Part shown: positions 1 through 56,984 of the stretch, piece by piece
How positions within the stretch are numbered: the first letter of the stretch is position 1
How the letters are laid out: each line of letters starts with the position of its first letter
Origin: Clostridia bacterium
GTDB taxonomy: Bacteria > Bacillota > Clostridia > Oscillospirales > CAG-272
DNA length: 56,984 bases
Assembly (NCBI GenBank): GCA_017625755.1
Contig: JAGAKG010000029.1
Span: forward strand, 1 to 56,984
Direction: 5' to 3'
Position numbers and translations under genes: made by a program
Notes under the pieces: generated by a model
What the model saw: only the letters and a program-made list of their open reading frames with translations
Database searches by the model: none
What the model was told of the DNA's origin: nothing

Positions 1-80
1 CTATGTGCCTACACGACGGGAGATAATTTTATTGTAATTGAAATACTAAAAACTTTTGCTTTAAAGGTTTTGAAGGGAGT

Positions 81-113
81 GTGAGGGGAACTTTTTTCAA
101 AAGTTCCCCTCAC
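81..113 (-). terminator. Hairpin downstream of trxB
   Basis: A perfect 15-bp stem (81-95 with 99-113) with a 3-nt loop sits just past the trxB stop codon. On the minus strand it is not followed by a clear T run, so it may act as an RNA 3' stabiliser or weak terminator. The first 80 bases of the window show nothing else. Confidence 0.5.
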
Positions 114-121
114 AAAAACTC

Positions 122-1030
122 TCACAAACTATCAATATACCTGCAAGCGGCGAGGGCGGCAACTGCGCCGTCACCCGTGGCGGTAGTTATCTGCCTTACT
201 CTCTTTGAACGGCAGTCACCCGCAACGAAAACCCCCTCAGTCTTAGTCAGACAATCCTCTGTGGCGTCGATATATCCGTAATCGTTGAGGTCTGCAACAT
301 CGGCGAAAGGCGCATTTTCGGGTACCTGACCGATAGCTACAAAAATACCGTCGAGCTTCAGCTCGGTGTCGGTATTATCCTCGGTGTTGCGTATCTTGAT
401 AGCCTCAAGCTTTTCGCCACCGATAAGCTCCGTTACCACAGAATTAAAGATAAACGAAACATTCTCCTTTTCGGTAAGCTTTGCCACAAGTCTGCCTTCG
501 CCCGTCATAGTAGCGAGGTTCTGAATAACATAAACCTTGCGGCAGTATTCGCTGAGCATAACAGCCTCCTGAAGGGCGGTGTTACCGCCTCCGATAACTG
601 CAACATCGCGTCCGTTATAGAAGGCTCCGTCGCATACTGCGCAATAGGAAACACCCTCGCCGATAAATTCCTCCTCGCGGTCAATTCCGAGGTGGCGGTG
701 CTTTGAGCCCGCGGCGATAATGACGGTCTTACCATCAAATGCACCCTGGTCGGTAACGACCGTGAGATATCCGCCTTTTTTTTCAATCTTCTGGGCGGTA
801 GCCATTTCAATGTCGGCTCCGTGAGCCATAACCTGGTCGAGAAGCATCTCGGCAAATTCGTTTCCGCTCACCTGCATAAGCGAGGGATAGTTTTCAACCT
901 TGGGAGAGAAGGTTATCTGTCCACCAAAGGTCTCCTTTTCAAGTACGAGAACGCTCTTGTCTGCTCTGAGACCGTAAAGCGCGGAGGTAAGTCCCGCGGG
1001 ACCCGCTCCAATAACAATAATATCGTGCAT
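122..1030 (-). CDS. trxB: Thioredoxin reductase (NADPH)
   Basis: A 302-residue FAD- and NADPH-dependent disulfide reductase that recharges thioredoxin or glutaredoxin-like proteins in the cytoplasm. Visible: the FAD-binding GAGPAGL at residues 8-14, the redox-active CAVC at 130-133, the pyridine-nucleotide motif GGGNTA at 147-152, and a C-terminal GDC FAD contact. Length is normal for the low-molecular-weight bacterial type. A longer frame reaches back to 1111, but the start at 1030 is preceded by AAAAGGA and gives the usual N-terminus MHDIIVIGAG. It follows nrdD on the same strand after an 87-nt gap holding a hairpin. Together with the glutaredoxin-like domain on NrdD, this suggests it supplies electrons for anaerobic ribonucleotide reduction; that partner choice is an inference. 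Confidence 0.95.
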   Translation of the reverse strand: MHDIIVIGAGPAGLTSALYGLRADKSVLVLEKETFGGQITFSPKVENYPSLMQVSGNEFAEMLLDQVMAHGADIEMATAQKIEKKGGYLTVVTDQGAFDGKTVIIAAGSKHRHLGIDREEEFIGEGVSYCAVCDGAFYNGRDVAVIGGGNTALQEAVMLSEYCRKVYVIQNLATMTGEGRLVAKLTEKENVSFIFNSVVTELIGGEKLEAIKIRNTEDNTDTELKLDGIFVAIGQVPENAPFADVADLNDYGYIDATEDCLTKTEGVFVAGDCRSKRVRQITTATGDGAVAALAACRYIDSL

Positions 1031-1058
1031 TTTTATTTTCCTTTTCTGTATAATTTTC

Positions 1059-1100
1059 GGGGAAGGAAGAAAGCTTCGCTTATGAAGCTTCTTCCTCCCC
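1059..1100. other. Intercistronic hairpin between nrdD and trxB
   Basis: An imperfect stem-loop (1059-1077 with 1084-1100) fills much of the nrdD-trxB gap. It has no following T run on the minus strand, so it is more likely an RNA processing or stability element than a strong terminator. It would let trxB be expressed at a different level from nrdD. Confidence 0.5.
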
Positions 1101-1117
1101 CAATAAGTCAAACAGTT

Positions 1118-3508
1118 TTATGCTTCCTCAGCAAACTTGCGAATGTTGGAGACATTAACTATCTTCTCGGCAGTATCGCCGTTTATAACAACGAGAGTAG
1201 GAGCCTGCTTGATTCCATAGGAGTTGGTAAGCTCGGGATTTTCCTCTGCGAGAATCTTCTCGTAAACGATTCCAGCGTCATCAAGGAACTTAGCCGCCAT
1301 CTTGCAGTTGGGGCAGGTCTTTGTTGCGAAAAGCATTATTTTGCTGTTCTCGGTGTTGACTGCCTTAGATTCAATCTTCGCCTCTGCAGCGGGAGCGTCG
1401 GGGGCTGCGTTCATATTGTAGCCCTTCTTGTTCATAGAGGCGCCAATGTCGTAGAGCTTACGCATCTTGTATTCCTGAGCCTTACCGTCGTTCCAGTTCT
1501 GAACAGGGCGGTAGTAACCCGTTATACGGCTGTATACCTCTGTCTTTTCGCCGCAATGAGGACAAGCGAATGCTTCGCCTGCGATATATCCGTGTGTCTT
1601 ACAAACAGAATATGTGGGCGAGAGTGTGTAGTAGGGAAGCTTATAGTTCTCGGCAATCTTGCGAACGAGATTTGCAGCAGACTGCCAGGAGGGAAGCTTC
1701 TCGCCGAGGAATGCGTGGAATACAGTACCCGAGGTGTAAAGTGTCTGGAGGTCGTCCTGAACATCAAGAGCCTCGAAGATATCTGCGGTGTATCCAACGG
1801 GAAGGTGAGAGGAGTTGGTATAGTAAGGAACGCTGTTGTCCTCACAAGCCGTGATGATGTCGGGGAATCTCTTGAGGTCGTGCTTAGCAAGACGGTAAGA
1901 GGTCGACTCCGCGGGAGTAGCCTCGAGGTTGTAGAGGTCTCCGTATTTCTCCTGATAGTCGGAAAGTCTGTTTCTCATAAAGTTGAGAACATCCTTTGTG
2001 AATTCCTGAGTTTCCTTGTGCGTAAGGTCAGCTCTGAGCCACTTAGCGTTAAGACCAACCTCGTTCATACCAACGAGACCGATGGTAGAGAAGTGGTTCT
2101 CAAATGTTCCAAGGTAACGCTTGGTATAGGGATAAAGTCCCTCGTCAAGGAGTCTTGTGATAACCGTTCTCTTGATCTTGAGCGAACGAGCCGCGATATC
2201 CATAATATGTCCGAGACGCTTGTAGAAATCAGCCTCGTTCTCAGCAAGGTATGCGATTCTGGGCATATTTATCGTAACAACGCCGATAGAACCTGTGCTT
2301 TCTCCACTTCCGAAGAATCCGCCCGACTTCTTGCGAAGCTCACGGAGATCAAGACGCAGACGGCAGCACATACTTCTTACATCGCTGGGCTCCATATCGC
2401 TGTTGATGTAGTTGGAGAAGTAGGGAGTACCGTATTTAGATGTCATCTCAAAGAGGAGACGGTTGTTTTCGGTATCCGACCAGTCAAAGTTGCTTGTGAT
2501 GGAGTATGTGGGGATAGGATACTGGAATCCGCGTCCGTTGTGGTCACCCTCGATCATGATCTCGATAAACGCCTTGTTTATCATATCCATCTCAGCCTGA
2601 CAATCCTTGTACTTGAAGTCTCTTTCCTTGCCGCCGACGATAGCGTTCATTTCAGCGAGGTCAGCGGGAACCTTCCAGTCAAGAGTGATGTTGGAGAAGG
2701 GCGCCTGAGTACCCCAACGAGAGGGGGTGTTTACGCCGTATATAAAGGACTCGATGCACTTCTTGACCTGATCATAGTTGAGATTGTCAACCTTTACGAA
2801 GGGAGCAAGATAAGTGTCGAACGAGGAGAACGCCTGAGCGCCTGCCCACTCGTTCTGCATGATTCCAAGGAAGTTTACCATCTGGTTGCAGAGGGTTGCA
2901 AGGTGAGACGCGGGAGCAGATGTTATCTTACCGACAACGCCGCCGAGACCCTCCTGAATGAGCTGCTTGAGCGACCAACCTGCACAGTAACCCGTGAGCA
3001 TAGAGAGGTCGTGGAGGTGAAGGTCTGCGTTTCTGTGCGCATTCGCGATCTCCTCGTCATAAACCTCGGAGAGCCAGTAGTTAGCTGTAATAGCGCCCGA
3101 GTTACTCAGGATAAGTCCGCCGACAGAGTATGTAACGGTGGAGTTCTCCTTAACACGCCAGTCGATATTCTTAACATAGCTGTCTACGAGAGCCTTATAG
3201 TCAAGAACGGTGGACTTCATATTACGGAGCTTTTCTCTCTGCTTACGGTAGAGAATGTACGCTTTAGCGACATCCGCATAGCCCGCCTGAACGAGAACAG
3301 ACTCAACGCTGTCCTGGATATCCTCAACTGCGATAAGACCTTCTTTTATTTTAGGCTCAAAATCTGCCGTTACCTTGAGTCCGAGCAGATCGATTACATC
3401 GGGGTGATAGTTCTTTTCCTGCGCTTCAAACGCAAGCTTGATGGCTTCGTTGATTTTTTCTATCTTAAAATCAACGACTTTGCCGTCTCTTTTTAATACC
3501 TGATACAT
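1118..3508 (-). CDS. nrdD: Anaerobic (class III) ribonucleoside-triphosphate reductase with fused C-terminal glutaredoxin-like domain
   Basis: A 796-residue glycyl-radical enzyme that reduces NTPs to dNTPs without oxygen. An ATP-cone occupies about residues 1-90. The barrel contains WAGAQAFSSFDTYL and MCCRLRLD. Near the end lie the zinc-site sequence (CKTHG then CPHCG) and the glycyl-radical loop RITGYYRPVQNWNDG. Residues 723-796 are an extra thioredoxin-fold domain with CPNC at 732-735 and a cis-proline-type QAPT. Most NrdD proteins end shortly after the radical loop. Start chosen at 3508, with GTAAAGGAG just upstream, rather than an upstream in-frame codon at 3553. It has its own promoter with two NrdR boxes. 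The fusion plus neighbouring trxB suggests the thioredoxin/NrdH-dependent class III subtype rather than the formate-dependent one (inference). Confidence 0.95.
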   Translation of the reverse strand: MYQVLKRDGKVVDFKIEKINEAIKLAFEAQEKNYHPDVIDLLGLKVTADFEPKIKEGLIAVEDIQDSVESVLVQAGYADVAKAYILYRKQREKLRNMKSTVLDYKALVDSYVKNIDWRVKENSTVTYSVGGLILSNSGAITANYWLSEVYDEEIANAHRNADLHLHDLSMLTGYCAGWSLKQLIQEGLGGVVGKITSAPASHLATLCNQMVNFLGIMQNEWAGAQAFSSFDTYLAPFVKVDNLNYDQVKKCIESFIYGVNTPSRWGTQAPFSNITLDWKVPADLAEMNAIVGGKERDFKYKDCQAEMDMINKAFIEIMIEGDHNGRGFQYPIPTYSITSNFDWSDTENNRLLFEMTSKYGTPYFSNYINSDMEPSDVRSMCCRLRLDLRELRKKSGGFFGSGESTGSIGVVTINMPRIAYLAENEADFYKRLGHIMDIAARSLKIKRTVITRLLDEGLYPYTKRYLGTFENHFSTIGLVGMNEVGLNAKWLRADLTHKETQEFTKDVLNFMRNRLSDYQEKYGDLYNLEATPAESTSYRLAKHDLKRFPDIITACEDNSVPYYTNSSHLPVGYTADIFEALDVQDDLQTLYTSGTVFHAFLGEKLPSWQSAANLVRKIAENYKLPYYTLSPTYSVCKTHGYIAGEAFACPHCGEKTEVYSRITGYYRPVQNWNDGKAQEYKMRKLYDIGASMNKKGYNMNAAPDAPAAEAKIESKAVNTENSKIMLFATKTCPNCKMAAKFLDDAGIVYEKILAEENPELTNSYGIKQAPTLVVINGDTAEKIVNVSNIRKFAEEA

Positions 3509-3558
3509 TTTTTTCTCCTTTACTTTGTAAATTTTTAGTGCATTATGTGACAAGTATA

Positions 3559-3587
3559 AGTATAAAGCAAAAAGGAAAAAATGTCAA
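3559..3587 (-). promoter_or_regulatory. Promoter of nrdD
   Basis: On the minus strand TTGACA (3587-3582) is followed after 17 nt by TATACT (3564-3559). This places transcription about 45 nt upstream of the chosen nrdD start, so nrdD can be transcribed separately from nrdG. Confidence 0.75.
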
Positions 3588-3597
3588 TTGTGAGTTC

Positions 3598-3645
3598 CTA
3601 CAATATATTGATGTTTTTGTTGTATGAAATCACAATATATTGTAT
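3598..3645. promoter_or_regulatory. Two tandem NrdR boxes
   Basis: Two copies of the near-palindrome CAATATATTG occur at 3601-3610 and 3633-3642, each inside a 16-bp site resembling the NrdR consensus acaCwAtATaTwGtgt. Their 32-bp repeat distance equals three helical turns, the known spacing of NrdR box pairs. They lie just upstream of the nrdD -35 element, so the dNTP-sensing repressor NrdR probably controls nrdD and trxB. No nrdR gene is in the window. Confidence 0.8.
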
Positions 3646-3673
3646 AGCGGGCTTGGTTTGATATAATTCAACT

Positions 3674-4363
3674 TTATACGCCGCGAAGCTCTGCCGAGGG
3701 TATGATTTTTTGCGCGGAAGCCAGTATTTGCTTCATTTCTTCAGGGGAATAAGCCGAAAGTCCCGAGGATATTATATCTCCCGAATCGGTGAAGGACTGC
3801 AAAAAGTAGCGCGGCGCGCCTGAGATCCAACTTGCGATAGCCACTATATCTTGTGGTGTGTGCAGCTCCTTGACAACAGTTGTTCGGAACTCGAAGGGAA
3901 CCCCCGATACCATAAGAGCGGAAATGCTCTCGGAGATTTTCGAGGTGTCGACGGAAACCCCGCAGGTCTCGGAATATTTTTCTTCCGAATTTTTTATGTC
4001 CATAGCTACATAGTCAACAAGCCTCGCGTTAAGAATAGCTTTCAGCCTCTCGGGAAAGGAGCCGTTCGTGTCGAGCTTGACCGCAAGTCCGATATCCCTT
4101 ATTTTTTTCATAAAATCTTCGATATCGCGCTGAAGCAGAGGTTCTCCGCCCGTGATACACACACCGTCGAGAATCCCCTTTCTTTTATTTAAAAATGAGA
4201 AAAATTCGTCTTCGGGAATTATATTAGAGAAATCGGGAGAAATTACAAGTGAGGCATTGTGGCAAAAAGGGCATCTGAAATTGCAGCCCCCCGTGAAAAC
4301 CGTACAAGCAACCTTACCGGGAAAATCAAGCAAGGTAGTTTTTTGCAGACCGTTTATTATCAT
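3674..4363 (-). CDS. nrdG: Anaerobic ribonucleotide reductase activating protein (radical SAM)
   Basis: A 229-residue radical SAM activase that generates the glycyl radical on NrdD using S-adenosylmethionine and a [4Fe-4S] cluster. The cluster motif is CX3CX2C at residues 27-34 (CNFRCPFC), followed by an ITGGEPLLQ glycine-rich SAM motif. N-terminal text TTLLDFPGKVACT is typical of the NrdG2-type activase. Start set at 4363, preceded by AAAGGAAT; a longer frame to 4423 adds an unlikely leader. It is upstream of nrdD on the same strand, separated by 165 nt containing the NrdR boxes and a separate promoter. Confidence 0.93.
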   Translation of the reverse strand: MIINGLQKTTLLDFPGKVACTVFTGGCNFRCPFCHNASLVISPDFSNIIPEDEFFSFLNKRKGILDGVCITGGEPLLQRDIEDFMKKIRDIGLAVKLDTNGSFPERLKAILNARLVDYVAMDIKNSEEKYSETCGVSVDTSKISESISALMVSGVPFEFRTTVVKELHTPQDIVAIASWISGAPRYFLQSFTDSGDIISSGLSAYSPEEMKQILASAQKIIPSAELRGV

Positions 4364-4413
4364 AAAATTTATATTCCTTTCTTTGAAACTCATCAAAAAA
4401 GTACGATATATAA

Positions 4414-4442
4414 ATTGTAACATAAATAAGGCTAAAAAGCAA
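4414..4442 (-). promoter_or_regulatory. Promoter of nrdG
   Basis: Minus-strand TTGCTT (4442-4437), 17-nt spacer, TACAAT (4419-4414). Divergent from the symporter promoter in the same AT-rich intergenic region; no NrdR box was seen here. Confidence 0.55.
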
Positions 4443-4551
4443 TTACTATAAAAATAAAAAATTATACAGATGAAATAAAAGATTATAACGATTTCTGTAA
4501 TAAATGCTAAAAATTTGTGTTTTTGGATTATGATTTCGTAAAAAATGCGGA

Positions 4552-4580
4552 TTGACAGTAAATTTCAGTAATGATAAAAT
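4552..4580 (+). promoter_or_regulatory. Promoter of the Na/phosphate symporter gene
   Basis: TTGACA at 4552-4557 and TAAAAT at 4575-4580 with a 17-nt spacer, giving a leader of about 45 nt before the start at 4634. No PHO-box-like direct repeats were recognised. Confidence 0.7.
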
Positions 4581-4633
4581 GAAAGCGTGAAGATAGAAAA
4601 GAAGAAAGAAAAATGGAAACATGAGGTTACCAT

Positions 4634-6406
4634 ATGAGCGTATTTAATATTTTGAATCTTATTTGCGGACTTGCACTCTTTTTGTTCGGAATGAATTTTA
4701 TGGGTGATACCCTGAAAAAGAGCGCGGGTAATAAGCTGAAAACATTTTTGGGAAGAATTACATCGAACCCCATCAAGGGCTTTTTGCTCGGAATGGGGGT
4801 TACGGCAGTCATTCAGTCTTCTTCTGCCACTACCGTTATGATAGTTGGCTTTGTAAACTCGGGTACTATGATGCTCTCGCAGGCGATAAGCGTTATAATG
4901 GGCGCCAATGTGGGAACAACGGTCACCTCTTGGTTGACGGGACTCTCGGGTATCGGTGAAGGCGGAGCGACTGCCGTTTCCTTTTTACAATGGCTGAAGC
5001 CATCCTCCTTCGTGCCGATACTTGCGCTTGTTGGCGTGCTGCTCTATATGCTCGGGAAGAATGCGCAAAGACGCAATATAGGTCTGATATTGCTCGGCTT
5101 TTCTGTGCTTATGGTCGGTATGGATATGATGTCGGAGGCGGTAAAGCCACTGAGTGAGAACGAAGCCTTCAAATCTGTTCTCTTGTGGTTTGAAAATCCT
5201 TTGTTTGGCGTTCTTGCGGGTATGGTGATGACCGCCATCATTCAAAGCTCGTCGGCGTCTGTGGGTATTCTGCAGTCGCTCACTGTAACGGGCGCGATAA
5301 CCTTCGGAAACGCCGTTCCGATTCTTCTTGGGCAGAATATAGGTACTTGTGTCACCGCCCTGATATCCTCAATAGGAACAAGCCGAAACGCCAAAAGAAC
5401 GGCGTTCGTCCACTTTTATTTCAACGCCATAGGCGTGGTGGTATTTCTCGGACTGTTTTATCTCTTTGATTTCATAGTGGGCTTTCCCTTTATGGGCGAC
5501 AGTATAGATATGTGGGGAATAGCTATCGTGCATACTGTGTTTAATATCGTGTCGGTTCTTGTTCTCGCTCCTTTTTCAAAGCTTTTAGAAAAGCTTGTTT
5601 GCCTGACGGTAAGGGATAAAAAGGGAACGGATGAGACCGAGCTTCTTGACGAGCGCTTGCTCGCAACGCCCTCGGTCGCTATTGATAAAAGCGTTCAGGC
5701 GGTCTGTAAAATGGCTGATGCCGTCAAGGAATCCTTTTCGCTTTCATCGGGACTTCTTTACGATTACGACACGCAAAGCGCGGAGAAGGTCAGAGAGCTT
5801 GAGGTTATGGCAGATAAATACGAGGATATGATAGGCTCGTATCTTCTGAAGCTTTCGCCCGAAAGTGTACTGGCAAAGGAAAATATGGAGATAACCAAGC
5901 TGCTTCACCTTATAGGTGACTTGGAAAGAATATCTGACCACGCCGTGAATATCGTGGAATCGGCAGAGGAGATAAGGGATAAAAAAATCACATTCTCAGA
6001 TGAAACGCGAGATGAGCTTGAGGTTATGAGCAGAGCGGTCGGCGAGGTTATTGATATAGCGCTCTCCGCACTCGTTTCAAACGACATAGAAGAAGCGCAG
6101 AGAGTTGAACCGCTCGAGCAGGTTATAGACGGATTGAGAGAGGAGCTGAAGCGCAGACATATTATGCGACTTCAAAAAAGTAAATCTACCGTTGAGCACG
6201 GCTTTATTCTCTCTGATATTCTGACGAATTATGAAAGAATAGCTGACCATTGCTCGAATGTGGCAGGGTGCATAATCGAAATATCAAAAAACAAAACGCT
6301 TCAGATGCACAGCTATACAGACCGCATAAGAGAGAGCGATAAATCCTTTGATGAGCGCTATATGCAGTTTTCGCAAAAATATTCCTTGCGCGACGCTCAA
6401 ATATAA
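4634..6406 (+). CDS. Na+/phosphate cotransporter with C-terminal PhoU domain
   Basis: A 590-residue membrane protein of the Na/Pi-cotransporter II (NptA/YjbB-like) family. The N-terminal half carries two inverted repeats, each with the QSSSA signature (AVIQSSSATTVM, then AIIQSSSASVGI) and a GANVGT/GQNIGT partner motif, which form the sodium and phosphate sites. From about residue 340 onward the protein is a helical PhoU-like domain (EVMADKYEDMIG and ERISDHAVNIVE), expected in the cytoplasm. YjbB-type proteins have been linked to phosphate export as well as uptake, so direction is open. It is monocistronic: own promoter, and a bidirectional terminator overlaps its stop codon. GAGGT precedes the start. 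Confidence 0.92.
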   Translation: MSVFNILNLICGLALFLFGMNFMGDTLKKSAGNKLKTFLGRITSNPIKGFLLGMGVTAVIQSSSATTVMIVGFVNSGTMMLSQAISVIMGANVGTTVTSWLTGLSGIGEGGATAVSFLQWLKPSSFVPILALVGVLLYMLGKNAQRRNIGLILLGFSVLMVGMDMMSEAVKPLSENEAFKSVLLWFENPLFGVLAGMVMTAIIQSSSASVGILQSLTVTGAITFGNAVPILLGQNIGTCVTALISSIGTSRNAKRTAFVHFYFNAIGVVVFLGLFYLFDFIVGFPFMGDSIDMWGIAIVHTVFNIVSVLVLAPFSKLLEKLVCLTVRDKKGTDETELLDERLLATPSVAIDKSVQAVCKMADAVKESFSLSSGLLYDYDTQSAEKVRELEVMADKYEDMIGSYLLKLSPESVLAKENMEITKLLHLIGDLERISDHAVNIVESAEEIRDKKITFSDETRDELEVMSRAVGEVIDIALSALVSNDIEEAQRVEPLEQVIDGLREELKRRHIMRLQKSKSTVEHGFILSDILTNYERIADHCSNVAGCIIEISKNKTLQMHSYTDRIRESDKSFDERYMQFSQKYSLRDAQI

Positions 6407-6444
6407 ACAAGGTGGGCTTCAAATGAAGCCCACCTTGTTTATAT
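6401..6444. terminator. Bidirectional terminator between convergent genes
   Basis: A perfect 21-bp stem (6401-6421 with 6424-6444) with a 2-nt loop. Both arms end in A/T-rich runs, and it overlaps the final codons of the symporter gene and of the convergent lipoprotein gene. Confidence 0.9.
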
Positions 6445-7092
6445 CACGGTGTATGCTATGCCGTAGCTCTGCGCATACTTGTGCGCGAAGGAATCGTTGC
6501 CGCAATAAATTGTAAAGCTTTGTGAGGCGCCGTCGAATGCGGAATGACCTATCCTGGTGACACTCGATGGAATTGTGATAGAAGATAGAGCGGTGCAGTT
6601 ATAAAATGCGAACCAATCGATAAATTGAACTCCGTTGGATATGATGACAGACTTTAGCGAATATCCCTCGAAGGCGTTCTCGGCTATCCCAATCACATCA
6701 AAGCCGTCTATTTGTGAGGGGATAACCAAATGTGTATCCTTGCCCGTAAAACCGCTTATAATCGCTTTTCCGTTGCTCACCGTATATGTGAACACCGAAT
6801 CGGGAAGTGTGGCAGAGGAGCTTGAGGGAGCGGTGGTATATTGAGCGCGCAAAGCGTCGATTTTGTCCTGAAGCTCTTTTATCTTTTTTTCGCTCTCTGC
6901 CTCCGATATGTACTGATTTTGCTGAAGCTCAAGAATTTTTTCTTCAAGCTCGCGGATTATCACATCGTATGAAGATTCCTTGTGCGTTGTAATAGCGGGT
7001 GCGGAGTCCTTCGGTGCCTCGGAGCAAGAGGGAAGTAAGGCGCATATAAATATAGCCAGTATGAGAGTGATTGATAAAAGCTTTATTTTCAT
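6439..7092 (-). CDS. Lipoprotein with coiled coil and one BspA-type leucine-rich-repeat segment
   Basis: A 217-residue predicted surface lipoprotein. Residues 1-23 form a lipoprotein signal peptide ending in a lipobox LPSC, so the mature protein would be anchored by its Cys. Residues about 45-85 are Glu/Lys/Gln-rich and predicted coiled coil (ELEEKILELQQNQ). From about residue 115 the text has BspA/TpLRR-style (LRR_5) repeats such as SVIISNGVQFIDWFAFYNC and SSITIPSSVTRIGHSAFDG. Such domains bind proteins or sugars at cell surfaces, but no specific ligand can be named. GGAG precedes the start. It converges on the symporter gene and shares its terminator. Confidence 0.8.
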   Translation of the reverse strand: MKIKLLSITLILAIFICALLPSCSEAPKDSAPAITTHKESSYDVIIRELEEKILELQQNQYISEAESEKKIKELQDKIDALRAQYTTAPSSSSATLPDSVFTYTVSNGKAIISGFTGKDTHLVIPSQIDGFDVIGIAENAFEGYSLKSVIISNGVQFIDWFAFYNCTALSSITIPSSVTRIGHSAFDGASQSFTIYCGNDSFAHKYAQSYGIAYTVI

Positions 7093-7227
7093 AAATTTTC
7101 TCCTTTGCTTTTTATAAAATAATTATCGCTAATAGGATAACATTATCGCAAAATTAAATCAAGAAAAAGCTGTCGATTAAATCAAAAAAGATTTTCAAAA
7201 AAATAAAAAATATTTTCGCAAAAGCTA

Positions 7228-7256
7228 TTGACAAAATCAAATCTATAAGTTATAAT
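7228..7256 (+). promoter_or_regulatory. Promoter of the CAU tRNA
   Basis: TTGACA at 7228-7233, a 17-nt spacer and TATAAT at 7251-7256: a full consensus sigma-A promoter, expected to start close to the tRNA 5' end. Confidence 0.85.
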
Positions 7257-7273
7257 ATTAGGGTCGCAACTGA

Positions 7274-7350
7274 GGGCCAATAGCTCAGTTGGTTAGAGCT
7301 ACCGGCTCATAACCGGTCGGTCCGGGGTTCGAGTCCCTGTTGGCCCACCA
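7274..7350 (+). tRNA. tRNA with CAU anticodon (tRNA-Ile2 or elongator tRNA-Met)
   Basis: A 77-nt cloverleaf: acceptor GGGCCAA/TTGGCCC, D-stem GCTC/GAGC, anticodon stem ACCGG/CCGGT with loop CTCATAA, T-stem CGGGG/CCCTG with TTCGAGT, and encoded CCA. The CAU anticodon alone cannot separate Met from the lysidine-modified Ile2 species. C4-G69 and C5-G68 pairs, which TilS favours, tilt the call to tRNA-Ile2, but this is not decisive. Confidence 0.95.
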
Positions 7351-7383
7351 AAAAATCCGATGCAAAAGCATCGGATTTTTTTA
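7351..7383 (+). terminator. Rho-independent terminator after the CAU tRNA
   Basis: A 13-bp perfect stem (7351-7363 with 7368-7380), AAAA loop and T run directly behind the tRNA CCA end. Confidence 0.92.
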
Positions 7384-7394
7384 TTGTAAAACGA

Positions 7395-7485
7395 AACCCC
7401 GCCCATATTGGCGGGGTTCAATAAAGATTTCAATATTACCTCGATGGAGTTTTGCGGGCTTGTTTTTTTAGCCCGCAGTTTTTTT
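7395..7485 (+). terminator. Two further stem-loops in the tRNA-ABC intergenic region
   Basis: A 9-bp GC-rich stem at 7395-7403/7410-7418, then an 8-bp stem at 7453-7460/7470-7477 followed by GTTTTTTT, a good plus-strand terminator. Behind the tRNA terminator they could bound a very short transcript, but no promoter was seen between them. From 7486 to the ABC promoter at 7677 I see nothing recognisable. Confidence 0.6.
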
Positions 7486-7676
7486 ATAAATAATGACACA
7501 TTACCTCATTATGATTGTAAGTGAATTGTACCATAGGGCTAAAAACTATTCAATAGAATATCGGAAAATGGCACAATTTATACGAGAATAGTCATATATT
7601 TGTACCTCTAATATAAAAGAGTGCGCGTTGCAAGCGGTTAAAAATAAATATTTCTTCCGTTTTTGATAAAAAACTA

Positions 7677-7705
7677 TTGATTTTTGAGCTGTAAAATGGT
7701 AAAAT
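7677..7705 (+). promoter_or_regulatory. Promoter of the ABC transporter gene
   Basis: TTGATT at 7677-7682, 17-nt spacer, TAAAAT at 7700-7705; the ribosome-binding site GAAAGGA follows before the start at 7737. Confidence 0.6.
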
Positions 7706-7736
7706 TATTTAACTTACTAAGAAAGGAAAAAGTGAT

Positions 7737-10700
7737 ATGTTAGAGATACGCAATATTACGAAAATATACCGCTCAAAGGCAGGAAATTCGGTCAAGGCTC
7801 TTGATAATGTCAGCGTGAAATTTCCCGAAACGGGAATGGTATTTATTCTCGGTAAATCGGGAAGCGGAAAGTCGACGCTTCTGAATGTTATCGGCGGACT
7901 TGACAGCTGTGATAGCGGAGAGTTTATAATCAAAGGAAAGTCCTCAGCCGATTTCGCGGGCTCGGATTTCGACTCTTACAGAAATACCTTCATAGGATTT
8001 ATCTTCCAGGAGTACAATGTTCTCGATGATTTTACCGTCGGAGCCAATATAGGTCTTGCGCTTGAGCTTCAGGGAAAAAAGGCTACGAGTGAGAAGATAT
8101 CCTCGATACTCGCTCAGGTCGATATGCTTGATTATGCAAAGCGTAAGCCCAACGAGCTTTCGGGAGGACAGAAGCAGAGAGTTGCCATCGCACGCGCGCT
8201 CGTCAAGGACCCCGAGATAATTATGGCTGACGAGCCCACGGGAGCGCTTGACTCGGGTACGGGAAAACAGATATTTGATACGCTTAAGGCACTCTCGAAA
8301 ACAAAGCTTGTTATAGTCGTTTCGCACGACAGAGACTTTGCCGAGAAGTACGGTGATCGTATTATCGAGATGCAGGACGGCAGAATACTTACCGATGTCA
8401 CCAAGCACGAGGTAGAGGCGGAAACGCTGAGCGACGGTATCATAAGAATGTCCGACAATCTTCTCAAAATAGAGAAGGGATATCAGCTTACCGCGGCGGA
8501 TGTTGCTCTTATAAACGAGTATCTTCTCTCTCAGGAGACAGACATTATCGTTTCGGGAAGTAAGCGCCTTAATGACGGAGTTCGCTCGGCGGCGGGAATT
8601 TCCGAAAAGAATACCTCATCGGTTTTTAATGATACCGACGAGGCAAAGGATGTTAAAACAAAGGAATATGACCATGACGAGACAAAATTTATCCGCTCGC
8701 GTCTCCCTATGAAGAATGCCTTCAAGATGGGAACGAGCAGCCTCGGACACAAAAAGTTCCGTCTGGTTATGACCATCTTTCTTTCGCTTGTCGCTTTTGC
8801 GCTCTTTGGCTTTGCCGATACTCTCGGAGCCTATGATAAGATAACCGCGGCAACGGATTCAATTATAGACTCGAATATTCAGAATGCTTCATTCTCGCTT
8901 TCTCTCAGACACACCTGGTCGTATTCGGACGGCAAGAGCAGCTCGTATTATCAGGGTAGTACGCTTAACGACGACGATTTAGCAGCTCTTAAGGAAAAGA
9001 CAGGTATTGATTTCGTTCCCGTGTTTAACGGAAACCCCGACATATATTCGGGCGGAAATATCCCTCTGACGGCTATGATGCAGTCGACCTCGGATATATC
9101 GAGCGATAGTGTATATACGGGTAATCTTTACGGACTTGCGTATGTTGGAAATGACAAAATAGATGAGCTTGGATTTGCTGTATCGGGAACGATGCCCGAC
9201 GCGGACGGAGAAATAGCTATAAGTGAGCTTCTTTACCGACAGTTCAATCACACGGGATTCCAGAACCTCGAATATAACGAGAAGGTCGATAAGGGTGAGC
9301 TGACTACCGCAGACGACGGTAGCAAAAACTCGATTATAGGTAAACATATAAAGATAAGTATTCAGGGTAATGAAAAGACATTTATTGTCACGGCAGTTAT
9401 AGACACGGGCTTTGATTATAACCGCTACGATAAATATTTGCCGAGTGAAAACGCTACTCAGGGACCGATGACCGAGGAAAGCACCATTATGGATATGATC
9501 ATGAAGCAGGAGCTTCTGAACACTCTTAAATACGGTTTCCACAGCATCGGCTACATAACGCAGAACGACCTCGATTCTATCGCCTCCACGGTTATGAAGT
9601 ATATGAACATAAGCAACATCGGAACATATATGCATTGGAATGCGGGGCTCTATATGAACGGCAACGAATTGTCGGGTGATATGGGTGTCATAAAGAAGGA
9701 CGGAATGAGCATCATAATAGGAGGCGATTCCTCGACCAGCGTCATTGTTGACGGCGTTCTTCCGATGCAGGCTAATATGAATCTCGATAAGGTTGCAAAG
9801 TCCTCGGCTCTTTCTTCTGTCGGAAAAATAACATGGCTCGACGGCAAGGAGAGAACCGAGCTTGGCGAGAACGAGATGGTTATCAGCTCCTACGCGCTTG
9901 AGAATATTAGCTTTGACAAGGATATAAGAGCTCAGGCTGTCGAAGCTCTTGCTGAGCTTTACGGCGGAATAAAGGCTGAGTACCAAAACCTGAGCGTATC
10001 TGACATCGTCAGAAGAACGGCAGTGGATAAATATACCGCTGAAAACTTTGAAACATATAAGGAAGCAATTAAGACAAATCTTGCTGCTGAACGCGGATGG
10101 GGCGAGGACGAAATTGCATCGGTTTCGGATGCCGAGCTTATGGAATATTTCAGAACGGCAATGTTCGAAGGAAGATTCTATACTGACGGAATCAAGAACT
10201 CTGAAGATATTTACACCGAGGCGTGCCGCAAGGTTGTCGAGAAGCTCCTTGGCAAAAAATATGACGCTATGCCCGACGAATTCTTCCGCAATGTAATGGA
10301 TAACGCCTTTAGCGGCTCTGAGAGCGACCTTATCTTCTCGCGCAGCGAGGACGCTGAATATATAGCTGTTCTTGAATATGTGTACGGAGAGTTTTCGGGC
10401 AAAGCCGAAGTTTATGACAACGAGGATTTCTTCAATAAGATTACACAAAGCTATTACGGCGGTCCATATAGCGATTGGGCAACGATGTCCGACAGGGATA
10501 AATTATCCTCTGCTGTTTCTGCGTATGTTGACTACATAAGATACAGAACCGATGATATGACAAAGAACGCTGTTGGTGGCAAGGTTGCTTCCGACTTTAA
10601 CGAGGACGCTATGGCGATATACTCGGATGTTACGGGAGAGAGTGCTTATGGTTATCTCGCTAATATGTATCTTGCTGTCCGCTATTACGACGAGAGCGGT

Positions 10701-11420
10701 GAAAATGTCAAAGAAATGCCCGAGTACAAAATAGTGGGATTTTTCAAGAGCGATGATATGAGTCTTAATAACCTTGTAATAAGCGACTCTCTGTACACCG
10801 CTCATGACGAGTATATCGAGGAAATGGGCTTTGGTAAAGAGGAGGTAACTCCTCACGAGGCGGGAATATACGCCTTTGCGATAGCTCCGATGCCTGCTGA
10901 CAGAGCGATTATCGAGAAGCTGGTTGAAATGAATTACGATGAGAGCGAGGGAATAAAGTTCGAGCTTCAGAATCAGGTTATGGATACGCTCGATAACTTC
11001 AACGACTTTATTGAGGTCGGTTCAAAGGTATTCCTCTATGTTGGAATCGGATTTGCCGTATTCTCGGCGCTTATGCTTATGAACTTTATCTCGGTTTCGA
11101 TATCCTATAAGAGACGCGAGATAGGAATACTCAGAGCAGTCGGCGCGCGTTCGTCCGATGTGTTCAAGATATTCTTCTGCGAGGCGTTTGTAATCGCTAT
11201 AATCAACTATATTCTTGCTCTTGCTGCGACCGTTACGGCAACCGTTATATTCAATAATGTGGTTCGCAGTCAGGGAATTACGGTAACACTTCTCAGCTTC
11301 GGTATCCGCCAGATACTTCTTATGCTTGTAATAAGCATATTCGTTGCGGCGGTGGCAAGCTTCCTGCCTGTATGGAATATAGCAAGACGCAAGCCGATAG
11401 ATGCTATCAAGAACAAATAA
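7737..11420 (+). CDS. Fused ABC transporter ATPase/FtsX-type permease
   Basis: A 1227-residue single-chain transporter half. Residues 1-225 form a LolD/MacB-type ATPase: Walker A GKSGSGKST, signature LSGGQKQRVAIARAL, Walker B IIMADEPTGALDS, and switch His in VSHD. After a linker with many charged residues, one membrane helix lies near 345-365 (MTIFLSLVAFALFGFA). A very large extracellular region of about 700 residues follows. Three helices near the C-terminus (about 1080-1225, with SISYKRREIGILRAVGARSSDVF) form an FtsX domain. This architecture suits mechanotransmission or peptide/lipoprotein-related export rather than classical import; the substrate is unknown. It is monocistronic between its promoter and a GC-rich terminator, with no two-component system beside it. 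Confidence 0.88.
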   Translation: MLEIRNITKIYRSKAGNSVKALDNVSVKFPETGMVFILGKSGSGKSTLLNVIGGLDSCDSGEFIIKGKSSADFAGSDFDSYRNTFIGFIFQEYNVLDDFTVGANIGLALELQGKKATSEKISSILAQVDMLDYAKRKPNELSGGQKQRVAIARALVKDPEIIMADEPTGALDSGTGKQIFDTLKALSKTKLVIVVSHDRDFAEKYGDRIIEMQDGRILTDVTKHEVEAETLSDGIIRMSDNLLKIEKGYQLTAADVALINEYLLSQETDIIVSGSKRLNDGVRSAAGISEKNTSSVFNDTDEAKDVKTKEYDHDETKFIRSRLPMKNAFKMGTSSLGHKKFRLVMTIFLSLVAFALFGFADTLGAYDKITAATDSIIDSNIQNASFSLSLRHTWSYSDGKSSSYYQGSTLNDDDLAALKEKTGIDFVPVFNGNPDIYSGGNIPLTAMMQSTSDISSDSVYTGNLYGLAYVGNDKIDELGFAVSGTMPDADGEIAISELLYRQFNHTGFQNLEYNEKVDKGELTTADDGSKNSIIGKHIKISIQGNEKTFIVTAVIDTGFDYNRYDKYLPSENATQGPMTEESTIMDMIMKQELLNTLKYGFHSIGYITQNDLDSIASTVMKYMNISNIGTYMHWNAGLYMNGNELSGDMGVIKKDGMSIIIGGDSSTSVIVDGVLPMQANMNLDKVAKSSALSSVGKITWLDGKERTELGENEMVISSYALENISFDKDIRAQAVEALAELYGGIKAEYQNLSVSDIVRRTAVDKYTAENFETYKEAIKTNLAAERGWGEDEIASVSDAELMEYFRTAMFEGRFYTDGIKNSEDIYTEACRKVVEKLLGKKYDAMPDEFFRNVMDNAFSGSESDLIFSRSEDAEYIAVLEYVYGEFSGKAEVYDNEDFFNKITQSYYGGPYSDWATMSDRDKLSSAVSAYVDYIRYRTDDMTKNAVGGKVASDFNEDAMAIYSDVTGESAYGYLANMYLAVRYYDESGENVKEMPEYKIVGFFKSDDMSLNNLVISDSLYTAHDEYIEEMGFGKEEVTPHEAGIYAFAIAPMPADRAIIEKLVEMNYDESEGIKFELQNQVMDTLDNFNDFIEVGSKVFLYVGIGFAVFSALMLMNFISVSISYKRREIGILRAVGARSSDVFKIFFCEAFVIAIINYILALAATVTATVIFNNVVRSQGITVTLLSFGIRQILLMLVISIFVAAVASFLPVWNIARRKPIDAIKNK

Positions 11421-11445
11421 TAACAACATTTTACAGAATTATATG

Positions 11446-11478
11446 GGACCGCGGTGGTATCGCCGCGGTCCTTTGATC
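11446..11478 (+). terminator. Terminator after the ABC transporter gene
   Basis: A 9-bp GC stem GGACCGCGG/CCGCGGTCC (11446-11454 with 11463-11471) followed by a T-rich tail. Confidence 0.8.
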
Positions 11479-11517
11479 TTTATCTGAAGATATATTGATT
11501 AAAATTGAAAAATCCTC

Positions 11518-11546
11518 TTGATTTTTTGAAAGAAATCTGTTATAAT
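11518..11546 (+). promoter_or_regulatory. Promoter of the SRP RNA
   Basis: TTGATT at 11518-11523, 17-nt spacer, TATAAT at 11541-11546; start of transcription is expected near 11553. Confidence 0.8.
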
Positions 11547-11584
11547 AATCCGTGTTCTGTGTGTTTTGGCACAAAGAGCCCAGC

Positions 11585-11888
11585 CACAGGCTGTGAAATA
11601 AGGCCATACCAGCCGGGGAATTAGCGGTGCCCTGTACCTGAGATCCGCTACAGCAGGGGTTCATTCCTTTTCTGAGGGTGAAGCTTTTAAGTATGAGTCG
11701 TGCCTGCTGCGTTGAAGAGCGGGTCTTGCGCAATCGGGAGTTGTGAACCATGTCAGGTGGGGAACCAAGCAGCATTAAGCAATCAGCCTGATGTGCCGCG
11801 AGGCAGCCTGCTCGGAGCAGGAGGTACGGAGATCGCTTGGGAGTGACATTCGATTTTAAGGTGTATGGTCTTATTTCACAGTCTGTTT
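11585..11888 (+). ncRNA. ffs: Signal recognition particle RNA, large bacterial type (scRNA)
   Basis: The RNA scaffold of the signal recognition particle, binding Ffh and targeting nascent membrane proteins. Recognised by similarity to the Bacillus scRNA: the Alu-domain text AGCGGTGCCCTGTACCTG, the domain IV text AACCATGTCAGGTGGGGAAC with AAGCAGCATTAAGC, and GATGTGCCGCGAGGCAGCCTG. The long closing helix is visible as 11589-11610 pairing with 11860-11883. Domain IV keeps the GGAA tetraloop, but its two closing pairs are GG/CC instead of the common CC/GG. The mature 5' end could be nearer the promoter (about 11553). It precedes dnaX, the normal Firmicute arrangement. An antisense reading frame of 114 codons here is spurious. 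Confidence 0.93.
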
Positions 11889-11922
11889 TTGGTATTACGA
11901 GCTATGAAAGGAGCGGGATTTT

Positions 11923-13512
11923 ATGCATCAGGCATTGTACCGTAAATGGAGACCGCAGGTCTTTGACGATGTTTACGGTCAGGAACATATAACATCTATT
12001 TTGAAATACGAGACCGAGAATCATAAATTCTCGCACGCATATCTTTTCTGTGGCTCGCGAGGCACGGGAAAGACTACCTGCGCGAAGATACTCGCAAAGG
12101 CGGTAAATTGCCTCTCTCCCGTGAACGGAAGCCCCTGTAACGAGTGCGAGGCGTGTCGCGCTATCGACTCGGGAGCGGCAACCGATGTTCTCGAAATGGA
12201 CGCTGCTTCAAATAACGGAGTTGAAAACATAAGAGATATCCGCGACGAGGTGGTTTATACCCCCACGATGCTGAAATACAGAGTTTACATCGTAGACGAG
12301 GTTCATATGCTCAGCGGAAGCGCATTCAACGCGTTGCTTAAAACACTTGAAGAACCGCCCTCGCATGTGGTATTTGTTCTCGCGACGACAGAGCTTCATA
12401 AGCTCCCCGCGACGATAATATCACGCTGTCAGCGCTTTGATTTCAGAAGAATAGCTACCGATGTTCTCGTGTCAAGACTTTCCTATATCGCCGAGCAGGA
12501 GAATATAGAGGCGGACAGAGAAGCGCTCAGGGCTATCGCAAAGCTTGCTCAGGGCGGAATGAGAGACGCGATAAGCCTTCTTGAGCTTTGCGCGGGTAAC
12601 CGCACGAGGATAACTGAGGAGCTTGTCGACTCAACTGTTGGCTCGGGCGGAAAAGAGAAGATAAGAGCTACCGTTGAGGCGATATCCACTGCCGATTACG
12701 ATACACTTTTCGGAGTGGTCGACGAGGTGGTTCGCTCCTCTAAGGATATAGCTGTTTTCTGGCAAGAGCTCATCTCTTATTACAGAGATATGCTCGTTTT
12801 CAAAACCACAAAATCTGCCGATAAATATCTCGACCTGACCGATAACGAAAGAGAAATGCTCGCAAGAACGGCGGAACTGTTCACAAAGGAGACATTGCTC
12901 GCGCATTGCCGTATGCTTGACGACTCGCTGTATACAATGCAGAAGGCGGGGGCTGTGAAGCGTATCGTGGCTGAAATGACATTGATTAAAATGAGCGACC
13001 GCACGCTTGATACTGGCTCGGATAATATACTTTCAAGGCTTTCAAAGCTTGAAATGGCGGTAGCTTCGGGAGCGGTTGCCACGGTAAAAAACACGACCTC
13101 AGTTAAGCAGACCGAGAAAAAATCCGCAGAGGCTGCGCCAAAGGCTGAGGAAAATAAAAGCGCACACGATGTCAATAGCGAGAAAAAAGCAGAGAAGCCT
13201 GCTTCCGAAGCAAAGACTCAAAAGCTGATAAGAGGCTGGAGTGAGATTGCGGGAAGGGTTGCGGGAGACGGATATCTTCTCTCTTTCCTCAAGCTCGCCA
13301 AGGGATATACTACGGCGGACGGCAAGGTCTGTGTGAAATTTTCCAACGATTTCGCTATGGAAATGATAGAGAAAGCGGGAATAAAGGCGACTCTTTGCTC
13401 GGTGATAAATGTCGAGCTTCAAACATCTTATTCCGAAAACGATATAAGATACGAGGTGTCGGCAGAGCTTGGAAGCGACGAGCCAGACGACCTTGATTCG
13501 TTTGATGTGTGA
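11923..13512 (+). CDS. dnaX: DNA polymerase III gamma/tau subunit
   Basis: A 529-residue clamp-loader ATPase that assembles the replicative polymerase. Visible: Walker A GSRGTGKTTC near residue 45, the zinc module CX8CX2CX2C (CLSPVNGSPCNECEAC), Walker B VDEVHMLS, SRC box IISRCQRFDF. Collar domain and a tau-like tail follow: residues about 385-430 are a Lys/Glu/Ala-rich linker, then a folded C-terminal domain. GAAAGGAGC precedes the start. First of three genes dnaX-ybaB-recR downstream of the SRP RNA. Confidence 0.97.
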   Translation: MHQALYRKWRPQVFDDVYGQEHITSILKYETENHKFSHAYLFCGSRGTGKTTCAKILAKAVNCLSPVNGSPCNECEACRAIDSGAATDVLEMDAASNNGVENIRDIRDEVVYTPTMLKYRVYIVDEVHMLSGSAFNALLKTLEEPPSHVVFVLATTELHKLPATIISRCQRFDFRRIATDVLVSRLSYIAEQENIEADREALRAIAKLAQGGMRDAISLLELCAGNRTRITEELVDSTVGSGGKEKIRATVEAISTADYDTLFGVVDEVVRSSKDIAVFWQELISYYRDMLVFKTTKSADKYLDLTDNEREMLARTAELFTKETLLAHCRMLDDSLYTMQKAGAVKRIVAEMTLIKMSDRTLDTGSDNILSRLSKLEMAVASGAVATVKNTTSVKQTEKKSAEAAPKAEENKSAHDVNSEKKAEKPASEAKTQKLIRGWSEIAGRVAGDGYLLSFLKLAKGYTTADGKVCVKFSNDFAMEMIEKAGIKATLCSVINVELQTSYSENDIRYEVSAELGSDEPDDLDSFDV

Positions 13513-13560
13513 TATACCGCATAGCGGTTTGAAAATATTTTTTGAAAAGGAAATGGAAAA

Positions 13561-13908
13561 ATGAGAGCAAATATACCGAAGGGAATGGGCGGCGGAGCCC
13601 AGAATATGAATGCGATGATACGCCAGGCGCAGAAGATGCAGGAGGATATGGCGGCGCTTCAGGAGGATCTTGACGCTCGCGAGTACGATGTGTCTGCGGG
13701 CGGCGGAGTTGTCGGAGTTAAAATAAACGGCAAAAAGGAGATATTATCGATAGATATCAAGCCCGAGATAGTTGATCCCGACGACATAGAAACACTTTCC
13801 GATATCCTCGTTGCGGCTGTTAACGAGGCGATAAAGAGAGTTGAGGATACCAACAACGCCGAGATGGCTAAGATAACCGGCAATATAGGTATCCCGGGAA
13901 TGTTCTGA
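13561..13908 (+). CDS. YbaB/EbfC-family nucleoid-associated protein
   Basis: A 115-residue DNA-binding protein of the YbaB/EbfC family. N-terminus is Gly/Met/Gln-rich (NMNAMIRQAQKMQEDMAALQ), followed by the family core VSAGGGVVGVKINGKKEI and VDPDDIETLSDILVAAVNEA. These proteins dimerise and bind DNA without strict sequence specificity. It starts 48 nt after dnaX with AAAAGGAAA upstream and is followed by recR after 1 nt, the usual replication/repair trio. Confidence 0.95.
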   Translation: MRANIPKGMGGGAQNMNAMIRQAQKMQEDMAALQEDLDAREYDVSAGGGVVGVKINGKKEILSIDIKPEIVDPDDIETLSDILVAAVNEAIKRVEDTNNAEMAKITGNIGIPGMF

Positions 13909-13909
13909 T

Positions 13910-14509
13910 ATGGCAGACTATATTGAATCCTTGCAGAAGCTTTCGGAGCAGTTCGGCAGACTTCAGGGAGTAGGTCGCAAATCTGCGATGAGAATGGCGT
14001 TTTCCGTGCTTGAAATGGAGGAGTCGGCTGTTGAGGAATTTGCCCGCGCCTTGATTGAAGCAAAGCAGCTTATCCATGAGTGTCCGATATGCGGAAATCT
14101 TACCGATAAAGAGGAATGCTCGGTATGCTCGGACTTGTCGCGCGACAGAGGGCTTATCTGCGTTGTTGAAGATGTAAAGGCGGTCATGTCAATAGAGAAG
14201 GTCAGGGAATTCAAAGGGGTATATCATGTCCTTCACGGAGTCATATCGCCGATAAATGGGATCACCCCCGATAAAATAAGATTCAGAGAGCTTATTGAAA
14301 GAGCGGGTGACGGAAGCGTGAGAGAGGTTATTATAGCAACTAATCCCACGCCTGACGGAGAGGTTACCGCGGGATATATATCGAAATATCTGAAGCCGCT
14401 CGGAGTCAAGGTCACAAGACTTGCATACGGTGTTCCCGTTGGCTCTGACCTTGAGTATGCCGACGAGGTAACGCTCGGACGGGCAATAGAGGGCAGACGA
14501 GATGTATAA
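13910..14509 (+). CDS. recR: Recombination protein RecR
   Basis: A 199-residue RecFOR-pathway protein that helps load RecA on gapped DNA. It shows the helix-hairpin-helix (GRLQGVGRKSAMRMAF), a C4 zinc finger (CPICG, then CSVCS, residues about 57-73), a TOPRIM core beginning ICVVED, and the family text HVLHGVISPINGI. Length is standard. Starts 1 nt after ybaB, so translation is probably coupled; ends before a double-hairpin terminator. Confidence 0.97.
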   Translation: MADYIESLQKLSEQFGRLQGVGRKSAMRMAFSVLEMEESAVEEFARALIEAKQLIHECPICGNLTDKEECSVCSDLSRDRGLICVVEDVKAVMSIEKVREFKGVYHVLHGVISPINGITPDKIRFRELIERAGDGSVREVIIATNPTPDGEVTAGYISKYLKPLGVKVTRLAYGVPVGSDLEYADEVTLGRAIEGRRDV

Positions 14510-14511
14510 TT

Positions 14512-14580
14512 GAGGCTGAGTTGTTCGGGCAGAACAAGACATAGGTTCTGCTTTTGAATGACTCAACCTCTTTTGTTTTG
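14512..14580 (+). terminator. Terminator after recR
   Basis: A nested structure: inner stem GCAGAAC/GTTCTGC (14529-14535 with 14545-14551) inside outer stem 14512-14521/14561-14570 (one mismatch), then a T-rich tail. Confidence 0.8.
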
Positions 14581-14632
14581 CTTTTTATATCTAAGAGGAA
14601 AAAAATTTTAATTTTTATCGACAAAAAATTGT

Positions 14633-14670
14633 GAAAATCTATGGACATTTTCAAGATGATGTAGTATAAT
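14633..14670 (+). promoter_or_regulatory. Promoter of the hydrogenase cluster with overlapping inverted repeat
   Basis: TGGACA at 14642-14647, a 17-nt spacer and TATAAT at 14665-14670. A perfect inverted repeat GAAAAT (14633-14638) and ATTTTC (14647-14652) with 8-nt spacing straddles the -35 box and is a candidate operator. It does not match the Rex consensus well, so the regulator is unknown. Confidence 0.65.
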
Positions 14671-14676
14671 ATAAGG

Positions 14677-14862
14677 GAATATGGGATAGCTTTGCTTTTT
14701 AGCGCGTTGCGAGGTTCCATAAACCATAAAAATGAATTGCCGTTCGTCTTTTTTAGAAATCTTTGTTAAAAAAATGACTAACTCGGCGCTTTTTGCGCGT
14801 CTCCGACCACTCGGGTCAAAAGAAAATTTTAAGTAGCGCGGTTTTCCGTAGCGGAGGAAAGT
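14677..14862 (+). other. Long untranslated leader of the hydrogenase cluster
   Basis: About 185 nt lie between the predicted transcription start and the first gene. It contains short stems (for example GCGCTTTTTGCGC near 14798) and ends in GCGGAGGAAAG, a strong ribosome-binding site. No known riboswitch class was recognised; the length leaves room for RNA-level control. Confidence 0.4.
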
Positions 14863-15219
14863 ATGAAAATCAGAACCATAGCAGAATTGCTTGATGCCAA
14901 GGTGCTTTGCGGAGCAGAAAATATCGACAAAGAGGTTCATTCCGCTTGCGGATGCGACATGATGAGCGATGTTCTTGCATTTGTCAAAGAGCAGGCGGTG
15001 CTAATTACTGGGCTTTGCAATCCTCAGGTAGTAAGAACTGCCGAGATGATGGATATGAGATGTATCGTGTTCGTTCGGGGCAAAACTCCTCCAAAGGAGG
15101 TAATCGCTCTTGCTGAGGATGCTGGGATAGTCATTCTTGCGTCTAACGAGAGGATGTATGTTGCTTGCGGTAAGCTTTACGCAAACGGACTCTCGGGAGG
15201 GAGTGTTGTAAATGGCTGA
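14863..15219 (+). CDS. DRTGG-domain protein (first copy)
   Basis: A 118-residue stand-alone DRTGG-type domain, the fold also found at the N-terminus of HPr kinase and in phosphotransacetylases. Typical text: GCDMMSDVLAFVKEQAVLITG, a central TAEMMDMRCIVFVRGKTP and AEDAGIVILASNERM. No catalytic motif is present, so a sensing or protein-binding role is likely. It opens the hydrogenase cluster and overlaps the next gene by 8 nt, which implies translational coupling. A second copy lies at 16958. The general DRTGG assignment is good; the ligand is unknown. Confidence 0.8.
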   Translation: MKIRTIAELLDAKVLCGAENIDKEVHSACGCDMMSDVLAFVKEQAVLITGLCNPQVVRTAEMMDMRCIVFVRGKTPPKEVIALAEDAGIVILASNERMYVACGKLYANGLSGGSVVNG

Positions 15220-15634
15220 TTGCGTAAATTTCCATTTTGATATCGACGGCGATAATTTTACATCTGCGGGAGAGGCTTCCGTAAGAATAAAGAAGTTGCT
15301 TCGTCAGATGGAGTTTGACGCCGAGATCATAAGACGCGTTTCGGTCGCTATGTACGAGGGAGAGATCAATATGGTCATTCACGCCGATGGCGGAACGGCT
15401 GATGTGAATGTGTACTGCGACAGAATAGAAATAATACTTAAAGACAACGGTCCCGGTATCCCCGATATAAACCTTGCTATGCAGGAGGGGTATTCCACCG
15501 CACCTGACAATATCCGTTCTCTCGGATTTGGCGCGGGAATGGGACTTCCCAATATGAAGCGATACACAGATGGCATGAAAATTGAATCAGAGGTAGGCAA
15601 GGGTACGACGATTTATATGACTGTCAACGCCTGA
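15212..15634 (+). CDS. RsbT/RsbW-like ATP-binding protein (HATPase_c)
   Basis: A 140-residue single-domain GHKL ATPase resembling the anti-sigma or switch kinases RsbW/RsbT. The N-box region reads VAMYEGEINMVIHADGG, followed by the G1 box KDNGPGIPDINLAM, the sequence EGYSTAPDNIRSLGFGAGMGL and the closing MKIESEVGKGTTIY. These kinases phosphorylate partner proteins on serine or act by binding. No STAS-domain partner, sigma factor or PP2C phosphatase is encoded in the window. It overlaps the upstream DRTGG gene and precedes the sensory hydrogenase by 24 nt, so its target may be one of these. Confidence 0.85.
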   Translation: MADCVNFHFDIDGDNFTSAGEASVRIKKLLRQMEFDAEIIRRVSVAMYEGEINMVIHADGGTADVNVYCDRIEIILKDNGPGIPDINLAMQEGYSTAPDNIRSLGFGAGMGLPNMKRYTDGMKIESEVGKGTTIYMTVNA

Positions 15635-15658
15635 GCATAGCCTCGGAAAGAGGTCGCA

Positions 15659-16936
15659 ATGTCAATAAAAAAACATTCTGTTACATTGGATGTGTCACGC
15701 TGTAAGGGCTGTACGAACTGTATAAAGCGCTGTCCCACCGAGGCAATAAGAGTCAGAGACGGACACGCAACCATAAAAGAGGACAAATGTATAGACTGCG
15801 GAGAGTGCATAAGACTTTGCCCGTATCAGGCAAAGAAGGCTATTTTTGACAGTCTTGAAGATTTTGCGGGATATAAATATAAAATTGCTTTGCCCGCGCC
15901 CGCCTTTTACGGTCAGTTTGAGGACCTTGACGATATAGATGAAATACTCACAGCACTGCTTGAGTGTGGATTTGACGCAGTTGTCGAGGTATCGAGAGCC
16001 GCGGAAATAGTTACGGAATATACAAGAAGATATTTGAAGAAGGAGGGGCTACCAAAGCCGATAATAAGCTCGGCTTGTCCCGCAATAGTAAGACTTATAA
16101 GTCTGCGCTTCTCGTATCTTACGGAAAATCTGCTTCCGCTTATGCCGCCTATTGAATACGCGGCACGCCTTGCGAGAAAAGAAGCAATGAGAGACCACCC
16201 CGAGCTTTCAGACTCGGATATATGCGTTCTCTTTATCTCACCCTGTCCCGCAAAGGTAAGTTATATAAAAAATCCTATCGGTGTTACCAAGAGCGCGGTA
16301 AACGGCGCGCTTGCGGTGAGCGATATGTATTTCAAAACGAGAGCTAAGCGCAAGGAGGTAAAGAATCCTCTGCCGCTCTCCAAAACGGGTATAATCGGTC
16401 TTAACTGGGCAGGTACGGGAGGAGAAGCTACATCGCTTCTGTCCGATAAATATCTTGCCGCAGACGGAATAGAGAACTGCATAAAGGTTCTTGACCAGAT
16501 AGACAGCGGAACGATACATAATCTTGATTTCGTTGAGCTTAACGCTTGTAACGGTGGTTGTGTCGGAGGAACGCTTAATGTAGAAAACCCGTATATAGCA
16601 AAAGCGAGACTCAGGTCTCTGAGAAAATATCTCCCGGTTTCGAGAAACAGAGTTGCCGATGACGCGGAAAATTCTGTGCCTCGCGAGGTTATGCTTGATA
16701 AAGAGATTGAGGATAGCTACTCCTCAAGCATCACGACAGACAGAGCGACCGCTATCAGACAGATGACGGCTGTCGAGGAGATATATAAACGCCTACCCAA
16801 GATAGATTGCGGCTCGTGCGGAGCGCCTAATTGCCATGCGCTCGCCGAGGACATAATCAAAGGCGAGGCAGAGGAGACCGATTGCCTTATCAAGCTCAGA
16901 GATATTTATATTGCTAACGAGCCTGAGGATAATTGA
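15659..16936 (+). CDS. Putative sensory [FeFe]-hydrogenase (group D-like)
   Basis: A 425-residue iron-sulfur protein. Residues 15-25 and 44-54 each hold a CX2CX2CX3C ferredoxin motif. The H-cluster domain keeps the four [4Fe-4S] ligand positions: C140 (SACPAIV), C196 (SPCPAK), C297 and C301 (ACNGGC). In the first motif the proton-transfer Cys of catalytic enzymes (TSCCPxW) is Ala139. A C-terminal CX2CX4CX16C cluster motif lies at 384-409. Ala in the proton path and this extra cluster are features of slow, sensory-type hydrogenases (groups C/D). There is no PAS domain, unlike group C HydS. It sits among kinase-like and DRTGG genes upstream of the catalytic hydrogenase, so an H2 or redox sensor controlling it is the favoured reading. 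Confidence 0.82.
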   Translation: MSIKKHSVTLDVSRCKGCTNCIKRCPTEAIRVRDGHATIKEDKCIDCGECIRLCPYQAKKAIFDSLEDFAGYKYKIALPAPAFYGQFEDLDDIDEILTALLECGFDAVVEVSRAAEIVTEYTRRYLKKEGLPKPIISSACPAIVRLISLRFSYLTENLLPLMPPIEYAARLARKEAMRDHPELSDSDICVLFISPCPAKVSYIKNPIGVTKSAVNGALAVSDMYFKTRAKRKEVKNPLPLSKTGIIGLNWAGTGGEATSLLSDKYLAADGIENCIKVLDQIDSGTIHNLDFVELNACNGGCVGGTLNVENPYIAKARLRSLRKYLPVSRNRVADDAENSVPREVMLDKEIEDSYSSSITTDRATAIRQMTAVEEIYKRLPKIDCGSCGAPNCHALAEDIIKGEAEETDCLIKLRDIYIANEPEDN

Positions 16937-16957
16937 TAATAAATGAGGTGATAAGCT

Positions 16958-17284
16958 TTGACAGTAAAGGAGCTTTGCGAAAAAAACGGATATGAGGCGC
17001 TTTGCCTGCCGGAGCCCGACAGAGAGGTCACGGGAGGATATACGGGAGACCTGCTGAGTTGGGTTATGGGACGCGCCGAATCGGGAGACGCATGGATAAC
17101 CATAATGTCAAACCTTAATATAGTTGCCGTGGCATCGCTTGCCGATCCCGCTTGTATAGTGCTTGCGGAGGGAGTAAGCCCCGATGACGGAGTTCTGCAG
17201 AGAGCCGAGACGCAGGGAGTCAATATACTCAGAAGCGTTAAGGATAGCTTTGCGGTGTCTGCCGAGATAGCTGCGCTTTTATGA
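16958..17284 (+). CDS. DRTGG-domain protein (second copy)
   Basis: A 108-residue relative of the protein at 14863, with the equivalents SWVMGRAESGDAWITIMSN, LADPACIVLAEGVSPDDGV and AETQGVNILRSVKDSFAVS. It begins with TTG; GAGGTG sits 7 nt upstream and no better start exists. It overlaps the PHP gene by 4 nt (ATGA). Having two diverged DRTGG proteins in one cluster suggests a heteromeric or two-input sensing role; this is inference. Confidence 0.78.
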   Translation: MTVKELCEKNGYEALCLPEPDREVTGGYTGDLLSWVMGRAESGDAWITIMSNLNIVAVASLADPACIVLAEGVSPDDGVLQRAETQGVNILRSVKDSFAVSAEIAALL

Positions 17285-18024
17285 ATAAATACTACTATGA
17301 CTTGCATATTCATTCTTGTCTTTCTCCCTGCGGAGACGATGATATGACGCCGAATAATATAGCGGGTATGTCAACTTTGAACGGACTTAATATCGTGGCG
17401 CTTACAGACCATAATACAGCGAAGAACTGTCCCGCCTTTTTCGAGGCGTGTAAGAAATACGGTTTGATACCGATAGCGGGTATGGAGCTTTCGAGCGCCG
17501 AGGATATTCACCTCGTCTGCCTTTTTCCAGAGCTTGAGCAGGCGATGGAGTTCGATAGAGTCATAGAGGGGCATCTGCCCGATATCGCCAACCGTCCCGA
17601 TATATTCGGAAATCAATTGATTCTGAACGGAGAGGACGAGCAGATAGGTATCGAAAACAAATTGCTTATCACAGCTACCGACCTGTGGGCGGCAGATGCA
17701 ATAGAGCTTGCGAGGTCGTACGGCGCTCATGTGCGCCCTGCGCATATCGACCGTACCTCAAACGGTATGATAGCCATTCTCGGAGATGTTCCGAAAGAGT
17801 ATCGCTTCAACTTCGTCGAATTCAACGATAGAAGAAATACTAAGGAATATTTCTCTAATTACCCTTCGCTTGAAGGGAAATCGGTGATTGTAAGCTCTGA
17901 CGCTCACCACCTGTGGGATATAGCGCAGGCAGAGAATTATTTCGAGCTTGAGGACGAGCCGTATAGCTCGGCAAGAGTGCGCCAAGCCTTTTTCGAGGCT
18001 TTGGCGGAGAACAAAATTTTGTAA
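17281..18024 (+). CDS. PHP-domain metal-dependent phosphoesterase
   Basis: A 247-residue PHP-family hydrolase related to the TrpH/YciV-like group. Metal-binding motifs are in place: DLHIHSCLSPCGDD at the N-terminus, ALTDHNTAKN, the GMELSS glutamate, RPAHID, and VSSDAHHLWD near the C-terminus. TrpH-type enzymes act on RNA or nucleotide 3',5'-bisphosphates; substrate here is unknown. It overlaps the upstream DRTGG gene, is followed by about 50 AT-rich nt and then nuoE, and belongs to a gene order seen beside hydrogenase operons in other Clostridia. Confidence 0.85.
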   Translation: MNKYYYDLHIHSCLSPCGDDDMTPNNIAGMSTLNGLNIVALTDHNTAKNCPAFFEACKKYGLIPIAGMELSSAEDIHLVCLFPELEQAMEFDRVIEGHLPDIANRPDIFGNQLILNGEDEQIGIENKLLITATDLWAADAIELARSYGAHVRPAHIDRTSNGMIAILGDVPKEYRFNFVEFNDRRNTKEYFSNYPSLEGKSVIVSSDAHHLWDIAQAENYFELEDEPYSSARVRQAFFEALAENKIL

Positions 18025-18076
18025 TTTATTAATTAAATAAATTAAATAAAATAAAATACGGAGGATTTTTTTCGGT

Positions 18077-18571
18077 ATGAAAAAGAATTTGACCACAGTA
18101 ATGTTCCGTGGTACAAAGGCTCAGGAAGAACAGCTTATTGCTGAAATCGAGAGTCTCCGCGGCACACCCGGTGCAATGATGCCCATTCTCCAGAAGGCGC
18201 AGGAAATCTACGGATATCTGCCCATCGAGGTACAGAGAATCATTGCAGAGCATACGGGAGCTTCGCTTGAGGAAGTATACGGTGTTTCCACCTTCTACTC
18301 TCAGTTTGCTCTCAATCCGAAGGGAGAGATCTCTATCGGAGTATGTCTTGGAACTGCTTGCTATGTAAAGGGAAGCGGTGACATTTTGGACAGAATAGTT
18401 GAGGTTCTCGGATTGCCCGCAGGCTCAACGACACCCGACGGTAAGTTTTCGCTTGAGGCTACGAGATGTATAGGCGCTTGCGGACTCGCACCCGTAATTA
18501 CTATTAACAATGATGTTTACGGTAAGCTCACCAAGGCTGATGTAGACGGAATACTTGCAAAGTACAGATAA
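18077..18571 (+). CDS. NuoE-like [2Fe-2S] subunit of NAD-linked [FeFe]-hydrogenase
   Basis: A 164-residue thioredoxin-fold ferredoxin subunit, corresponding to HydC or HndA in multimeric hydrogenases. The four cluster cysteines are in CLGTAC and CIGAC (residues about 92-137). An N-terminal helical region precedes them (LQKAQEIYGYLPIEVQRIIA), as in NuoE/HoxE. It transfers electrons between the flavin subunit and HydA. ACGGAGGATTTTTTTCGGT precedes the start. It opens the structural half of the cluster. Confidence 0.92.
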   Translation: MKKNLTTVMFRGTKAQEEQLIAEIESLRGTPGAMMPILQKAQEIYGYLPIEVQRIIAEHTGASLEEVYGVSTFYSQFALNPKGEISIGVCLGTACYVKGSGDILDRIVEVLGLPAGSTTPDGKFSLEATRCIGACGLAPVITINNDVYGKLTKADVDGILAKYR

Positions 18572-18576
18572 TCCGA

Positions 18577-19140
18577 ATGAAAGAACTGTCTCTTAACATA
18601 CTTGATGTAACAAAGAATTCGGTCACGGCAGGGGCGGATAAGATACTTATAACGCTTGAGCTGTCCGAGGACGGCTGGCTCACATTTACCGTTGCGGACA
18701 ACGGCTGCGGAATGAGTGACGAGGTGCAGAGACGGGTCACCGACCCCTTTTATACCACCAGAACGACAAGAAAAGTCGGAATGGGCTTGCCGCTTCTGAA
18801 GCTTGCTTCGGAGCAGACGGGCGGGGAAATGAGGATAGCTTCCTCTACCGAAAAGGGTAAGAGCGGAACGACTCTGACGGCTACCTTTGATACTAAAAGC
18901 ATAGATTTTATGCCCGTGGGCGATATCGTGTCAACGGTGTGTATCCTGATTTCGGGAAGCCCTGATATACATTTTGTTTTCAGGGATATTACGCCTGACG
19001 GTACCGTAAGTCTTGACACATCGGAGCTTAAAGCGGTTCTGGGAGATGAAATATCTCTCGCAGAACCCGAGATAATGGCTTGGATGAGCGATTATCTGCG
19101 TGAGCAGTATGAAGAACGACGGCTAAAAGGCAAACAATAA
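18577..19140 (+). CDS. Histidine-kinase-like ATPase domain protein in hydrogenase cluster
   Basis: A 187-residue protein with a HATPase_c domain at residues 1-115: N-box ILDVTKNSVTAGAD, G1 ADNGCGMS, F-box DPFYTTRTTRKVGMGL and G2 EKGKSGTTLTATF. There is no dimerisation/phospho-acceptor helix, sensor domain or membrane segment, and no response regulator nearby. The C-terminal 70 residues are family-specific (IDFMPVGDIVSTVCILI). It lies 5 nt after the nuoE-like gene and 35 nt before the ferredoxin gene, an insertion seen in other clostridial hydrogenase operons. Function is not established. Confidence 0.85.
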   Translation: MKELSLNILDVTKNSVTAGADKILITLELSEDGWLTFTVADNGCGMSDEVQRRVTDPFYTTRTTRKVGMGLPLLKLASEQTGGEMRIASSTEKGKSGTTLTATFDTKSIDFMPVGDIVSTVCILISGSPDIHFVFRDITPDGTVSLDTSELKAVLGDEISLAEPEIMAWMSDYLREQYEERRLKGKQ

Positions 19141-19175
19141 ATTGCAAAAATAAGATTATATACGGAGGAATCAAA

Positions 19176-19544
19176 ATGAAAACATTGGCGGAACTTGCTG
19201 CTATCAAGGCAAGAATGCAGAATAATGTTACGCTTCGCGAGGGCGCTGCACAGACAAGAGTTGTTGTCGGAATGGCTACCTGCGGAATCGCGGCGGGAGC
19301 CAGACCTGTTCTCGCGGCATTTGTTGACGGCGTAAACAAGGCGGGACTTACCGATAAGGTAACTGTAACGCAGACAGGTTGTATCGGTATATGCCAGTAC
19401 GAGCCCGTTGTTGAGATTTACGAGGAAGGCAAGGAAAAGGTCACCTATGTAAAGCTTGACGCTGATAAGGCGGCAGAAATAGTTGAAAAGCACCTCAAGG
19501 GTGGCAACATCGTTACAGAGTACACAATAGGCGCTATCAAATAA
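19176..19544 (+). CDS. [2Fe-2S] ferredoxin-domain hydrogenase subunit (HndB-like)
   Basis: A 122-residue thioredoxin-like ferredoxin. Cysteines occur in MATCGIAAGA and in QTGCIGICQYEP, matching the usual four-Cys [2Fe-2S] pattern. Equivalent to HndB/small ferredoxin subunits of NADP- or NAD-linked [FeFe]-hydrogenases, it probably relays electrons at the flavin subunit. Start has TACGGAGGAATC upstream; the HydB-like gene follows after 28 nt. Confidence 0.9.
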   Translation: MKTLAELAAIKARMQNNVTLREGAAQTRVVVGMATCGIAAGARPVLAAFVDGVNKAGLTDKVTVTQTGCIGICQYEPVVEIYEEGKEKVTYVKLDADKAAEIVEKHLKGGNIVTEYTIGAIK

Positions 19545-19572
19545 GATTTAACTTGATGAAAGGAAATAGAAA

Positions 19573-21369
19573 ATGGTAAGATCACATGTATTGATTTGTG
19601 GCGGTACAGGTTGTACTTCATCAGGAAGCGTCAAGATTCTGGACGCGATGAATGCTGAGATCGCTGCAAAAGGTCTTCAGGACGAGATCAAGGTCGTCGG
19701 AACAGGTTGTTTCGGACTTTGCGCACTCGGTCCGATTATGATTGTTTATCCCGAAGGAACATTTTACAGCTGCGTAAAGGTTGAAGATGTTCCCGAGATC
19801 GTTGAGGAGCATCTTCTCAAGGGTCGTCCCGTTGAAAGACTCGTTTATCACGAGACAAAGTCGGAGGACCCCCATCACGCAACCTCTCTCTCCGAGACTG
19901 CTTTCTATAAGAAGCAGAAGAGAGTTGCGCTTCGTAACTGCGGTGTAATCAACCCCGAGAATATCGACGAGTACATAGCTATGGACGGTTATGCGGCTCT
20001 TGGTAAGGTACTTACCGAGATGACTCCCGATGATGTTATCCAGACAATTCTCGATTCAGGTCTCCGCGGACGCGGAGGCGGCGGATTCCCCACAGGTCTT
20101 AAGTGGAAGTTCGCATCGGGCAACCGTGGAAATGTAACGAAATATGTCGCTTGTAACGCAGACGAGGGTGACCCCGGAGCGTTCATGGACCGTTCGATTC
20201 TCGAGGGTGACCCCCATGCGGTTATCGAGGCTATGGCTATCGCGGCTTACGCTATCGGAGCCAACGAGGGTTATGTATATGTAAGAGCGGAGTATCCTAT
20301 CGCTATCCACCGTCTTGAGGTTGCTATCAAGCAGGCTCGTGAGTACGGACTTCTCGGAAAGAATATCTTCGGAACCGGATTTGATTTCGATATGTTCATT
20401 CGTTTCGGCGCTGGCGCGTTCGTATGTGGTGAGGAAACAGCTCTTATGACCTCTATCGAGGGTAACAGAGGTGAGCCTCGTCCTCGTCCTCCTTTCCCCG
20501 CAGTAAAGGGACTTTTCGGACAGCCTACTGTTCTTAACAATGTTGAGACATACGCTAACATTCCTCAGATAATCCTTAACGGCGTTGACTGGTTCAAGTC
20601 TATGGGTACTGAGAAATCGAAGGGAACTAAGGTATTCGCTCTCGGCGGAAAGATCACCAATACAGGTCTTGTTGAGGTTCCTATGGGAACAACTCTCCGC
20701 GAGGTAATTGAGGAGATCGGTGGCGGTATTCCTAACGGAAAGACCTTTAAGGCTGCTCAGACGGGTGGACCTTCGGGTGGATGTATCCCCGCATCTCTCA
20801 TCGATACTCCTATCGACTACGATAACCTTATCGCTATCGGCTCTATGATGGGTTCGGGCGGACTTATCGTTATGGACGAGGATACCTGTATGGTTGACCT
20901 TGCGCGCTTCTTCCTCGACTTCACGGTTGACGAGTCCTGCGGAAAGTGTACTCCTTGCCGTGTTGGTACAAGAAGACTTCTTGAGATACTCGATAAGATC
21001 ATCGCAGGAAACGGTGAGATGGAAGACCTCGACAGACTTGAGGAGCTTTCCAACTACATCAAGAGCGCATCTCTCTGCGGACTTGGACAGACAGCTCCTA
21101 ACCCTGTTCTTTCCACGCTCCGTTACTTCAGAGACGAGTATGTTGCTCATATCGTTGATAAGAAATGTCCCGCGGGCGTATGTAAGAGCCTGCTTCAGTA
21201 CAAGATCGACCCTGACAAGTGTAAGGGCTGTACGCTCTGCGCTAGAAAGTGTCCCGTTGGAGCTATCAGCGGAACCGTTAAGAATCCTCACACCATTGAT
21301 ACCGCAAAGTGTATCAAGTGCGGAGCTTGTATGGATAGCTGTAAGTTCAAAGCAATTTATAAGGAATAA
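19573..21369 (+). CDS. NuoF-like flavin/iron-sulfur subunit of [FeFe]-hydrogenase (HydB)
   Basis: A 598-residue diaphorase subunit. Residues 1-100 are a thioredoxin-like [2Fe-2S] domain. The NuoF core has the FMN/NAD site GRGGGGFPTGLKW, then ADEGDPGAFMDR, GEETALMTSIEGNRGEPRP, and the [4Fe-4S] motif CGKCTPCRVGTRR. The C-terminus holds two ferredoxin clusters (CKGCTLCARKCP and CIKCGACMDSCK). In T. maritima-type HydABC enzymes this subunit oxidises NADH and is the proposed site of flavin-linked bifurcation between NADH and ferredoxin. Whether this enzyme bifurcates is not visible in sequence. Codon usage is unusually uniform, suggesting high expression. Confidence 0.95.
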   Translation: MVRSHVLICGGTGCTSSGSVKILDAMNAEIAAKGLQDEIKVVGTGCFGLCALGPIMIVYPEGTFYSCVKVEDVPEIVEEHLLKGRPVERLVYHETKSEDPHHATSLSETAFYKKQKRVALRNCGVINPENIDEYIAMDGYAALGKVLTEMTPDDVIQTILDSGLRGRGGGGFPTGLKWKFASGNRGNVTKYVACNADEGDPGAFMDRSILEGDPHAVIEAMAIAAYAIGANEGYVYVRAEYPIAIHRLEVAIKQAREYGLLGKNIFGTGFDFDMFIRFGAGAFVCGEETALMTSIEGNRGEPRPRPPFPAVKGLFGQPTVLNNVETYANIPQIILNGVDWFKSMGTEKSKGTKVFALGGKITNTGLVEVPMGTTLREVIEEIGGGIPNGKTFKAAQTGGPSGGCIPASLIDTPIDYDNLIAIGSMMGSGGLIVMDEDTCMVDLARFFLDFTVDESCGKCTPCRVGTRRLLEILDKIIAGNGEMEDLDRLEELSNYIKSASLCGLGQTAPNPVLSTLRYFRDEYVAHIVDKKCPAGVCKSLLQYKIDPDKCKGCTLCARKCPVGAISGTVKNPHTIDTAKCIKCGACMDSCKFKAIYKE

Positions 21370-21387
21370 GAAAGGAGAACAGTGGAC

Positions 21388-23130
21388 ATGGAAACAATTA
21401 ATGTTAAAATTAACGGCGTAGACTATGCCGTACCGAAGGGATCCACGGTTCTTGAAGCTGCTAAGGCTGCTAATATAGACATTCCCACACTCTGCTATCT
21501 CAAGGATATCAACGAGATTGGCGCTTGCCGTCTCTGCCTTGTTGAGGTATCCGAGGGAGGAAAGCCTTACAGACTCGTAACAGCTTGCGTATATCCCGTT
21601 ACCGAGGGTATGTCGATACTGACAAATACCCCCAAGATTATGCAGTCCAGAAAGACAAACCTCGAGCTGGTTCTTTCCACGCACGAGAAGAAATGTCTCT
21701 CCTGCGTAAGAAGCACCACCTGTGAGCTTCAGAAGCTCTGCCTTGAATACGGCGTTGACGAAACAAGATTCAAGGGTGAGAGAATTGAATATGCTATCGA
21801 CGACGCATCTCCTATCATTCGTGATAATAATAAGTGTATCCTTTGCCGTCGTTGCGTAGCGGCATGTAAGAATGTTCAGGGAATTGGCGTTATAGGCGCT
21901 AATGACCGTGGATTTGATACACATATCGCATCCGCATTCGAGATGCCTTTGGTAGAAACCTCTTGTATCAACTGTGGACAGTGTATAGTATCTTGTCCTG
22001 TTGGCGCTATCTACGAGCGCGACGATACAGATAAGATAAGAGAAGCTATCGCAGATCCCACAAAGCATGTATTTATCTGCACAGCACCCTCTGTTCGTGC
22101 GCAGATCGGCGAGTGCTTCGGCTACGAGCCCGGAACAGACTGCGAGGGCAAGATGGTTGCAGCTCTCAAGAGACTCGGCTTTGACGGCGTTTATGATATG
22201 AACCTCACAGCTGACCTCACGATCATGGAGGAGGCTACCGAGTTCCTCGGACGCGTTAAGAACGGTGGAAAGCTTCCTATGATCACATCCTGCTCGCCCG
22301 GTTGGATCAAGTACTGCGAGCATTACTATCCTGAGTTCATAGACAATCTCTCGACCTGTAAGTCTCCTCAGCAGATGTTCGGCGCAGTAGTAAAGACATA
22401 CTACGCAGAGAAGATGGGTTGGGATCCTAAGGATATATTCTTCGTATCCGCAATTCCTTGTACAGCTAAAAAGTTCGAGGTTGGCAGACCTAATCAGGCA
22501 GCTGCGGGCGTCCCCGATGTTGATGTCGCAGTTACGACCCGTGAGCTTGGCAGAATGATAAGCACAGCAGGAATCAACTTCAAGGCACTTCCCGACGAGA
22601 GCTTCGATACTCCTTTCGAGATCGGTTCTGGCGCAGGCGCTATCTTCGGAGCAACAGGCGGTGTTATGGAGGCAGCTCTTCGTACAGCGGCTGAGGTTAT
22701 CGAGGGCAAGCCTCTTGAGAAGCTTGAGTTCAACGAGGTTCGTGGTGTTGAGGGCGTTAAGCTCGCAACCTACAAGCTCGGAGATATCACTCTCAATGTT
22801 GCGGTTGCTTCGGGTACAAAGAACGCGAAAAAGGTTCTTGATGCAGTTAAGGCTGGCGAGCTTGATGTTCAGTTCATCGAGATCATGGCATGTCCCGGCG
22901 GTTGCGTAAACGGCGGCGGTCAGCCCATTCAGCCTGCTGATGTAAGAATGTCTATCGACCTTCGTGCAGTTCGTGCAGCAGTTCTTTATAACGACGATGT
23001 TACATCTGATGTAAGAAAGTCTCACGAGAACTCTGCTGTTAAGAAGCTCTACGACGAGTACTTCGGCGAGCCCAACAGCCATAAGGCACACGAAATTCTC
23101 CACACAACCTATGTTAAGCGCGGTCTGTGA
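21388..23130 (+). CDS. Catalytic [FeFe]-hydrogenase subunit, group A (HydA/HndD-type)
   Basis: A 580-residue H2-evolving subunit. In order: plant-type [2Fe-2S] domain (C36, C47, C50, C67), His-ligated cluster (H99, C103, C106, C112), two [4Fe-4S] motifs (150-160 and 193-203), H-cluster domain, and a small-subunit-like tail. H-cluster motifs are TSCSPGW (300-306), IPCTAKK (C358) and EIMACPGGCVNG. The second Cys of the textbook TSCCPxW is Ser303. ATG at 21388 is preferred to a GTG 6 nt earlier because AAAGGAG sits 10 nt upstream of the ATG. Maturases HydE/F/G are not in the window. A strong terminator follows. Confidence 0.95.
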   Translation: METINVKINGVDYAVPKGSTVLEAAKAANIDIPTLCYLKDINEIGACRLCLVEVSEGGKPYRLVTACVYPVTEGMSILTNTPKIMQSRKTNLELVLSTHEKKCLSCVRSTTCELQKLCLEYGVDETRFKGERIEYAIDDASPIIRDNNKCILCRRCVAACKNVQGIGVIGANDRGFDTHIASAFEMPLVETSCINCGQCIVSCPVGAIYERDDTDKIREAIADPTKHVFICTAPSVRAQIGECFGYEPGTDCEGKMVAALKRLGFDGVYDMNLTADLTIMEEATEFLGRVKNGGKLPMITSCSPGWIKYCEHYYPEFIDNLSTCKSPQQMFGAVVKTYYAEKMGWDPKDIFFVSAIPCTAKKFEVGRPNQAAAGVPDVDVAVTTRELGRMISTAGINFKALPDESFDTPFEIGSGAGAIFGATGGVMEAALRTAAEVIEGKPLEKLEFNEVRGVEGVKLATYKLGDITLNVAVASGTKNAKKVLDAVKAGELDVQFIEIMACPGGCVNGGGQPIQPADVRMSIDLRAVRAAVLYNDDVTSDVRKSHENSAVKKLYDEYFGEPNSHKAHEILHTTYVKRGL

Positions 23131-23154
23131 TTAGAGAATAACGCATAAGTGATA

Positions 23155-23190
23155 GGGAGCATCTCCACAAAAGGAGATGCTCCCTTAATT
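23155..23190 (+). terminator. Terminator of the hydrogenase cluster
   Basis: A 12-bp perfect stem GGGAGCATCTCC/GGAGATGCTCCC (23155-23166 with 23173-23184) followed by TTAATTT. Confidence 0.85.
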
Positions 23191-23196
23191 TCATAT

Positions 23197-23232
23197 AAAA
23201 AACGGTGAATCAATATCGAAACACCGTTTTTT
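23197..23232 (-). terminator. Terminator of the aminotransferase operon
   Basis: An 11-bp stem AAAAAACGGTG/CACCGTTTTTT with 14-nt loop; the minus strand ends in a T run just past the aminotransferase stop codon. It can work in both directions. Confidence 0.8.
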
Positions 23233-23238
23233 CTTATT

Positions 23239-24405
23239 TTAAAGTGATTTTACACAAGCTTCAATTCTTTCAAGCGCCTGAGTTATGTGCTTGATTGAAT
23301 AAGCGTAGGATATACGCGCAAAGCCCTCGCCGCCCGCGCCGAAGGCACCGCCGGGAACTATTGCGCATTTGTAATCATAAAGGAGCTTGTTGCAGAAATC
23401 CTCGCCCGACATACCGAAATCTCCGATTTTCGGGAAGATATAAAATGCTCCTTCGGGTTCAAAGGACTCAATTCCGATGCTCTTGAGACCGTTGTATATG
23501 TATCTGCGGCGTCGGTTGTATTCCTCGCGCATCATAGCTATATCCTCGTCGCCGTTTTTCAGAGCCTCGATAGCGGCAAACTGCGAGGTCGTGGGGGAGG
23601 ACATAATTCCGTACTGATGAATTTTCAGCATTTGCTCAGCGAGAGGAGCGGGAGCGCAGATATAACCCAGACGCCAACCCGTCATTGCGTAAGCCTTGGA
23701 AAATCCGCTCGCAACGATAGTTCTTTCCCACATACCGTCAATAGAAGCTATCGAGCAATGATTGCCCGTGTATGTAAGCTCGGCGTATATCTCGTCGGAG
23801 AGAACGATAATATTCGTATCACGGAGAATTTCGGCAATATCCTCAAGCTCCTCGCGCGTCATAATCGCGCCCGTGGGGTTGTTGGGATAGGGGAGAACCA
23901 AGAGCTTTGTCTTGTCGGTTATAGCAGCCTTGAGGGCTTCGGGATTTATCTTGAAGCCGTCCTCAAATTTTGTTTCGAGTATAACAGGCTTCGCGCCTGC
24001 CATTCTTGCCAAAGGAGCATAACAAACAAAAGAGGGAGTTGGAACTATTACCTCGTCACCTGGCTCGATAATCGAGCGGAACGCAATGTCGATAGCCTCG
24101 CTTCCGCCGACCGTCACTATAACCTCTTTTTCTGGGGAATAGGAGACATTGAAGCGTCTCGTCATATAATTGTTTATCTCGGAGCGAAGCGTCATAAGAC
24201 CTGCGTTTGCTGTGTAATAGGTCTTTCCGCGCTCAAGGCTTTCAATACCCGCCTCGCGAATGTGCCAAGGGGTCTGAAAATCGGGCTCGCCAACGGTAAG
24301 TCCGACGACATCATTCATCGTACTCATCAAATCAAAGAATTTACGGATACCCGACTTCGGGGTATCAACAACGGTTTTTGAGAGAACCTTGCTATAATCT
24401 ATCAT
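23239..24405 (-). CDS. PLP-dependent aminotransferase, class I/II
   Basis: A 388-residue fold-type I aminotransferase (aspartate/aromatic aminotransferase superfamily, PatA-like). Visible: VGEPDFQTP, LPYPNNPTGA, SDEIYAELTY, and the PLP-lysine motif SGFSKAYAMTGWRLGY, plus the C-terminal ARISYAYS arginine. Substrate cannot be read. It overlaps the Lrp gene by 1 nt (TGATG), so the two are translationally coupled and the regulator probably senses an amino acid handled by this enzyme. Last gene of the minus-strand unit. Confidence 0.92.
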   Translation of the reverse strand: MIDYSKVLSKTVVDTPKSGIRKFFDLMSTMNDVVGLTVGEPDFQTPWHIREAGIESLERGKTYYTANAGLMTLRSEINNYMTRRFNVSYSPEKEVIVTVGGSEAIDIAFRSIIEPGDEVIVPTPSFVCYAPLARMAGAKPVILETKFEDGFKINPEALKAAITDKTKLLVLPYPNNPTGAIMTREELEDIAEILRDTNIIVLSDEIYAELTYTGNHCSIASIDGMWERTIVASGFSKAYAMTGWRLGYICAPAPLAEQMLKIHQYGIMSSPTTSQFAAIEALKNGDEDIAMMREEYNRRRRYIYNGLKSIGIESFEPEGAFYIFPKIGDFGMSGEDFCNKLLYDYKCAIVPGGAFGAGGEGFARISYAYSIKHITQALERIEACVKSL

Positions 24406-24884
24406 CAGTTAAAGTTCCCCCTTTCGTCCTTTTCGGGCGCGTCATAAAGCATACCCTTGTCCTTGTATTTGTGAAGCACAAAATGAGTTGCCGTAGATGT
24501 TACCGCGTCGATTGTGGAGAGCTTCTGCGAGACGAAGAAGGCAACCTCCTTCATCGTCTTTCCCTCAATGAGAACAGAGAGGTCATAGGCTCCCGACATA
24601 AGGTATACCGCCTGAACCTCGGGATAGTTATATATCTTTTCCGCAACGCGGTCAAAGCCCTTGTCGCGCTGAGGTGTGAGCTTGACATCTATCATTGCGG
24701 TGACAGACTCTCGCTCAGTCTTTTCCCAGTCTATAATAGTCTTATAGCCTACGATAGTTCCGTTTTCCTCAAGCTCAGCTATTTCTTTTTTTATCTCCGC
24801 CTCGTCACGGTCAAGCATCGTTGCGAGCTGCTTGTCGGTAAGACGCGCGTCATTTTCAAGAAGTTTAAGTATTTCACTATTCAT
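24405..24884 (-). CDS. Lrp/AsnC-family transcriptional regulator
   Basis: A 159-residue regulator. Residues 1-50 form the winged helix-turn-helix (LLENDARLTDKQLATMLD); residues about 65-145 are the ligand-binding RAM/ACT-like domain (VQAVYLMSGAYDLSVLIEG). The family binds amino acids and acts as dimers or octamers. It is coupled to the following aminotransferase gene. AAAGGAAG precedes the start, 26 nt after the mutS-like gene. Confidence 0.93.
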   Translation of the reverse strand: MNSEILKLLENDARLTDKQLATMLDRDEAEIKKEIAELEENGTIVGYKTIIDWEKTERESVTAMIDVKLTPQRDKGFDRVAEKIYNYPEVQAVYLMSGAYDLSVLIEGKTMKEVAFFVSQKLSTIDAVTSTATHFVLHKYKDKGMLYDAPEKDERGNFN

Positions 24885-24910
24885 AGCAAACTTCCTTTCT
24901 ATAAGAAGAT

Positions 24911-26524
24911 TTATTTAGTGTTTATCTTATTCAATATACTTTCGTAGGAAAGTCCGTATTTGTCGGCAATATCGCGTGCATAGCTCTTTCCGTCGGGCTT
25001 CGCTCTGACTATCTTGAAGGAGCGCTTTCCTTCCTCAATGCCCGCTACCAGCGTGTCTATGGTAACACCGCCCTCGGGGGCAGTACGCGCGTTGATGTTG
25101 TCTATTTCAGCCGCCAACTCGTGAAGGTGGGTAGAGAACAGACAACGACAACCCACACGGCTGAGTCCCGCCAAAACCTCTGCGGCAATGTATGACGCCT
25201 CGAAGGAGCCCGTGGAGGAGAGAGATTCGTCAAGAAGAACGAGACTGTATTTGCTTACCGCGTCGAATATCTCACCAAGACGCGCACATTCCTCGCCCAG
25301 TCTACCCTTGTCGATTGTATCATCGGCTCCCGTGGGGAAGTGGGTGAAGATCGCGTCTGCAATACTGATTTCCGCTCGCTTTGCGGGGACGAACATTCCA
25401 AGCTGCATAAGCGCCTGAGAAATACCGATAGCGCAGGTTATAACCGATTTACCGCCTCGGTTGGGACCCGTAAGCACATATATAAGCGCGTTTTCCTTGT
25501 CAAAGGTAATGTCGTTAGTGACGATTTCATCGTCAACCTTCAGCGCAACGCAAGGATTGTAAAGCTCGGTCGCCTTGAAGCACCTATCTTCCGCATTGAT
25601 AATTTTTGGTATACAGAGCGCGCAGTTCTTATGAAGAAGCTGACGCATAAAGTCTGTACCCTTAACGAGAAATTCTATCTCGGGCATAAGATTGAGTAGA
25701 AAATCGGTGTTTTCAAGCACATACGCCTGAACTATCTTTTTCCAGGAGCGCAGAGATTGATGGTAAACATCGTTTATCGCGGAATTGAATGCCAGAGAGA
25801 GCGCAGTCTTTTGATTTTCAGACTGCTTTTTTCCAAAGGGGACGAGGTTTGCAATGCAGGTGTATTCGTCCTCCTTGAAATTGAGACGGAGAATTTTCTC
25901 TATCACATCGCCCGAACGGAAAGATTCCGAGTTTATCGAAAGCACTCCGGCACTTGATGGGCGAAGCTGAGCATCGAGATTTACTCCGATGGTAACGCTC
26001 TTTATCTCGCGAACTCTGTTAGTAAGCTCTGAGAGCTTTGCGTTAAGGTCTTTATAGTAATCGCTTGTAGCAAGCTCGTCGATTCGCTCCGCAAGTGTGA
26101 TAAAAGACTTGCTTTTCAGCTTATCCTTGAGCGGGCAAAGTCCGTCGTAAAGCGTTTCTATGCAGGAAATATAAAGCTCTATCTCTGTTATACTCTCAAG
26201 ATAGGAGGATGTGTCTCCACTATCCGCTTCAAGGCGGCGAAGCTCCATAATATCGGAGAGTATCGGAATAAGCCTGTTGAGTGTTTTTGTTATTTCGGGA
26301 CATTCAAGCATATCCCTGAAAACATCCAACCGATATTTGATAACCTCGGCGTCTGTCGTAAAATATTCGTCAAGGTCGCTGTTCTTGAGACTAAATACCT
26401 CAAGAAGTCCAAGCTCCTCGAGAACGAACATATTTATATCTGGAATGTTTTTTCCGTTATAGTGATCGTGCTGTGTCTCGGAGTTTGGGAATATCAAGCT
26501 GAAATTTGAAAAATCCTGACTCAT
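24911..26524 (-). CDS. MutS-family ATPase lacking the mismatch-recognition domains
   Basis: A 537-residue protein with MutS core/lever helices (about 20-310) and a C-terminal ABC-type ATPase: Walker A LTGPNRGGKSVI, then IFTHFPTGADDTIDKGRLGEE, Walker B LVLLDESLSSTG and the switch His in STHLHEL. Canonical MutS is about 850 residues; domains I and II, including the mismatch-reading Phe-X-Glu, are missing, and there is no Smr nuclease tail as in MutS2. It is therefore probably not the main mismatch-repair MutS. Family members with this architecture are poorly characterised. AAAGG precedes the start. Confidence 0.85.
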   Translation of the reverse strand: MSQDFSNFSLIFPNSETQHDHYNGKNIPDINMFVLEELGLLEVFSLKNSDLDEYFTTDAEVIKYRLDVFRDMLECPEITKTLNRLIPILSDIMELRRLEADSGDTSSYLESITEIELYISCIETLYDGLCPLKDKLKSKSFITLAERIDELATSDYYKDLNAKLSELTNRVREIKSVTIGVNLDAQLRPSSAGVLSINSESFRSGDVIEKILRLNFKEDEYTCIANLVPFGKKQSENQKTALSLAFNSAINDVYHQSLRSWKKIVQAYVLENTDFLLNLMPEIEFLVKGTDFMRQLLHKNCALCIPKIINAEDRCFKATELYNPCVALKVDDEIVTNDITFDKENALIYVLTGPNRGGKSVITCAIGISQALMQLGMFVPAKRAEISIADAIFTHFPTGADDTIDKGRLGEECARLGEIFDAVSKYSLVLLDESLSSTGSFEASYIAAEVLAGLSRVGCRCLFSTHLHELAAEIDNINARTAPEGGVTIDTLVAGIEEGKRSFKIVRAKPDGKSYARDIADKYGLSYESILNKINTK

Positions 26525-26548
26525 TTTATAATACCTTTCAGTTGGTTT

Positions 26549-26824
26549 TTAGAGCAATTTAAAGAGCAAAAATACGGCGGCAGCCTGAATGATAATTATT
26601 ATCGGAATACCCACCATAAATTTTGCGTGCTTTGTTTTGTGCCTGATGATAAGCATAGTTATCAGCATAGCCACAGAGCCGCCCAGCGCGGAAAAGAGTA
26701 GCAGAGAGGATTCTCGTGTGCGGTGACGGGTTATATGCTTTGCCGCAAACTTATCGTAGCAACAAACTATAACCGAGATCACCGAAATAGCAATTATGTA
26801 AATCAGCAAAATGGTTCTTAGCAT
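26549..26824 (-). CDS. DUF1294 small membrane protein
   Basis: A 91-residue integral membrane protein with three hydrophobic segments and the DUF1294 signature: CCYDKFAAKH near residue 22, ALGGSVAMLITMLIIRHKT, and HAKFMVGIPI. Function of the family is unknown. AAAGGAATAATT precedes the start. It sits between glnS and the mutS-like gene on the same strand. Confidence 0.85.
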   Translation of the reverse strand: MLRTILLIYIIAISVISVIVCCYDKFAAKHITRHRTRESSLLLFSALGGSVAMLITMLIIRHKTKHAKFMVGIPIIIIIQAAAVFLLFKLL

Positions 26825-26840
26825 AATTATTCCTTTCAGA

Positions 26841-26871
26841 TTGCGGATATCCCAAACTTGGATATCCGCAA
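26841..26871. other. Hairpin between glnS and the DUF1294 gene
   Basis: A perfect 12-bp stem (26841-26852 with 26860-26871) with a 7-nt loop, directly after the glnS stop codon. No T run follows on the minus strand, so it may attenuate or protect rather than fully terminate. Confidence 0.55.
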
Positions 26872-26882
26872 CCGTTGCTTAC

Positions 26883-28544
26883 TTACTGCTTTTTGGGATA
26901 GCTGTCCTTCAGTCCCACAACACGGTTGAATGTGTTCTCGTATTTTGTGTCCTTGCAGAAATATCCGTTTCTCACGAACTGGAACTTGTCTCCCGCCTCT
27001 GCCTCTGCAAGCGCGGGCTCGACCTTTGCGTTCTCTATTTTAACAAGCGAATCGGGGTTGAGATAATCGTTGTAGGTCTTATCCTCGGGAATAGCGCCGA
27101 CATTCTCAATCGTAAAGAGCTTATCGTAAAGCATAAGCGTTGCGTCCTTGGCGTAGGGAACAGATAGCCAGTGAATAGTGCCCTTTATCTTTCTGCCATC
27201 TACGGGATTTCCGTTGCGCGTCTCAAGGTCTGCCGTACAATGAATCTCCTTGACGCTTCCGTCCTCGTTCTTGATTATCTCGCCGCACTTGATGATATAA
27301 GCGCCCATCAGACGAACCTCACCCTCGGGCTTGAGTCTGAAGAACTTGGGAGGCGGAACCTCCGCAAAGTCGGACGCGTCTATATATATCTCGCGTGTGA
27401 AGGGAAGCGCTCTCGTACCCGCCTCGGGATTCTGAGGATTATTTGGCAGGTCGAAATATTCGGTCTTGTCCTCGGGGTAGTTTGTGATAACTACCTTTAT
27501 CGGATTTTCAATAGCAATTCGTCTGGGCGCGGTGGCGTTAAGCTCCTCTCGAATCGAATGCTCAAGCATATCAATGTCGACTAGGCTGTTAGCCTTGGAT
27601 ATACCCGCCGCTCTTATGAAATTGAAGATAGATGATGGGGTATAACCGCGTCTTCTGAGGGCGCATATAGTGGGGAGACGGGGGTCGTCCCAACCGTCCA
27701 CCATACCGTTCTCAACGAGGTAACGGAGATATCTCTTGGACATTACCGTGTTGGTTACATTAAGCCTTGCAAACTCTCTCTGCTTGGGCTTGGGGTCAAA
27801 AATTCCTATATTGTCGATAACCCACTCGTAAAGCGGTCTGTGATTCTCAAATTCGAGAGAGCAGAGCGAATATGTGATACCCTCAAGCGCATCCTGAATG
27901 GGGTGAGCGTAGTCATAGAGGGGATATATGCACCACTTGTCACCCTGGCGGTGGTGAGAGGTGTGAACAATACGGTAGATAGCGGGGTCTCTCATATTGA
28001 GATTAGAGGACGCCATATCTATCTTCGCGCGCAGAGTTTTTGAGCCGTCGGGGAACTCGCCGTTCTTCATTCTCTCAAAGAGGTCGAGATTTTCCTCAAT
28101 ACTTCTGTCTCTGTAAGGGCTGTTTTGACCCGGCTCGGTAAGAGTTCCTCTGTATTCTCTCATTTCCTCGGCGCTCAGGTCGCAAACATAAGCCTTGCCC
28201 GCCTTTATAAGACCGACGGCATACTCATAACACTTGTCGAAATAATCCGAGCCGTAGAAAACTCCGCCGTCGGGAGTAGCACCGAGCCAGCAAAGGTCAC
28301 GGTATATAGACTCAACATATTCAACATCCTCCTTTGTGGGGTTGGTGTCGTCGTATCTGAGATTGAATTTGCCGCCGTATTTCTTGGCAGTCTCATAGTT
28401 TATGAGGATAGCCTTTGCGGAGCCTATATGGAGATATCCGTTGGGCTCTGGGGGGAAACGGGTGTGTATTTTTATATTGGGATCTTCTCTGAGGTCTGCA
28501 TCAATAATGTCGTGTATAAAATTGCCGGCAATAATTTCTTCCAT
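26883..28544 (-). CDS. glnS: Glutaminyl-tRNA synthetase
   Basis: A 553-residue class I synthetase that charges tRNA-Gln directly. It has the GlnRS catalytic text RFPPEPNGYLHIGSAKA, where the usual HIGH is HIGS. It also has RYDDTNPTKED, the KMSKS equivalent VMSKRYL, and a C-terminal anticodon-binding beta-barrel region. Start taken at 28544 after GCAAAGGAAG; a longer frame to 28583 would overlap gltX and lacks a site. It lies 25 nt after gltX. Many Clostridia lack GlnRS and use GluRS plus GatCAB instead, so its presence is informative. Confidence 0.96.
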   Translation of the reverse strand: MEEIIAGNFIHDIIDADLREDPNIKIHTRFPPEPNGYLHIGSAKAILINYETAKKYGGKFNLRYDDTNPTKEDVEYVESIYRDLCWLGATPDGGVFYGSDYFDKCYEYAVGLIKAGKAYVCDLSAEEMREYRGTLTEPGQNSPYRDRSIEENLDLFERMKNGEFPDGSKTLRAKIDMASSNLNMRDPAIYRIVHTSHHRQGDKWCIYPLYDYAHPIQDALEGITYSLCSLEFENHRPLYEWVIDNIGIFDPKPKQREFARLNVTNTVMSKRYLRYLVENGMVDGWDDPRLPTICALRRRGYTPSSIFNFIRAAGISKANSLVDIDMLEHSIREELNATAPRRIAIENPIKVVITNYPEDKTEYFDLPNNPQNPEAGTRALPFTREIYIDASDFAEVPPPKFFRLKPEGEVRLMGAYIIKCGEIIKNEDGSVKEIHCTADLETRNGNPVDGRKIKGTIHWLSVPYAKDATLMLYDKLFTIENVGAIPEDKTYNDYLNPDSLVKIENAKVEPALAEAEAGDKFQFVRNGYFCKDTKYENTFNRVVGLKDSYPKKQ

Positions 28545-28569
28545 AGCTTTATATCTTCCTTTGCATTTA

Positions 28570-30255
28570 TTAGAGTTTTTCAATCATTGTGAGAATACGC
28601 GCCTCGACCTTTTCCTTGCCGAGTATCTGCATTACCGAATACATATCTGGGGAGTTTACCTTGCCCGTTACCGCAAGTCGCAGGAACATACTGACATCCG
28701 CAACATTACCCTTGAAGCTCTCGGGTGATGCCTTGTATGCCTTCATATCGGTAGTGTAACCGTTTTTCTCTGCGATAGACTTTATCTTGTCAAACCAAAC
28801 CGTCATATCGTCGGCAGGCTCGTATGTTGCGAGAAATTCTGTGAGGACAGACTTGATATCTTCCTTCGGGAACTTATCGGGATAGGGAGATTCGACCTCG
28901 TAATACTCGTCGAAGAAGAATCCCATATAAGGCTTGGCGTCACGCCAGGTCGCAAGGTCCTTTCTCGGCTTCTTTCCGCCGCGACCGATAGAGAATATAG
29001 CCTTAGCCATATCGCGGTTTTCCGAGAGAAGCTTACCGAAGGGAGCGTCAAACTCGAGCGCCCAAGCGGTCACAGCGTCGGTAACCTTATCGGCATCCAT
29101 TTTTGATATGACATTTTTCGACACATCTTCAAGCTTCGCAAAATCGAACAGACAACCCGAAACCGACATCTTTTTGATGTTGAAGGGGAACTCCTTGTAG
29201 GATTTCTCGGGGTTCTGCATTCTCCATTCCTCGTAGTTGGAATTAAGAAGCGTCATAACATATTCGCATACCGCCTCGGGACAGTAGCCCATTTCGGTAT
29301 AGTCGTCCATATTCGCGCCCATATCTCTCTTGGAAAGCTTTTTCTTGTTTCCGTTCTCGTCAAGACGCATTATCTGCGCTATGTGGAGATACTTGGGTGT
29401 TTTAAATCCGAGATATCTGAAAAGCTGAAGGTGCTTCGCAAGACTCGGCAGCCACTCCTCGCCACGGATAACATGTGTGGTACCCATAAGGTGATCGTCT
29501 ACGGCGTGCGCAAAGTGATATGTGGGAATTCCGTCAGACTTGAGAAGAACGAAATCCTCGTCGTTCTCCGGAATCTCCATAGCACCCTTAACAAGGTCGG
29601 TGAATTTTATCTTTCTTTCGCTGTCACCGTCCGCGAGAATTCTCAATACGAACGGATTGCCAGCCGCAATATTTTTTTCGACCTCGTCCATCGTTATCTC
29701 ACGAGCCTTGAGCATCTCAGCGCGTCTCGCCTCGGCTTCCGCCTGCCAGTCGGTATTCTTTATTTCCTCTTTCTTGTTTACCGAGAGTATCTCCTCAAGC
29801 TCCGCCGCCTCTGTGAAGCAGGGGTATGCCTTACCCTCGGATACAAGCTGCTTTGCGTATACATGATAAACAGGACCGCGCAGACTCTGCTTGTAAGGCC
29901 CGTAAATACCCTTGTCGCTTACCTTTCCACTCTCGTCGAGGATAGCGCCCTCGTCAAAATCTATTCCGTATCTAGAAAGGGTTTTTATAAGTCCCTCAGC
30001 CGCTCCCGCAACCTCACGGCGCGCGTCGGTATCCTCGATTCGAAGATAGAGAACTCCTCCGCTTTGGTGAGCAAGTCTCTCGGCAACCGTTGTGGGGAAT
30101 AGTCCTCCGAAGTGAACAAATCCCGTGGGACTCGGCGCAAAGCGCGTTACCTTAGCTCCCTCGGGGAGCTGTCGCGCGGGGTAAAGAGACTCCATATCCG
30201 CAGGTGTTTGCGTTACATTCGGGAACAATAGCTCCGCAAGTCTTTTATAATCCAT
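28570..30255 (-). CDS. gltX: Glutamyl-tRNA synthetase
   Basis: A 561-residue class I synthetase. Signature 1 is RFAPSPTGFVHFGGLFPT (HIGH written HFGG), with YLRIEDTDARR following; signature 2 is KKLSKRD. An N-terminal extension of about 38 residues precedes the catalytic domain, and the C-terminal helical anticodon domain is present. GGAAAGGAAACAACT precedes the start. Together with glnS it forms a Glu/Gln charging pair. No T-box leader lies upstream. Confidence 0.96.
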   Translation of the reverse strand: MDYKRLAELLFPNVTQTPADMESLYPARQLPEGAKVTRFAPSPTGFVHFGGLFPTTVAERLAHQSGGVLYLRIEDTDARREVAGAAEGLIKTLSRYGIDFDEGAILDESGKVSDKGIYGPYKQSLRGPVYHVYAKQLVSEGKAYPCFTEAAELEEILSVNKKEEIKNTDWQAEAEARRAEMLKAREITMDEVEKNIAAGNPFVLRILADGDSERKIKFTDLVKGAMEIPENDEDFVLLKSDGIPTYHFAHAVDDHLMGTTHVIRGEEWLPSLAKHLQLFRYLGFKTPKYLHIAQIMRLDENGNKKKLSKRDMGANMDDYTEMGYCPEAVCEYVMTLLNSNYEEWRMQNPEKSYKEFPFNIKKMSVSGCLFDFAKLEDVSKNVISKMDADKVTDAVTAWALEFDAPFGKLLSENRDMAKAIFSIGRGGKKPRKDLATWRDAKPYMGFFFDEYYEVESPYPDKFPKEDIKSVLTEFLATYEPADDMTVWFDKIKSIAEKNGYTTDMKAYKASPESFKGNVADVSMFLRLAVTGKVNSPDMYSVMQILGKEKVEARILTMIEKL

Positions 30256-30273
30256 AGTTGTTTCCTTTCCTTG

Positions 30274-30891
30274 TCAATTTATATAGTAAGCCGCATTGTC
30301 AAGCGCGTCGCCGAGCGTGGCAGACGGACCGTGACCTGGGTATATCTTTATTTTGCGGTCGTATTTTCGAAGCAACTCAAGAGACGCAAGCATTTCCGCG
30401 TCGCTTCCGCCCCAAAGGTCACACCTGCCTATCGTGTCGGCAAACAGAGTGTCGCCCGTCACCATAATGTCTCCGCAAAGATAGCAGACCGAACCAGGGG
30501 AATGTCCGGGGGTGTGTATTACACTTATCTTTTCCTCTCCAAGCGAAATTTCCTCGCCGTCCGTGATGAGCTTCTCGGCAGGGGAGTAGGCTCTGTCCTG
30601 ACCGAAAAAGGTGTAAAACGCGTTCTTTCTGCCGTCTGTGAGCATAGGCGCGTCTGCCTTGTGTATCGCCGCTCCGACGCAAGCGCATTTCCGCAGAGTG
30701 TCAAGCGACACGATATGGTCGAAATGCCCGTGAGTGAGGAGTATTCCGTCAATAATTGCGTCCTCAGCCGCAACGGCGTTCATAATAGCCTGCGCTGATA
30801 CCGACGGATCGACGATGAGCGCGTGTCCGCCAGACACCAAAGCGTAGCAATTAGATGCGAAGGATTGCGGACATATACTGATTATTTTCAA
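30274..30891 (-). CDS. Metallo-beta-lactamase-fold hydrolase (glyoxalase II-like)
   Basis: A 205-residue hydrolase with the metal motif THGHFDH, later HTPGHSPGSVCY, and GDTLFADTIGRCDLWGG, the pattern of glyoxalase II-type MBL proteins. Substrate is probably a small thioester but is not determined. A TTG at 30891 is chosen as start: GGCGGTGAT lies upstream and the resulting N-terminus MKIISICPQS fits the family. Another TTG at 30912 has no site. It heads the gltX-glnS unit, 18 nt upstream of gltX. Confidence 0.85.
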   Translation of the reverse strand: MKIISICPQSFASNCYALVSGGHALIVDPSVSAQAIMNAVAAEDAIIDGILLTHGHFDHIVSLDTLRKCACVGAAIHKADAPMLTDGRKNAFYTFFGQDRAYSPAEKLITDGEEISLGEEKISVIHTPGHSPGSVCYLCGDIMVTGDTLFADTIGRCDLWGGSDAEMLASLELLRKYDRKIKIYPGHGPSATLGDALDNAAYYIN

Positions 30892-30980
30892 AATATCACC
30901 GCCAAAAATCAATATTACATTATATTATATCACAAATGCGCCCTAAAGTCTATACTTTTCTTTAATTTTTGCGCTAATAC

Positions 30981-31009
30981 TTGAAAAAATATATCCTATC
31001 TGTTATAAT
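30981..31009 (+). promoter_or_regulatory. Promoter of the 31038 gene
   Basis: TTGAAA at 30981-30986, 17-nt spacer, TATAAT at 31004-31009. It shows that the coding region must begin downstream, at 31038. Confidence 0.8.
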
Positions 31010-31037
31010 TTTATTAGAGAGTGAGGGAGGTGAGCGT

Positions 31038-32000
31038 ATGGCTGAAAATAAAGAAATAAATATACCCGTGCTTGAATGCTTTGCCAAGCCGAGAAATAAC
31101 CTTCATATAATCACAAATCCAACCCAGCTTTTGATTGATTCGGATAAGCTTCGTATGCTGACGCTTTGCGGCGCCCATACCTGTGGAATGTCGGATTTTG
31201 AGATTTTTTCGGCGTTTGTGTCAAATCTCTCCAATATGCGGGGAAGCGGAGTCAGGGAGCTTTTTTTTGAGGAATTGAACCTCTTTTTCGATATCTCCGA
31301 GGATGTTACAGCAATGGATATCCGCACGCTTTGGCGCGGATTGTGTAAAAAAATCGAAAACGAAGAAATTTCAAATCACCCTGCGCTGAAAGCTATACCG
31401 CAGAATGTCTTTCACATAACCTTGCAAGCCAAGAGTTACGCTGAGCTGATAAGTGAAAATCTTGATTTTATAGCTTCGGTCAAGTCGGATTTTGTCTCGC
31501 TTGATATCTCGGATATCGACTTCCGCAGAACCGATAAATACCACGCCGAGGAAGCCTACAAGGCTTATTTGAGGGGCGAGGGAAGCGCCCGCAGCGAATT
31601 TATCTCGGGTATGCTTTATCCTTTATGCGAGGAGATAAAACGGCGGGAGCTTTCGATGTTCGTTTATCTGGGCGAAAACTACCACTCGGCTAAAAAAATG
31701 ATAGAATATTTTGCAGAGAGAGAAGTTCTCCCGAACACCAGAGCTTTTGCCGCAGGAGAGACACTTTTCCGTGTGGCTTCCGAGCTTTGCGGAAGATATG
31801 GCGACGCTGGAGTGCTTTGCGGATTTTTGTACGAAAACGGAGATACGGCAGAGAGCATAGCAGAGAAAATAAAGAAAATTGCCCGCGTTTATCCCATAGG
31901 CTCTCTCGTTGCGGGCGGCTCGGTGACCAACTCCCCTACATTCGCCGCAAGACATAATATCCTTAGGCGGGGAATTGAAATGGTAAACAAGCAAATATAG
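31038..32000 (+). CDS. Uncharacterised protein, possibly uronate-isomerase/amidohydrolase-like barrel
   Basis: A 320-residue soluble protein of unknown function; GGGAGGTGAGC precedes the start. The alternation of strands and helices (ITLQAKSYAELISENLD, MFVYLGENYHSAKKMIEYF, RVYPIGSLVAGGSVTNSP) suggests an alpha/beta barrel. The segment VYLGENYHSAKKMIEYFAER faintly recalls glucuronate isomerases (amidohydrolase superfamily). Clear metal-binding HxH at the N-terminus is missing, so the assignment is weak. It is monocistronic with its own promoter and terminator. Confidence 0.6.
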   Translation: MAENKEINIPVLECFAKPRNNLHIITNPTQLLIDSDKLRMLTLCGAHTCGMSDFEIFSAFVSNLSNMRGSGVRELFFEELNLFFDISEDVTAMDIRTLWRGLCKKIENEEISNHPALKAIPQNVFHITLQAKSYAELISENLDFIASVKSDFVSLDISDIDFRRTDKYHAEEAYKAYLRGEGSARSEFISGMLYPLCEEIKRRELSMFVYLGENYHSAKKMIEYFAEREVLPNTRAFAAGETLFRVASELCGRYGDAGVLCGFLYENGDTAESIAEKIKKIARVYPIGSLVAGGSVTNSPTFAARHNILRRGIEMVNKQI

Positions 32001-32014
32001 AATCTATGTAAGAC

Positions 32015-32059
32015 ATATAAAAAAGGAACCGCCTACACCGAAACGGTTCCTTTTTATAT
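32015..32059 (+). terminator. Terminator after the 31038 gene
   Basis: A stem of about 15 bp (32015-32031 with 32044-32059) with a 12-nt loop; the 3' arm ends in TTTTTATATT. Confidence 0.85.
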
Positions 32060-32073
32060 TCTCGTAATTAGTA

Positions 32074-32130
32074 TCCCCCTCGCGTCATTCTCGAGCGTCA
32101 GCGAAGAATCCCGAGGGGCAGGCGAGAGAC
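32074..32130. repeat. Possible dispersed imperfect palindrome
   Basis: Text such as TCATTCTCGAGCGTCAGCGA followed by AGAATCCCGAGGGG, with CCCCTCG (32076-32082) pairing to CGAGGGG (32112-32118). It resembles the 'GATTCTTCGC...CAGAATGAC' palindromic repeats scattered between genes in many bacterial genomes. It fills the gap between convergent genes. Confidence 0.45.
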
Positions 32131-32151
32131 ATTTTTTGACTTATTATGTGC

Positions 32152-32859
32152 TTATATAAAAAACATATTTCCAACATCGTAAAGCGGCTCAGCTGATAGG
32201 GAAACTGCTTTTTTGCTGTGCTTCTCGCAAAATTCGGCAATAGCCTTACCGTTGGGGTGAAGCGCGATATTTCCCGAGAAATAAATCCTCTCACCGTCGC
32301 TACCCGAGCAACCGCCGATAAATCCCGTGTCGTAGCCCGAGAGTGATATGCTTCCCGCGGATATCAGAAGAACATCAACGCCGTCCTCGCGCATAGCTTT
32401 GCAAAGTCCTGTGTCCGATGTAATGGCTGCGTTATCACTTACGGCACAAACAGAGCATTTTGCGTATCCTTGCTTTACATTGCGAATCTCAATACCGTTT
32501 TCCCTCGCAAAATCAATTATAAGCCCCGATACACTGTCCGCCTTGCAATATATTTTTCCACCGAGCGAGAGAGCGTTAAATAGGATATCCTCGGGGTAGC
32601 TATCGGATATTTTTTCATCGCTTACCGATATTCTATATCCCGCAGCTGAAATCTGTTCAATCTCGCGAGCGGCTATTTCCGCATACTCTCTGTGGCATAA
32701 GACCGTGTCCTTTGCAAAAAAGAGAAGCATATCGGGGTGCGCCGATACGGGCTGCGGCAGAGCAGAAAAAGAGGGAAGTCGGATTATTGAAAATCCAAAG
32801 TCTGTGAGGGCATCTGCACATTTTTGCGGTATTCTGTTGTCGACTATAACAGTTTTCAA
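32152..32859 (-). CDS. DUF6873-like protein of unknown function
   Basis: A 235-residue soluble protein. Its text (RNVKQGYAKCSVCAVSDNA, ITSDTGLCKAM, VLLISAGSISLSGYDTGFIG, GCSGSDGERIYFSG) recalls the DUF6873 family, thought to share the fold of guanidine-modifying GME enzymes; function is unknown. A TTG start at 32859 is chosen because TTGGAGG lies 6 nt upstream and gives MKTVIVDNRIP. The ATG at 32880 has no site and falls in the rpmB terminator. It is just downstream of rpmB. Confidence 0.65.
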   Translation of the reverse strand: MKTVIVDNRIPQKCADALTDFGFSIIRLPSFSALPQPVSAHPDMLLFFAKDTVLCHREYAEIAAREIEQISAAGYRISVSDEKISDSYPEDILFNALSLGGKIYCKADSVSGLIIDFARENGIEIRNVKQGYAKCSVCAVSDNAAITSDTGLCKAMREDGVDVLLISAGSISLSGYDTGFIGGCSGSDGERIYFSGNIALHPNGKAIAEFCEKHSKKAVSLSAEPLYDVGNMFFI

Positions 32860-32880
32860 AACGAACCTCCAATAGCGCAT

Positions 32881-32923
32881 AAAAAGCTGAAAGCGGACGA
32901 TAATCGTCCGCTTTCAAAGCTTT
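32881..32923 (-). terminator. Terminator after rpmB
   Basis: A 12-bp stem GAAAGCGGACGA/TCGTCCGCTTTC (32889-32900 with 32904-32915); on the minus strand it is followed by AGCTTTTT. Confidence 0.75.
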
Positions 32924-32980
32924 ATGCATTTTTATTATCCACTATTGCGGACAATTGCATCTTAGATTAACGATCCGCAA

Positions 32981-33166
32981 TTAAACGCGGGTAACTTTGC
33001 CCGAACGAAGGCAACGAGAACATACGGCAACGGTCTTAGGTGAACCGTCAACAATAGCTCTTACCTTACGGATGTTAGGTTTCCATGTTCTGTTTGTTTT
33101 ACGGTGTGAGTGTGAAACAGCCTGACCGAACACAACGCCCTTTCCGCAAATACTGCATTTTGCCAT
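32981..33166 (-). CDS. rpmB: Ribosomal protein bL28
   Basis: A 61-residue large-subunit protein, full length. N-terminus MAKCSICGKGVVFGQAVSHS with RKTNRTWKPNIRKV is diagnostic. It is the zinc-binding (C+) form, with CX2C at residues 4-7 and CSRC near residue 51. AGGAGGTGTCAAT precedes the start. Transcribed alone from its own promoter. Confidence 0.98.
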   Translation of the reverse strand: MAKCSICGKGVVFGQAVSHSHRKTNRTWKPNIRKVRAIVDGSPKTVAVCSRCLRSGKVTRV

Positions 33167-33221
33167 ATTGACACCTCCTAGCGCATCTATACATATTTAT
33201 AGAAATCATAGAACGGTAAAT

Positions 33222-33250
33222 ATTATAACATAAAAAAATCCAAAATGCAA
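33222..33250 (-). promoter_or_regulatory. Promoter of rpmB
   Basis: Minus-strand TTGCAT (33250-33245), 17-nt spacer, TATAAT (33227-33222). Confidence 0.7.
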
Positions 33251-33326
33251 GAGTTTTTTTCAGATTTTTTAAAAATATATAAAAGTATGCAAATTTACAG
33301 CTATTTTATGCTTATTTTATAAATTT

Positions 33327-35045
33327 TCACACCGTTTCTGCGGCTTCGGCGGGTATTTCTTCTGCTTTTATGCTTCCCAACAGAATGCCCGAGAACAGAG
33401 GCTCGTTAGCTTCAACGATAAATCCCTGATAGCTTTCTTCAAGCATATTAGCCGCCAAGGGGTTGCACACAAGTTCAAATCCGCCCTTCATAGCCTCGAG
33501 AGTATCGGAAAGCTTTCCGCTTACGGCTCTGACGGCAGATACCTTTTCCGAGAGAATAAGCTCGTTTATAAGTCCGCACATTCCTCTGAAGCTCTCAAAG
33601 TCGGGCATACCGTTTTCCGCTTTGTTGAACGAGAACAGGTAAACCTCGTCAGACGCTCTCTTGAAGTGCGATGGAGCCGCCTTTTCGGGGATTTTTGTCT
33701 TAGCCAGACAATTTATCGCGCTTGCTCCGTCGGTCGTGTATTCGATTTCGGGCGAGTCTGCTACACACAGCTCGACCAGCGCCCTGTATACTCCGAGAAT
33801 CGCGGATAGCGCGTCTCCGTAGTCCTCCTGCGTTTTAAGCGAGGACAGAATATATTTGAGAGTCAGAGAGATAGCTCCAATTTTTGCACCACAGGCGATA
33901 AGCGGGAGCAGGGTATCTATAACCGCATTTATTCCCGACATAAAATAGTCGCGCGAAAGCTCTGCTCGCAGTGGGGAGTAAAATACACCCGATAGGGATA
34001 CTATATCGCCGTAGCCGAGCATTTGGCGTCCTCTTGAAGTTTTGAGAATAACAGAGGAGCGCTCGTATGTGGCGGGAGCTACCGTTTCGCCGACATTGAA
34101 TGTCACGCCGAAAACCGAATTGCCTATAATTCTTATAAGCGCGCTGTCAAGCGACATCGAGATATTACGGTTGTTAAGAAGCGTGAGTTTGTTCGTGCGA
34201 ACCGATTTCGCAAAGTATGTTGCGTTAAGACCGTGAGCTTGAGCGGCAGCGGATATCGTGGGGATATTTGACTTGTGTAGAGCTATAATAACCCTTCCGT
34301 GATGCGCGGTGGCAAGCGCGGAAAGCTCCGACGGATATTCAAGCTCGGGAATAGAATAAAGGTCGCCGAGTATTCCTTCTGTCATCATTGACAGCGCATA
34401 GGCGATACCGCGCGCGTCTATGCGCTCGGCTCTCAATACAAGATTTGAGAAAGCCTCTGTGCCCGAAAAAGCTTTAAAGCTCGAGCTATACTCGGTATTC
34501 TCGCTCTCAGGGGTGAGAATGAGGAACGCCGTTTCGAGCGGAAGCCTGTTTGCGTTACGCGTCACAAACAGCTTTTCTCGGTTCTCAAGCGTGAAAAGCG
34601 GAATCGCCTTATCGCTCACCTGCTCGAAGCTCACACCAACCTTTTTCATATATGTCGAGCTTACTCTTGATATCGCTCCGAGTGACATAGGATTCTTTAA
34701 TTCTCCGCAGACATAATGATGCTTGGATATAAGGTCATTGTATGTGGAGATTATTTCCTCGTCGGAGGCGAGCAGGTCTATAACAGTTTTTGTGTTTGGA
34801 ATCAGACTTGCTCCCTTGATAATTTCATCAAGAAGATATATCTCGCTGAGTTGAATATCACTTTGCTTTGTGTTGTTGTAATAATTACGGCAAGTCGAGA
34901 GCGTCGAGGGACTCATAGCGAGCTTCAGGTCGTTTTTCATATAATCTAACATACGCGGTGTAAAGCTTGAGAAGCCGCGTACTGCTCCAACTCTCCTGCC
35001 AAGAGAATCACAATTTATCTGTGTGTTGCTAAAGGTATTATCCAT
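33327..35045 (-). CDS. Degenerate PurL-like (FGAM synthase superfamily) protein
   Basis: A 572-residue protein that I read as a diverged paralogue of phosphoribosylformylglycinamidine synthase. Three stretches align by eye with long-type PurL. Residues 43-75 match the linker before the catalytic core (MSPSTLSTCRNYYNNTK). Residues 249-300 match the first C-lobe, as in QERM...EGLxATxVAxV (HGLNATYFAKSVRTNKLTLL). Residues 360-425 match the second lobe (DYFMSGINAVIDTLLPLIA, then CGAKIGAISLTL). Catalytic motifs are gone: where PurL has HNHPTEI-type and NFGNP sequences, this reads RNANRLPLETA and SLTLKYIL. No glutaminase domain is present. It overlaps mtaB by 8 nt, so translation is coupled. A regulatory or structural role is likely. 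Confidence 0.55.
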   Translation of the reverse strand: MDNTFSNTQINCDSLGRRVGAVRGFSSFTPRMLDYMKNDLKLAMSPSTLSTCRNYYNNTKQSDIQLSEIYLLDEIIKGASLIPNTKTVIDLLASDEEIISTYNDLISKHHYVCGELKNPMSLGAISRVSSTYMKKVGVSFEQVSDKAIPLFTLENREKLFVTRNANRLPLETAFLILTPESENTEYSSSFKAFSGTEAFSNLVLRAERIDARGIAYALSMMTEGILGDLYSIPELEYPSELSALATAHHGRVIIALHKSNIPTISAAAQAHGLNATYFAKSVRTNKLTLLNNRNISMSLDSALIRIIGNSVFGVTFNVGETVAPATYERSSVILKTSRGRQMLGYGDIVSLSGVFYSPLRAELSRDYFMSGINAVIDTLLPLIACGAKIGAISLTLKYILSSLKTQEDYGDALSAILGVYRALVELCVADSPEIEYTTDGASAINCLAKTKIPEKAAPSHFKRASDEVYLFSFNKAENGMPDFESFRGMCGLINELILSEKVSAVRAVSGKLSDTLEAMKGGFELVCNPLAANMLEESYQGFIVEANEPLFSGILLGSIKAEEIPAEAAETV

Positions 35046-36378
35046 TTGTTGCCTCCAAATCTAAAATAAGTGTTCCCGAACAGATATCGCCGTCTGTTCC
35101 GAGAATTTTAACCGAGTGAAGCTCTGAGTGCATAGGTCTTTGCGCAGGTACCGCCACTTCGACGAAATCAGCCGTGTGACCGTAGGCGATACCATCTCTG
35201 TATGTCTCAAAGAGAACCTCTCTTACAGGTTCGTTTGCCACAAGCTCATCTAAGAGCTCACGCCGTATCTGCTTTGCGACGCAACCAAGCTCTGCGGCTC
35301 TGCGGCGCTTTATGTCCGTGGCAATCTGATTTGACATAACTGCCGCGGGCGTTCCCGCTCTTTTTGAATACGGGAATATATGCATCATAAGAAACCTTGC
35401 GCGTTTTGCAAAGTCCACCGTTCGCTCAAAATCCTCCTCGCTCTCGTCGGGAAAGCCCACGATAACATCTGTGGTAAATTTGACATCGGGGATAGCCGCC
35501 CTGAGAAGCTCTATTCCTCTCATTGCCATATCCGCGTTATATTTTCTTTTCATAAGAGCTAAGATCCGACTGCTTCCGCTCTGCAAGGACAAATGAAAAT
35601 GCGGAGCCAAGGATTTCAGCGGGGCAATCCGTTCGACGAACGATGGGGTTATCAGGGAAGGGTCGAGAGAGCCGAGACGGACACGCCCGATATCTGGTAT
35701 TTTGTCAACCTCCTCAAGGAGGGTTGCGAGGTCGCAATCTCCGAGGTCGCGCCCATATGACGCAGTTTCGATTCCCGTAAGCACTACCTCACGGCAACCG
35801 CCGAGAACAAGCTCGGTGACCTCGTCGATAACATCACGCATCGCCTTTGAGCGGATCTTTCCTCTTGCGGAGGGAATGATACAGTAAGTGCAACGGCTCT
35901 CACAGCCGTCCTCAATTTTTATGTATGCTCTGGTGCGCTCGAATTTGGTTATGCTCATACGCTCAAAGGGAGCGCCTTCGATTTCCTTGACATTGCTCTC
36001 GGCACGAGCGTTTTTCTTTCCCGAGGAGATAAGACTCATCGCCGCGTCGGCAACCGAGAGCTTATCGGTGTTTCCACATATATAGTCGACTCCGGCTATA
36101 TCGGCAATTCGCGAGGCATTAACCTGTGCCAGACATCCCGTTACTAAAATATACGCGTTGGGATTTTTCTGTATCGCACGCCTGATAAACTGACACGCTT
36201 TTCTGTCGGATTCAGCCGTGACCGTGCAGGTGTTTATTATGTATATGTCGCACAGCTCGGAAGCAGGGGCGATACCTATTCCTCTCGAGACAAGCTCCTC
36301 AGATATCGCCTCGGATTCATATTGATTTACCTTACACCCCAGGGTATATATCCCCGCGGTAAGCTTTTTTTCTTGCAT
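35038..36378 (-). CDS. mtaB: tRNA t6A37 methylthiotransferase MtaB
   Basis: A 446-residue radical SAM methylthiotransferase that converts t6A to ms2t6A at position 37 of ANN-decoding tRNAs. Order: UPF0004 domain with TLGCKVNQYES and cysteines in NTCTVTAES and TGCLAQ; radical SAM motif CESRCTYCIIP near residue 158; HFHLSLQSGSSRIL and VIVGFPDESEEDF; C-terminal TRAM domain with GYAHGHTADF-like text. Length is normal. AAGAAGGTTTTATAG precedes the start. The downstream PurL-like gene starts inside its last codons. Confidence 0.95.
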   Translation of the reverse strand: MQEKKLTAGIYTLGCKVNQYESEAISEELVSRGIGIAPASELCDIYIINTCTVTAESDRKACQFIRRAIQKNPNAYILVTGCLAQVNASRIADIAGVDYICGNTDKLSVADAAMSLISSGKKNARAESNVKEIEGAPFERMSITKFERTRAYIKIEDGCESRCTYCIIPSARGKIRSKAMRDVIDEVTELVLGGCREVVLTGIETASYGRDLGDCDLATLLEEVDKIPDIGRVRLGSLDPSLITPSFVERIAPLKSLAPHFHLSLQSGSSRILALMKRKYNADMAMRGIELLRAAIPDVKFTTDVIVGFPDESEEDFERTVDFAKRARFLMMHIFPYSKRAGTPAAVMSNQIATDIKRRRAAELGCVAKQIRRELLDELVANEPVREVLFETYRDGIAYGHTADFVEVAVPAQRPMHSELHSVKILGTDGDICSGTLILDLEATNG

Positions 36379-36422
36379 CTATAAAACCTTCTTAGTTATG
36401 ATTACGAAATAGATATATAAAT

Positions 36423-36451
36423 ATAATACCACATTTAAACGGTTTTGTAAA
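36423..36451 (-). promoter_or_regulatory. Promoter of mtaB
   Basis: Minus-strand TTTACA (36451-36446), 17-nt spacer, TATTAT (36428-36423), about 45 nt before the start codon. Confidence 0.6.
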
Positions 36452-36482
36452 TAAGAGATGTTAAAATAGTCGTCGAATGCGG

Positions 36483-36511
36483 TTGACAATTATATAAAAA
36501 GGTGGTAAAAT
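36483..36511 (+). promoter_or_regulatory. Promoter of the 36547 MBL gene
   Basis: TTGACA at 36483-36488, 17-nt spacer, TAAAAT at 36506-36511. It rules out an upstream start at 36502. Confidence 0.75.
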
Positions 36512-36546
36512 TTAAGAAGGAAATAATATTTCGGAGAGGTGCTTTT

Positions 36547-37287
36547 ATGAAAATTACTTTTTTGGGAACATCACACGGTGTACCGTCGGCAGAGAGACAT
36601 TGCTCCTGCGCTATGATAGAGGCGGGAGACGCTATATACTTTATCGACGCGGGAGCTTCGATAATCGAGGAGCTTCTGAAGCGCGGTAAAGATATAGACA
36701 AGGTTCGCTGTCTGTTTACAACACACGGTCACGGAGATCATATCTACGGTATAATTCAATTTACCGACCTTATCAACTGGTACTATACCGACTACTCGAT
36801 AAATGTATATTTTACAGAGCAAAGCGTGAGTGATGCCGTGAATAATCTTATTCTTGCAACGAGCGGCTCGAAGGTCAAGGAGTCGAGAATAAAATTCATA
36901 ACCGTAGATAAGGATTTTGTTTACGAGGACGAAAATATTCGCCTCTCGCTTATACCGAATATGCACCTCGGTACAGCGCGCCCGTCGTACGGGCTTCTTG
37001 TTGAGTCCGACGGTAAGAAAATACTTTTCTCGGGCGACCTCTCAAGGGGACTTAAGGAGAAGGATTTTCCCGCAATACTTGCCGAGGAGAGCATAGATGC
37101 CTTCGTCTGTGAGCTTGCGCACTTCGGTATATCCGATATGCTTCCTTATCTTGATACCTGCAAGGCGAAGAGCGTATATTTTACACATGTTGCACCCGAT
37201 TCAAAATTTGAGGATATAAAGGCGATAAGCAACGATTACAGCTTTTCGGTAAATATTCTCTCGGATTCCGATGAAATAGAGCTTTAA
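36547..37287 (+). CDS. Metallo-beta-lactamase-fold hydrolase (RNase Z/ElaC-like branch)
   Basis: A 246-residue MBL protein with LGTSHGVPSAERHCSC at the N-terminus, the metal motif TTHGHGDHIYG, a second-site IPNMHLGTARPSYGLLVE, SGDLSRG, and FTHVAP near the C-terminus. GTSHG plus the single-domain layout recalls RNase Z/ArsB-like or phosphodiesterase members, but the tRNA-binding exosite is not evident, so substrate remains open. Start at 36547 has CGGAGAGGTGC upstream. Monocistronic, followed closely by the upp promoter. Confidence 0.85.
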   Translation: MKITFLGTSHGVPSAERHCSCAMIEAGDAIYFIDAGASIIEELLKRGKDIDKVRCLFTTHGHGDHIYGIIQFTDLINWYYTDYSINVYFTEQSVSDAVNNLILATSGSKVKESRIKFITVDKDFVYEDENIRLSLIPNMHLGTARPSYGLLVESDGKKILFSGDLSRGLKEKDFPAILAEESIDAFVCELAHFGISDMLPYLDTCKAKSVYFTHVAPDSKFEDIKAISNDYSFSVNILSDSDEIEL

Positions 37288-37302
37288 TTTGCGCGTAGAT
37301 AC

Positions 37303-37331
37303 TTGAAAAATGTCGCGATATGGATTATAAT
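37303..37331 (+). promoter_or_regulatory. Promoter of upp
   Basis: TTGAAA at 37303-37308, 17-nt spacer, TATAAT at 37326-37331; leader of about 33 nt. No PyrR-type attenuator was seen in it. Confidence 0.75.
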
Positions 37332-37370
37332 ATAAACAAAGAACAAACAAAACAAAAGGAGAACATAAAA

Positions 37371-38000
37371 ATGAGCACATTGCATATAGTTGACCATCCT
37401 CTTATAGTTCATAAGCTTTCGATAATGAGAAATAAAAAGACAGGCTCGAAGGATTTCAGAGAGCTTCTCAACGAGATTGCTATGCTTATGGGATATGAGC
37501 TTACCCGAGATCTTCCTCTTGAGGATATTGTTATTGAAACTCCTCTCACAAAAATGACGGCAAAGACAGTGTCGGGTAAAAAGCTAGCCATTGTTCCGAT
37601 ACTTCGCGCAGGACTTGGTATGGTTGAGGGACTTCAGAGACTCGTTCCCGTTGCAAAGGTAGGACATATAGGACTTTATCGCGATCCCGAAACGCATAAG
37701 CCCGTTGAATATTACTGTAAGCTTCCGTCGGATATAGAAAACCGCATAGTTATCCTCGTTGACCCAATGCTGGCTACGGGGGGTTCGGCGGTAGACGCGC
37801 TCAGTATGCTTAAGGCGAGAGGCTGCGAGCATATACGCTTTATGTGTCTTGTTGCCGCTCCCGAGGGAGTTAAGGCTGTGCAGGAGGCTCACCCCGACAT
37901 TGATATATACACGGCGGCTCTTGACGAGTGTCTTAACGAGCACGCATATATAGTCCCCGGACTTGGCGATGCCGGAGACAGAATTTTTGGAACACTTTAA
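37371..38000 (+). CDS. upp: Uracil phosphoribosyltransferase
   Basis: A 209-residue salvage enzyme making UMP from uracil and PRPP. Family text: [20 protein letters not shown] at the N-terminus, [13 protein letters not shown], the PRPP loop [15 protein letters not shown], and the uracil-binding C-terminal [16 protein letters not shown]. Start at 37371 has AAAAGGAGAAC upstream; the frame continues upstream to 37320 but that part overlaps the promoter. Confidence 0.97.
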
Positions 38001-38009
38001 GAGAGGTCA

Positions 38010-38034
38010 GGGACTGTCGCTTTTGCGGCAGTCC
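38010..38034 (+). terminator. Hairpin after upp
   Basis: An 11-bp stem with one G-T pair (38010-38020 with 38024-38034). The tail ATTGATTTG is a poor T run, so read-through into the pseudouridine synthase gene is likely. Confidence 0.5.
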
Positions 38035-38046
38035 CATTGATTTGAT

Positions 38047-39015
38047 ATGAGAATTTTAAAGGTCAACCGCAACGACGCGGGGCAGAGACTTGACAAGTTT
38101 TTGAGTAAGGCAGTAAAGGGATTGCCGCAGTCGCTTATGTATAAATATATACGCACCAAAAAGATAAAGGTGAACCGACAGAGGACAGCGCAGAACTATT
38201 TTCTCTGCGAGGGCGACGAGATACAGCTTTTTATAAGAGACGAATTTTTCGAGTCTCCCGAGAATGATACAGGCGCGCTCGAAAGAATAAAGCCAAAGCT
38301 TGATATAGTTTATGAGGACGAAAATATAATACTTCTCAATAAACGCCCGGGGGTTCTTGTCCACGAGGATTCCGAGGCTAAGGAGAATACGCTTATTATG
38401 CATATTAAGGCGTATCTGCTCGCCAAGGGCGAATATGATCCGTCGGAGGAAAACTCATTCGCTCCCGCGCTATGTAACAGAATTGACAGAAACACGGGCG
38501 GAATCGTCATAGCGGCAAAGAACGCCGAGGCTCTCCGCGTTATGAATGAAAAAATAAGGGATAACAAGATAAGAAAATTTTATCTTTGTCTTGTGCACGG
38601 AACTCCTAAAAAGAAAAGCGATACTATGTACGCGTGGCTCAGAAAGGATAGCGGCGCAAATATGGTAGAGGTAAGAGACTCAAGATTTTCGGGTGCAAAG
38701 GAGATTATAACCGCATACCGCGTTCTTGAGAGCCGAAAGGCAGAGTCTTTGCTTGAGGTCGAGCTTATCACAGGGCGCACACATCAGATACGCGCCCATA
38801 TGGCACATATCGGACATCCATTGCTTGGAGACGGTAAATATGGCGTAAATCGAGACGAGAAGCACAGAGGTTATAAATATCAGGCGCTTTATGCTTATAA
38901 GCTTAAATTCTTAGAGGATAGGGAGGAGAATATTCTCTCCTATCTTGTGGGAAAGAGCTTTATGATAGATAAGAGCAGTATTTGGTTTTTAGAAAAAACG
39001 GAGGAGGCTCGATGA
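38047..39015 (+). CDS. RluA-family pseudouridine synthase
   Basis: A 322-residue rRNA or tRNA pseudouridine synthase (RluC/RluD branch). An S4 RNA-binding domain spans residues 1-75 (NDAGQRLDKFLSKAVKGLP). The catalytic motif containing the essential Asp is CNRIDRNTGGIVIAAKN. Later ELITGRTHQIRAHMAHIGHP and LGDGKYG are typical. Which uridine it modifies cannot be told. It is read with lnt, which overlaps its stop codon (ATGA). Confidence 0.93.
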   Translation: MRILKVNRNDAGQRLDKFLSKAVKGLPQSLMYKYIRTKKIKVNRQRTAQNYFLCEGDEIQLFIRDEFFESPENDTGALERIKPKLDIVYEDENIILLNKRPGVLVHEDSEAKENTLIMHIKAYLLAKGEYDPSEENSFAPALCNRIDRNTGGIVIAAKNAEALRVMNEKIRDNKIRKFYLCLVHGTPKKKSDTMYAWLRKDSGANMVEVRDSRFSGAKEIITAYRVLESRKAESLLEVELITGRTHQIRAHMAHIGHPLLGDGKYGVNRDEKHRGYKYQALYAYKLKFLEDREENILSYLVGKSFMIDKSSIWFLEKTEEAR

Positions 39016-40619
39016 ATATAAAATTATTTTCGACTGAGAAAAGCCATCGGCGCGCAATAAGATTCGGTCTGCTTGCGCTTGGCGCGGCTCTTACGGGACT
39101 AACACTCGTCTTTCCTCAAATCGGAATTATAGAATGGGTATCGCTCGTTCCCTCGGCGATAGCGCTTATAAAGATAACCCAGGACGGTAGCGTTCGCCGC
39201 AGAGGGCTTTACGGCTACGGATTTTTCTTCTTTATGTGCTTTTATCTTGTGAATTACCATTGGTTCGTAAATCTCTATCCGCTTGACTTTATCGACGGAA
39301 TGACCAAGCCCGCGGCGCTCTCCGTTGTTCTCGCGGGGTGGGTAGGCTTGTCGGTGCTTCAGTCGCTCGCGGGTGGACTTGTATTCCTTATCTTTGGAGA
39401 ATTTTCAAGAAGCAGGCGTACAAAAAAGCTTCCCGCCCTCGGTGCGCTTATCGCGGGGGCACTTTGGGCAATCTTTGAATGGACTCAAACACTCACCTGG
39501 GCGGGTGTTCCGTGGGGAAGACTCGCGATAGGACAGACGGGATGGCTTATCGGCGCGCAGAGCGCATCGTTGTTCGGCTCCTGTTTTGTTACTTTTCTTA
39601 TTGTGACGGTGAATTTTTTTGTCGCGTACGCCATATTGAATCTATCAAAAAGAAAAATATTCGCGTCTGTTGCGGCAGGAATTTTCCTTCTCAATACACT
39701 CACAGGGACAGCAATATACTTCACCGATAAGGACGAGGGTGAGCCAGTGAGAATATCGGCTGTGCAGGGAAATATATCCTCTCAGGAAAAATGGGACAGC
39801 TCGATGACAAACAGGACTCTTGAAGTATACGAAAAATATACTAAAGAGGCGGCAGAGCAGGGAGCGACTATCGTTGTCTGGCCAGAATCCGCCTTGCCGT
39901 ATAATCTCGAGGCACGAAAATCAATGGCGAATTTCGTGAGCAGAGTTGCGAGTGAGAATGATGTTACCGTGCTTGTCGGCGCGTTCACCAACAACGACGA
40001 TGATGTTGAGCTGAATTCGATAGTGGCATTTCTGCCTGACGGCACGAAGCACGATACCGTTTATTCCAAACGCCACCTCGTCCCCTTCGGAGAGTTCGTT
40101 CCTATGCGGGAATTCTTTGCGGTAGTTATTCCGCCGCTTACCGAGATCGCTATGCTTTCCGAGGACCTTGCCGAGGGCGAGAGCGCAAATGTTATGCACC
40201 TTGACGAGGCAAATCTCGGTTCGCTTATATGCTTTGATTCTATCTACGACGAGCTTGCTAGAGATTCAACCCTTGCGGGCGCGGAGATTATCACACTTTC
40301 AACCAACGACTCCTGGTTCCTCGATTCCGCCGCACTCTATATGCACAACGCGCAGGCAAAGCTCCGCGCGATAGAGAACGGAAGATATGTTGTCAGAGCC
40401 GCAAACACGGGAATATCCACCGTAATTACCCCCACGGGAAAGACAGTCGACTCGCTTGACGCGCTCACAGAAGGGCAGATAAGCGCAGATGTGTATGCCA
40501 GAAATGACTACACCTTGTATACTTATCTTGGGAACAGTTTTGTCTATCTTTGCATAATTTTTGTATCAATATGGCTTATTTATGAAAAAATTGCAGATAA
40601 ATCTTTTCAAAGAACTTGA
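39012..40619 (+). CDS. lnt: Apolipoprotein N-acyltransferase
   Basis: A 535-residue membrane enzyme that N-acylates the Cys of lipoproteins, with several N-terminal membrane helices and a carbon-nitrogen-hydrolase domain outside. Catalytic residues are visible: Glu in VVWPESALPYN, Lys in YSKRHLVPFGEFVP, Cys in LICFDSIYDE. A final helix lies at the C-terminus (VYLCIIFVSIWLIY). Start at 39012 follows GGAGGAGGCTC and overlaps the previous gene by 4 nt. Lnt is classical in diderms; homologues do occur in Clostridia. It matches the lipoproteins encoded at 6439 and 40684. Confidence 0.93.
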   Translation: MNIKLFSTEKSHRRAIRFGLLALGAALTGLTLVFPQIGIIEWVSLVPSAIALIKITQDGSVRRRGLYGYGFFFFMCFYLVNYHWFVNLYPLDFIDGMTKPAALSVVLAGWVGLSVLQSLAGGLVFLIFGEFSRSRRTKKLPALGALIAGALWAIFEWTQTLTWAGVPWGRLAIGQTGWLIGAQSASLFGSCFVTFLIVTVNFFVAYAILNLSKRKIFASVAAGIFLLNTLTGTAIYFTDKDEGEPVRISAVQGNISSQEKWDSSMTNRTLEVYEKYTKEAAEQGATIVVWPESALPYNLEARKSMANFVSRVASENDVTVLVGAFTNNDDDVELNSIVAFLPDGTKHDTVYSKRHLVPFGEFVPMREFFAVVIPPLTEIAMLSEDLAEGESANVMHLDEANLGSLICFDSIYDELARDSTLAGAEIITLSTNDSWFLDSAALYMHNAQAKLRAIENGRYVVRAANTGISTVITPTGKTVDSLDALTEGQISADVYARNDYTLYTYLGNSFVYLCIIFVSIWLIYEKIADKSFQRT

Positions 40620-40644
40620 CAATGCTGAAAAAAAGTGATACAAT
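40616..40644 (+). promoter_or_regulatory. Promoter of the 40684 lipoprotein gene
   Basis: TTGACA at 40616-40621 (overlapping the lnt stop codon), 17-nt spacer, TACAAT at 40639-40644. Confidence 0.8.
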
Positions 40645-40683
40645 ACTATTGTACCAATATTACTGTATAGGAGGATATCAGTT

Positions 40684-41058
40684 ATGAAGAAATCAGTAAA
40701 GGTATTGGCGCTCGTTATGGTTGCTCTTATGCTTTGTATGTCTTTCGCATCCTGCGCAAAGAAGCTTTCGGGAGAGTATGTTAACGATGCGACTATCGCA
40801 GGCTCGGGTATCGTTACCACATATGAGTTTTCGGGTAACAAGGTTACTCTGACCGTTGAGACAAAGGCTCTTGGAGTTGTTGTCGAAGAAGGTACGGCTT
40901 CTCGCGAGGGAACATATTCTATCGGCGAGGATAAGATCACATTCGAATTCGAGGGTGATGACACAGTAGCTAAAGAGTACAGCAAGACTCTTGACTTTGA
41001 AGAAGGCGAAGACTATATCAAGATTGGTATTGTTAAATTCGATAAGAAGGACAAATAA
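40684..41058 (+). CDS. Small lipoprotein of unknown function
   Basis: A 124-residue secreted lipoprotein. Signal peptide residues 1-23 end at lipobox FASC. The mature part is mostly beta-strand-like and acidic (SGEYVNDATIAGSGIVTTYEF, TYSIGEDKITFEFEGDD). It recalls lipocalin-like DUF domains of clostridial lipoproteins, but no family is certain. GTATAGGAGGATATCAGTT gives a strong ribosome-binding site. Own promoter and strong terminator, so probably well expressed. Confidence 0.82.
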   Translation: MKKSVKVLALVMVALMLCMSFASCAKKLSGEYVNDATIAGSGIVTTYEFSGNKVTLTVETKALGVVVEEGTASREGTYSIGEDKITFEFEGDDTVAKEYSKTLDFEEGEDYIKIGIVKFDKKDK

Positions 41059-41073
41059 TCCTGCTTGATTCAA

Positions 41074-41112
41074 AACAAACAGGCGGTGCATATGCACCGC
41101 CTGCTTTGTTTA
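41074..41112 (+). terminator. Terminator after the 40684 lipoprotein gene
   Basis: An 11-bp GC-rich stem (41080-41090 with 41093-41103) with a 2-nt loop, extended by AAACAAA/TTTGTTT flanks; works in either direction. Confidence 0.9.
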
Positions 41113-41119
41113 ATAAATT

Positions 41120-41145
41120 CAGGGTGTAGCCGAGGTTACACCCTG
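41120..41145 (-). terminator. Hairpin downstream of tyrS
   Basis: A 9-bp stem CAGGGTGTA/TACACCCTG (41120-41128 with 41137-41145) a few bases after the tyrS stop; the larger terminator at 41074 lies just beyond. Confidence 0.6.
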
Positions 41146-41152
41146 ATGCTTT

Positions 41153-42373
41153 TTACTTGCTGATAATCTTCTTGAAATTCTTCTTTCCACGGCGGAATGT
41201 CTTGCCGTCTGCAAGGTCTGCTTTGGTGAATGTAGCCTTGAAATCGGTTATCTTGTCACCCTCAACAGCAACGCCGCCCTGCTCAATAGCGCGTCTTGCT
41301 TCGGACTTGGAAGCAACTAGCCCCGCCTTAACCAAGAGAGAACCGATGTCGATAACTCCGTCTGTAAAATCCTCGTCGGAAAGCTCTACTATGGGAGCGG
41401 TAGCATCGCTTCCTGCGCCAAAGAGAGCCTTTGCGCTCGCTTCTGCCTTCTTTGCTTCCTCCTCACCGTGAACGAGAGTGGTAAGCTCGTAAGCAAGAAT
41501 TTCCTTCGCGCGGTTGAGTTGTGCGCCCTCCCAGGATTCCATAGCGTCAATTTGCTCAAGGGGAAGGAAAGTGAGCATTCTGATGCACTTGAGAACATCG
41601 GAGTCGGCAACATTTCTCCAGTACTGATAGAAATCGTAAGGAGAGGTCTTTTCGGGATCGAGCCATACTGCGCCCGACTGCGTCTTACCCATCTTCTTAC
41701 CCTCGGAGTTGAGGAGAAGATTGATAGTCATAGCGTAAGCGTCCTTACCGAGCTTGCGGCGGATAAGCTCTGTTCCGCCGAGCATGTTCGACCACTGGTC
41801 ATCTCCGCCAAACTGCATATTGCAGCCGAGAGTCTGATAAAGGTGGTAGAAGTCATAGGATTGCATTATCATATAGTTGAATTCAAGAAAGGAAAGACCC
41901 TTTTCCATTCTTTGCTTATAGCACTCGGCGCAGAGCATTCTGTTGACAGAGAAGCAAGCTCCGACATCACGCAGTACCTCGACATAATTCAAGTCGAGAA
42001 GCCAGTCGGCATTGTTTACCATTATAGCCTTGCCCTCTGAGAAATCTATAAATCTGCTCATCTGCTTCTTGAAGCAAGCACAGTTATGCTCGATAGTCTC
42101 TTTAGTCATCATCTGACGCATATCCGTGCGTCCCGAGGGGTCTCCGACCATAGCTGTACCGCCGCCGATAAGCGCAACGGGCTTGTTTCCCGCCATCTGG
42201 AGACGCTTCATAAGGCAGAGTGCCATAAAGTGACCGACATGAAGGCTGTCAGCCGTAGGGTCAAAGCCGATATAGAAAACAGCCTTGCCGTTATTTATCA
42301 TTTCCTTTATTTCTTCTTCATCTGTTACCTGAGCGATAAGACCTCTGGCAACGAGTTCGTCATAAATCGTCAT
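41153..42373 (-). CDS. tyrS: Tyrosyl-tRNA synthetase
   Basis: A 406-residue class I synthetase. Signature 1 [34 protein letters not shown] and the KMSKS equivalent [12 protein letters not shown] are present. A C-terminal S4 domain follows ([18 protein letters not shown]). AGAAAGGTTTTATAAAA precedes the start. The leader is only about 30 nt, so there is no T-box, unlike many Firmicute tyrS genes. Confidence 0.97.
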
Positions 42374-42410
42374 TTTTATAAAACCTTTCTTTTAATTGTA
42401 ATCTCTGTAA

Positions 42411-42439
42411 ATTATATATCATTTTTGCCGTCTTGTCAA
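42411..42439 (-). promoter_or_regulatory. Promoter of tyrS
   Basis: Minus-strand TTGACA (42439-42434), 17-nt spacer, TATAAT (42416-42411): perfect consensus, between rsmA and tyrS. Confidence 0.85.
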
Positions 42440-42448
42440 GAGATAACT

Positions 42449-43318
42449 CTATTTTCCGATAGCTCGAAACAGCTCGTCGGAAAGAGCTGTGAACTGAGCC
42501 GTATCAAGTCTCTCACCGCGTATATCTGCGGGAAGCCCGCATTTGTTTGTGATAATGTCGGTTATTTCTTCCTTTGAAAGCTCAGTGAAAACCGCGGAGA
42601 GCGCATTTGGAAGCGTTTTTCTCCTTTGCTCAAACGCCGCGCGTATGGTTCTGAAGAATGTCGCCTCGTCGAGCGGACGGTAGGGCTTTTCTTTGTGGAG
42701 CTTAATTCTGATAACTGTTGAATCGACCTTAGGCTCGGGAACGAATCTGTCGGATTTTACAACAAAGAGCTTTTCTGCCGTGCCGTAGTAATTAAGCACA
42801 GCGGTTATTGCTCCGTACGCCTTGTTTCCTGCCTTGGCGCAGAGTCTGTCGGCAACCTCGGACTGTATCATTATTGTGATATACTCGAACGGTAGCCCCG
42901 ATTCGAGCAGCATCATCATAATCGGAGTCGTGATGTAATAGGGAAGATTAGCGCAAACAGATACGCTCCCCTCGGCGAGCGGCTCTGCGAGCAGCTCGGG
43001 AAGATTTATCTTCATAACATCGTCGTTTACCACCTTGATATTTTTAAACTCGTCAAGCGTATATTTAAGCAGAGGAATGAGCCCGTTGTCTATCTCGACT
43101 GCGATTACCTTGCGATAACGCAGAGCAAGCTCCTTGGTGAGCGAGCCAACACCGGGACCTATCTCCAAAATGGTACTGTTGGCGTCCTCGCAGCAGGCAT
43201 CGGCAATATCCTCTACGACGAGATTATCTGTGAGAAAGTTCTGCCCGAATTCCTTTCTGAAATTCAGAGAGAACATAGCCATTAGCTGTCGGATGTTTTT
43301 TATGTCACATAAATTCAT
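42449..43318 (-). CDS. rsmA: 16S rRNA dimethyladenosine transferase
   Basis: A 289-residue SAM-dependent methyltransferase that dimethylates two adjacent adenosines near the 3' end of 16S rRNA. Motifs: KEFGQNFLTD, ILEIGPGVGSLTKEL (SAM site), acidic VEIDNGL, and catalytic CANLPYYITTPIMM. The C-terminal helical domain with FEQRRKTLPNAL is complete. AAGGAAACGCT precedes the start. It is upstream of tyrS on the same strand but tyrS has its own promoter. Confidence 0.96.
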   Translation of the reverse strand: MNLCDIKNIRQLMAMFSLNFRKEFGQNFLTDNLVVEDIADACCEDANSTILEIGPGVGSLTKELALRYRKVIAVEIDNGLIPLLKYTLDEFKNIKVVNDDVMKINLPELLAEPLAEGSVSVCANLPYYITTPIMMMLLESGLPFEYITIMIQSEVADRLCAKAGNKAYGAITAVLNYYGTAEKLFVVKSDRFVPEPKVDSTVIRIKLHKEKPYRPLDEATFFRTIRAAFEQRRKTLPNALSAVFTELSKEEITDIITNKCGLPADIRGERLDTAQFTALSDELFRAIGK

Positions 43319-43410
43319 AGCGTTTCCTTAGATAATAAAATATATAAGTAAGTTTACCATAAAAGCACAAAAAAATCAAGAGCAAAAAGAAGATTTAAGC
43401 AAATGAAGAT

Positions 43411-43451
43411 AAAAAAGAGAGAAGATAGCGGAATAACCGTTTTCTTCTCTC
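43411..43451 (-). terminator. Terminator of the ior/paaK operon
   Basis: A stem of about 15 bp with wobble pairs (near 43418-43431 with 43437-43451); the minus strand continues into CTCTCTTTTTTATC, a T run. It closes the nine-gene unit. Confidence 0.75.
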
Positions 43452-43483
43452 CGTTTGGTTATTATCTTTATGTATATAACACA

Positions 43484-44179
43484 TCAGGCAAGAGGACGAC
43501 CGCCTAATGACTTAGTCACAACGCACTCCTCGTCGTATATCTTATATGCGAAAGGGTTCAGGTCGTAAGCGACCCGAGCGATGTATCTATTCGTTTCTTT
43601 CCAGTTTATGCTTTCGTTATCCTCAAAGCTTACAAGGCTGACGCTGTCTCTGCCGATGCGCGAAAGCTCCTTGCCATCGCCTCTGAGCTGCTCCCTTATC
43701 CACTTGCTATATCCGTCGGGGTCTGCGTTAAGGTCACTGCGCCAATAGCGATGTGTCATAACAAAGGCGCGCTCCGATGCGCTCGGAGAACACGAGCGAA
43801 ATAGCTCGTGTGACGGATCCTTGGTCATAAAAACACCGTCCCAGCGCATAGCCCTCACGCCCAAGGAAATACTTGGCGCGCCACGCTCGCTTCCTTGATT
43901 GCAACTGACCGCAATCACGCTGTCTGAATCGTCGAGGTTTATAATAAGCGGCATATTTACGAGTCCTCTTGGAAGAACAATACGAACAGGAAGTCCGTTA
44001 TGCTCCTTGGGGAGTATAACCTTCATACCCAACGCATCATTTCCCGAAGCTATGCTTGCGTCCTTTATACCCCAGAAAACCTCGTGCCTTCCCGCAATAA
44101 TACCCTCGCATTTCTTCAAGGTGTATTGTATGGTATAGGGCGTATATTTTTTTGGTTTAAGTGAATCAAACAATCCCAT
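43484..44179 (-). CDS. Uncharacterised soluble protein
   Basis: A 231-residue protein I do not recognise. It starts MGLFDSLKPKKYTPYTI, has beta-rich middle text (VRIVLPRGLVNMPLIINLDD, VIAVSCNQGSERG) and an Arg/Asp/Trp-rich C-terminal half. No signal peptide or membrane segment. CGGAGAACTAAT precedes the start. It is the last gene of the ior/paaK unit, 14 nt after the aminotransferase, so it may be co-expressed without sharing the pathway. Confidence 0.7.
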   Translation of the reverse strand: MGLFDSLKPKKYTPYTIQYTLKKCEGIIAGRHEVFWGIKDASIASGNDALGMKVILPKEHNGLPVRIVLPRGLVNMPLIINLDDSDSVIAVSCNQGSERGAPSISLGVRAMRWDGVFMTKDPSHELFRSCSPSASERAFVMTHRYWRSDLNADPDGYSKWIREQLRGDGKELSRIGRDSVSLVSFEDNESINWKETNRYIARVAYDLNPFAYKIYDEECVVTKSLGGRPLA

Positions 44180-44193
44180 ATTAGTTCTCCGAG

Positions 44194-45390
44194 TTATCTC
44201 TTGTATTCCTTAGCCAACGCCTCAAATGCGGGCAGAGCACCGACAACTGTATCGTGAGAGGTGCAGTAAGCGATTCTCACATATCCTTTGACTCCGAAAT
44301 CGTCGCAGGGAACTACGAGTATTTCGTGAGCCTTCGCCCTCTCGTAAAAAGCGTAAGCATCATCCTCGAGTGCCTTAACAAAGAGATAGAAAGCACCGTC
44401 GGGCTTGACGCACTCATATCCGTAAGCCGTGAGATTATTGTAAAGCAGGTCTCTGTTTTCACGATACGCCTCAATATTGACCTTGGCGTCAATACAACGG
44501 GCGATGACCTGTTGGAAAAGACTGGGGGCGCAAACATATCCGAGAGATCTTCCTGCACCGCAGACAGCAAGATAGATGTTGCTTCCGTCCTCCATAGTGG
44601 GGGAAACAGCTATGTATCCTATTCTCTCACCGGGGAGCGAGAGCGACTTGGAAAATGAATAGCATACGAGAGTGTTTTTGTAATAATTCATAAGATAGGG
44701 AACCTTTACATTCGAGTAAACAAGCTCCCTGTAAGGCTCGTCAGCGATAAGGTATATTACCTTGCCGTATTCGCGTGACTTTCTATCAAGCACCTCGCAG
44801 AGCGCTTTGACAGTATCCTCAGAGTAAACGACGCCACTCGGATTGTTGGGAGAGTTTACAATAACCGCCTTCGTTGAGGGGGTTATCTTGCTCTCAAAAT
44901 CCGCGATATCTACCTGAAAAGTTTTTTCTTCGGGTTGACTTACTACTATTTTTCCACCCGCGTTCTCGATAAACACTCTGTACTCGGTGAAGAAAGGCGC
45001 AAATACGATACACTCATCGCCCTCTCCCTCCTCAATTACTGCCTTAAGGCATATAGAGAGCGATGCCGCCGCTCCGCAGGTCATATAGATAAGATTGGGC
45101 GATATACCGACACCAAATTTTTCGTTTATTCTGTCGGCAATTACCTTTCTGACCCCCGCATCTCCCTGAGCAGAGGTATATCCGTGCAAAAGCACGGAGT
45201 TTTCGGTAGCAAGAAGCTCACGAATGGTATCGTTTACCTCCGCGGGGGCGGGAACATTGGGGTTTCCAAGGCTGAAATCAAAAACATTTTCAGCGCCTAT
45301 CTCCGCGGCTCTCGCCTTGCTGTATTCAAATATTTCTCTTATAATCGAGCGTTTACTTCCAAGCCCGAACATTTTCTGATTATATCCCAT
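44194..45390 (-). CDS. PLP-dependent aminotransferase (aspartate/aromatic type)
   Basis: A 398-residue fold-type I aminotransferase. Visible: DFSLGNPNVPAP, VNSPNNPSGVVY, IADEPYREL, the PLP-lysine motif CYSFSKSLSLPGERIGYI, and RIAYCTSHD near the end. Start placed at the ATG at 45390, 7 nt after AGGTGAT; a GTG 9 nt upstream overlaps that site. In a unit with IorAB and two aryl-CoA ligases it could interconvert aromatic amino acids and arylpyruvates; that substrate is inferred from context. Confidence 0.92.
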   Translation of the reverse strand: MGYNQKMFGLGSKRSIIREIFEYSKARAAEIGAENVFDFSLGNPNVPAPAEVNDTIRELLATENSVLLHGYTSAQGDAGVRKVIADRINEKFGVGISPNLIYMTCGAAASLSICLKAVIEEGEGDECIVFAPFFTEYRVFIENAGGKIVVSQPEEKTFQVDIADFESKITPSTKAVIVNSPNNPSGVVYSEDTVKALCEVLDRKSREYGKVIYLIADEPYRELVYSNVKVPYLMNYYKNTLVCYSFSKSLSLPGERIGYIAVSPTMEDGSNIYLAVCGAGRSLGYVCAPSLFQQVIARCIDAKVNIEAYRENRDLLYNNLTAYGYECVKPDGAFYLFVKALEDDAYAFYERAKAHEILVVPCDDFGVKGYVRIAYCTSHDTVVGALPAFEALAKEYKR

Positions 45391-45399
45391 ATTTATCAC

Positions 45400-46209
45400 C
45401 TATATTCCGAGAAGCTTTTTTGCGTTAAGATAAAAGAGCTTCTCTTGAGTTGTTTTGTCAAGCGAAAATGATTTTATGATTTCCACATCGCCCCTGATGC
45501 TGCTCCACGGCGAATCCGTGGCGAAAAGAATTCTGTCCTCACCGTGCTTTTTTAATATATCCTTGAAGGTTTTCTCGTCGATAAAACGCAGTATATACGC
45601 GGTATCAAAATAGACATTCTCTCCGCAAAGCTCATCAAGCACCTCGGTGAACATTTCGTTAGCCCCGTAATGCGCCAAAACGAATTTTGCGTATGGAACT
45701 TTGCGTATAAGCTCCTTGGCGAGCTTCGGTGTGCAACGCACGGGCATATCTCTGTAAGCGCCGTCGACGCCCGAGTGCGTGACCACTATAAGGTCGTATT
45801 CCTTAGCGCACTCAAGAATTTTTACATATCCATCGTCTGTAATAAACGCGCCCTGATAGTCGGGGTGCAACTTTACTCCGAGAAATCCGCTTTCCTTGAT
45901 AAACTTCATTTTAGCTTCGATATCCTCGCACCTCGGGTGGATACCCGCGAAGGATATAAGCCGCCTTTCTTTGTCCGCAAATGCTTTGTTTATCTCAGCG
46001 GCAAAGCGGTTTACGCTATCGAACTGAGCTGGATTTGTTAGGACGGGAAGGGTTATAGAGATATCTGTCTCCGCCTTTTTCATTTCAGATATAAGACCGT
46101 CAACAGAGCCGTCGGAAAAAGGCGGTATACCGCCTTTTTCCGAAAGAAGCTCAATCGTTTTTTTCGCAATTTTATCTGGGAATATATGCGTGTGAAAATC
46201 GATTATCAT
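45400..46209 (-). CDS. Amidohydrolase-family TIM-barrel metal hydrolase
   Basis: A 269-residue member of the amidohydrolase_2 group (aminocarboxymuconate-semialdehyde decarboxylase-like). Metal sites: IIDFHTHIFPD at the N-terminus, GVKLHPDYQG, VVTHSGVDG, VLAHYGANEM, and FATDSPWSS near the C-terminus. Members hydrolyse or decarboxylate aromatic and other acids; the substrate is unknown. GAGAGGCAAAA precedes the start. It lies 9 nt before the aminotransferase start. Confidence 0.88.
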   Translation of the reverse strand: MIIDFHTHIFPDKIAKKTIELLSEKGGIPPFSDGSVDGLISEMKKAETDISITLPVLTNPAQFDSVNRFAAEINKAFADKERRLISFAGIHPRCEDIEAKMKFIKESGFLGVKLHPDYQGAFITDDGYVKILECAKEYDLIVVTHSGVDGAYRDMPVRCTPKLAKELIRKVPYAKFVLAHYGANEMFTEVLDELCGENVYFDTAYILRFIDEKTFKDILKKHGEDRILFATDSPWSSIRGDVEIIKSFSLDKTTQEKLFYLNAKKLLGI

Positions 46210-46224
46210 TTTTGCCTCTCGTGT

Positions 46225-46653
46225 TTAGATGTTTGCGAGCTCCTCGCAAGTAATTGTGTGAACACCGTTTGCGGTGAGTATTTCATCAACCTTTACGATA
46301 TCCGACGCTTTAAGTACAACATACGCTTCGTCCGATTCGATGGAGAGACCGTACATATATTCAATGTTAACACCGTTGTTGTCGATTATCTTAAGAAGCG
46401 ACTGAAGGCTTCCTACCTCGTGAGGTATTTTGATGATAGAAACATCTGAGAGAAGGGAAGAAAATCCGTTCTCAGAGAGCTTTTCCTTTCCGAGAGCCGC
46501 ATTGTCAACGATAAGTCTGAGCAGACCAAACTCGGTCGTATCCGCAAGGCTGAGCGAAAGAATGTTAACATTGTTTTCCTTGAGCACATGAAGCACCTCG
46601 GACAATCTGCCCGATCTGTTTTCGATAAATACAGTCAACTGTTTTGCAAACAT
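46225..46653 (-). CDS. Tandem ACT-domain protein
   Basis: A 142-residue protein made of two ACT domains (residues about 1-68 and 69-142), with TVFIENRSGRLSEVLHVLKE and EVGSLQSLLKIIDNNGVNI as the two dimer/ligand segments. ACT domains bind amino acids. Stand-alone proteins of this type are often found next to phenylacetate-CoA ligase and iorAB, so binding of an aromatic amino acid is plausible. Start at 46653 follows TTGGAGGAATTAATT; the TTG within that site is not the start. Confidence 0.9.
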   Translation of the reverse strand: MFAKQLTVFIENRSGRLSEVLHVLKENNVNILSLSLADTTEFGLLRLIVDNAALGKEKLSENGFSSLLSDVSIIKIPHEVGSLQSLLKIIDNNGVNIEYMYGLSIESDEAYVVLKASDIVKVDEILTANGVHTITCEELANI

Positions 46654-46684
46654 AATTAATTCCTCCAAGTTAAAAAATATTAGA

Positions 46685-47983
46685 TCAATAAAGCTTACGC
46701 TTGTCTATAACATGAACTGCCTTGCCTTCGCTTCTGACAAGTGTCTGGGGCTCAACTATCTTGACCTTTGCGTTGATTCCAAGCGCCTGCTGAATAACAT
46801 GCGCTATCTTCTTGGTAAGCGCCTCGATAGCTCTGATTTCGTCGGTATAGTACTTCTGGTCTACCTCGACCTGAACCTCGAGCGTGTCAAGATTATTTAC
46901 ACGGTCAACTATCATCATATAGTGAGGTGTTACCTCCTCGACCTCGATGAGCGCCGCCTCTATCTGACTGGGGAATACATTTACGCCGCGAATGATAAGC
47001 ATATCGTCAACGCGTCCCTTGAAGCGCGAGATACGCGCGCTTGTTCTTCCACACTCGCAGGGGGTACGGTCAATGCTTGTGAGGTCCTTGGTTCTGTAAC
47101 GGATAAGCGGAATCCCCTCTTTGGTGAGAGTTGTGAAGGCAAGCTCGCCTGTAACGCCTTCAGCGACAGGGGAGAGAGTTGTTGTGTCGAGTATCTCGGG
47201 GTAGAAATGATCCTCGCAAACATGCAGTCCCTTGTGGAATTCACAGTCGCAGGCAACACCCGGTCCCATTATCTCGCTGAGTCCGTAGATATCGTAAGCC
47301 TTTATGTTGAGCTTTGTTTCTATCTCGTTGCGCATCTTCTCGGTCCAAGGCTCAGCACCGCAAATAGCAGCCTTCAGCTTTATCCGGTCGAGCAGTCCCT
47401 CGCTCGCGAGAACCTCGGATATGTGCAACAGATAAGAAGGAGTACAAGCGATAGCGGTAGCTCCGAAGTCAACCATCATTGTGGTGAGCTTCTTGGAGTT
47501 GCCCGTGCTCATGGGAACGACGGTAGCTCCAATCTTTTCAGCACCGCCGTGCGCTCCGAGGCCGCCCGTGAAAAGTCCGTATCCGTAAGCGATCTGAATG
47601 ATATCGTCCTTGCCGACACCCGCCATAGAAAGGCATCTTGCCACACACTCAGCCCATATATCTAGGTCGTATCTTGTGTATCCGACAACGGTTGCCTTAC
47701 CCGTAGTGCCGCTTGATGCGTGAATTCTGACGATTTCGGTATTAGGAACCGCAAAAAGACCGAAGGGGTAATTGTCTCTGAGGTCATCCTTCGTGGTGAA
47801 GGGAAGCTTGGTGATATCCTCAATGGATTTGATGTCGGCGGGCATCAGGTCAATTGATTGCATCTTCTTGCGGTAGAATTCTACATTGTGGTAAACATAG
47901 TCTACCAGTTTTACAAGTCTTGCGCTCTGCAGAGCCGACATTTGATCGCGGCTCATACATTCTTTGGTTTCATTCCAGATCAT
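46685..47983 (-). CDS. paaK: Phenylacetate-CoA ligase (AMP-forming), copy 1
   Basis: A 432-residue ANL-superfamily ligase that joins arylacetates to CoA with ATP, yielding AMP and PPi. Visible: [18 protein letters not shown] (ATP loop), [30 protein letters not shown], and the hinge region [21 protein letters not shown]-terminal AMP-binding lid contains the expected Lys near the end ([15 protein letters not shown]). TAAGGGGGAAAATAGCA precedes the start. It is 14 nt after iorB and has a paralogue at 50319 in the same unit. Confidence 0.94.
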
Positions 47984-47997
47984 TGCTATTTTCCCCC

Positions 47998-48570
47998 TTA
48001 ATGTTGTGCTTCATACCCATAGGTGAAAGCTTTTTTGTTTATTTCGATGGTCTTTGCCGGAACAGTTGCTTCAACCACTTTCAACCAAATGTCTTTGTCA
48101 AATCCTATGAAGCCTGCCGCATAGCCAAGAACAACGGAGTTGAGTACCTTGCTGTTACCAAGCTCAAGCGCGATCTTTTGTCCGTCTATTGTATATACCG
48201 AATGCTTTTCGCTAAGATTTTCAATTATGTTTTCGGGGTAATCCTTGGCTCCGATAACGACGGTCATCGGATCTATTCTGCAATCGTTAACGACAAGAAC
48301 GCCGTCCTTCTTGAGAAAATGGGAGTATCTGAGAGCCTCAAGACGCTCAAAGGCTATGATAACATCTGCCTGTCCTTCCTCGACCACGGGCTCGTTTACC
48401 TTCTCACCGAATCTTACAAATGTAACGACGCTTCCGCCTCTCTGCGCCATTCCGTGAACCTCGGATATTTTCACATCGTATCCCAATTCCATAGCGGTTT
48501 TACCTATAATTCTGCTGGTCAGCAGGGTGCCTTGTCCGCCAACACCTACGATCATAATATTCTTCGTCAT
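47998..48570 (-). CDS. iorB: Indolepyruvate:ferredoxin oxidoreductase, beta subunit
   Basis: A 190-residue gamma-domain-type subunit of the 2-oxoacid:ferredoxin oxidoreductase superfamily. Family text: [19 protein letters not shown] at the N-terminus, [19 protein letters not shown], and [15 protein letters not shown]. With IorA it converts arylpyruvate plus CoA and oxidised ferredoxin into arylacetyl-CoA, CO2 and reduced ferredoxin, or the reverse. Only 4 nt separate it from iorA; its ribosome-binding site is inside the end of iorA. Confidence 0.95.
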
Positions 48571-48574
48571 AATC

Positions 48575-50317
48575 TTATCTCTCCACCGTTTTTATTGCAT
48601 TGAACTTACAGTAGCTTTTGCAAAGACCGCAGCCGTTGCACATCGTGGCGTCAATGCTTATCTTTCCGTCGGGACGCTTTGTGATTGCGGGACAGCCGAT
48701 CTTCAGACACATTCCGCACTTCTTGCAAGCATCTGCGTCAGCCTCGCACTTGTTCGGGAACTTCTGTCCCTTGAGAAGAACGCAGGGAGCTTTGGTGATG
48801 ATGACGGTCAAGGTGTCGCTCGCAACGCTCTCCTTGATGATCTTTTCAAGTGTAACTACATCAAAGGCGTTTACCTCTATAACATTCTGAACGCCAACCG
48901 CTTTACAAAGAGCCGCGAGGTCGATAGCATAAGTTTCCTCGCCCTTGAGTGTCTTACCTGTAGCGGCGTGGTCCTGATGTCCCGTCATACCCGTGGTTCT
49001 GTTGTCGAGTATCATAACCGTACCCGTGGACTTATTATAAACCATATTTATGAGCGAGTTGATACCTGTATGTAAGAAGGTAGAATCTCCGATAACGGCT
49101 ACCCAGTTCTTGATATATTCCTTTCCGCGAGCCTTTTCCATTCCGTGGAGCGCCGAGATACTCGCGCCCATACAGATGGTAGTGTCGATAACTCCAAGAG
49201 GGGCAACCGCTCCGAGCGTGTAACAACCGATGTCACCCGAAGCATGTATCTTGAGCTTGTTAAGCACCGAGAAAACACTTCTGTGAGGACAACCTGGGCA
49301 GAGAATAGGCGGACGGTTGGGCGCTTCCAGCTTGTCGAAAACAGCTTCGTCGGCGCCGAACAATACGCGTCTGAGCATATTCGCGCTGTACTCTCCCTGA
49401 CGGGTAAAGCACTCCTTGCCCTTAACATCAAATCCCCAAGCGCGAACCTGCTCCTCAATAACGGGCTCAAGCTCCTCGAATACATATACCGTCTCGACCT
49501 GATTTACAAAGTCAGCAACGAGCTTTTTCGATATGGGGTTAACAAGACCGAGCTTTAATACGCTTGCGTTGGGGCATACCTCTTTGACATACTGATATGC
49601 GATACCGCAGGTGATAAAGCCTATCTTAGTATCGTTTATTTCCATTTTATTTGCCGAAAGAGTTGCTGCGTCCTCAGCAAGTCTTGCCTCACGCTCTTCA
49701 ACTACGAGGTGGCGTCCGATAGCGGATGCGGGCATCATAACATACTTTGCTACATTGCGCGCGTACTCCTTGTCGGAAACCTCGACTCTGTCGCAAAGCT
49801 CAACCGAGCTCTGAGAGTGAGCAAGCTTCGTTGTGGTACGGAGAATTACGGGGGTGTCGTATTTTTCGCTAAGCTCGTAACCAAGCTTTACGAAATCCTT
49901 AGCCTCCTGGCTATCAGAGGGTTCAAGCACGGGAACATGAGCGGCGCGGGCGATCATTCTAGTGTCCTGCTCGTTCTGCGAGCTTGCGAGTCCGGGGTCG
50001 TCCGCAACTACAAACACAGAACCGCCGTTAACACCGGTGTATGAGAAGGTGTAGAGTGGGTCGCTCGCTACATTAAGACCGACATGCTTCATACAAGCCA
50101 GACTTCTGACGCCAGAGATAGATGCTCCGATAGCTACCTCTGCGGCTACCTTTTCGTTTGGCGCCCATTCTGTGTATACTTCTTCATATTTTGCAAGATA
50201 TTCGCTTATTTCCGTACTCGGCGTTCCCGGGTAAGCACTGGAGAGCTTAACTCCCGCTTCAAAAGCGCCTCTTGCTATTGCCTCGTTACCGAGCATTATA
50301 GTTTTTTTATCAGCCAT
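48575..50317 (-). CDS. iorA: Indolepyruvate:ferredoxin oxidoreductase, alpha subunit
   Basis: A 580-residue thiamine-pyrophosphate and iron-sulfur subunit. N-terminal domain has SSAYPGTPSTEISEYL and EKVAAEVAIGASISGVRS. The TPP-binding part has CPGCPHRSVFSVL, GDIGCYTLGAVAPL and VIGDSTFLHTGINSL. The C-terminus carries two [4Fe-4S] motifs (CKKCGMCLKIGCP and CNGCGLCKSYCK). It acts on indolepyruvate, phenylpyruvate or 4-hydroxyphenylpyruvate. AAGGAGCAAATAAA precedes the start, inside the end of the upstream paaK copy 2. Confidence 0.96.
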   Translation of the reverse strand: MADKKTIMLGNEAIARGAFEAGVKLSSAYPGTPSTEISEYLAKYEEVYTEWAPNEKVAAEVAIGASISGVRSLACMKHVGLNVASDPLYTFSYTGVNGGSVFVVADDPGLASSQNEQDTRMIARAAHVPVLEPSDSQEAKDFVKLGYELSEKYDTPVILRTTTKLAHSQSSVELCDRVEVSDKEYARNVAKYVMMPASAIGRHLVVEEREARLAEDAATLSANKMEINDTKIGFITCGIAYQYVKEVCPNASVLKLGLVNPISKKLVADFVNQVETVYVFEELEPVIEEQVRAWGFDVKGKECFTRQGEYSANMLRRVLFGADEAVFDKLEAPNRPPILCPGCPHRSVFSVLNKLKIHASGDIGCYTLGAVAPLGVIDTTICMGASISALHGMEKARGKEYIKNWVAVIGDSTFLHTGINSLINMVYNKSTGTVMILDNRTTGMTGHQDHAATGKTLKGEETYAIDLAALCKAVGVQNVIEVNAFDVVTLEKIIKESVASDTLTVIITKAPCVLLKGQKFPNKCEADADACKKCGMCLKIGCPAITKRPDGKISIDATMCNGCGLCKSYCKFNAIKTVER

Positions 50318-50318
50318 T

Positions 50319-51617
50319 TTATTTGCTCCTTAAATCCTTTACTCTTTTTGCTTTTCCTTCAAATCTCTGCAGGGTGTTGGGGGATTCCAGCATTACCTTT
50401 GCGTCAAGACCGAGGATCAATTTCAGTTTGTCCTTAACCTCTTTGGTTATTCTTTCAAGGGTGGGGAAGGAGTCTGTGCTATGCGCCAGCTCTACCTTGA
50501 CCGTAAGCTTATCGAGATATCCCTCTCTCTCGAGAATTATTTCGTAGTGAGGGCCAAGCTCCTCAACGCTGAGTATAACTTCCTCTATCTGACTCGGGAA
50601 CACATTGACTCCGCGTATCTTAAGCATATCGTCGCTTCTTCCCGAAAGATTTTCCATTCTGCAGAAGGTTCTTCCGCATTTGCACTTTTCGTAGAAAAGA
50701 CGCGTGATGTCCTTAGTTCTGTATCTTATAAGGGGAAGTCCTTCCTTTTTGATGCAGGTTATAACAAGCTCACCCTTCTCGCCTGCGGGAAGTACCTCTC
50801 CGCTTACGGGATCAATTATCTCGGGGATAAAGTAGTCCTCATTGATGTGCATTCCGCAATGTTCAAGGCATTCACCCGAGACACCGGGACCCATCAGCTC
50901 GCTCATTCCATAATTGGATGTGATAAGGATATCCTTTCCCCAATATTTGTGCATTTCATCGCGCATCGCGTCTGTAAGAAGCTCACTTCCCACAAGAGCT
51001 ATCTTCACCTTCAGGTCTTTCTGCGGCTCGAGACCCATCTCACGAGCTACTTCGGCAAGGCGAAGTGCGTAGGAGGGAGTTGCGACCAAAAGCGAAGTCT
51101 CAAAATCCTGCATATACATTATCTGCTTCTGCGAGTTGCCCGTTGACGAGGGAACGATAGCCGCTCCTATGTTTTCAAGTCCGTAGTGGAGTCCGAGCGC
51201 TCCCGTGAACATTCCGTATCCGAAGCATATCTGAGCTACATCGTGAGAGCTTGCTCCGCCCATACAAGCGATTCGGGAAACACATTCTGTCCAGGTTTCC
51301 ATATCCTGCTTTGTATATCCTACGACCGTAGGCTTTCCCGTAGTTCCGCTGGAGGCGTGTATTCTTACCAGACTGTCCTTGTCAACGGCAAAGAGACCGA
51401 AGGGGTAGTTGTCGCGCATATCCTGCTTTGTAACGAATGGGAGCTTTGAGAGGTCAGCCAGAGTTTTGATATCCTCAGGCTTTATCCCCGCCTCGTCCAT
51501 CTTTTTACGGTATGCGGGAACCTTATCGTAAACGCGGTTGACAGTTTCCTGCAGTCGTTCAAGCTGAAGCGCTTCAAGCTCCTCGCGTGGCATTGTTTCT
51601 TCTTTTGACCAAATCAT
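50319..51617 (-). CDS. paaK: Phenylacetate-CoA ligase (AMP-forming), copy 2
   Basis: A 432-residue ANL-superfamily ligase of the same length as copy 1 but clearly diverged. Motifs: [69 protein letters not shown], and a terminal RFEGKAKRVKDL containing the catalytic Lys candidate. It ends 1 nt before iorA begins. Two ligases may serve different aryl acids (phenyl, hydroxyphenyl, indole); this is inference. It follows the symporter gene by 40 nt. Confidence 0.94.
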   Translation of the reverse strand: MIWSKEETMPREELEALQLERLQETVNRVYDKVPAYRKKMDEAGIKPEDIKTLADLSKLPFVTKQDMRDNYPFGLFAVDKDSLVRIHASSGTTGKPTVVGYTKQDMETWTECVSRIACMGGASSHDVAQICFGYGMFTGALGLHYGLENIGAAIVPSSTGNSQKQIMYMQDFETSLLVATPSYALRLAEVAREMGLEPQKDLKVKIALVGSELLTDAMRDEMHKYWGKDILITSNYGMSELMGPGVSGECLEHCGMHINEDYFIPEIIDPVSGEVLPAGEKGELVITCIKKEGLPLIRYRTKDITRLFYEKCKCGRTFCRMENLSGRSDDMLKIRGVNVFPSQIEEVILSVEELGPHYEIILEREGYLDKLTVKVELAHSTDSFPTLERITKEVKDKLKLILGLDAKVMLESPNTLQRFEGKAKRVKDLRSK

Positions 51618-51657
51618 TTTTCGTACCTTCTGTGTTTATTTATTGTCTTTATTTTGC

Positions 51658-53217
51658 TTATATTATCTCACCCTCAAAATGCTTGTCGAAAGCCTCGCTT
51701 ATTATCGCCTCATCGGGCTTTTTTGTGAGAAGGCTGACCACAAATGTTATAATGAGAGAGAATACCATACAAATAACTCCTATGAGAGGAGAGGTTGCAA
51801 CGCCGTCCTTGAGGGCTGTTGCAAAGGTGCAGCTCCAACCGTTCTTATCGTATCCGAATATTACTATAAGTGTAACGGTAAGCACGAGAGAGCTTATTAT
51901 AGATGACCATACGGCGGGCTTTGTAACCTTTCTCCAGATAACTCCGAGGACATAGGGCCCCATAAAGCAACCCGCCAGAGTACCCCAGCTTATACCCATC
52001 ATATAAGCTATTGCGGCGATGCCGAATTTTTCGTTAAGTATTGCGAGTACGACAGATATGATTACGAAAATCAAGCAGAGAATTCTCATAACGGTATTTA
52101 CTTTCTTGTCGCTCGCCTCTTTCTTGACACCTCCCTTGTAGATGTCAACGGCTATGACCGACGCGCTCGCAAGAGATACAGAGGAAAGCGTTGACATACT
52201 CGCCGAGAGAATAAGAACTGCGATAACACCCGTAAGACCTGCGGGGATAACTACCTTGAGCATCGTTGGAATGACAAACGCGTCCTTGACGGGGCCTGCA
52301 TCTGTCATAAGAATGTCGGGGAAATAGTAGCTGAGAGCGCCTGAGAAATATGCAACAAATCCGATTATTAAAGCGAACACTGTGCTGACGACAACGCCTT
52401 GAGTGATTGCTTTCTTGTCGCGGATAGCGTAATACTTATGTATCGTCTGAGGAAGAGCCCATACACCGAGAGAGGTGAGGAGTATCAGCGCGATGAGCGA
52501 AACTGTTGTTCCGTAAAGTCCGCCGCTGTTTTCCGCGCCAAAGGTGAACCAGGTGAGATTCGGGTTGCTTGCAAGCTCCGAGATATTCCAAGAAACATTT
52601 TCGTGATTCATATAGCAGAATATCATGCAGACAACACCGATTATCATAATAATACCCTGAATGAAATCCGAAAGCGCGGTCGCAAAGTAACCGCCGAAGA
52701 AAAGGTAGAGGGCGGTGAGAGCGGCAAGCGCTATCATAACTATCCAACCGTCGATACCGAACACTATCTCAAACAAACTGCTTATTCCGTTATAGACAGA
52801 GGCAGAGTATGGGATAAGGAAGATGAAAATGATAACTGCCGAAACCATCTTCAAGGTCTTGCTTCCGTAACGCTTTTCAAAAAACTCGGGCATAGTCTTC
52901 GCGCCGAGACGCTGAGTCATATTCTTTGTTCTCTTTGCAAGAACGAGCCAGGCTATAAGCGTACCGATAATGGCGTTTCCAATGCCTATCCATACCGACG
53001 CAAGTCCGAAAGAGCGACCGAACTGACCTGCGTATCCTATAAATATAACGGCGGAAAAATATGTTGTTCCGTAAGCGAACGCAGTCATCCAACCGTTAAG
53101 ACCTTTCTTGCCTGCGAGCAAAAAGTCGTTGACCGAGCCCGAACGGTTTTTTGTGTAGAATGCTACGGCTACCATAGCCAGGGCGTAAATCACAAGAATA
53201 GTGTAATCCAAAAACAT
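51658..53217 (-). CDS. Sodium:solute symporter (SSS family)
   Basis: A 519-residue membrane transporter with about 13 hydrophobic helices in the LeuT fold. Visible: NRSGSVNDFLLAGKKGLNG at the first loop, AYGTTYFSAVIFIGYAGQFG, and the sodium-site SSS signature region VIAVLILSASMSTLSSVSLA. Start at 53217 has TTTGGAGCTTATT upstream; the longer frame crosses the promoter. It is the first gene of the unit with paaK, iorAB and an aminotransferase. SSS members include acetate and phenylacetate permeases, so uptake of an arylacetate is a plausible but untested assignment; PutP-like amino-acid uptake is the alternative. Confidence 0.9.
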   Translation of the reverse strand: MFLDYTILVIYALAMVAVAFYTKNRSGSVNDFLLAGKKGLNGWMTAFAYGTTYFSAVIFIGYAGQFGRSFGLASVWIGIGNAIIGTLIAWLVLAKRTKNMTQRLGAKTMPEFFEKRYGSKTLKMVSAVIIFIFLIPYSASVYNGISSLFEIVFGIDGWIVMIALAALTALYLFFGGYFATALSDFIQGIIMIIGVVCMIFCYMNHENVSWNISELASNPNLTWFTFGAENSGGLYGTTVSLIALILLTSLGVWALPQTIHKYYAIRDKKAITQGVVVSTVFALIIGFVAYFSGALSYYFPDILMTDAGPVKDAFVIPTMLKVVIPAGLTGVIAVLILSASMSTLSSVSLASASVIAVDIYKGGVKKEASDKKVNTVMRILCLIFVIISVVLAILNEKFGIAAIAYMMGISWGTLAGCFMGPYVLGVIWRKVTKPAVWSSIISSLVLTVTLIVIFGYDKNGWSCTFATALKDGVATSPLIGVICMVFSLIITFVVSLLTKKPDEAIISEAFDKHFEGEII

Positions 53218-53266
53218 AATAAGCTCCAAACTGTGACGAATATAAGATATAATAAAAACATAGAAA

Positions 53267-53295
53267 ATTATATCACAACTTGTCTTTGTTGTCAA
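53267..53295 (-). promoter_or_regulatory. Promoter of the symporter-paaK-ior operon
   Basis: Minus-strand TTGACA (53295-53290), 17-nt spacer, TATAAT (53272-53267): perfect consensus, about 45 nt before the symporter start. No comparable promoter was seen inside the following genes. Confidence 0.85.
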
Positions 53296-53377
53296 TATTT
53301 TGAGGTCATTTTTATCCTTGTTTTCATATTAATAGTAATATATTTACAGCTTTCCGGGATATGGATATAAAATACTG

Positions 53378-53406
53378 TTGAATTTTAATCAAAAGTATGG
53401 TATAAT
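53378..53406 (+). promoter_or_regulatory. Promoter of the UPF0316 gene
   Basis: TTGAAT at 53378-53383, 17-nt spacer, TATAAT at 53401-53406; AAAGGAGA follows before the start. Confidence 0.75.
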
Positions 53407-53445
53407 TCAATGGAATTTGATTTTGATACATAAAGGAGAAATAAA

Positions 53446-53988
53446 ATGTCGGAATTTTTGGCAAATCTGCATCCCGCTGTGGTATGCTTTATCGTATGCG
53501 CCGCAAAAATAGTGGAGATAACTATTCAGTCACTTAAAACCTGTATGATGGTAAAAGGACAGAGACTAAAAGCGGCAGGACTCGGACTTCTGGAGTGTAC
53601 TATTTGGGGACTCGTTATATCTACTATTATTGGAACACTCGGAGATAACCTCTTTCTGCTCGCCTTTTATTGCATAGGCTACGCCACAGGACTTTTCCTC
53701 GGCTCGACCATAGAGAATAAAATAGCGCTCGGAACATCGAACTTAGAGCTTATTGCAAATGATGACAGTACTGAAAAGATTATAGCGTACTTGAAAGAGA
53801 ATAACAGAGGATATACTGTTTTTGACGGATACGGCTCCACCGATAAAATGAATATGATATTCATTGTCATCCCTCGAAAGGAAACACCGAAGATGCTAAA
53901 GGAAATACGCCGCGTCTGCGATAATAAGGTTTTTGTGGTTGCTTCCGAGGTCAGCAAGTACGCGGGCGGATACGGAATGTTGAAGTGA
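53446..53988 (+). CDS. UPF0316 membrane protein (DUF5698/DUF2179)
   Basis: A 180-residue protein with three N-terminal membrane segments (VVCFIVCAAKIVEITIQSLK, GLLECTIWGLVISTII, LFLLAFYCIGYATGLFLG) and a cytoplasmic DUF2179 domain (GYTVFDGYGSTDKMNMIFIV, then PKMLKEIRRVCDNKVFVVAS). DUF2179 domains are ACT/PII-like and may bind small ligands; the family function is unknown. Own promoter, full length. Confidence 0.92.
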   Translation: MSEFLANLHPAVVCFIVCAAKIVEITIQSLKTCMMVKGQRLKAAGLGLLECTIWGLVISTIIGTLGDNLFLLAFYCIGYATGLFLGSTIENKIALGTSNLELIANDDSTEKIIAYLKENNRGYTVFDGYGSTDKMNMIFIVIPRKETPKMLKEIRRVCDNKVFVVASEVSKYAGGYGMLK

Positions 53989-54096
53989 TTTGCTAAAGTA
54001 TAGAGAGCAAGTTGACCATATTTTTGGCGTTTTATCCGACTTTTTTATACATTTGAGATACATTTCAAAAATGTCAAAAAATTTTCAAAAAAGGTA

Positions 54097-54124
54097 TTGA
54101 CAATTTCTAAAAAAAGTGTATAAT
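54097..54124 (+). promoter_or_regulatory. Promoter of tRNA-Leu
   Basis: TTGACA at 54097-54102 and TATAAT at 54119-54124, with a 16-nt spacer. Confidence 0.85.
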
Positions 54125-54155
54125 ATTATCTGTTGCCGATAACGGCGACCGATAT

Positions 54156-54240
54156 GCGAGAGTGGCGGAACTGGCAGACGCGCACGTTTGAGGGGCGTGT
54201 GGTTCACACCGTACGGGTTCAAGTCCCGTTTCTCGCACCA
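54156..54240 (+). tRNA. tRNA-Leu (GAG)
   Basis: An 85-nt class II tRNA: acceptor GCGAGAG/TTCTCGC, D-arm typical of Leu (GGCGGAACTGGCAGACGCG), anticodon stem CACGT/GCGTG with loop TTGAGGG giving anticodon GAG, variable arm around GGTTCACACC, T-arm ACGGG/CCCGT, and encoded CCA. Confidence 0.96.
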
Positions 54241-54241
54241 G

Positions 54242-54273
54242 AAAAAAGCACTTGCTCACGCAAGTGCTTTTTT
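54242..54273 (+). terminator. Terminator after tRNA-Leu
   Basis: A 13-bp stem AAAAAAGCACTTG/CAAGTGCTTTTTT (54242-54254 with 54261-54273) with a 6-nt loop. Confidence 0.92.
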
Positions 54274-54278
54274 CAACG

Positions 54279-54453
54279 AAATTCGCCTTCGGCGAGTGAA
54301 ATATGGCTTCGCCATGTGAAATAGCGACGCTGTGAAATATTTGCTGCGCAAATGTGAAGAGGCGAATTTCATTTCACATTGCGCCCAAAGGGAGCAATAT
54401 TTCACAATTCACGAAGTGAATTATTTCACATTCGGCAACGCCGAATATTTCAC
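54279..54453. repeat. Array of short palindromes joined by GTGAAAT/ATTTCAC linkers
   Basis: Small hairpins of different sequence are spaced by a constant 7-bp linker. Left half: GTGAAAT at 54296, 54316 and 54332, and a truncated copy at 54354, each preceded by a palindrome (for example ATGGC-TTC-GCCAT at 54303-54315, ATTTGC-TGC-GCAAAT at 54339-54353). Right half: ATTTCAC at 54371, 54399, 54423 and 54447, with palindromes between (AATTCAC-GAA-GTGAATT at 54406-54422, ATTCGGC-AAC-GCCGAAT at 54430-54446). GAAATTCGCC (54279-54288) also pairs with GGCGAATTTC (54361-54370). No coding frame fits. I know no named family for it; a MITE-like element or structured RNA is possible. Confidence 0.8.
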
Positions 54454-54462
54454 TAAAATATG

Positions 54463-54490
54463 AAGTTGCAATTTTATCCTATGAGCACAA
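54463..54490 (+). repeat. 28-bp direct repeat, left copy
   Basis: Identical over 28 bp to 56788-56815, starting AAGTTGCAATTTTATCC and ending TATGAGCACAA. It lies 9 bp after the hairpin array and directly before the promoter of the glycosidase gene, so the two copies bracket promoter plus gene. Confidence 0.95.
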
Positions 54491-54511
54491 CAAAAAAGGG
54501 TACGCGATGGC

Positions 54512-54540
54512 TTGACATCCCGTGGTGGCTATGCTATAAT
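54512..54540 (+). promoter_or_regulatory. Promoter of the glycosidase gene
   Basis: TTGACA at 54512-54517, 17-nt spacer, TATAAT at 54535-54540: perfect consensus. The leader of about 90 nt ends in CAAGGAGGTC. No catabolite-responsive element was recognised. Confidence 0.85.
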
Positions 54541-54636
54541 TTATGATAGTTTAAAAGAACAGGTCTTGACTTTATTTGTCATGTCGGTTATAAGGTTGTT
54601 TCTGCTTTTAATAACGTAGTTCAAGGAGGTCTTTTT

Positions 54637-56769
54637 ATGGTTGCTGACCGTATAAAAAATTACTCATTTAAATATTTTGGAGTAATGGACGATGCTATGA
54701 AATCCTTACCATTGGGAAACGGAGATATTGGTGCAAATGTATGGCTGACACCCGATGGACTCATCCATATTCTTATTTCAAAAACCGATTCATGGAGTGA
54801 ATTGTACCGTCTTTTGAAGGTCGCGCACATTGTGCTGTCGATCGATCCGTGTCCTTTCACGGAAGGTGCAAATTTTGATTTGAATATTGCAGATGGAGTT
54901 CTTGACATTGTTAGCGGAAATAACAAATTGAGAATATATGCGGATGCGCTCGCACCGTGCTTGCGTCTTGTATTGAACACCGAGAAGTCTGTGGATGCGA
55001 AGGTAAGCTTTGTCAATTATCGTGATATGCCTATTGATCCGAAAAATGATTTTTCCAATTACTTTGTGCGCGGAGGACAGTGCAATATTGTAGAAAGCGC
55101 GGATATCATCACAACTACCCCAAACGGCGGTGTCGCTCAGATCCATCGTAACTCTCAAAGCTGTTATGATTTTTCATTGAAAAATCAGCATATGGAGGAA
55201 TATATTGGCAGAGAAAAGGATCCCTTGCTGGGTCATACGTTTGGAGCAGGTATGTATTCGCCGGATATGTCTCCCAATCAGGATTGCTTGATCGGAACGA
55301 CCAAAAAGCAAATCAATGCGTCGATTTTCGTTGAAACAAGATTTACCGATTATGCCGAAGAACTGGCAGATTCTTTGGATTCGCTTTATGAGCATTACGG
55401 AAACGAGAGCTTAGGAAGCTACGCTGCTCACGAGGAAAGTTGGAGAAGCTTTTGGGAGCAATCATACGTTGTCGTCACAGGAGATGAACAGGCAGAAAAG
55501 ATAACAAAGGCTTTTTTGTATCAACGCTATATGACGCACTGTTCGGACAGAGGAAATGCGCCGATGAAGTTTAACGGTCTGCTTTTTACCGCCGATCAGA
55601 TGGACGGATATCCGGGAAATTATGATGCCCGAAGATGGGGAGCACCATATTGGTTCCAAAACACGCGCATTATGTACTGGTATCTTCTGTACATGGGCGA
55701 CTATGGCTCCATGATCCCATTTTTTGATATGTATCTTAATATGATCCCGATTGCAAGGGCGAGGTGTGAGATCTACTTTGGACATTCGGGAATTTTGATC
55801 CCCGAAACTGTATCGCACTTTGGACTGTATGCCAACAGCAACTACGGCTTCGAGGACGAAAACGGTGTTCGCCGTGGAGAAGGTGGTAAGGCACTGCGCC
55901 GCGGAGAGCCTTGTAACGGATATATCAGGTATCATTATAACGGCATGTTGGAGTTGTCATATATGATGCTGAAATATATGGATCTTTCGGGGGATATGTC
56001 TCGAAAAGAGCTTATGCTTGAATTTATAGAGCAAGTGCTTCTGTTTTTTGACCGTCATTTTGAACGGTTTAACGGAAAAATGGTAATGACTCCGGTTTCT
56101 TCTTTGGAAACGTGGCAGATGTGTGTGAATGATGCGCCGGATGTTGCGGGCTTGCGAGCGGTGTGCGAGAAGCTGAATACGATGTCAGATATTCCACCGA
56201 CTTTAATGAGTCTGGTTGACAGTGTTCTTCCTGCAATTCCGGAGTTGCCTGTTGAAAATACAGATGACGGAATTATTTTGGCGCCGTGTGAGATCAAGAT
56301 CTTTCCGAGAGCCCAAAACGTGGAAAATTGTGCTCTGTACGCCGTGTTTCCTTATGAGCTGTACGGACTTGGAAAAGATGGATTGGATATTGCCCGCCGT
56401 ACCTATGATAAGCGCCCCTACCGCCATAACGGTGGCTGGAGTCAGGATCCCGTCGATGCCGCTCTGCTTGGCTTGGAATCGGAAACGGTAGAGCATTTGA
56501 TCCGTCAAAGCGGAATGACCGATAAACGCGCGCTGTTTCCTGCATTTTGGGGACCTAACTTTGACGAAACTCCCGATCAGGATCATGGAGGAATGACTTC
56601 GCTTTGTTTAAGGCTGGCATTGTTGCAAACCGATGGAGATAAATATGAGCCCTTTCCCGTATGGCCTGAAAAGTGGGACGCGGAATTTCGCCTGCCATTG
56701 AAGCATGGCGTTTGTGTTTGCGGCAAACAAGTGGGCGGTCAACGCACGGTTTGGGAAGAGTGTACTTAA
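54637..56769 (+). CDS. Putative glycoside hydrolase with DUF5703-type N-terminal domain (GH95-like)
   Basis: A 710-residue cytoplasmic protein (no signal peptide). N-terminus MKSLPLGNGDIGANVWLTPD and ISKTDSWSELY is the DUF5703/GH95-like beta-sandwich pattern. The centre shows the (alpha/alpha)6-barrel text GNAPMKFNGLLFTADQ, RRWGAPYWFQNTRIMYW and GILIPETVSHFGLYANSNYG, near where such enzymes hold acidic residues. C-terminal RPYRHNGGWSQDPVDAALLG resembles the closing barrel helices. Likely acts on an imported oligosaccharide; linkage is unknown. Codon choice (more TTG/CTG, fewer CTT and GGA) looks unlike neighbouring genes. It lies between two 28-bp direct repeats, suggesting acquisition as a cassette. 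Confidence 0.72.
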   Translation: MVADRIKNYSFKYFGVMDDAMKSLPLGNGDIGANVWLTPDGLIHILISKTDSWSELYRLLKVAHIVLSIDPCPFTEGANFDLNIADGVLDIVSGNNKLRIYADALAPCLRLVLNTEKSVDAKVSFVNYRDMPIDPKNDFSNYFVRGGQCNIVESADIITTTPNGGVAQIHRNSQSCYDFSLKNQHMEEYIGREKDPLLGHTFGAGMYSPDMSPNQDCLIGTTKKQINASIFVETRFTDYAEELADSLDSLYEHYGNESLGSYAAHEESWRSFWEQSYVVVTGDEQAEKITKAFLYQRYMTHCSDRGNAPMKFNGLLFTADQMDGYPGNYDARRWGAPYWFQNTRIMYWYLLYMGDYGSMIPFFDMYLNMIPIARARCEIYFGHSGILIPETVSHFGLYANSNYGFEDENGVRRGEGGKALRRGEPCNGYIRYHYNGMLELSYMMLKYMDLSGDMSRKELMLEFIEQVLLFFDRHFERFNGKMVMTPVSSLETWQMCVNDAPDVAGLRAVCEKLNTMSDIPPTLMSLVDSVLPAIPELPVENTDDGIILAPCEIKIFPRAQNVENCALYAVFPYELYGLGKDGLDIARRTYDKRPYRHNGGWSQDPVDAALLGLESETVEHLIRQSGMTDKRALFPAFWGPNFDETPDQDHGGMTSLCLRLALLQTDGDKYEPFPVWPEKWDAEFRLPLKHGVCVCGKQVGGQRTVWEECT

Positions 56770-56787
56770 CTTCATATTGAAGGAAAT

Positions 56788-56815
56788 AAGTTGCAATTTT
56801 ATCCTATGAGCACAA
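56788..56815 (+). repeat. 28-bp direct repeat, right copy
   Basis: Exact second copy of 54463-54490, 18 bp after the glycosidase stop codon and immediately before its terminator hairpin. Confidence 0.95.
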
Positions 56816-56816
56816 G

Positions 56817-56850
56817 AAGAAACCGAGCCTATGGCTCGGTTTCTTTGATT
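56817..56850 (+). terminator. Terminator after the glycosidase gene
   Basis: A perfect 13-bp stem (56817-56829 with 56833-56845), TAT loop and T-rich tail TGATTTTTG. Confidence 0.9.
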
Positions 56851-56860
56851 TTTGTCCCAT

Positions 56861-56984
56861 CAACCACCAGCAGTGCTGGTGGCGCCAAAAAGCTTTAGCT
56901 ATGCGTAGAAAAAATACCTCCTTTGATGTATAATAAAGTTGGTCTGCCAACCAAACAATAAAAACATCAAAGGAGGATCAAGTA
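56861..56984 (+). mobile_element. Probable left end of an IS200/IS605-type element (cut by window end)
   Basis: A subterminal 9-bp hairpin CCACCAGCA/TGCTGGTGG (56864-56872 with 56874-56882) is followed by GCTTTAGCTATGCGTAG and an AT-rich leader ending in AAAGGAGGATCAAGTA, where a start codon would come next. Small hairpins near the ends and no terminal inverted repeats typify IS200/IS605. The transposase gene itself is outside the window, so the assignment rests on layout only. Confidence 0.45.
56917..56976 (+). promoter_or_regulatory. Long-range stem sequestering a ribosome-binding site
   Basis: CCTCCTTTGATGT (56917-56929) is the exact complement of ACATCAAAGGAGG (56964-56976), which contains the AGGAGG site of the gene starting at the window end. 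A nested hairpin GTTGG-TCTG-CCAAC lies at 56938-56951. A TATAAT at 56929-56934 could start transcripts lacking the 5' arm. RNA entering from outside would hide the site. Confidence 0.65.

Follow-up and report, generated by a model that had tools for sequence, protein, structure and literature searches.

A conserved five-gene cassette in Clostridia associates a group D [FeFe]-hydrogenase-like protein with a SpoIIAB-type ATPase, two DRTGG proteins and a PHP-fold protein

Organization of the locus

The window, that is, the whole stretch of DNA analyzed here (56,984 nucleotides from a Clostridia bacterium, contig JAGAKG010000029.1), carries five closely packed genes on its forward strand between positions 14863 and 18024, on which the first-pass annotation, the open reading frames and the domain matches agree. 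The row begins with DRTGG1 (14863..15219, 118 aa; PF07085 over the cut-off), followed by HATP1 (15212..15634, 140 aa; HATPase_c and HATPase_c_2), a SpoIIAB-type ATPase and predicted serine kinase, and by HydS (15659..16936, 425 aa; Fe_hyd_lg_C), a putative group D (M2e) hydrogenase-like Fe-S sensor. DRTGG2 (16958..17284, 108 aa, TTG start; PF07085 over the cut-off) and PHP (17281..18024, 247 aa; PF02811), a predicted phosphoesterase, complete the cassette. Both gene overlaps described earlier are present, with 8 nt shared by DRTGG1 and HATP1 (15212-15219) and 4 nt by DRTGG2 and PHP (17281-17284). Directly downstream on the same strand lies the NAD-linked hydrogenase operon (group A6), as had been annotated, with a second orphan HATPase inside it. 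The operon consists of the HydC / NuoE-like subunit (18077..18571; PF01257, E 2.3e-47), HATP2 (18577..19140), in which HATPase_c covers residues 9-106 of 187 and is followed by a C-terminal part of its own, a thioredoxin-like [2Fe-2S] protein (HydD-like, Trx; 19176..19544; PF01257 at the cut-off), HydB (NuoF-like; 19573..21369; PF01512 and PF10589), and HydA, the group A6 catalytic [FeFe]-hydrogenase subunit (21382..23130; NF040763 with 858 bits against a cut-off of 765). The module had previously been drawn from 14863 to 19140; the five genes end at 18024, and the remainder takes in HydC and HATP2.

Upstream of the cassette, a consensus scan identified a sigma-70-type promoter-like site (14642..14670, forward strand) of the form TGGACA-17-TATAAT, scoring 11/12. 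Three relatives (L031, L032, and L033) have TATAAT together with TGGACA or TAGACA at unchanged spacing. No Rfam element reached the gathering cut-off between 14400 and 23300, and the search for an inverted repeat as a candidate operator returned weak arms only. Among the ten proteins of 14863-23130, the Pfam scan matched no transcription-factor family and no STAS protein or sigma factor. A two-component system, which calls for a dimerisation/phospho-His domain and a response regulator, was rejected: the only domains matched in HATP1 (140 aa) and HATP2 (187 aa) are those of ATPases, and no response regulator is found among the ten proteins.

Conservation of the cassette and its neighbors

The class survey took HydS relatives with E of 2e-80 or better, giving 100 places in 99 genomes (two in G188), with the next place at 8e-42; the HydS gene is present in half of the class genomes sampled. 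A second set of named loci was formed by the best 80 of 577 relatives and is biased to close kin. Loci with less than 1.5 kb to the left or less than 2.5 kb to the right of HydS were left out (19/99 class, 20/80 named). The order DRTGG1-HATP1-HydS-DRTGG2-PHP was found in 77 of the 80 intact class loci and in all 60 intact named loci (from the best 80 of 577), so the row is fixed in all but 3 of 140 intact loci. This conserved order goes beyond chance, and the five families co-occur well beyond the window genome. The DRTGG1 profile matched 97/99 genomes with HydS and 2/97 genomes without it; profile and HydS occur together in the same 97 of 101 genomes, the other four mismatching because the genes lie at contig ends. 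Two genomes that belong to a single genus (G037 and G065) lack the cassette PHP, which is therefore not indispensable. No fusion of any two cassette proteins was detected in the window or in 179 loci (99 class and the best 80 of 577 named); the rows listed in the fusion search trace to ferredoxin-motif overlaps of HydA, HydB or Rnf type rather than to true cassette fusions. A mean-field covariation analysis of 132-172 paired rows (effective number 107-140), computed without HydS, was uninformative: in none of the ten protein combinations did inter-protein pairs reach the number expected from area.

Comparison of the neighborhoods revealed that the cassette adjoins hydrogenase genes (HydABC) in most intact loci, as had been stated earlier for comparable gene orders in other Clostridia. 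In 50/60 intact named loci (from the best 80 of 577 relatives) and 12/80 class loci, it is located inside the HydABC operon and preceded by HydC. In 3/80 intact class loci, the cassette precedes Rnf and the locus has no hydrogenase genes, and PyrKD is the neighbor in 8/80, all of one family. Further neighbors are Mo-oxidoreductase or GGDEF-EAL genes, and some loci have none of these. Because some cassettes adjoin Rnf or PyrKD instead, the range of targets probably extends beyond hydrogenase. The first-pass annotation had proposed a sensory-hydrogenase module that tunes the hydrogenase; the sensory type and the linkage to four partners are upheld, whereas a hydrogenase-only target does not fit the Rnf, PyrKD, Mo-oxidoreductase and GGDEF-EAL loci. 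HATP2 is present in 63/80 intact loci, including 3/3 Rnf-only and 2/2 MoAOR loci, and is likely a sixth member of the module. In two genomes, the row is split between contigs: G021 has DRTGG1-HATP1-HydS on one and DRTGG2-PHP-HydC-HATP2-Trx-HydB-HydA on another, while G010 has DRTGG1-HATP1-HydS-DRTGG2 on one and PHP-HydC-HATP2-Trx-HydB-HydA on another. In both, PHP remains beside the hydrogenase operon, accompanied by DRTGG2 in G021 but not in G010.

Features of the cassette proteins

The window HydS has eight cysteines in two N-terminal [4Fe-4S] motifs, together with the four H-cluster cubane cysteines (Cys140, 196, 297, and 301), the latter kept in 100/100 class rows, including the window, and in 80/80 named rows (best 80 of 577). 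Ala139 marks the loss of C299 and Ser194 replaces M353, with Ser/Thr at position 194 in 179/180 rows. A Cx2Cx4Cx16C motif (C384/387/392/409) lies at the C-terminus together with PF04060, and the Pfam scan found no PAS domain in the 425 aa of HydS, which ends just past the C-terminal cluster. In the available part of its source, group D is defined by the loss of C299, Ser/Thr in place of M353, a C-terminal Cx2Cx4Cx16C motif and no PAS domain (PMC8163306). By sequence, HydS is thus assigned to the group D (M2e) "sensory" [FeFe]-hydrogenases of the TamHydS kind, which does not imply H2 binding. Residues R31, R33, E397, and D398 (179, 141, 173, and 179 of 180 rows) were equated by position with R30, R32, E392, and D393, the conserved charged residues given for TamHydS in the accessible text of PMC13104023. 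As far as the TamHydS sources were available, the two proteins share the N-terminal clusters, the cubane cysteines, both substitutions, the C-terminal motif, the lack of PAS, and a position ahead of HydABC, next to a histidine kinase-like ATPase, an arrangement for which Land et al. proposed sensing (PMC8163306, available part). TamHydS is described there with the ATPase and an 'AraC' regulator; the part available mentions neither the DRTGG pair nor PHP, nor a fixed order of five genes, contexts other than hydrogenase, or hosts that lack maturases.

Group C sensory hydrogenases (Thermotoga maritima; Ruminococcus albus; Thermoanaerobacterium HfsB) share the sensory-type hydrogenase domain but carry a C-terminal PAS domain, and HydS, having none, was not placed among them. 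Its identity to relatives of roughly 560-920 aa, whose length and score led us to place them in group C, is 26-33% among the matches listed. Loss of HfsB alters fermentation, according to the available part of PMC11837493. In the accessible material, Thermoanaerobacterium HfsC is homologous to serine phosphatases, whereas the cassette has PHP.

HATP1 is nearest to SpoIIAB. Its best named family is TIGR01925 (E 9.6e-18; 64.4 bits, below that family's cut-off of 135), and its profile matches anti-sigma F structures with E 8e-11. The earlier designation as an RsbT-like ATPase therefore keeps its second half only: TIGR01925 and the anti-sigma F structures score best and RsbW far lower, in a comparison that left RsbT aside. 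Glu49, Glu51, Asn53, and His57 are each present in 175/175 sequences, leaving intact an E-x3-N-x3-H box (N-box) that presumably has the catalytic role it has in SpoIIAB/RsbW-type kinases. The absence of the usual partners, claimed before, is correct for the ten proteins at the locus but not genome-wide, where one SpoIIE-type protein, one STAS protein over the cut-off and a sigma factor occur. No spare STAS was found for HATP1, because this only STAS over the cut-off is SpoIIAA, encoded beside its own SpoIIAB and sigma factor.

Both DRTGG proteins contain an invariant serine, Ser35 in DRTGG1 (172/172) and the matching Ser34 in DRTGG2, where Asp31, Thr48, and Asn54 are likewise kept (175/175 each). 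The D-x-x-S motif marks the cassette DRTGGs, while the solo DRTGG protein AF1212 has no serine there in the profile alignment. In the DRTGG1 model, Ser35 opens a helix after a strand; this stretch (block mean 75) is the least certain apart from the C-terminal tail, and the helix-start serine could be structural rather than a phospho-site. The predicted fold is common to AF1212 (2ioj), the DRTGG regulatory region of a CBS pyrophosphatase (3l31), the HprK N-domain (1ko7) and Mur ligase N-domains, and no STAS fold appeared among the matches listed for DRTGG1 (50 per list, two fold lists).

In PHP, the positions H9, H11, D43, H44, E69, H77, H155, D207, and H209, which we take to be metal ligands, are each conserved in 167/167 sequences. 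The AlphaFold2 model (pLDDT 95.9) shows a predicted PHP fold with the complete metal-ligand set. Its nearest solved folds are EndoQ, RNase AM, TM0559, and the AMP-bound 2yb1; they include a putative phosphoesterase and no protein phosphatases. Because EndoQ and RNase AM are nearest, a nucleotide or nucleic-acid substrate is favored by the model. HATP1 and PHP thus carry complete catalytic-type residues by sequence, alongside the invariant DRTGG serines.

Proposed signaling and the maturase question

A kinase-DRTGG-PHP phospho-module is proposed on three grounds: the kinase motif is intact, the serines are invariant and the genes keep their order. In our preferred reading, held tentatively and at somewhat less than even confidence, the five genes form one conserved cassette in which HydS would sense H2 or electron pressure and gate HATP1, a SpoIIAB-type kinase that would phosphorylate the serine of the neighboring DRTGG proteins. 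PHP would remove this mark beside the enzyme under control, and the output would be the activity or expression of ferredoxin/NAD-linked enzymes, for example HydABC or, where it is the neighbor, Rnf. We infer the kinase activity, its DRTGG substrate, PHP as the opposing phosphatase, the control of the kinase by HydS and the output on HydABC/Rnf; that the nearest folds of PHP are not protein phosphatases argues against its acting on phospho-DRTGG.

The cassette is proposed to work like the SpoIIAA/SpoIIAB/SpoIIE partner switch. The phosphorylation-site serine of STAS proteins lies at a helix start. As in SpoIIAA-SpoIIAB-SigF-SpoIIE and RsbV-RsbW-RsbU, a SpoIIAB-type kinase directly follows a small partner with an invariant helix-start serine, and the DRTGG1-HATP1 overlap resembles the SpoIIAA-SpoIIAB pair of the window genome. 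The cassette differs in having DRTGG for STAS, PHP for PP2C and no sigma factor; it shares the N-box kinase with the SpoIIA/RsbW systems and was not counted among them. A broader form of the proposal, unlikely as a whole, is that a partner switch was rebuilt without STAS and without PP2C across Clostridia and governs the electron flow of HydABC, Rnf or further ferredoxin/NAD-linked enzymes, with HydS in HydEFG-less lineages now a pure [4Fe-4S] reader of the ferredoxin state.

The option of a nucleotide signal, raised in the first-pass annotation, stays alive because the nearest folds of PHP are nucleotide or nucleic-acid enzymes, and we regard it as possible though on the unlikely side. In that case, PHP would act on a nucleotide or a short oligonucleotide, with this ligand or a nucleotide bound by the DRTGG proteins, and HATP1 would serve as an ATP-dependent binding switch instead of a protein kinase. 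The AMP-bound phosphatase among the PHP folds, the weak NCBIfam matches of PHP, which include 3',5'-nucleoside bisphosphate phosphatase, and the company in which the DRTGG1 fold occurs are consistent with such a module. However, the SpoIIAB-type box of HATP1 is invariant, the ten proteins scanned (14863-23130) show no match to a nucleotide-making family, and the ligand of the conserved DRTGG residues is putative.

An improbable alternative is that HATP1, HATP2, DRTGG and PHP build or protect an Fe-S enzyme, with HydS as a scaffold or small hydrogenase. The frequent position inside the HydABC operon behind HydC would suit such helpers, as would hisK and hydD of bifurcating hydrogenase operons, an ATPase and a small gene inside the operon that we matched to HATP2 and Trx solely on position and name and that, in the available part of PMC9304861, do not belong to the related holoenzyme. 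Yet HATP2 accompanies the cassette also where the locus lacks HydABC, cassettes occur beside Rnf, PyrKD or Mo-oxidoreductase, for which no H-cluster is needed, or beside none of these, and the cassette is no replacement for HydEFG, as at least two of these three maturases are present in 79/99 HydS genomes. Cross-talk, in which the SpoIIAB-like HATP1 binds or phosphorylates SpoIIAA or holds a sigma factor and so ties sporulation or stress genes to H2, is very improbable even in a genome with SpoIIAA, SpoIIAB, a sigma factor and a SpoIIE-type protein, given that SpoIIAA and sigma have their own SpoIIAB, that the window locus scanned encodes neither STAS nor sigma, and that the fixed DRTGG partners would go unexplained.

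A further reading concerns what HydS detects. No HydE, HydF or HydG exceeded the family cut-offs in the window genome, which leaves the maturation feature of group D without a counterpart, and the same holds for 18/99 HydS genomes, this one included. Among 75 HydS genomes at least 95% complete, 14 lack all three maturases, and one maturase-lacking genome, G063, is a single-contig assembly; genes may be absent from metagenome bins, and in most genomes the HydF search covered only 9 first-look candidates. Because no maturase exceeded the cut-off, sensing of H2 at a diiron site is questionable in the 18 genomes, all of which keep the four cubane cysteines (18/18). HydS there might use [4Fe-4S] clusters only and report the ferredoxin redox state rather than H2, to which we attach little likelihood. 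Against it, within the family of the window genome, genomes with and without HydG cannot be told apart at any column of HydS or HydA (12 lacking and the window versus 8 for HydS or 6 for HydA; HydS columns from 20 of 26 HydS genomes and the window, 21 rows), and the diiron site thus looks still selected. Decay of the H-cluster was accordingly rejected as an explanation of maturase loss; the HydA motif TSCSPGW, considered as a sign of loss, is equally common in HydEFG-positive genomes. That many genomes lack HydEFG while their HydS and HydA genes stay intact raises a further question of wide reach, distinct from that of signaling.

The literature searched, which covered few subscription papers, yielded nothing relevant linking DRTGG with hydrogenase and no description of a signal route from HydS through the kinase and DRTGG to PHP. 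The signaling of group D hydrogenases calls for an explanation, as they have no PAS domain and, in the available part of PMC13104023, the C-terminal cluster of TamHydS does not respond to H2. The fixed partners found in half of the sampled class genomes provide named candidates, namely a kinase, two substrates and a phosphatase, and would bear on how gut and rumen fermenters set their H2 output.

The five-gene cassette and its spread

Analysis of open reading frames and sequence indicated five tightly packed genes on the forward strand of the window: DRTGG1 (14863-15219), HATP1, a SpoIIAB-type ATPase (15212-15634), HydS, a hydrogenase-like protein of 425 aa (15659-16936), DRTGG2 (16958-17284), and a PHP protein (17281-18024). 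The two short overlaps described in the first-pass annotation measure 8 nt and 4 nt. Domain and family matches place HydC, HATP2 (a second HATPase), a thioredoxin-like Fd protein (Trx), HydB, and a group A6 HydA downstream of PHP on the same strand, extending to 23130. A promoter-like pair at 14642-14670 (forward strand) is kept in three close relatives of the window, with TGGACA or TAGACA.

In a class sample of 196 genomes, drawn evenly, group D HydS was counted at E values of 2e-80 or better and found in 99 genomes; the next matches begin at 8e-42, and the relatives of roughly 560-920 aa from there on were taken as group C. We compared 99 other class HydS places and 80 named loci (the best 80 of 577 relatives), calling neighbour genes with profiles built on the window's own proteins. 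The comparison bore out the expectation that the five families co-occur beyond this genome: of the 80 class loci with enough flank, 77 keep the row DRTGG1-HATP1-HydS-DRTGG2-PHP unbroken (the exceptions being L145, L174, and L182), as do 60 of the 60 such loci drawn from the best 80 of 577 relatives. The DRTGG1 profile matched 99 of the same 196 genomes, 97 of them with HydS. HydS lies at a contig end in both genomes that have it without DRTGG1 (G049 and G084), while in the matches without HydS the contig stops after HATP1 (G132) or the matched gene is DRTGG2 at a contig start (G065). The five-gene cassette is real and widespread.

Among the best 80 of 577 relatives, some cassette loci (L078, L080, L089, L095, L102, and L103) come from records that bear the label Coriobacteriales, Atopobiaceae, or actinobacterium, pointing either to a move of the cassette out of Clostridia or to bins with wrong labels. 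One genome (G055) has a second DRTGG1 copy at L212:7977-8773; short HydA fragments come after it, and the copy resembles a remnant.

Predicted features of HydS and its partners

By sequence, HydS falls into group D (M2e), the group of TamHydS, as defined by Land et al. (PMC8163306). HydS has two N-terminal [4Fe-4S] motifs, four cubane cysteines that are invariant across 180 aligned rows, Ala for C299, Ser for M353, and a C-terminal Cx2Cx4Cx16C motif, with no PAS domain. By our own matching, Glu293 (180 of 180 rows) is equated with TamHydS Glu289, part of the proton path proposed in PMC10407848, and Glu256 (Glu in 165 of 180 rows) is matched with TamHydS Glu252. Position 194 is Ser or Thr in 179 of 180 rows.

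Family and profile comparison revealed SpoIIAB as the nearest relative of HATP1, whose E-x3-N-x3-H box, presumably catalytic, is present in 175/175 rows. The genome's only STAS protein over the cut-off is encoded in a spoIIA operon, together with a separate SpoIIAB and a sigma factor; the single SpoIIE-type match lies away from the cassette. The predicted structure of DRTGG1 (pLDDT 91) shares its fold with AF1212, the DRTGG domain of a CBS pyrophosphatase, and the HprK and Mur N-domains, and Ser35, located at a helix start in the model, is present in 172/172 rows. DRTGG2 carries the same D-x-x-S motif, with the Ser in 175/175 rows, whereas AF1212 is without this Ser in the profile alignment. 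In PHP (predicted structure, pLDDT 95.9), nine ligand-type residues are each present in 167/167 rows.

We infer each step of a chain in which HydS would sense H2 or electron pressure and gate HATP1, which would phosphorylate the invariant Ser of DRTGG1 and/or DRTGG2, and PHP would reverse this phosphorylation beside the controlled enzyme. PHP is the weakest link: the nearest folds of its model are proteins acting on nucleic acid or nucleotides, which favours such a substrate and the chief rival explanation, a nucleotide-signal module instead of a phospho-protein chain. Residue covariation across ten protein pairs favoured neither reading.

The maturase gap

Of the 99 HydS genomes, 78 have the H-cluster maturase HydE over the cut-off, 79 have HydF, and 78 have HydG. 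In 18 of the 99, including the window's genome and the single-contig G063, none of the three scored over it, and 14 of these 18 belong to the subset of 75 HydS genomes with a completeness of 95% or more. In most genomes the HydF search scored just nine first-look candidates, so the claim of a gap depends on HydG and HydE. A quick tree of HydS requires 13 or more changes of maturase state, so the gap may in part be assembly loss, but in one family (G056, G083, G111, G134, and G157) five of six members have none of the three. In the window's own family (n = 59), where HydG was the maturase scored, HydA is over the cut-off in 54 genomes, HydS is present in 26, and HydG is over the cut-off in 12, including 9 of the 26 with HydS; no HydS or HydA alignment column tells HydG-lacking from HydG-positive members.

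HydS of the maturase-lacking genomes at L192, L193, L195, L197, and L200 has Asp at the C299 position, where group D has Ala. The window's HydA (21382-23130) carries TSCSPGW at the position of the classical TSCCP motif, and this Ser is common to 101 of 102 aligned HydA rows, the exception being L209. Among the 196 class genomes, 167 have a group A [FeFe]-hydrogenase over the cut-off, and in 42 of these 167 none of HydE, HydF, and HydG scored over the cut-off. Earlier [FeFe]-hydrogenase cases without (all) maturases are Rhodospirillum rubrum and Entamoeba, according to PMC4967309.

Split cassettes, neighbouring operons, and HATP2

In G021, one contig carries DRTGG1-HATP1-HydS and another carries DRTGG2-PHP heading HydC-HATP2-Trx-HydB-HydA; in G010, DRTGG1-HATP1-HydS-DRTGG2 is separate, with PHP heading the hydrogenase operon. 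At L132 and L140, HydS and DRTGG2-PHP lie about 4 kb apart, and two genomes of one genus (G037 and G065) have the hydrogenase operon without the cassette PHP. From these loci we infer that the cassette has two halves, one for sensing and one acting as effector.

HydB or HydA lies on the same strand in 56 of the 80 intact class loci; the hydrogenase operon is divergent in two (L115 and L153), and at L134 a contig end truncates the neighbourhood. Three loci have Rnf and no hydrogenase genes (L179, L189, and L199). In eight loci of one family (L164, L167, L170, L171, L173, L176, L180, and L181), PyrK-PyrD and then a weakly PyrE-like gene lie downstream in place of hydrogenase genes. A GGDEF-EAL gene is beside the cassette in 2/80 and a Mo-aldehyde oxidoreductase in another 2/80, while six loci (L126, L127, L145, L156, L174, and L192) have none of these neighbours, with a HydC-like gene present in L192. 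HATP2 (18577-19140, forward strand) has an Asp-x3-Asn box (138/138 rows), a DPFxTTRTTRKVG motif, and some 80 aa at its C-terminal end with no match in the Pfam scan. It is present in 63/80 intact class loci: all three Rnf-only loci and both Mo loci have it, whereas none of the Pyr or GGDEF loci does. Because the neighbours vary and HATP2 occurs in the Rnf-only and Mo loci, HATP2 is likely a sixth cassette member, and control by the cassette probably extends beyond the hydrogenase.

Land et al. (PMC8163306) report a histidine kinase-like ATPase beside TamHydS, also name an 'AraC' regulator, and propose a sensing function. In one source, three close relatives of DRTGG1 go under the name 'predicted transcriptional regulator', so the 'AraC' gene of Land et al. 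may be DRTGG1. The literature searched, with subscription papers mostly outside it, holds no description of the DRTGG pair, PHP, the fixed order, the non-hydrogenase contexts, or the maturase gap. The proposed DRTGG/kinase/PHP mechanism is directly testable.
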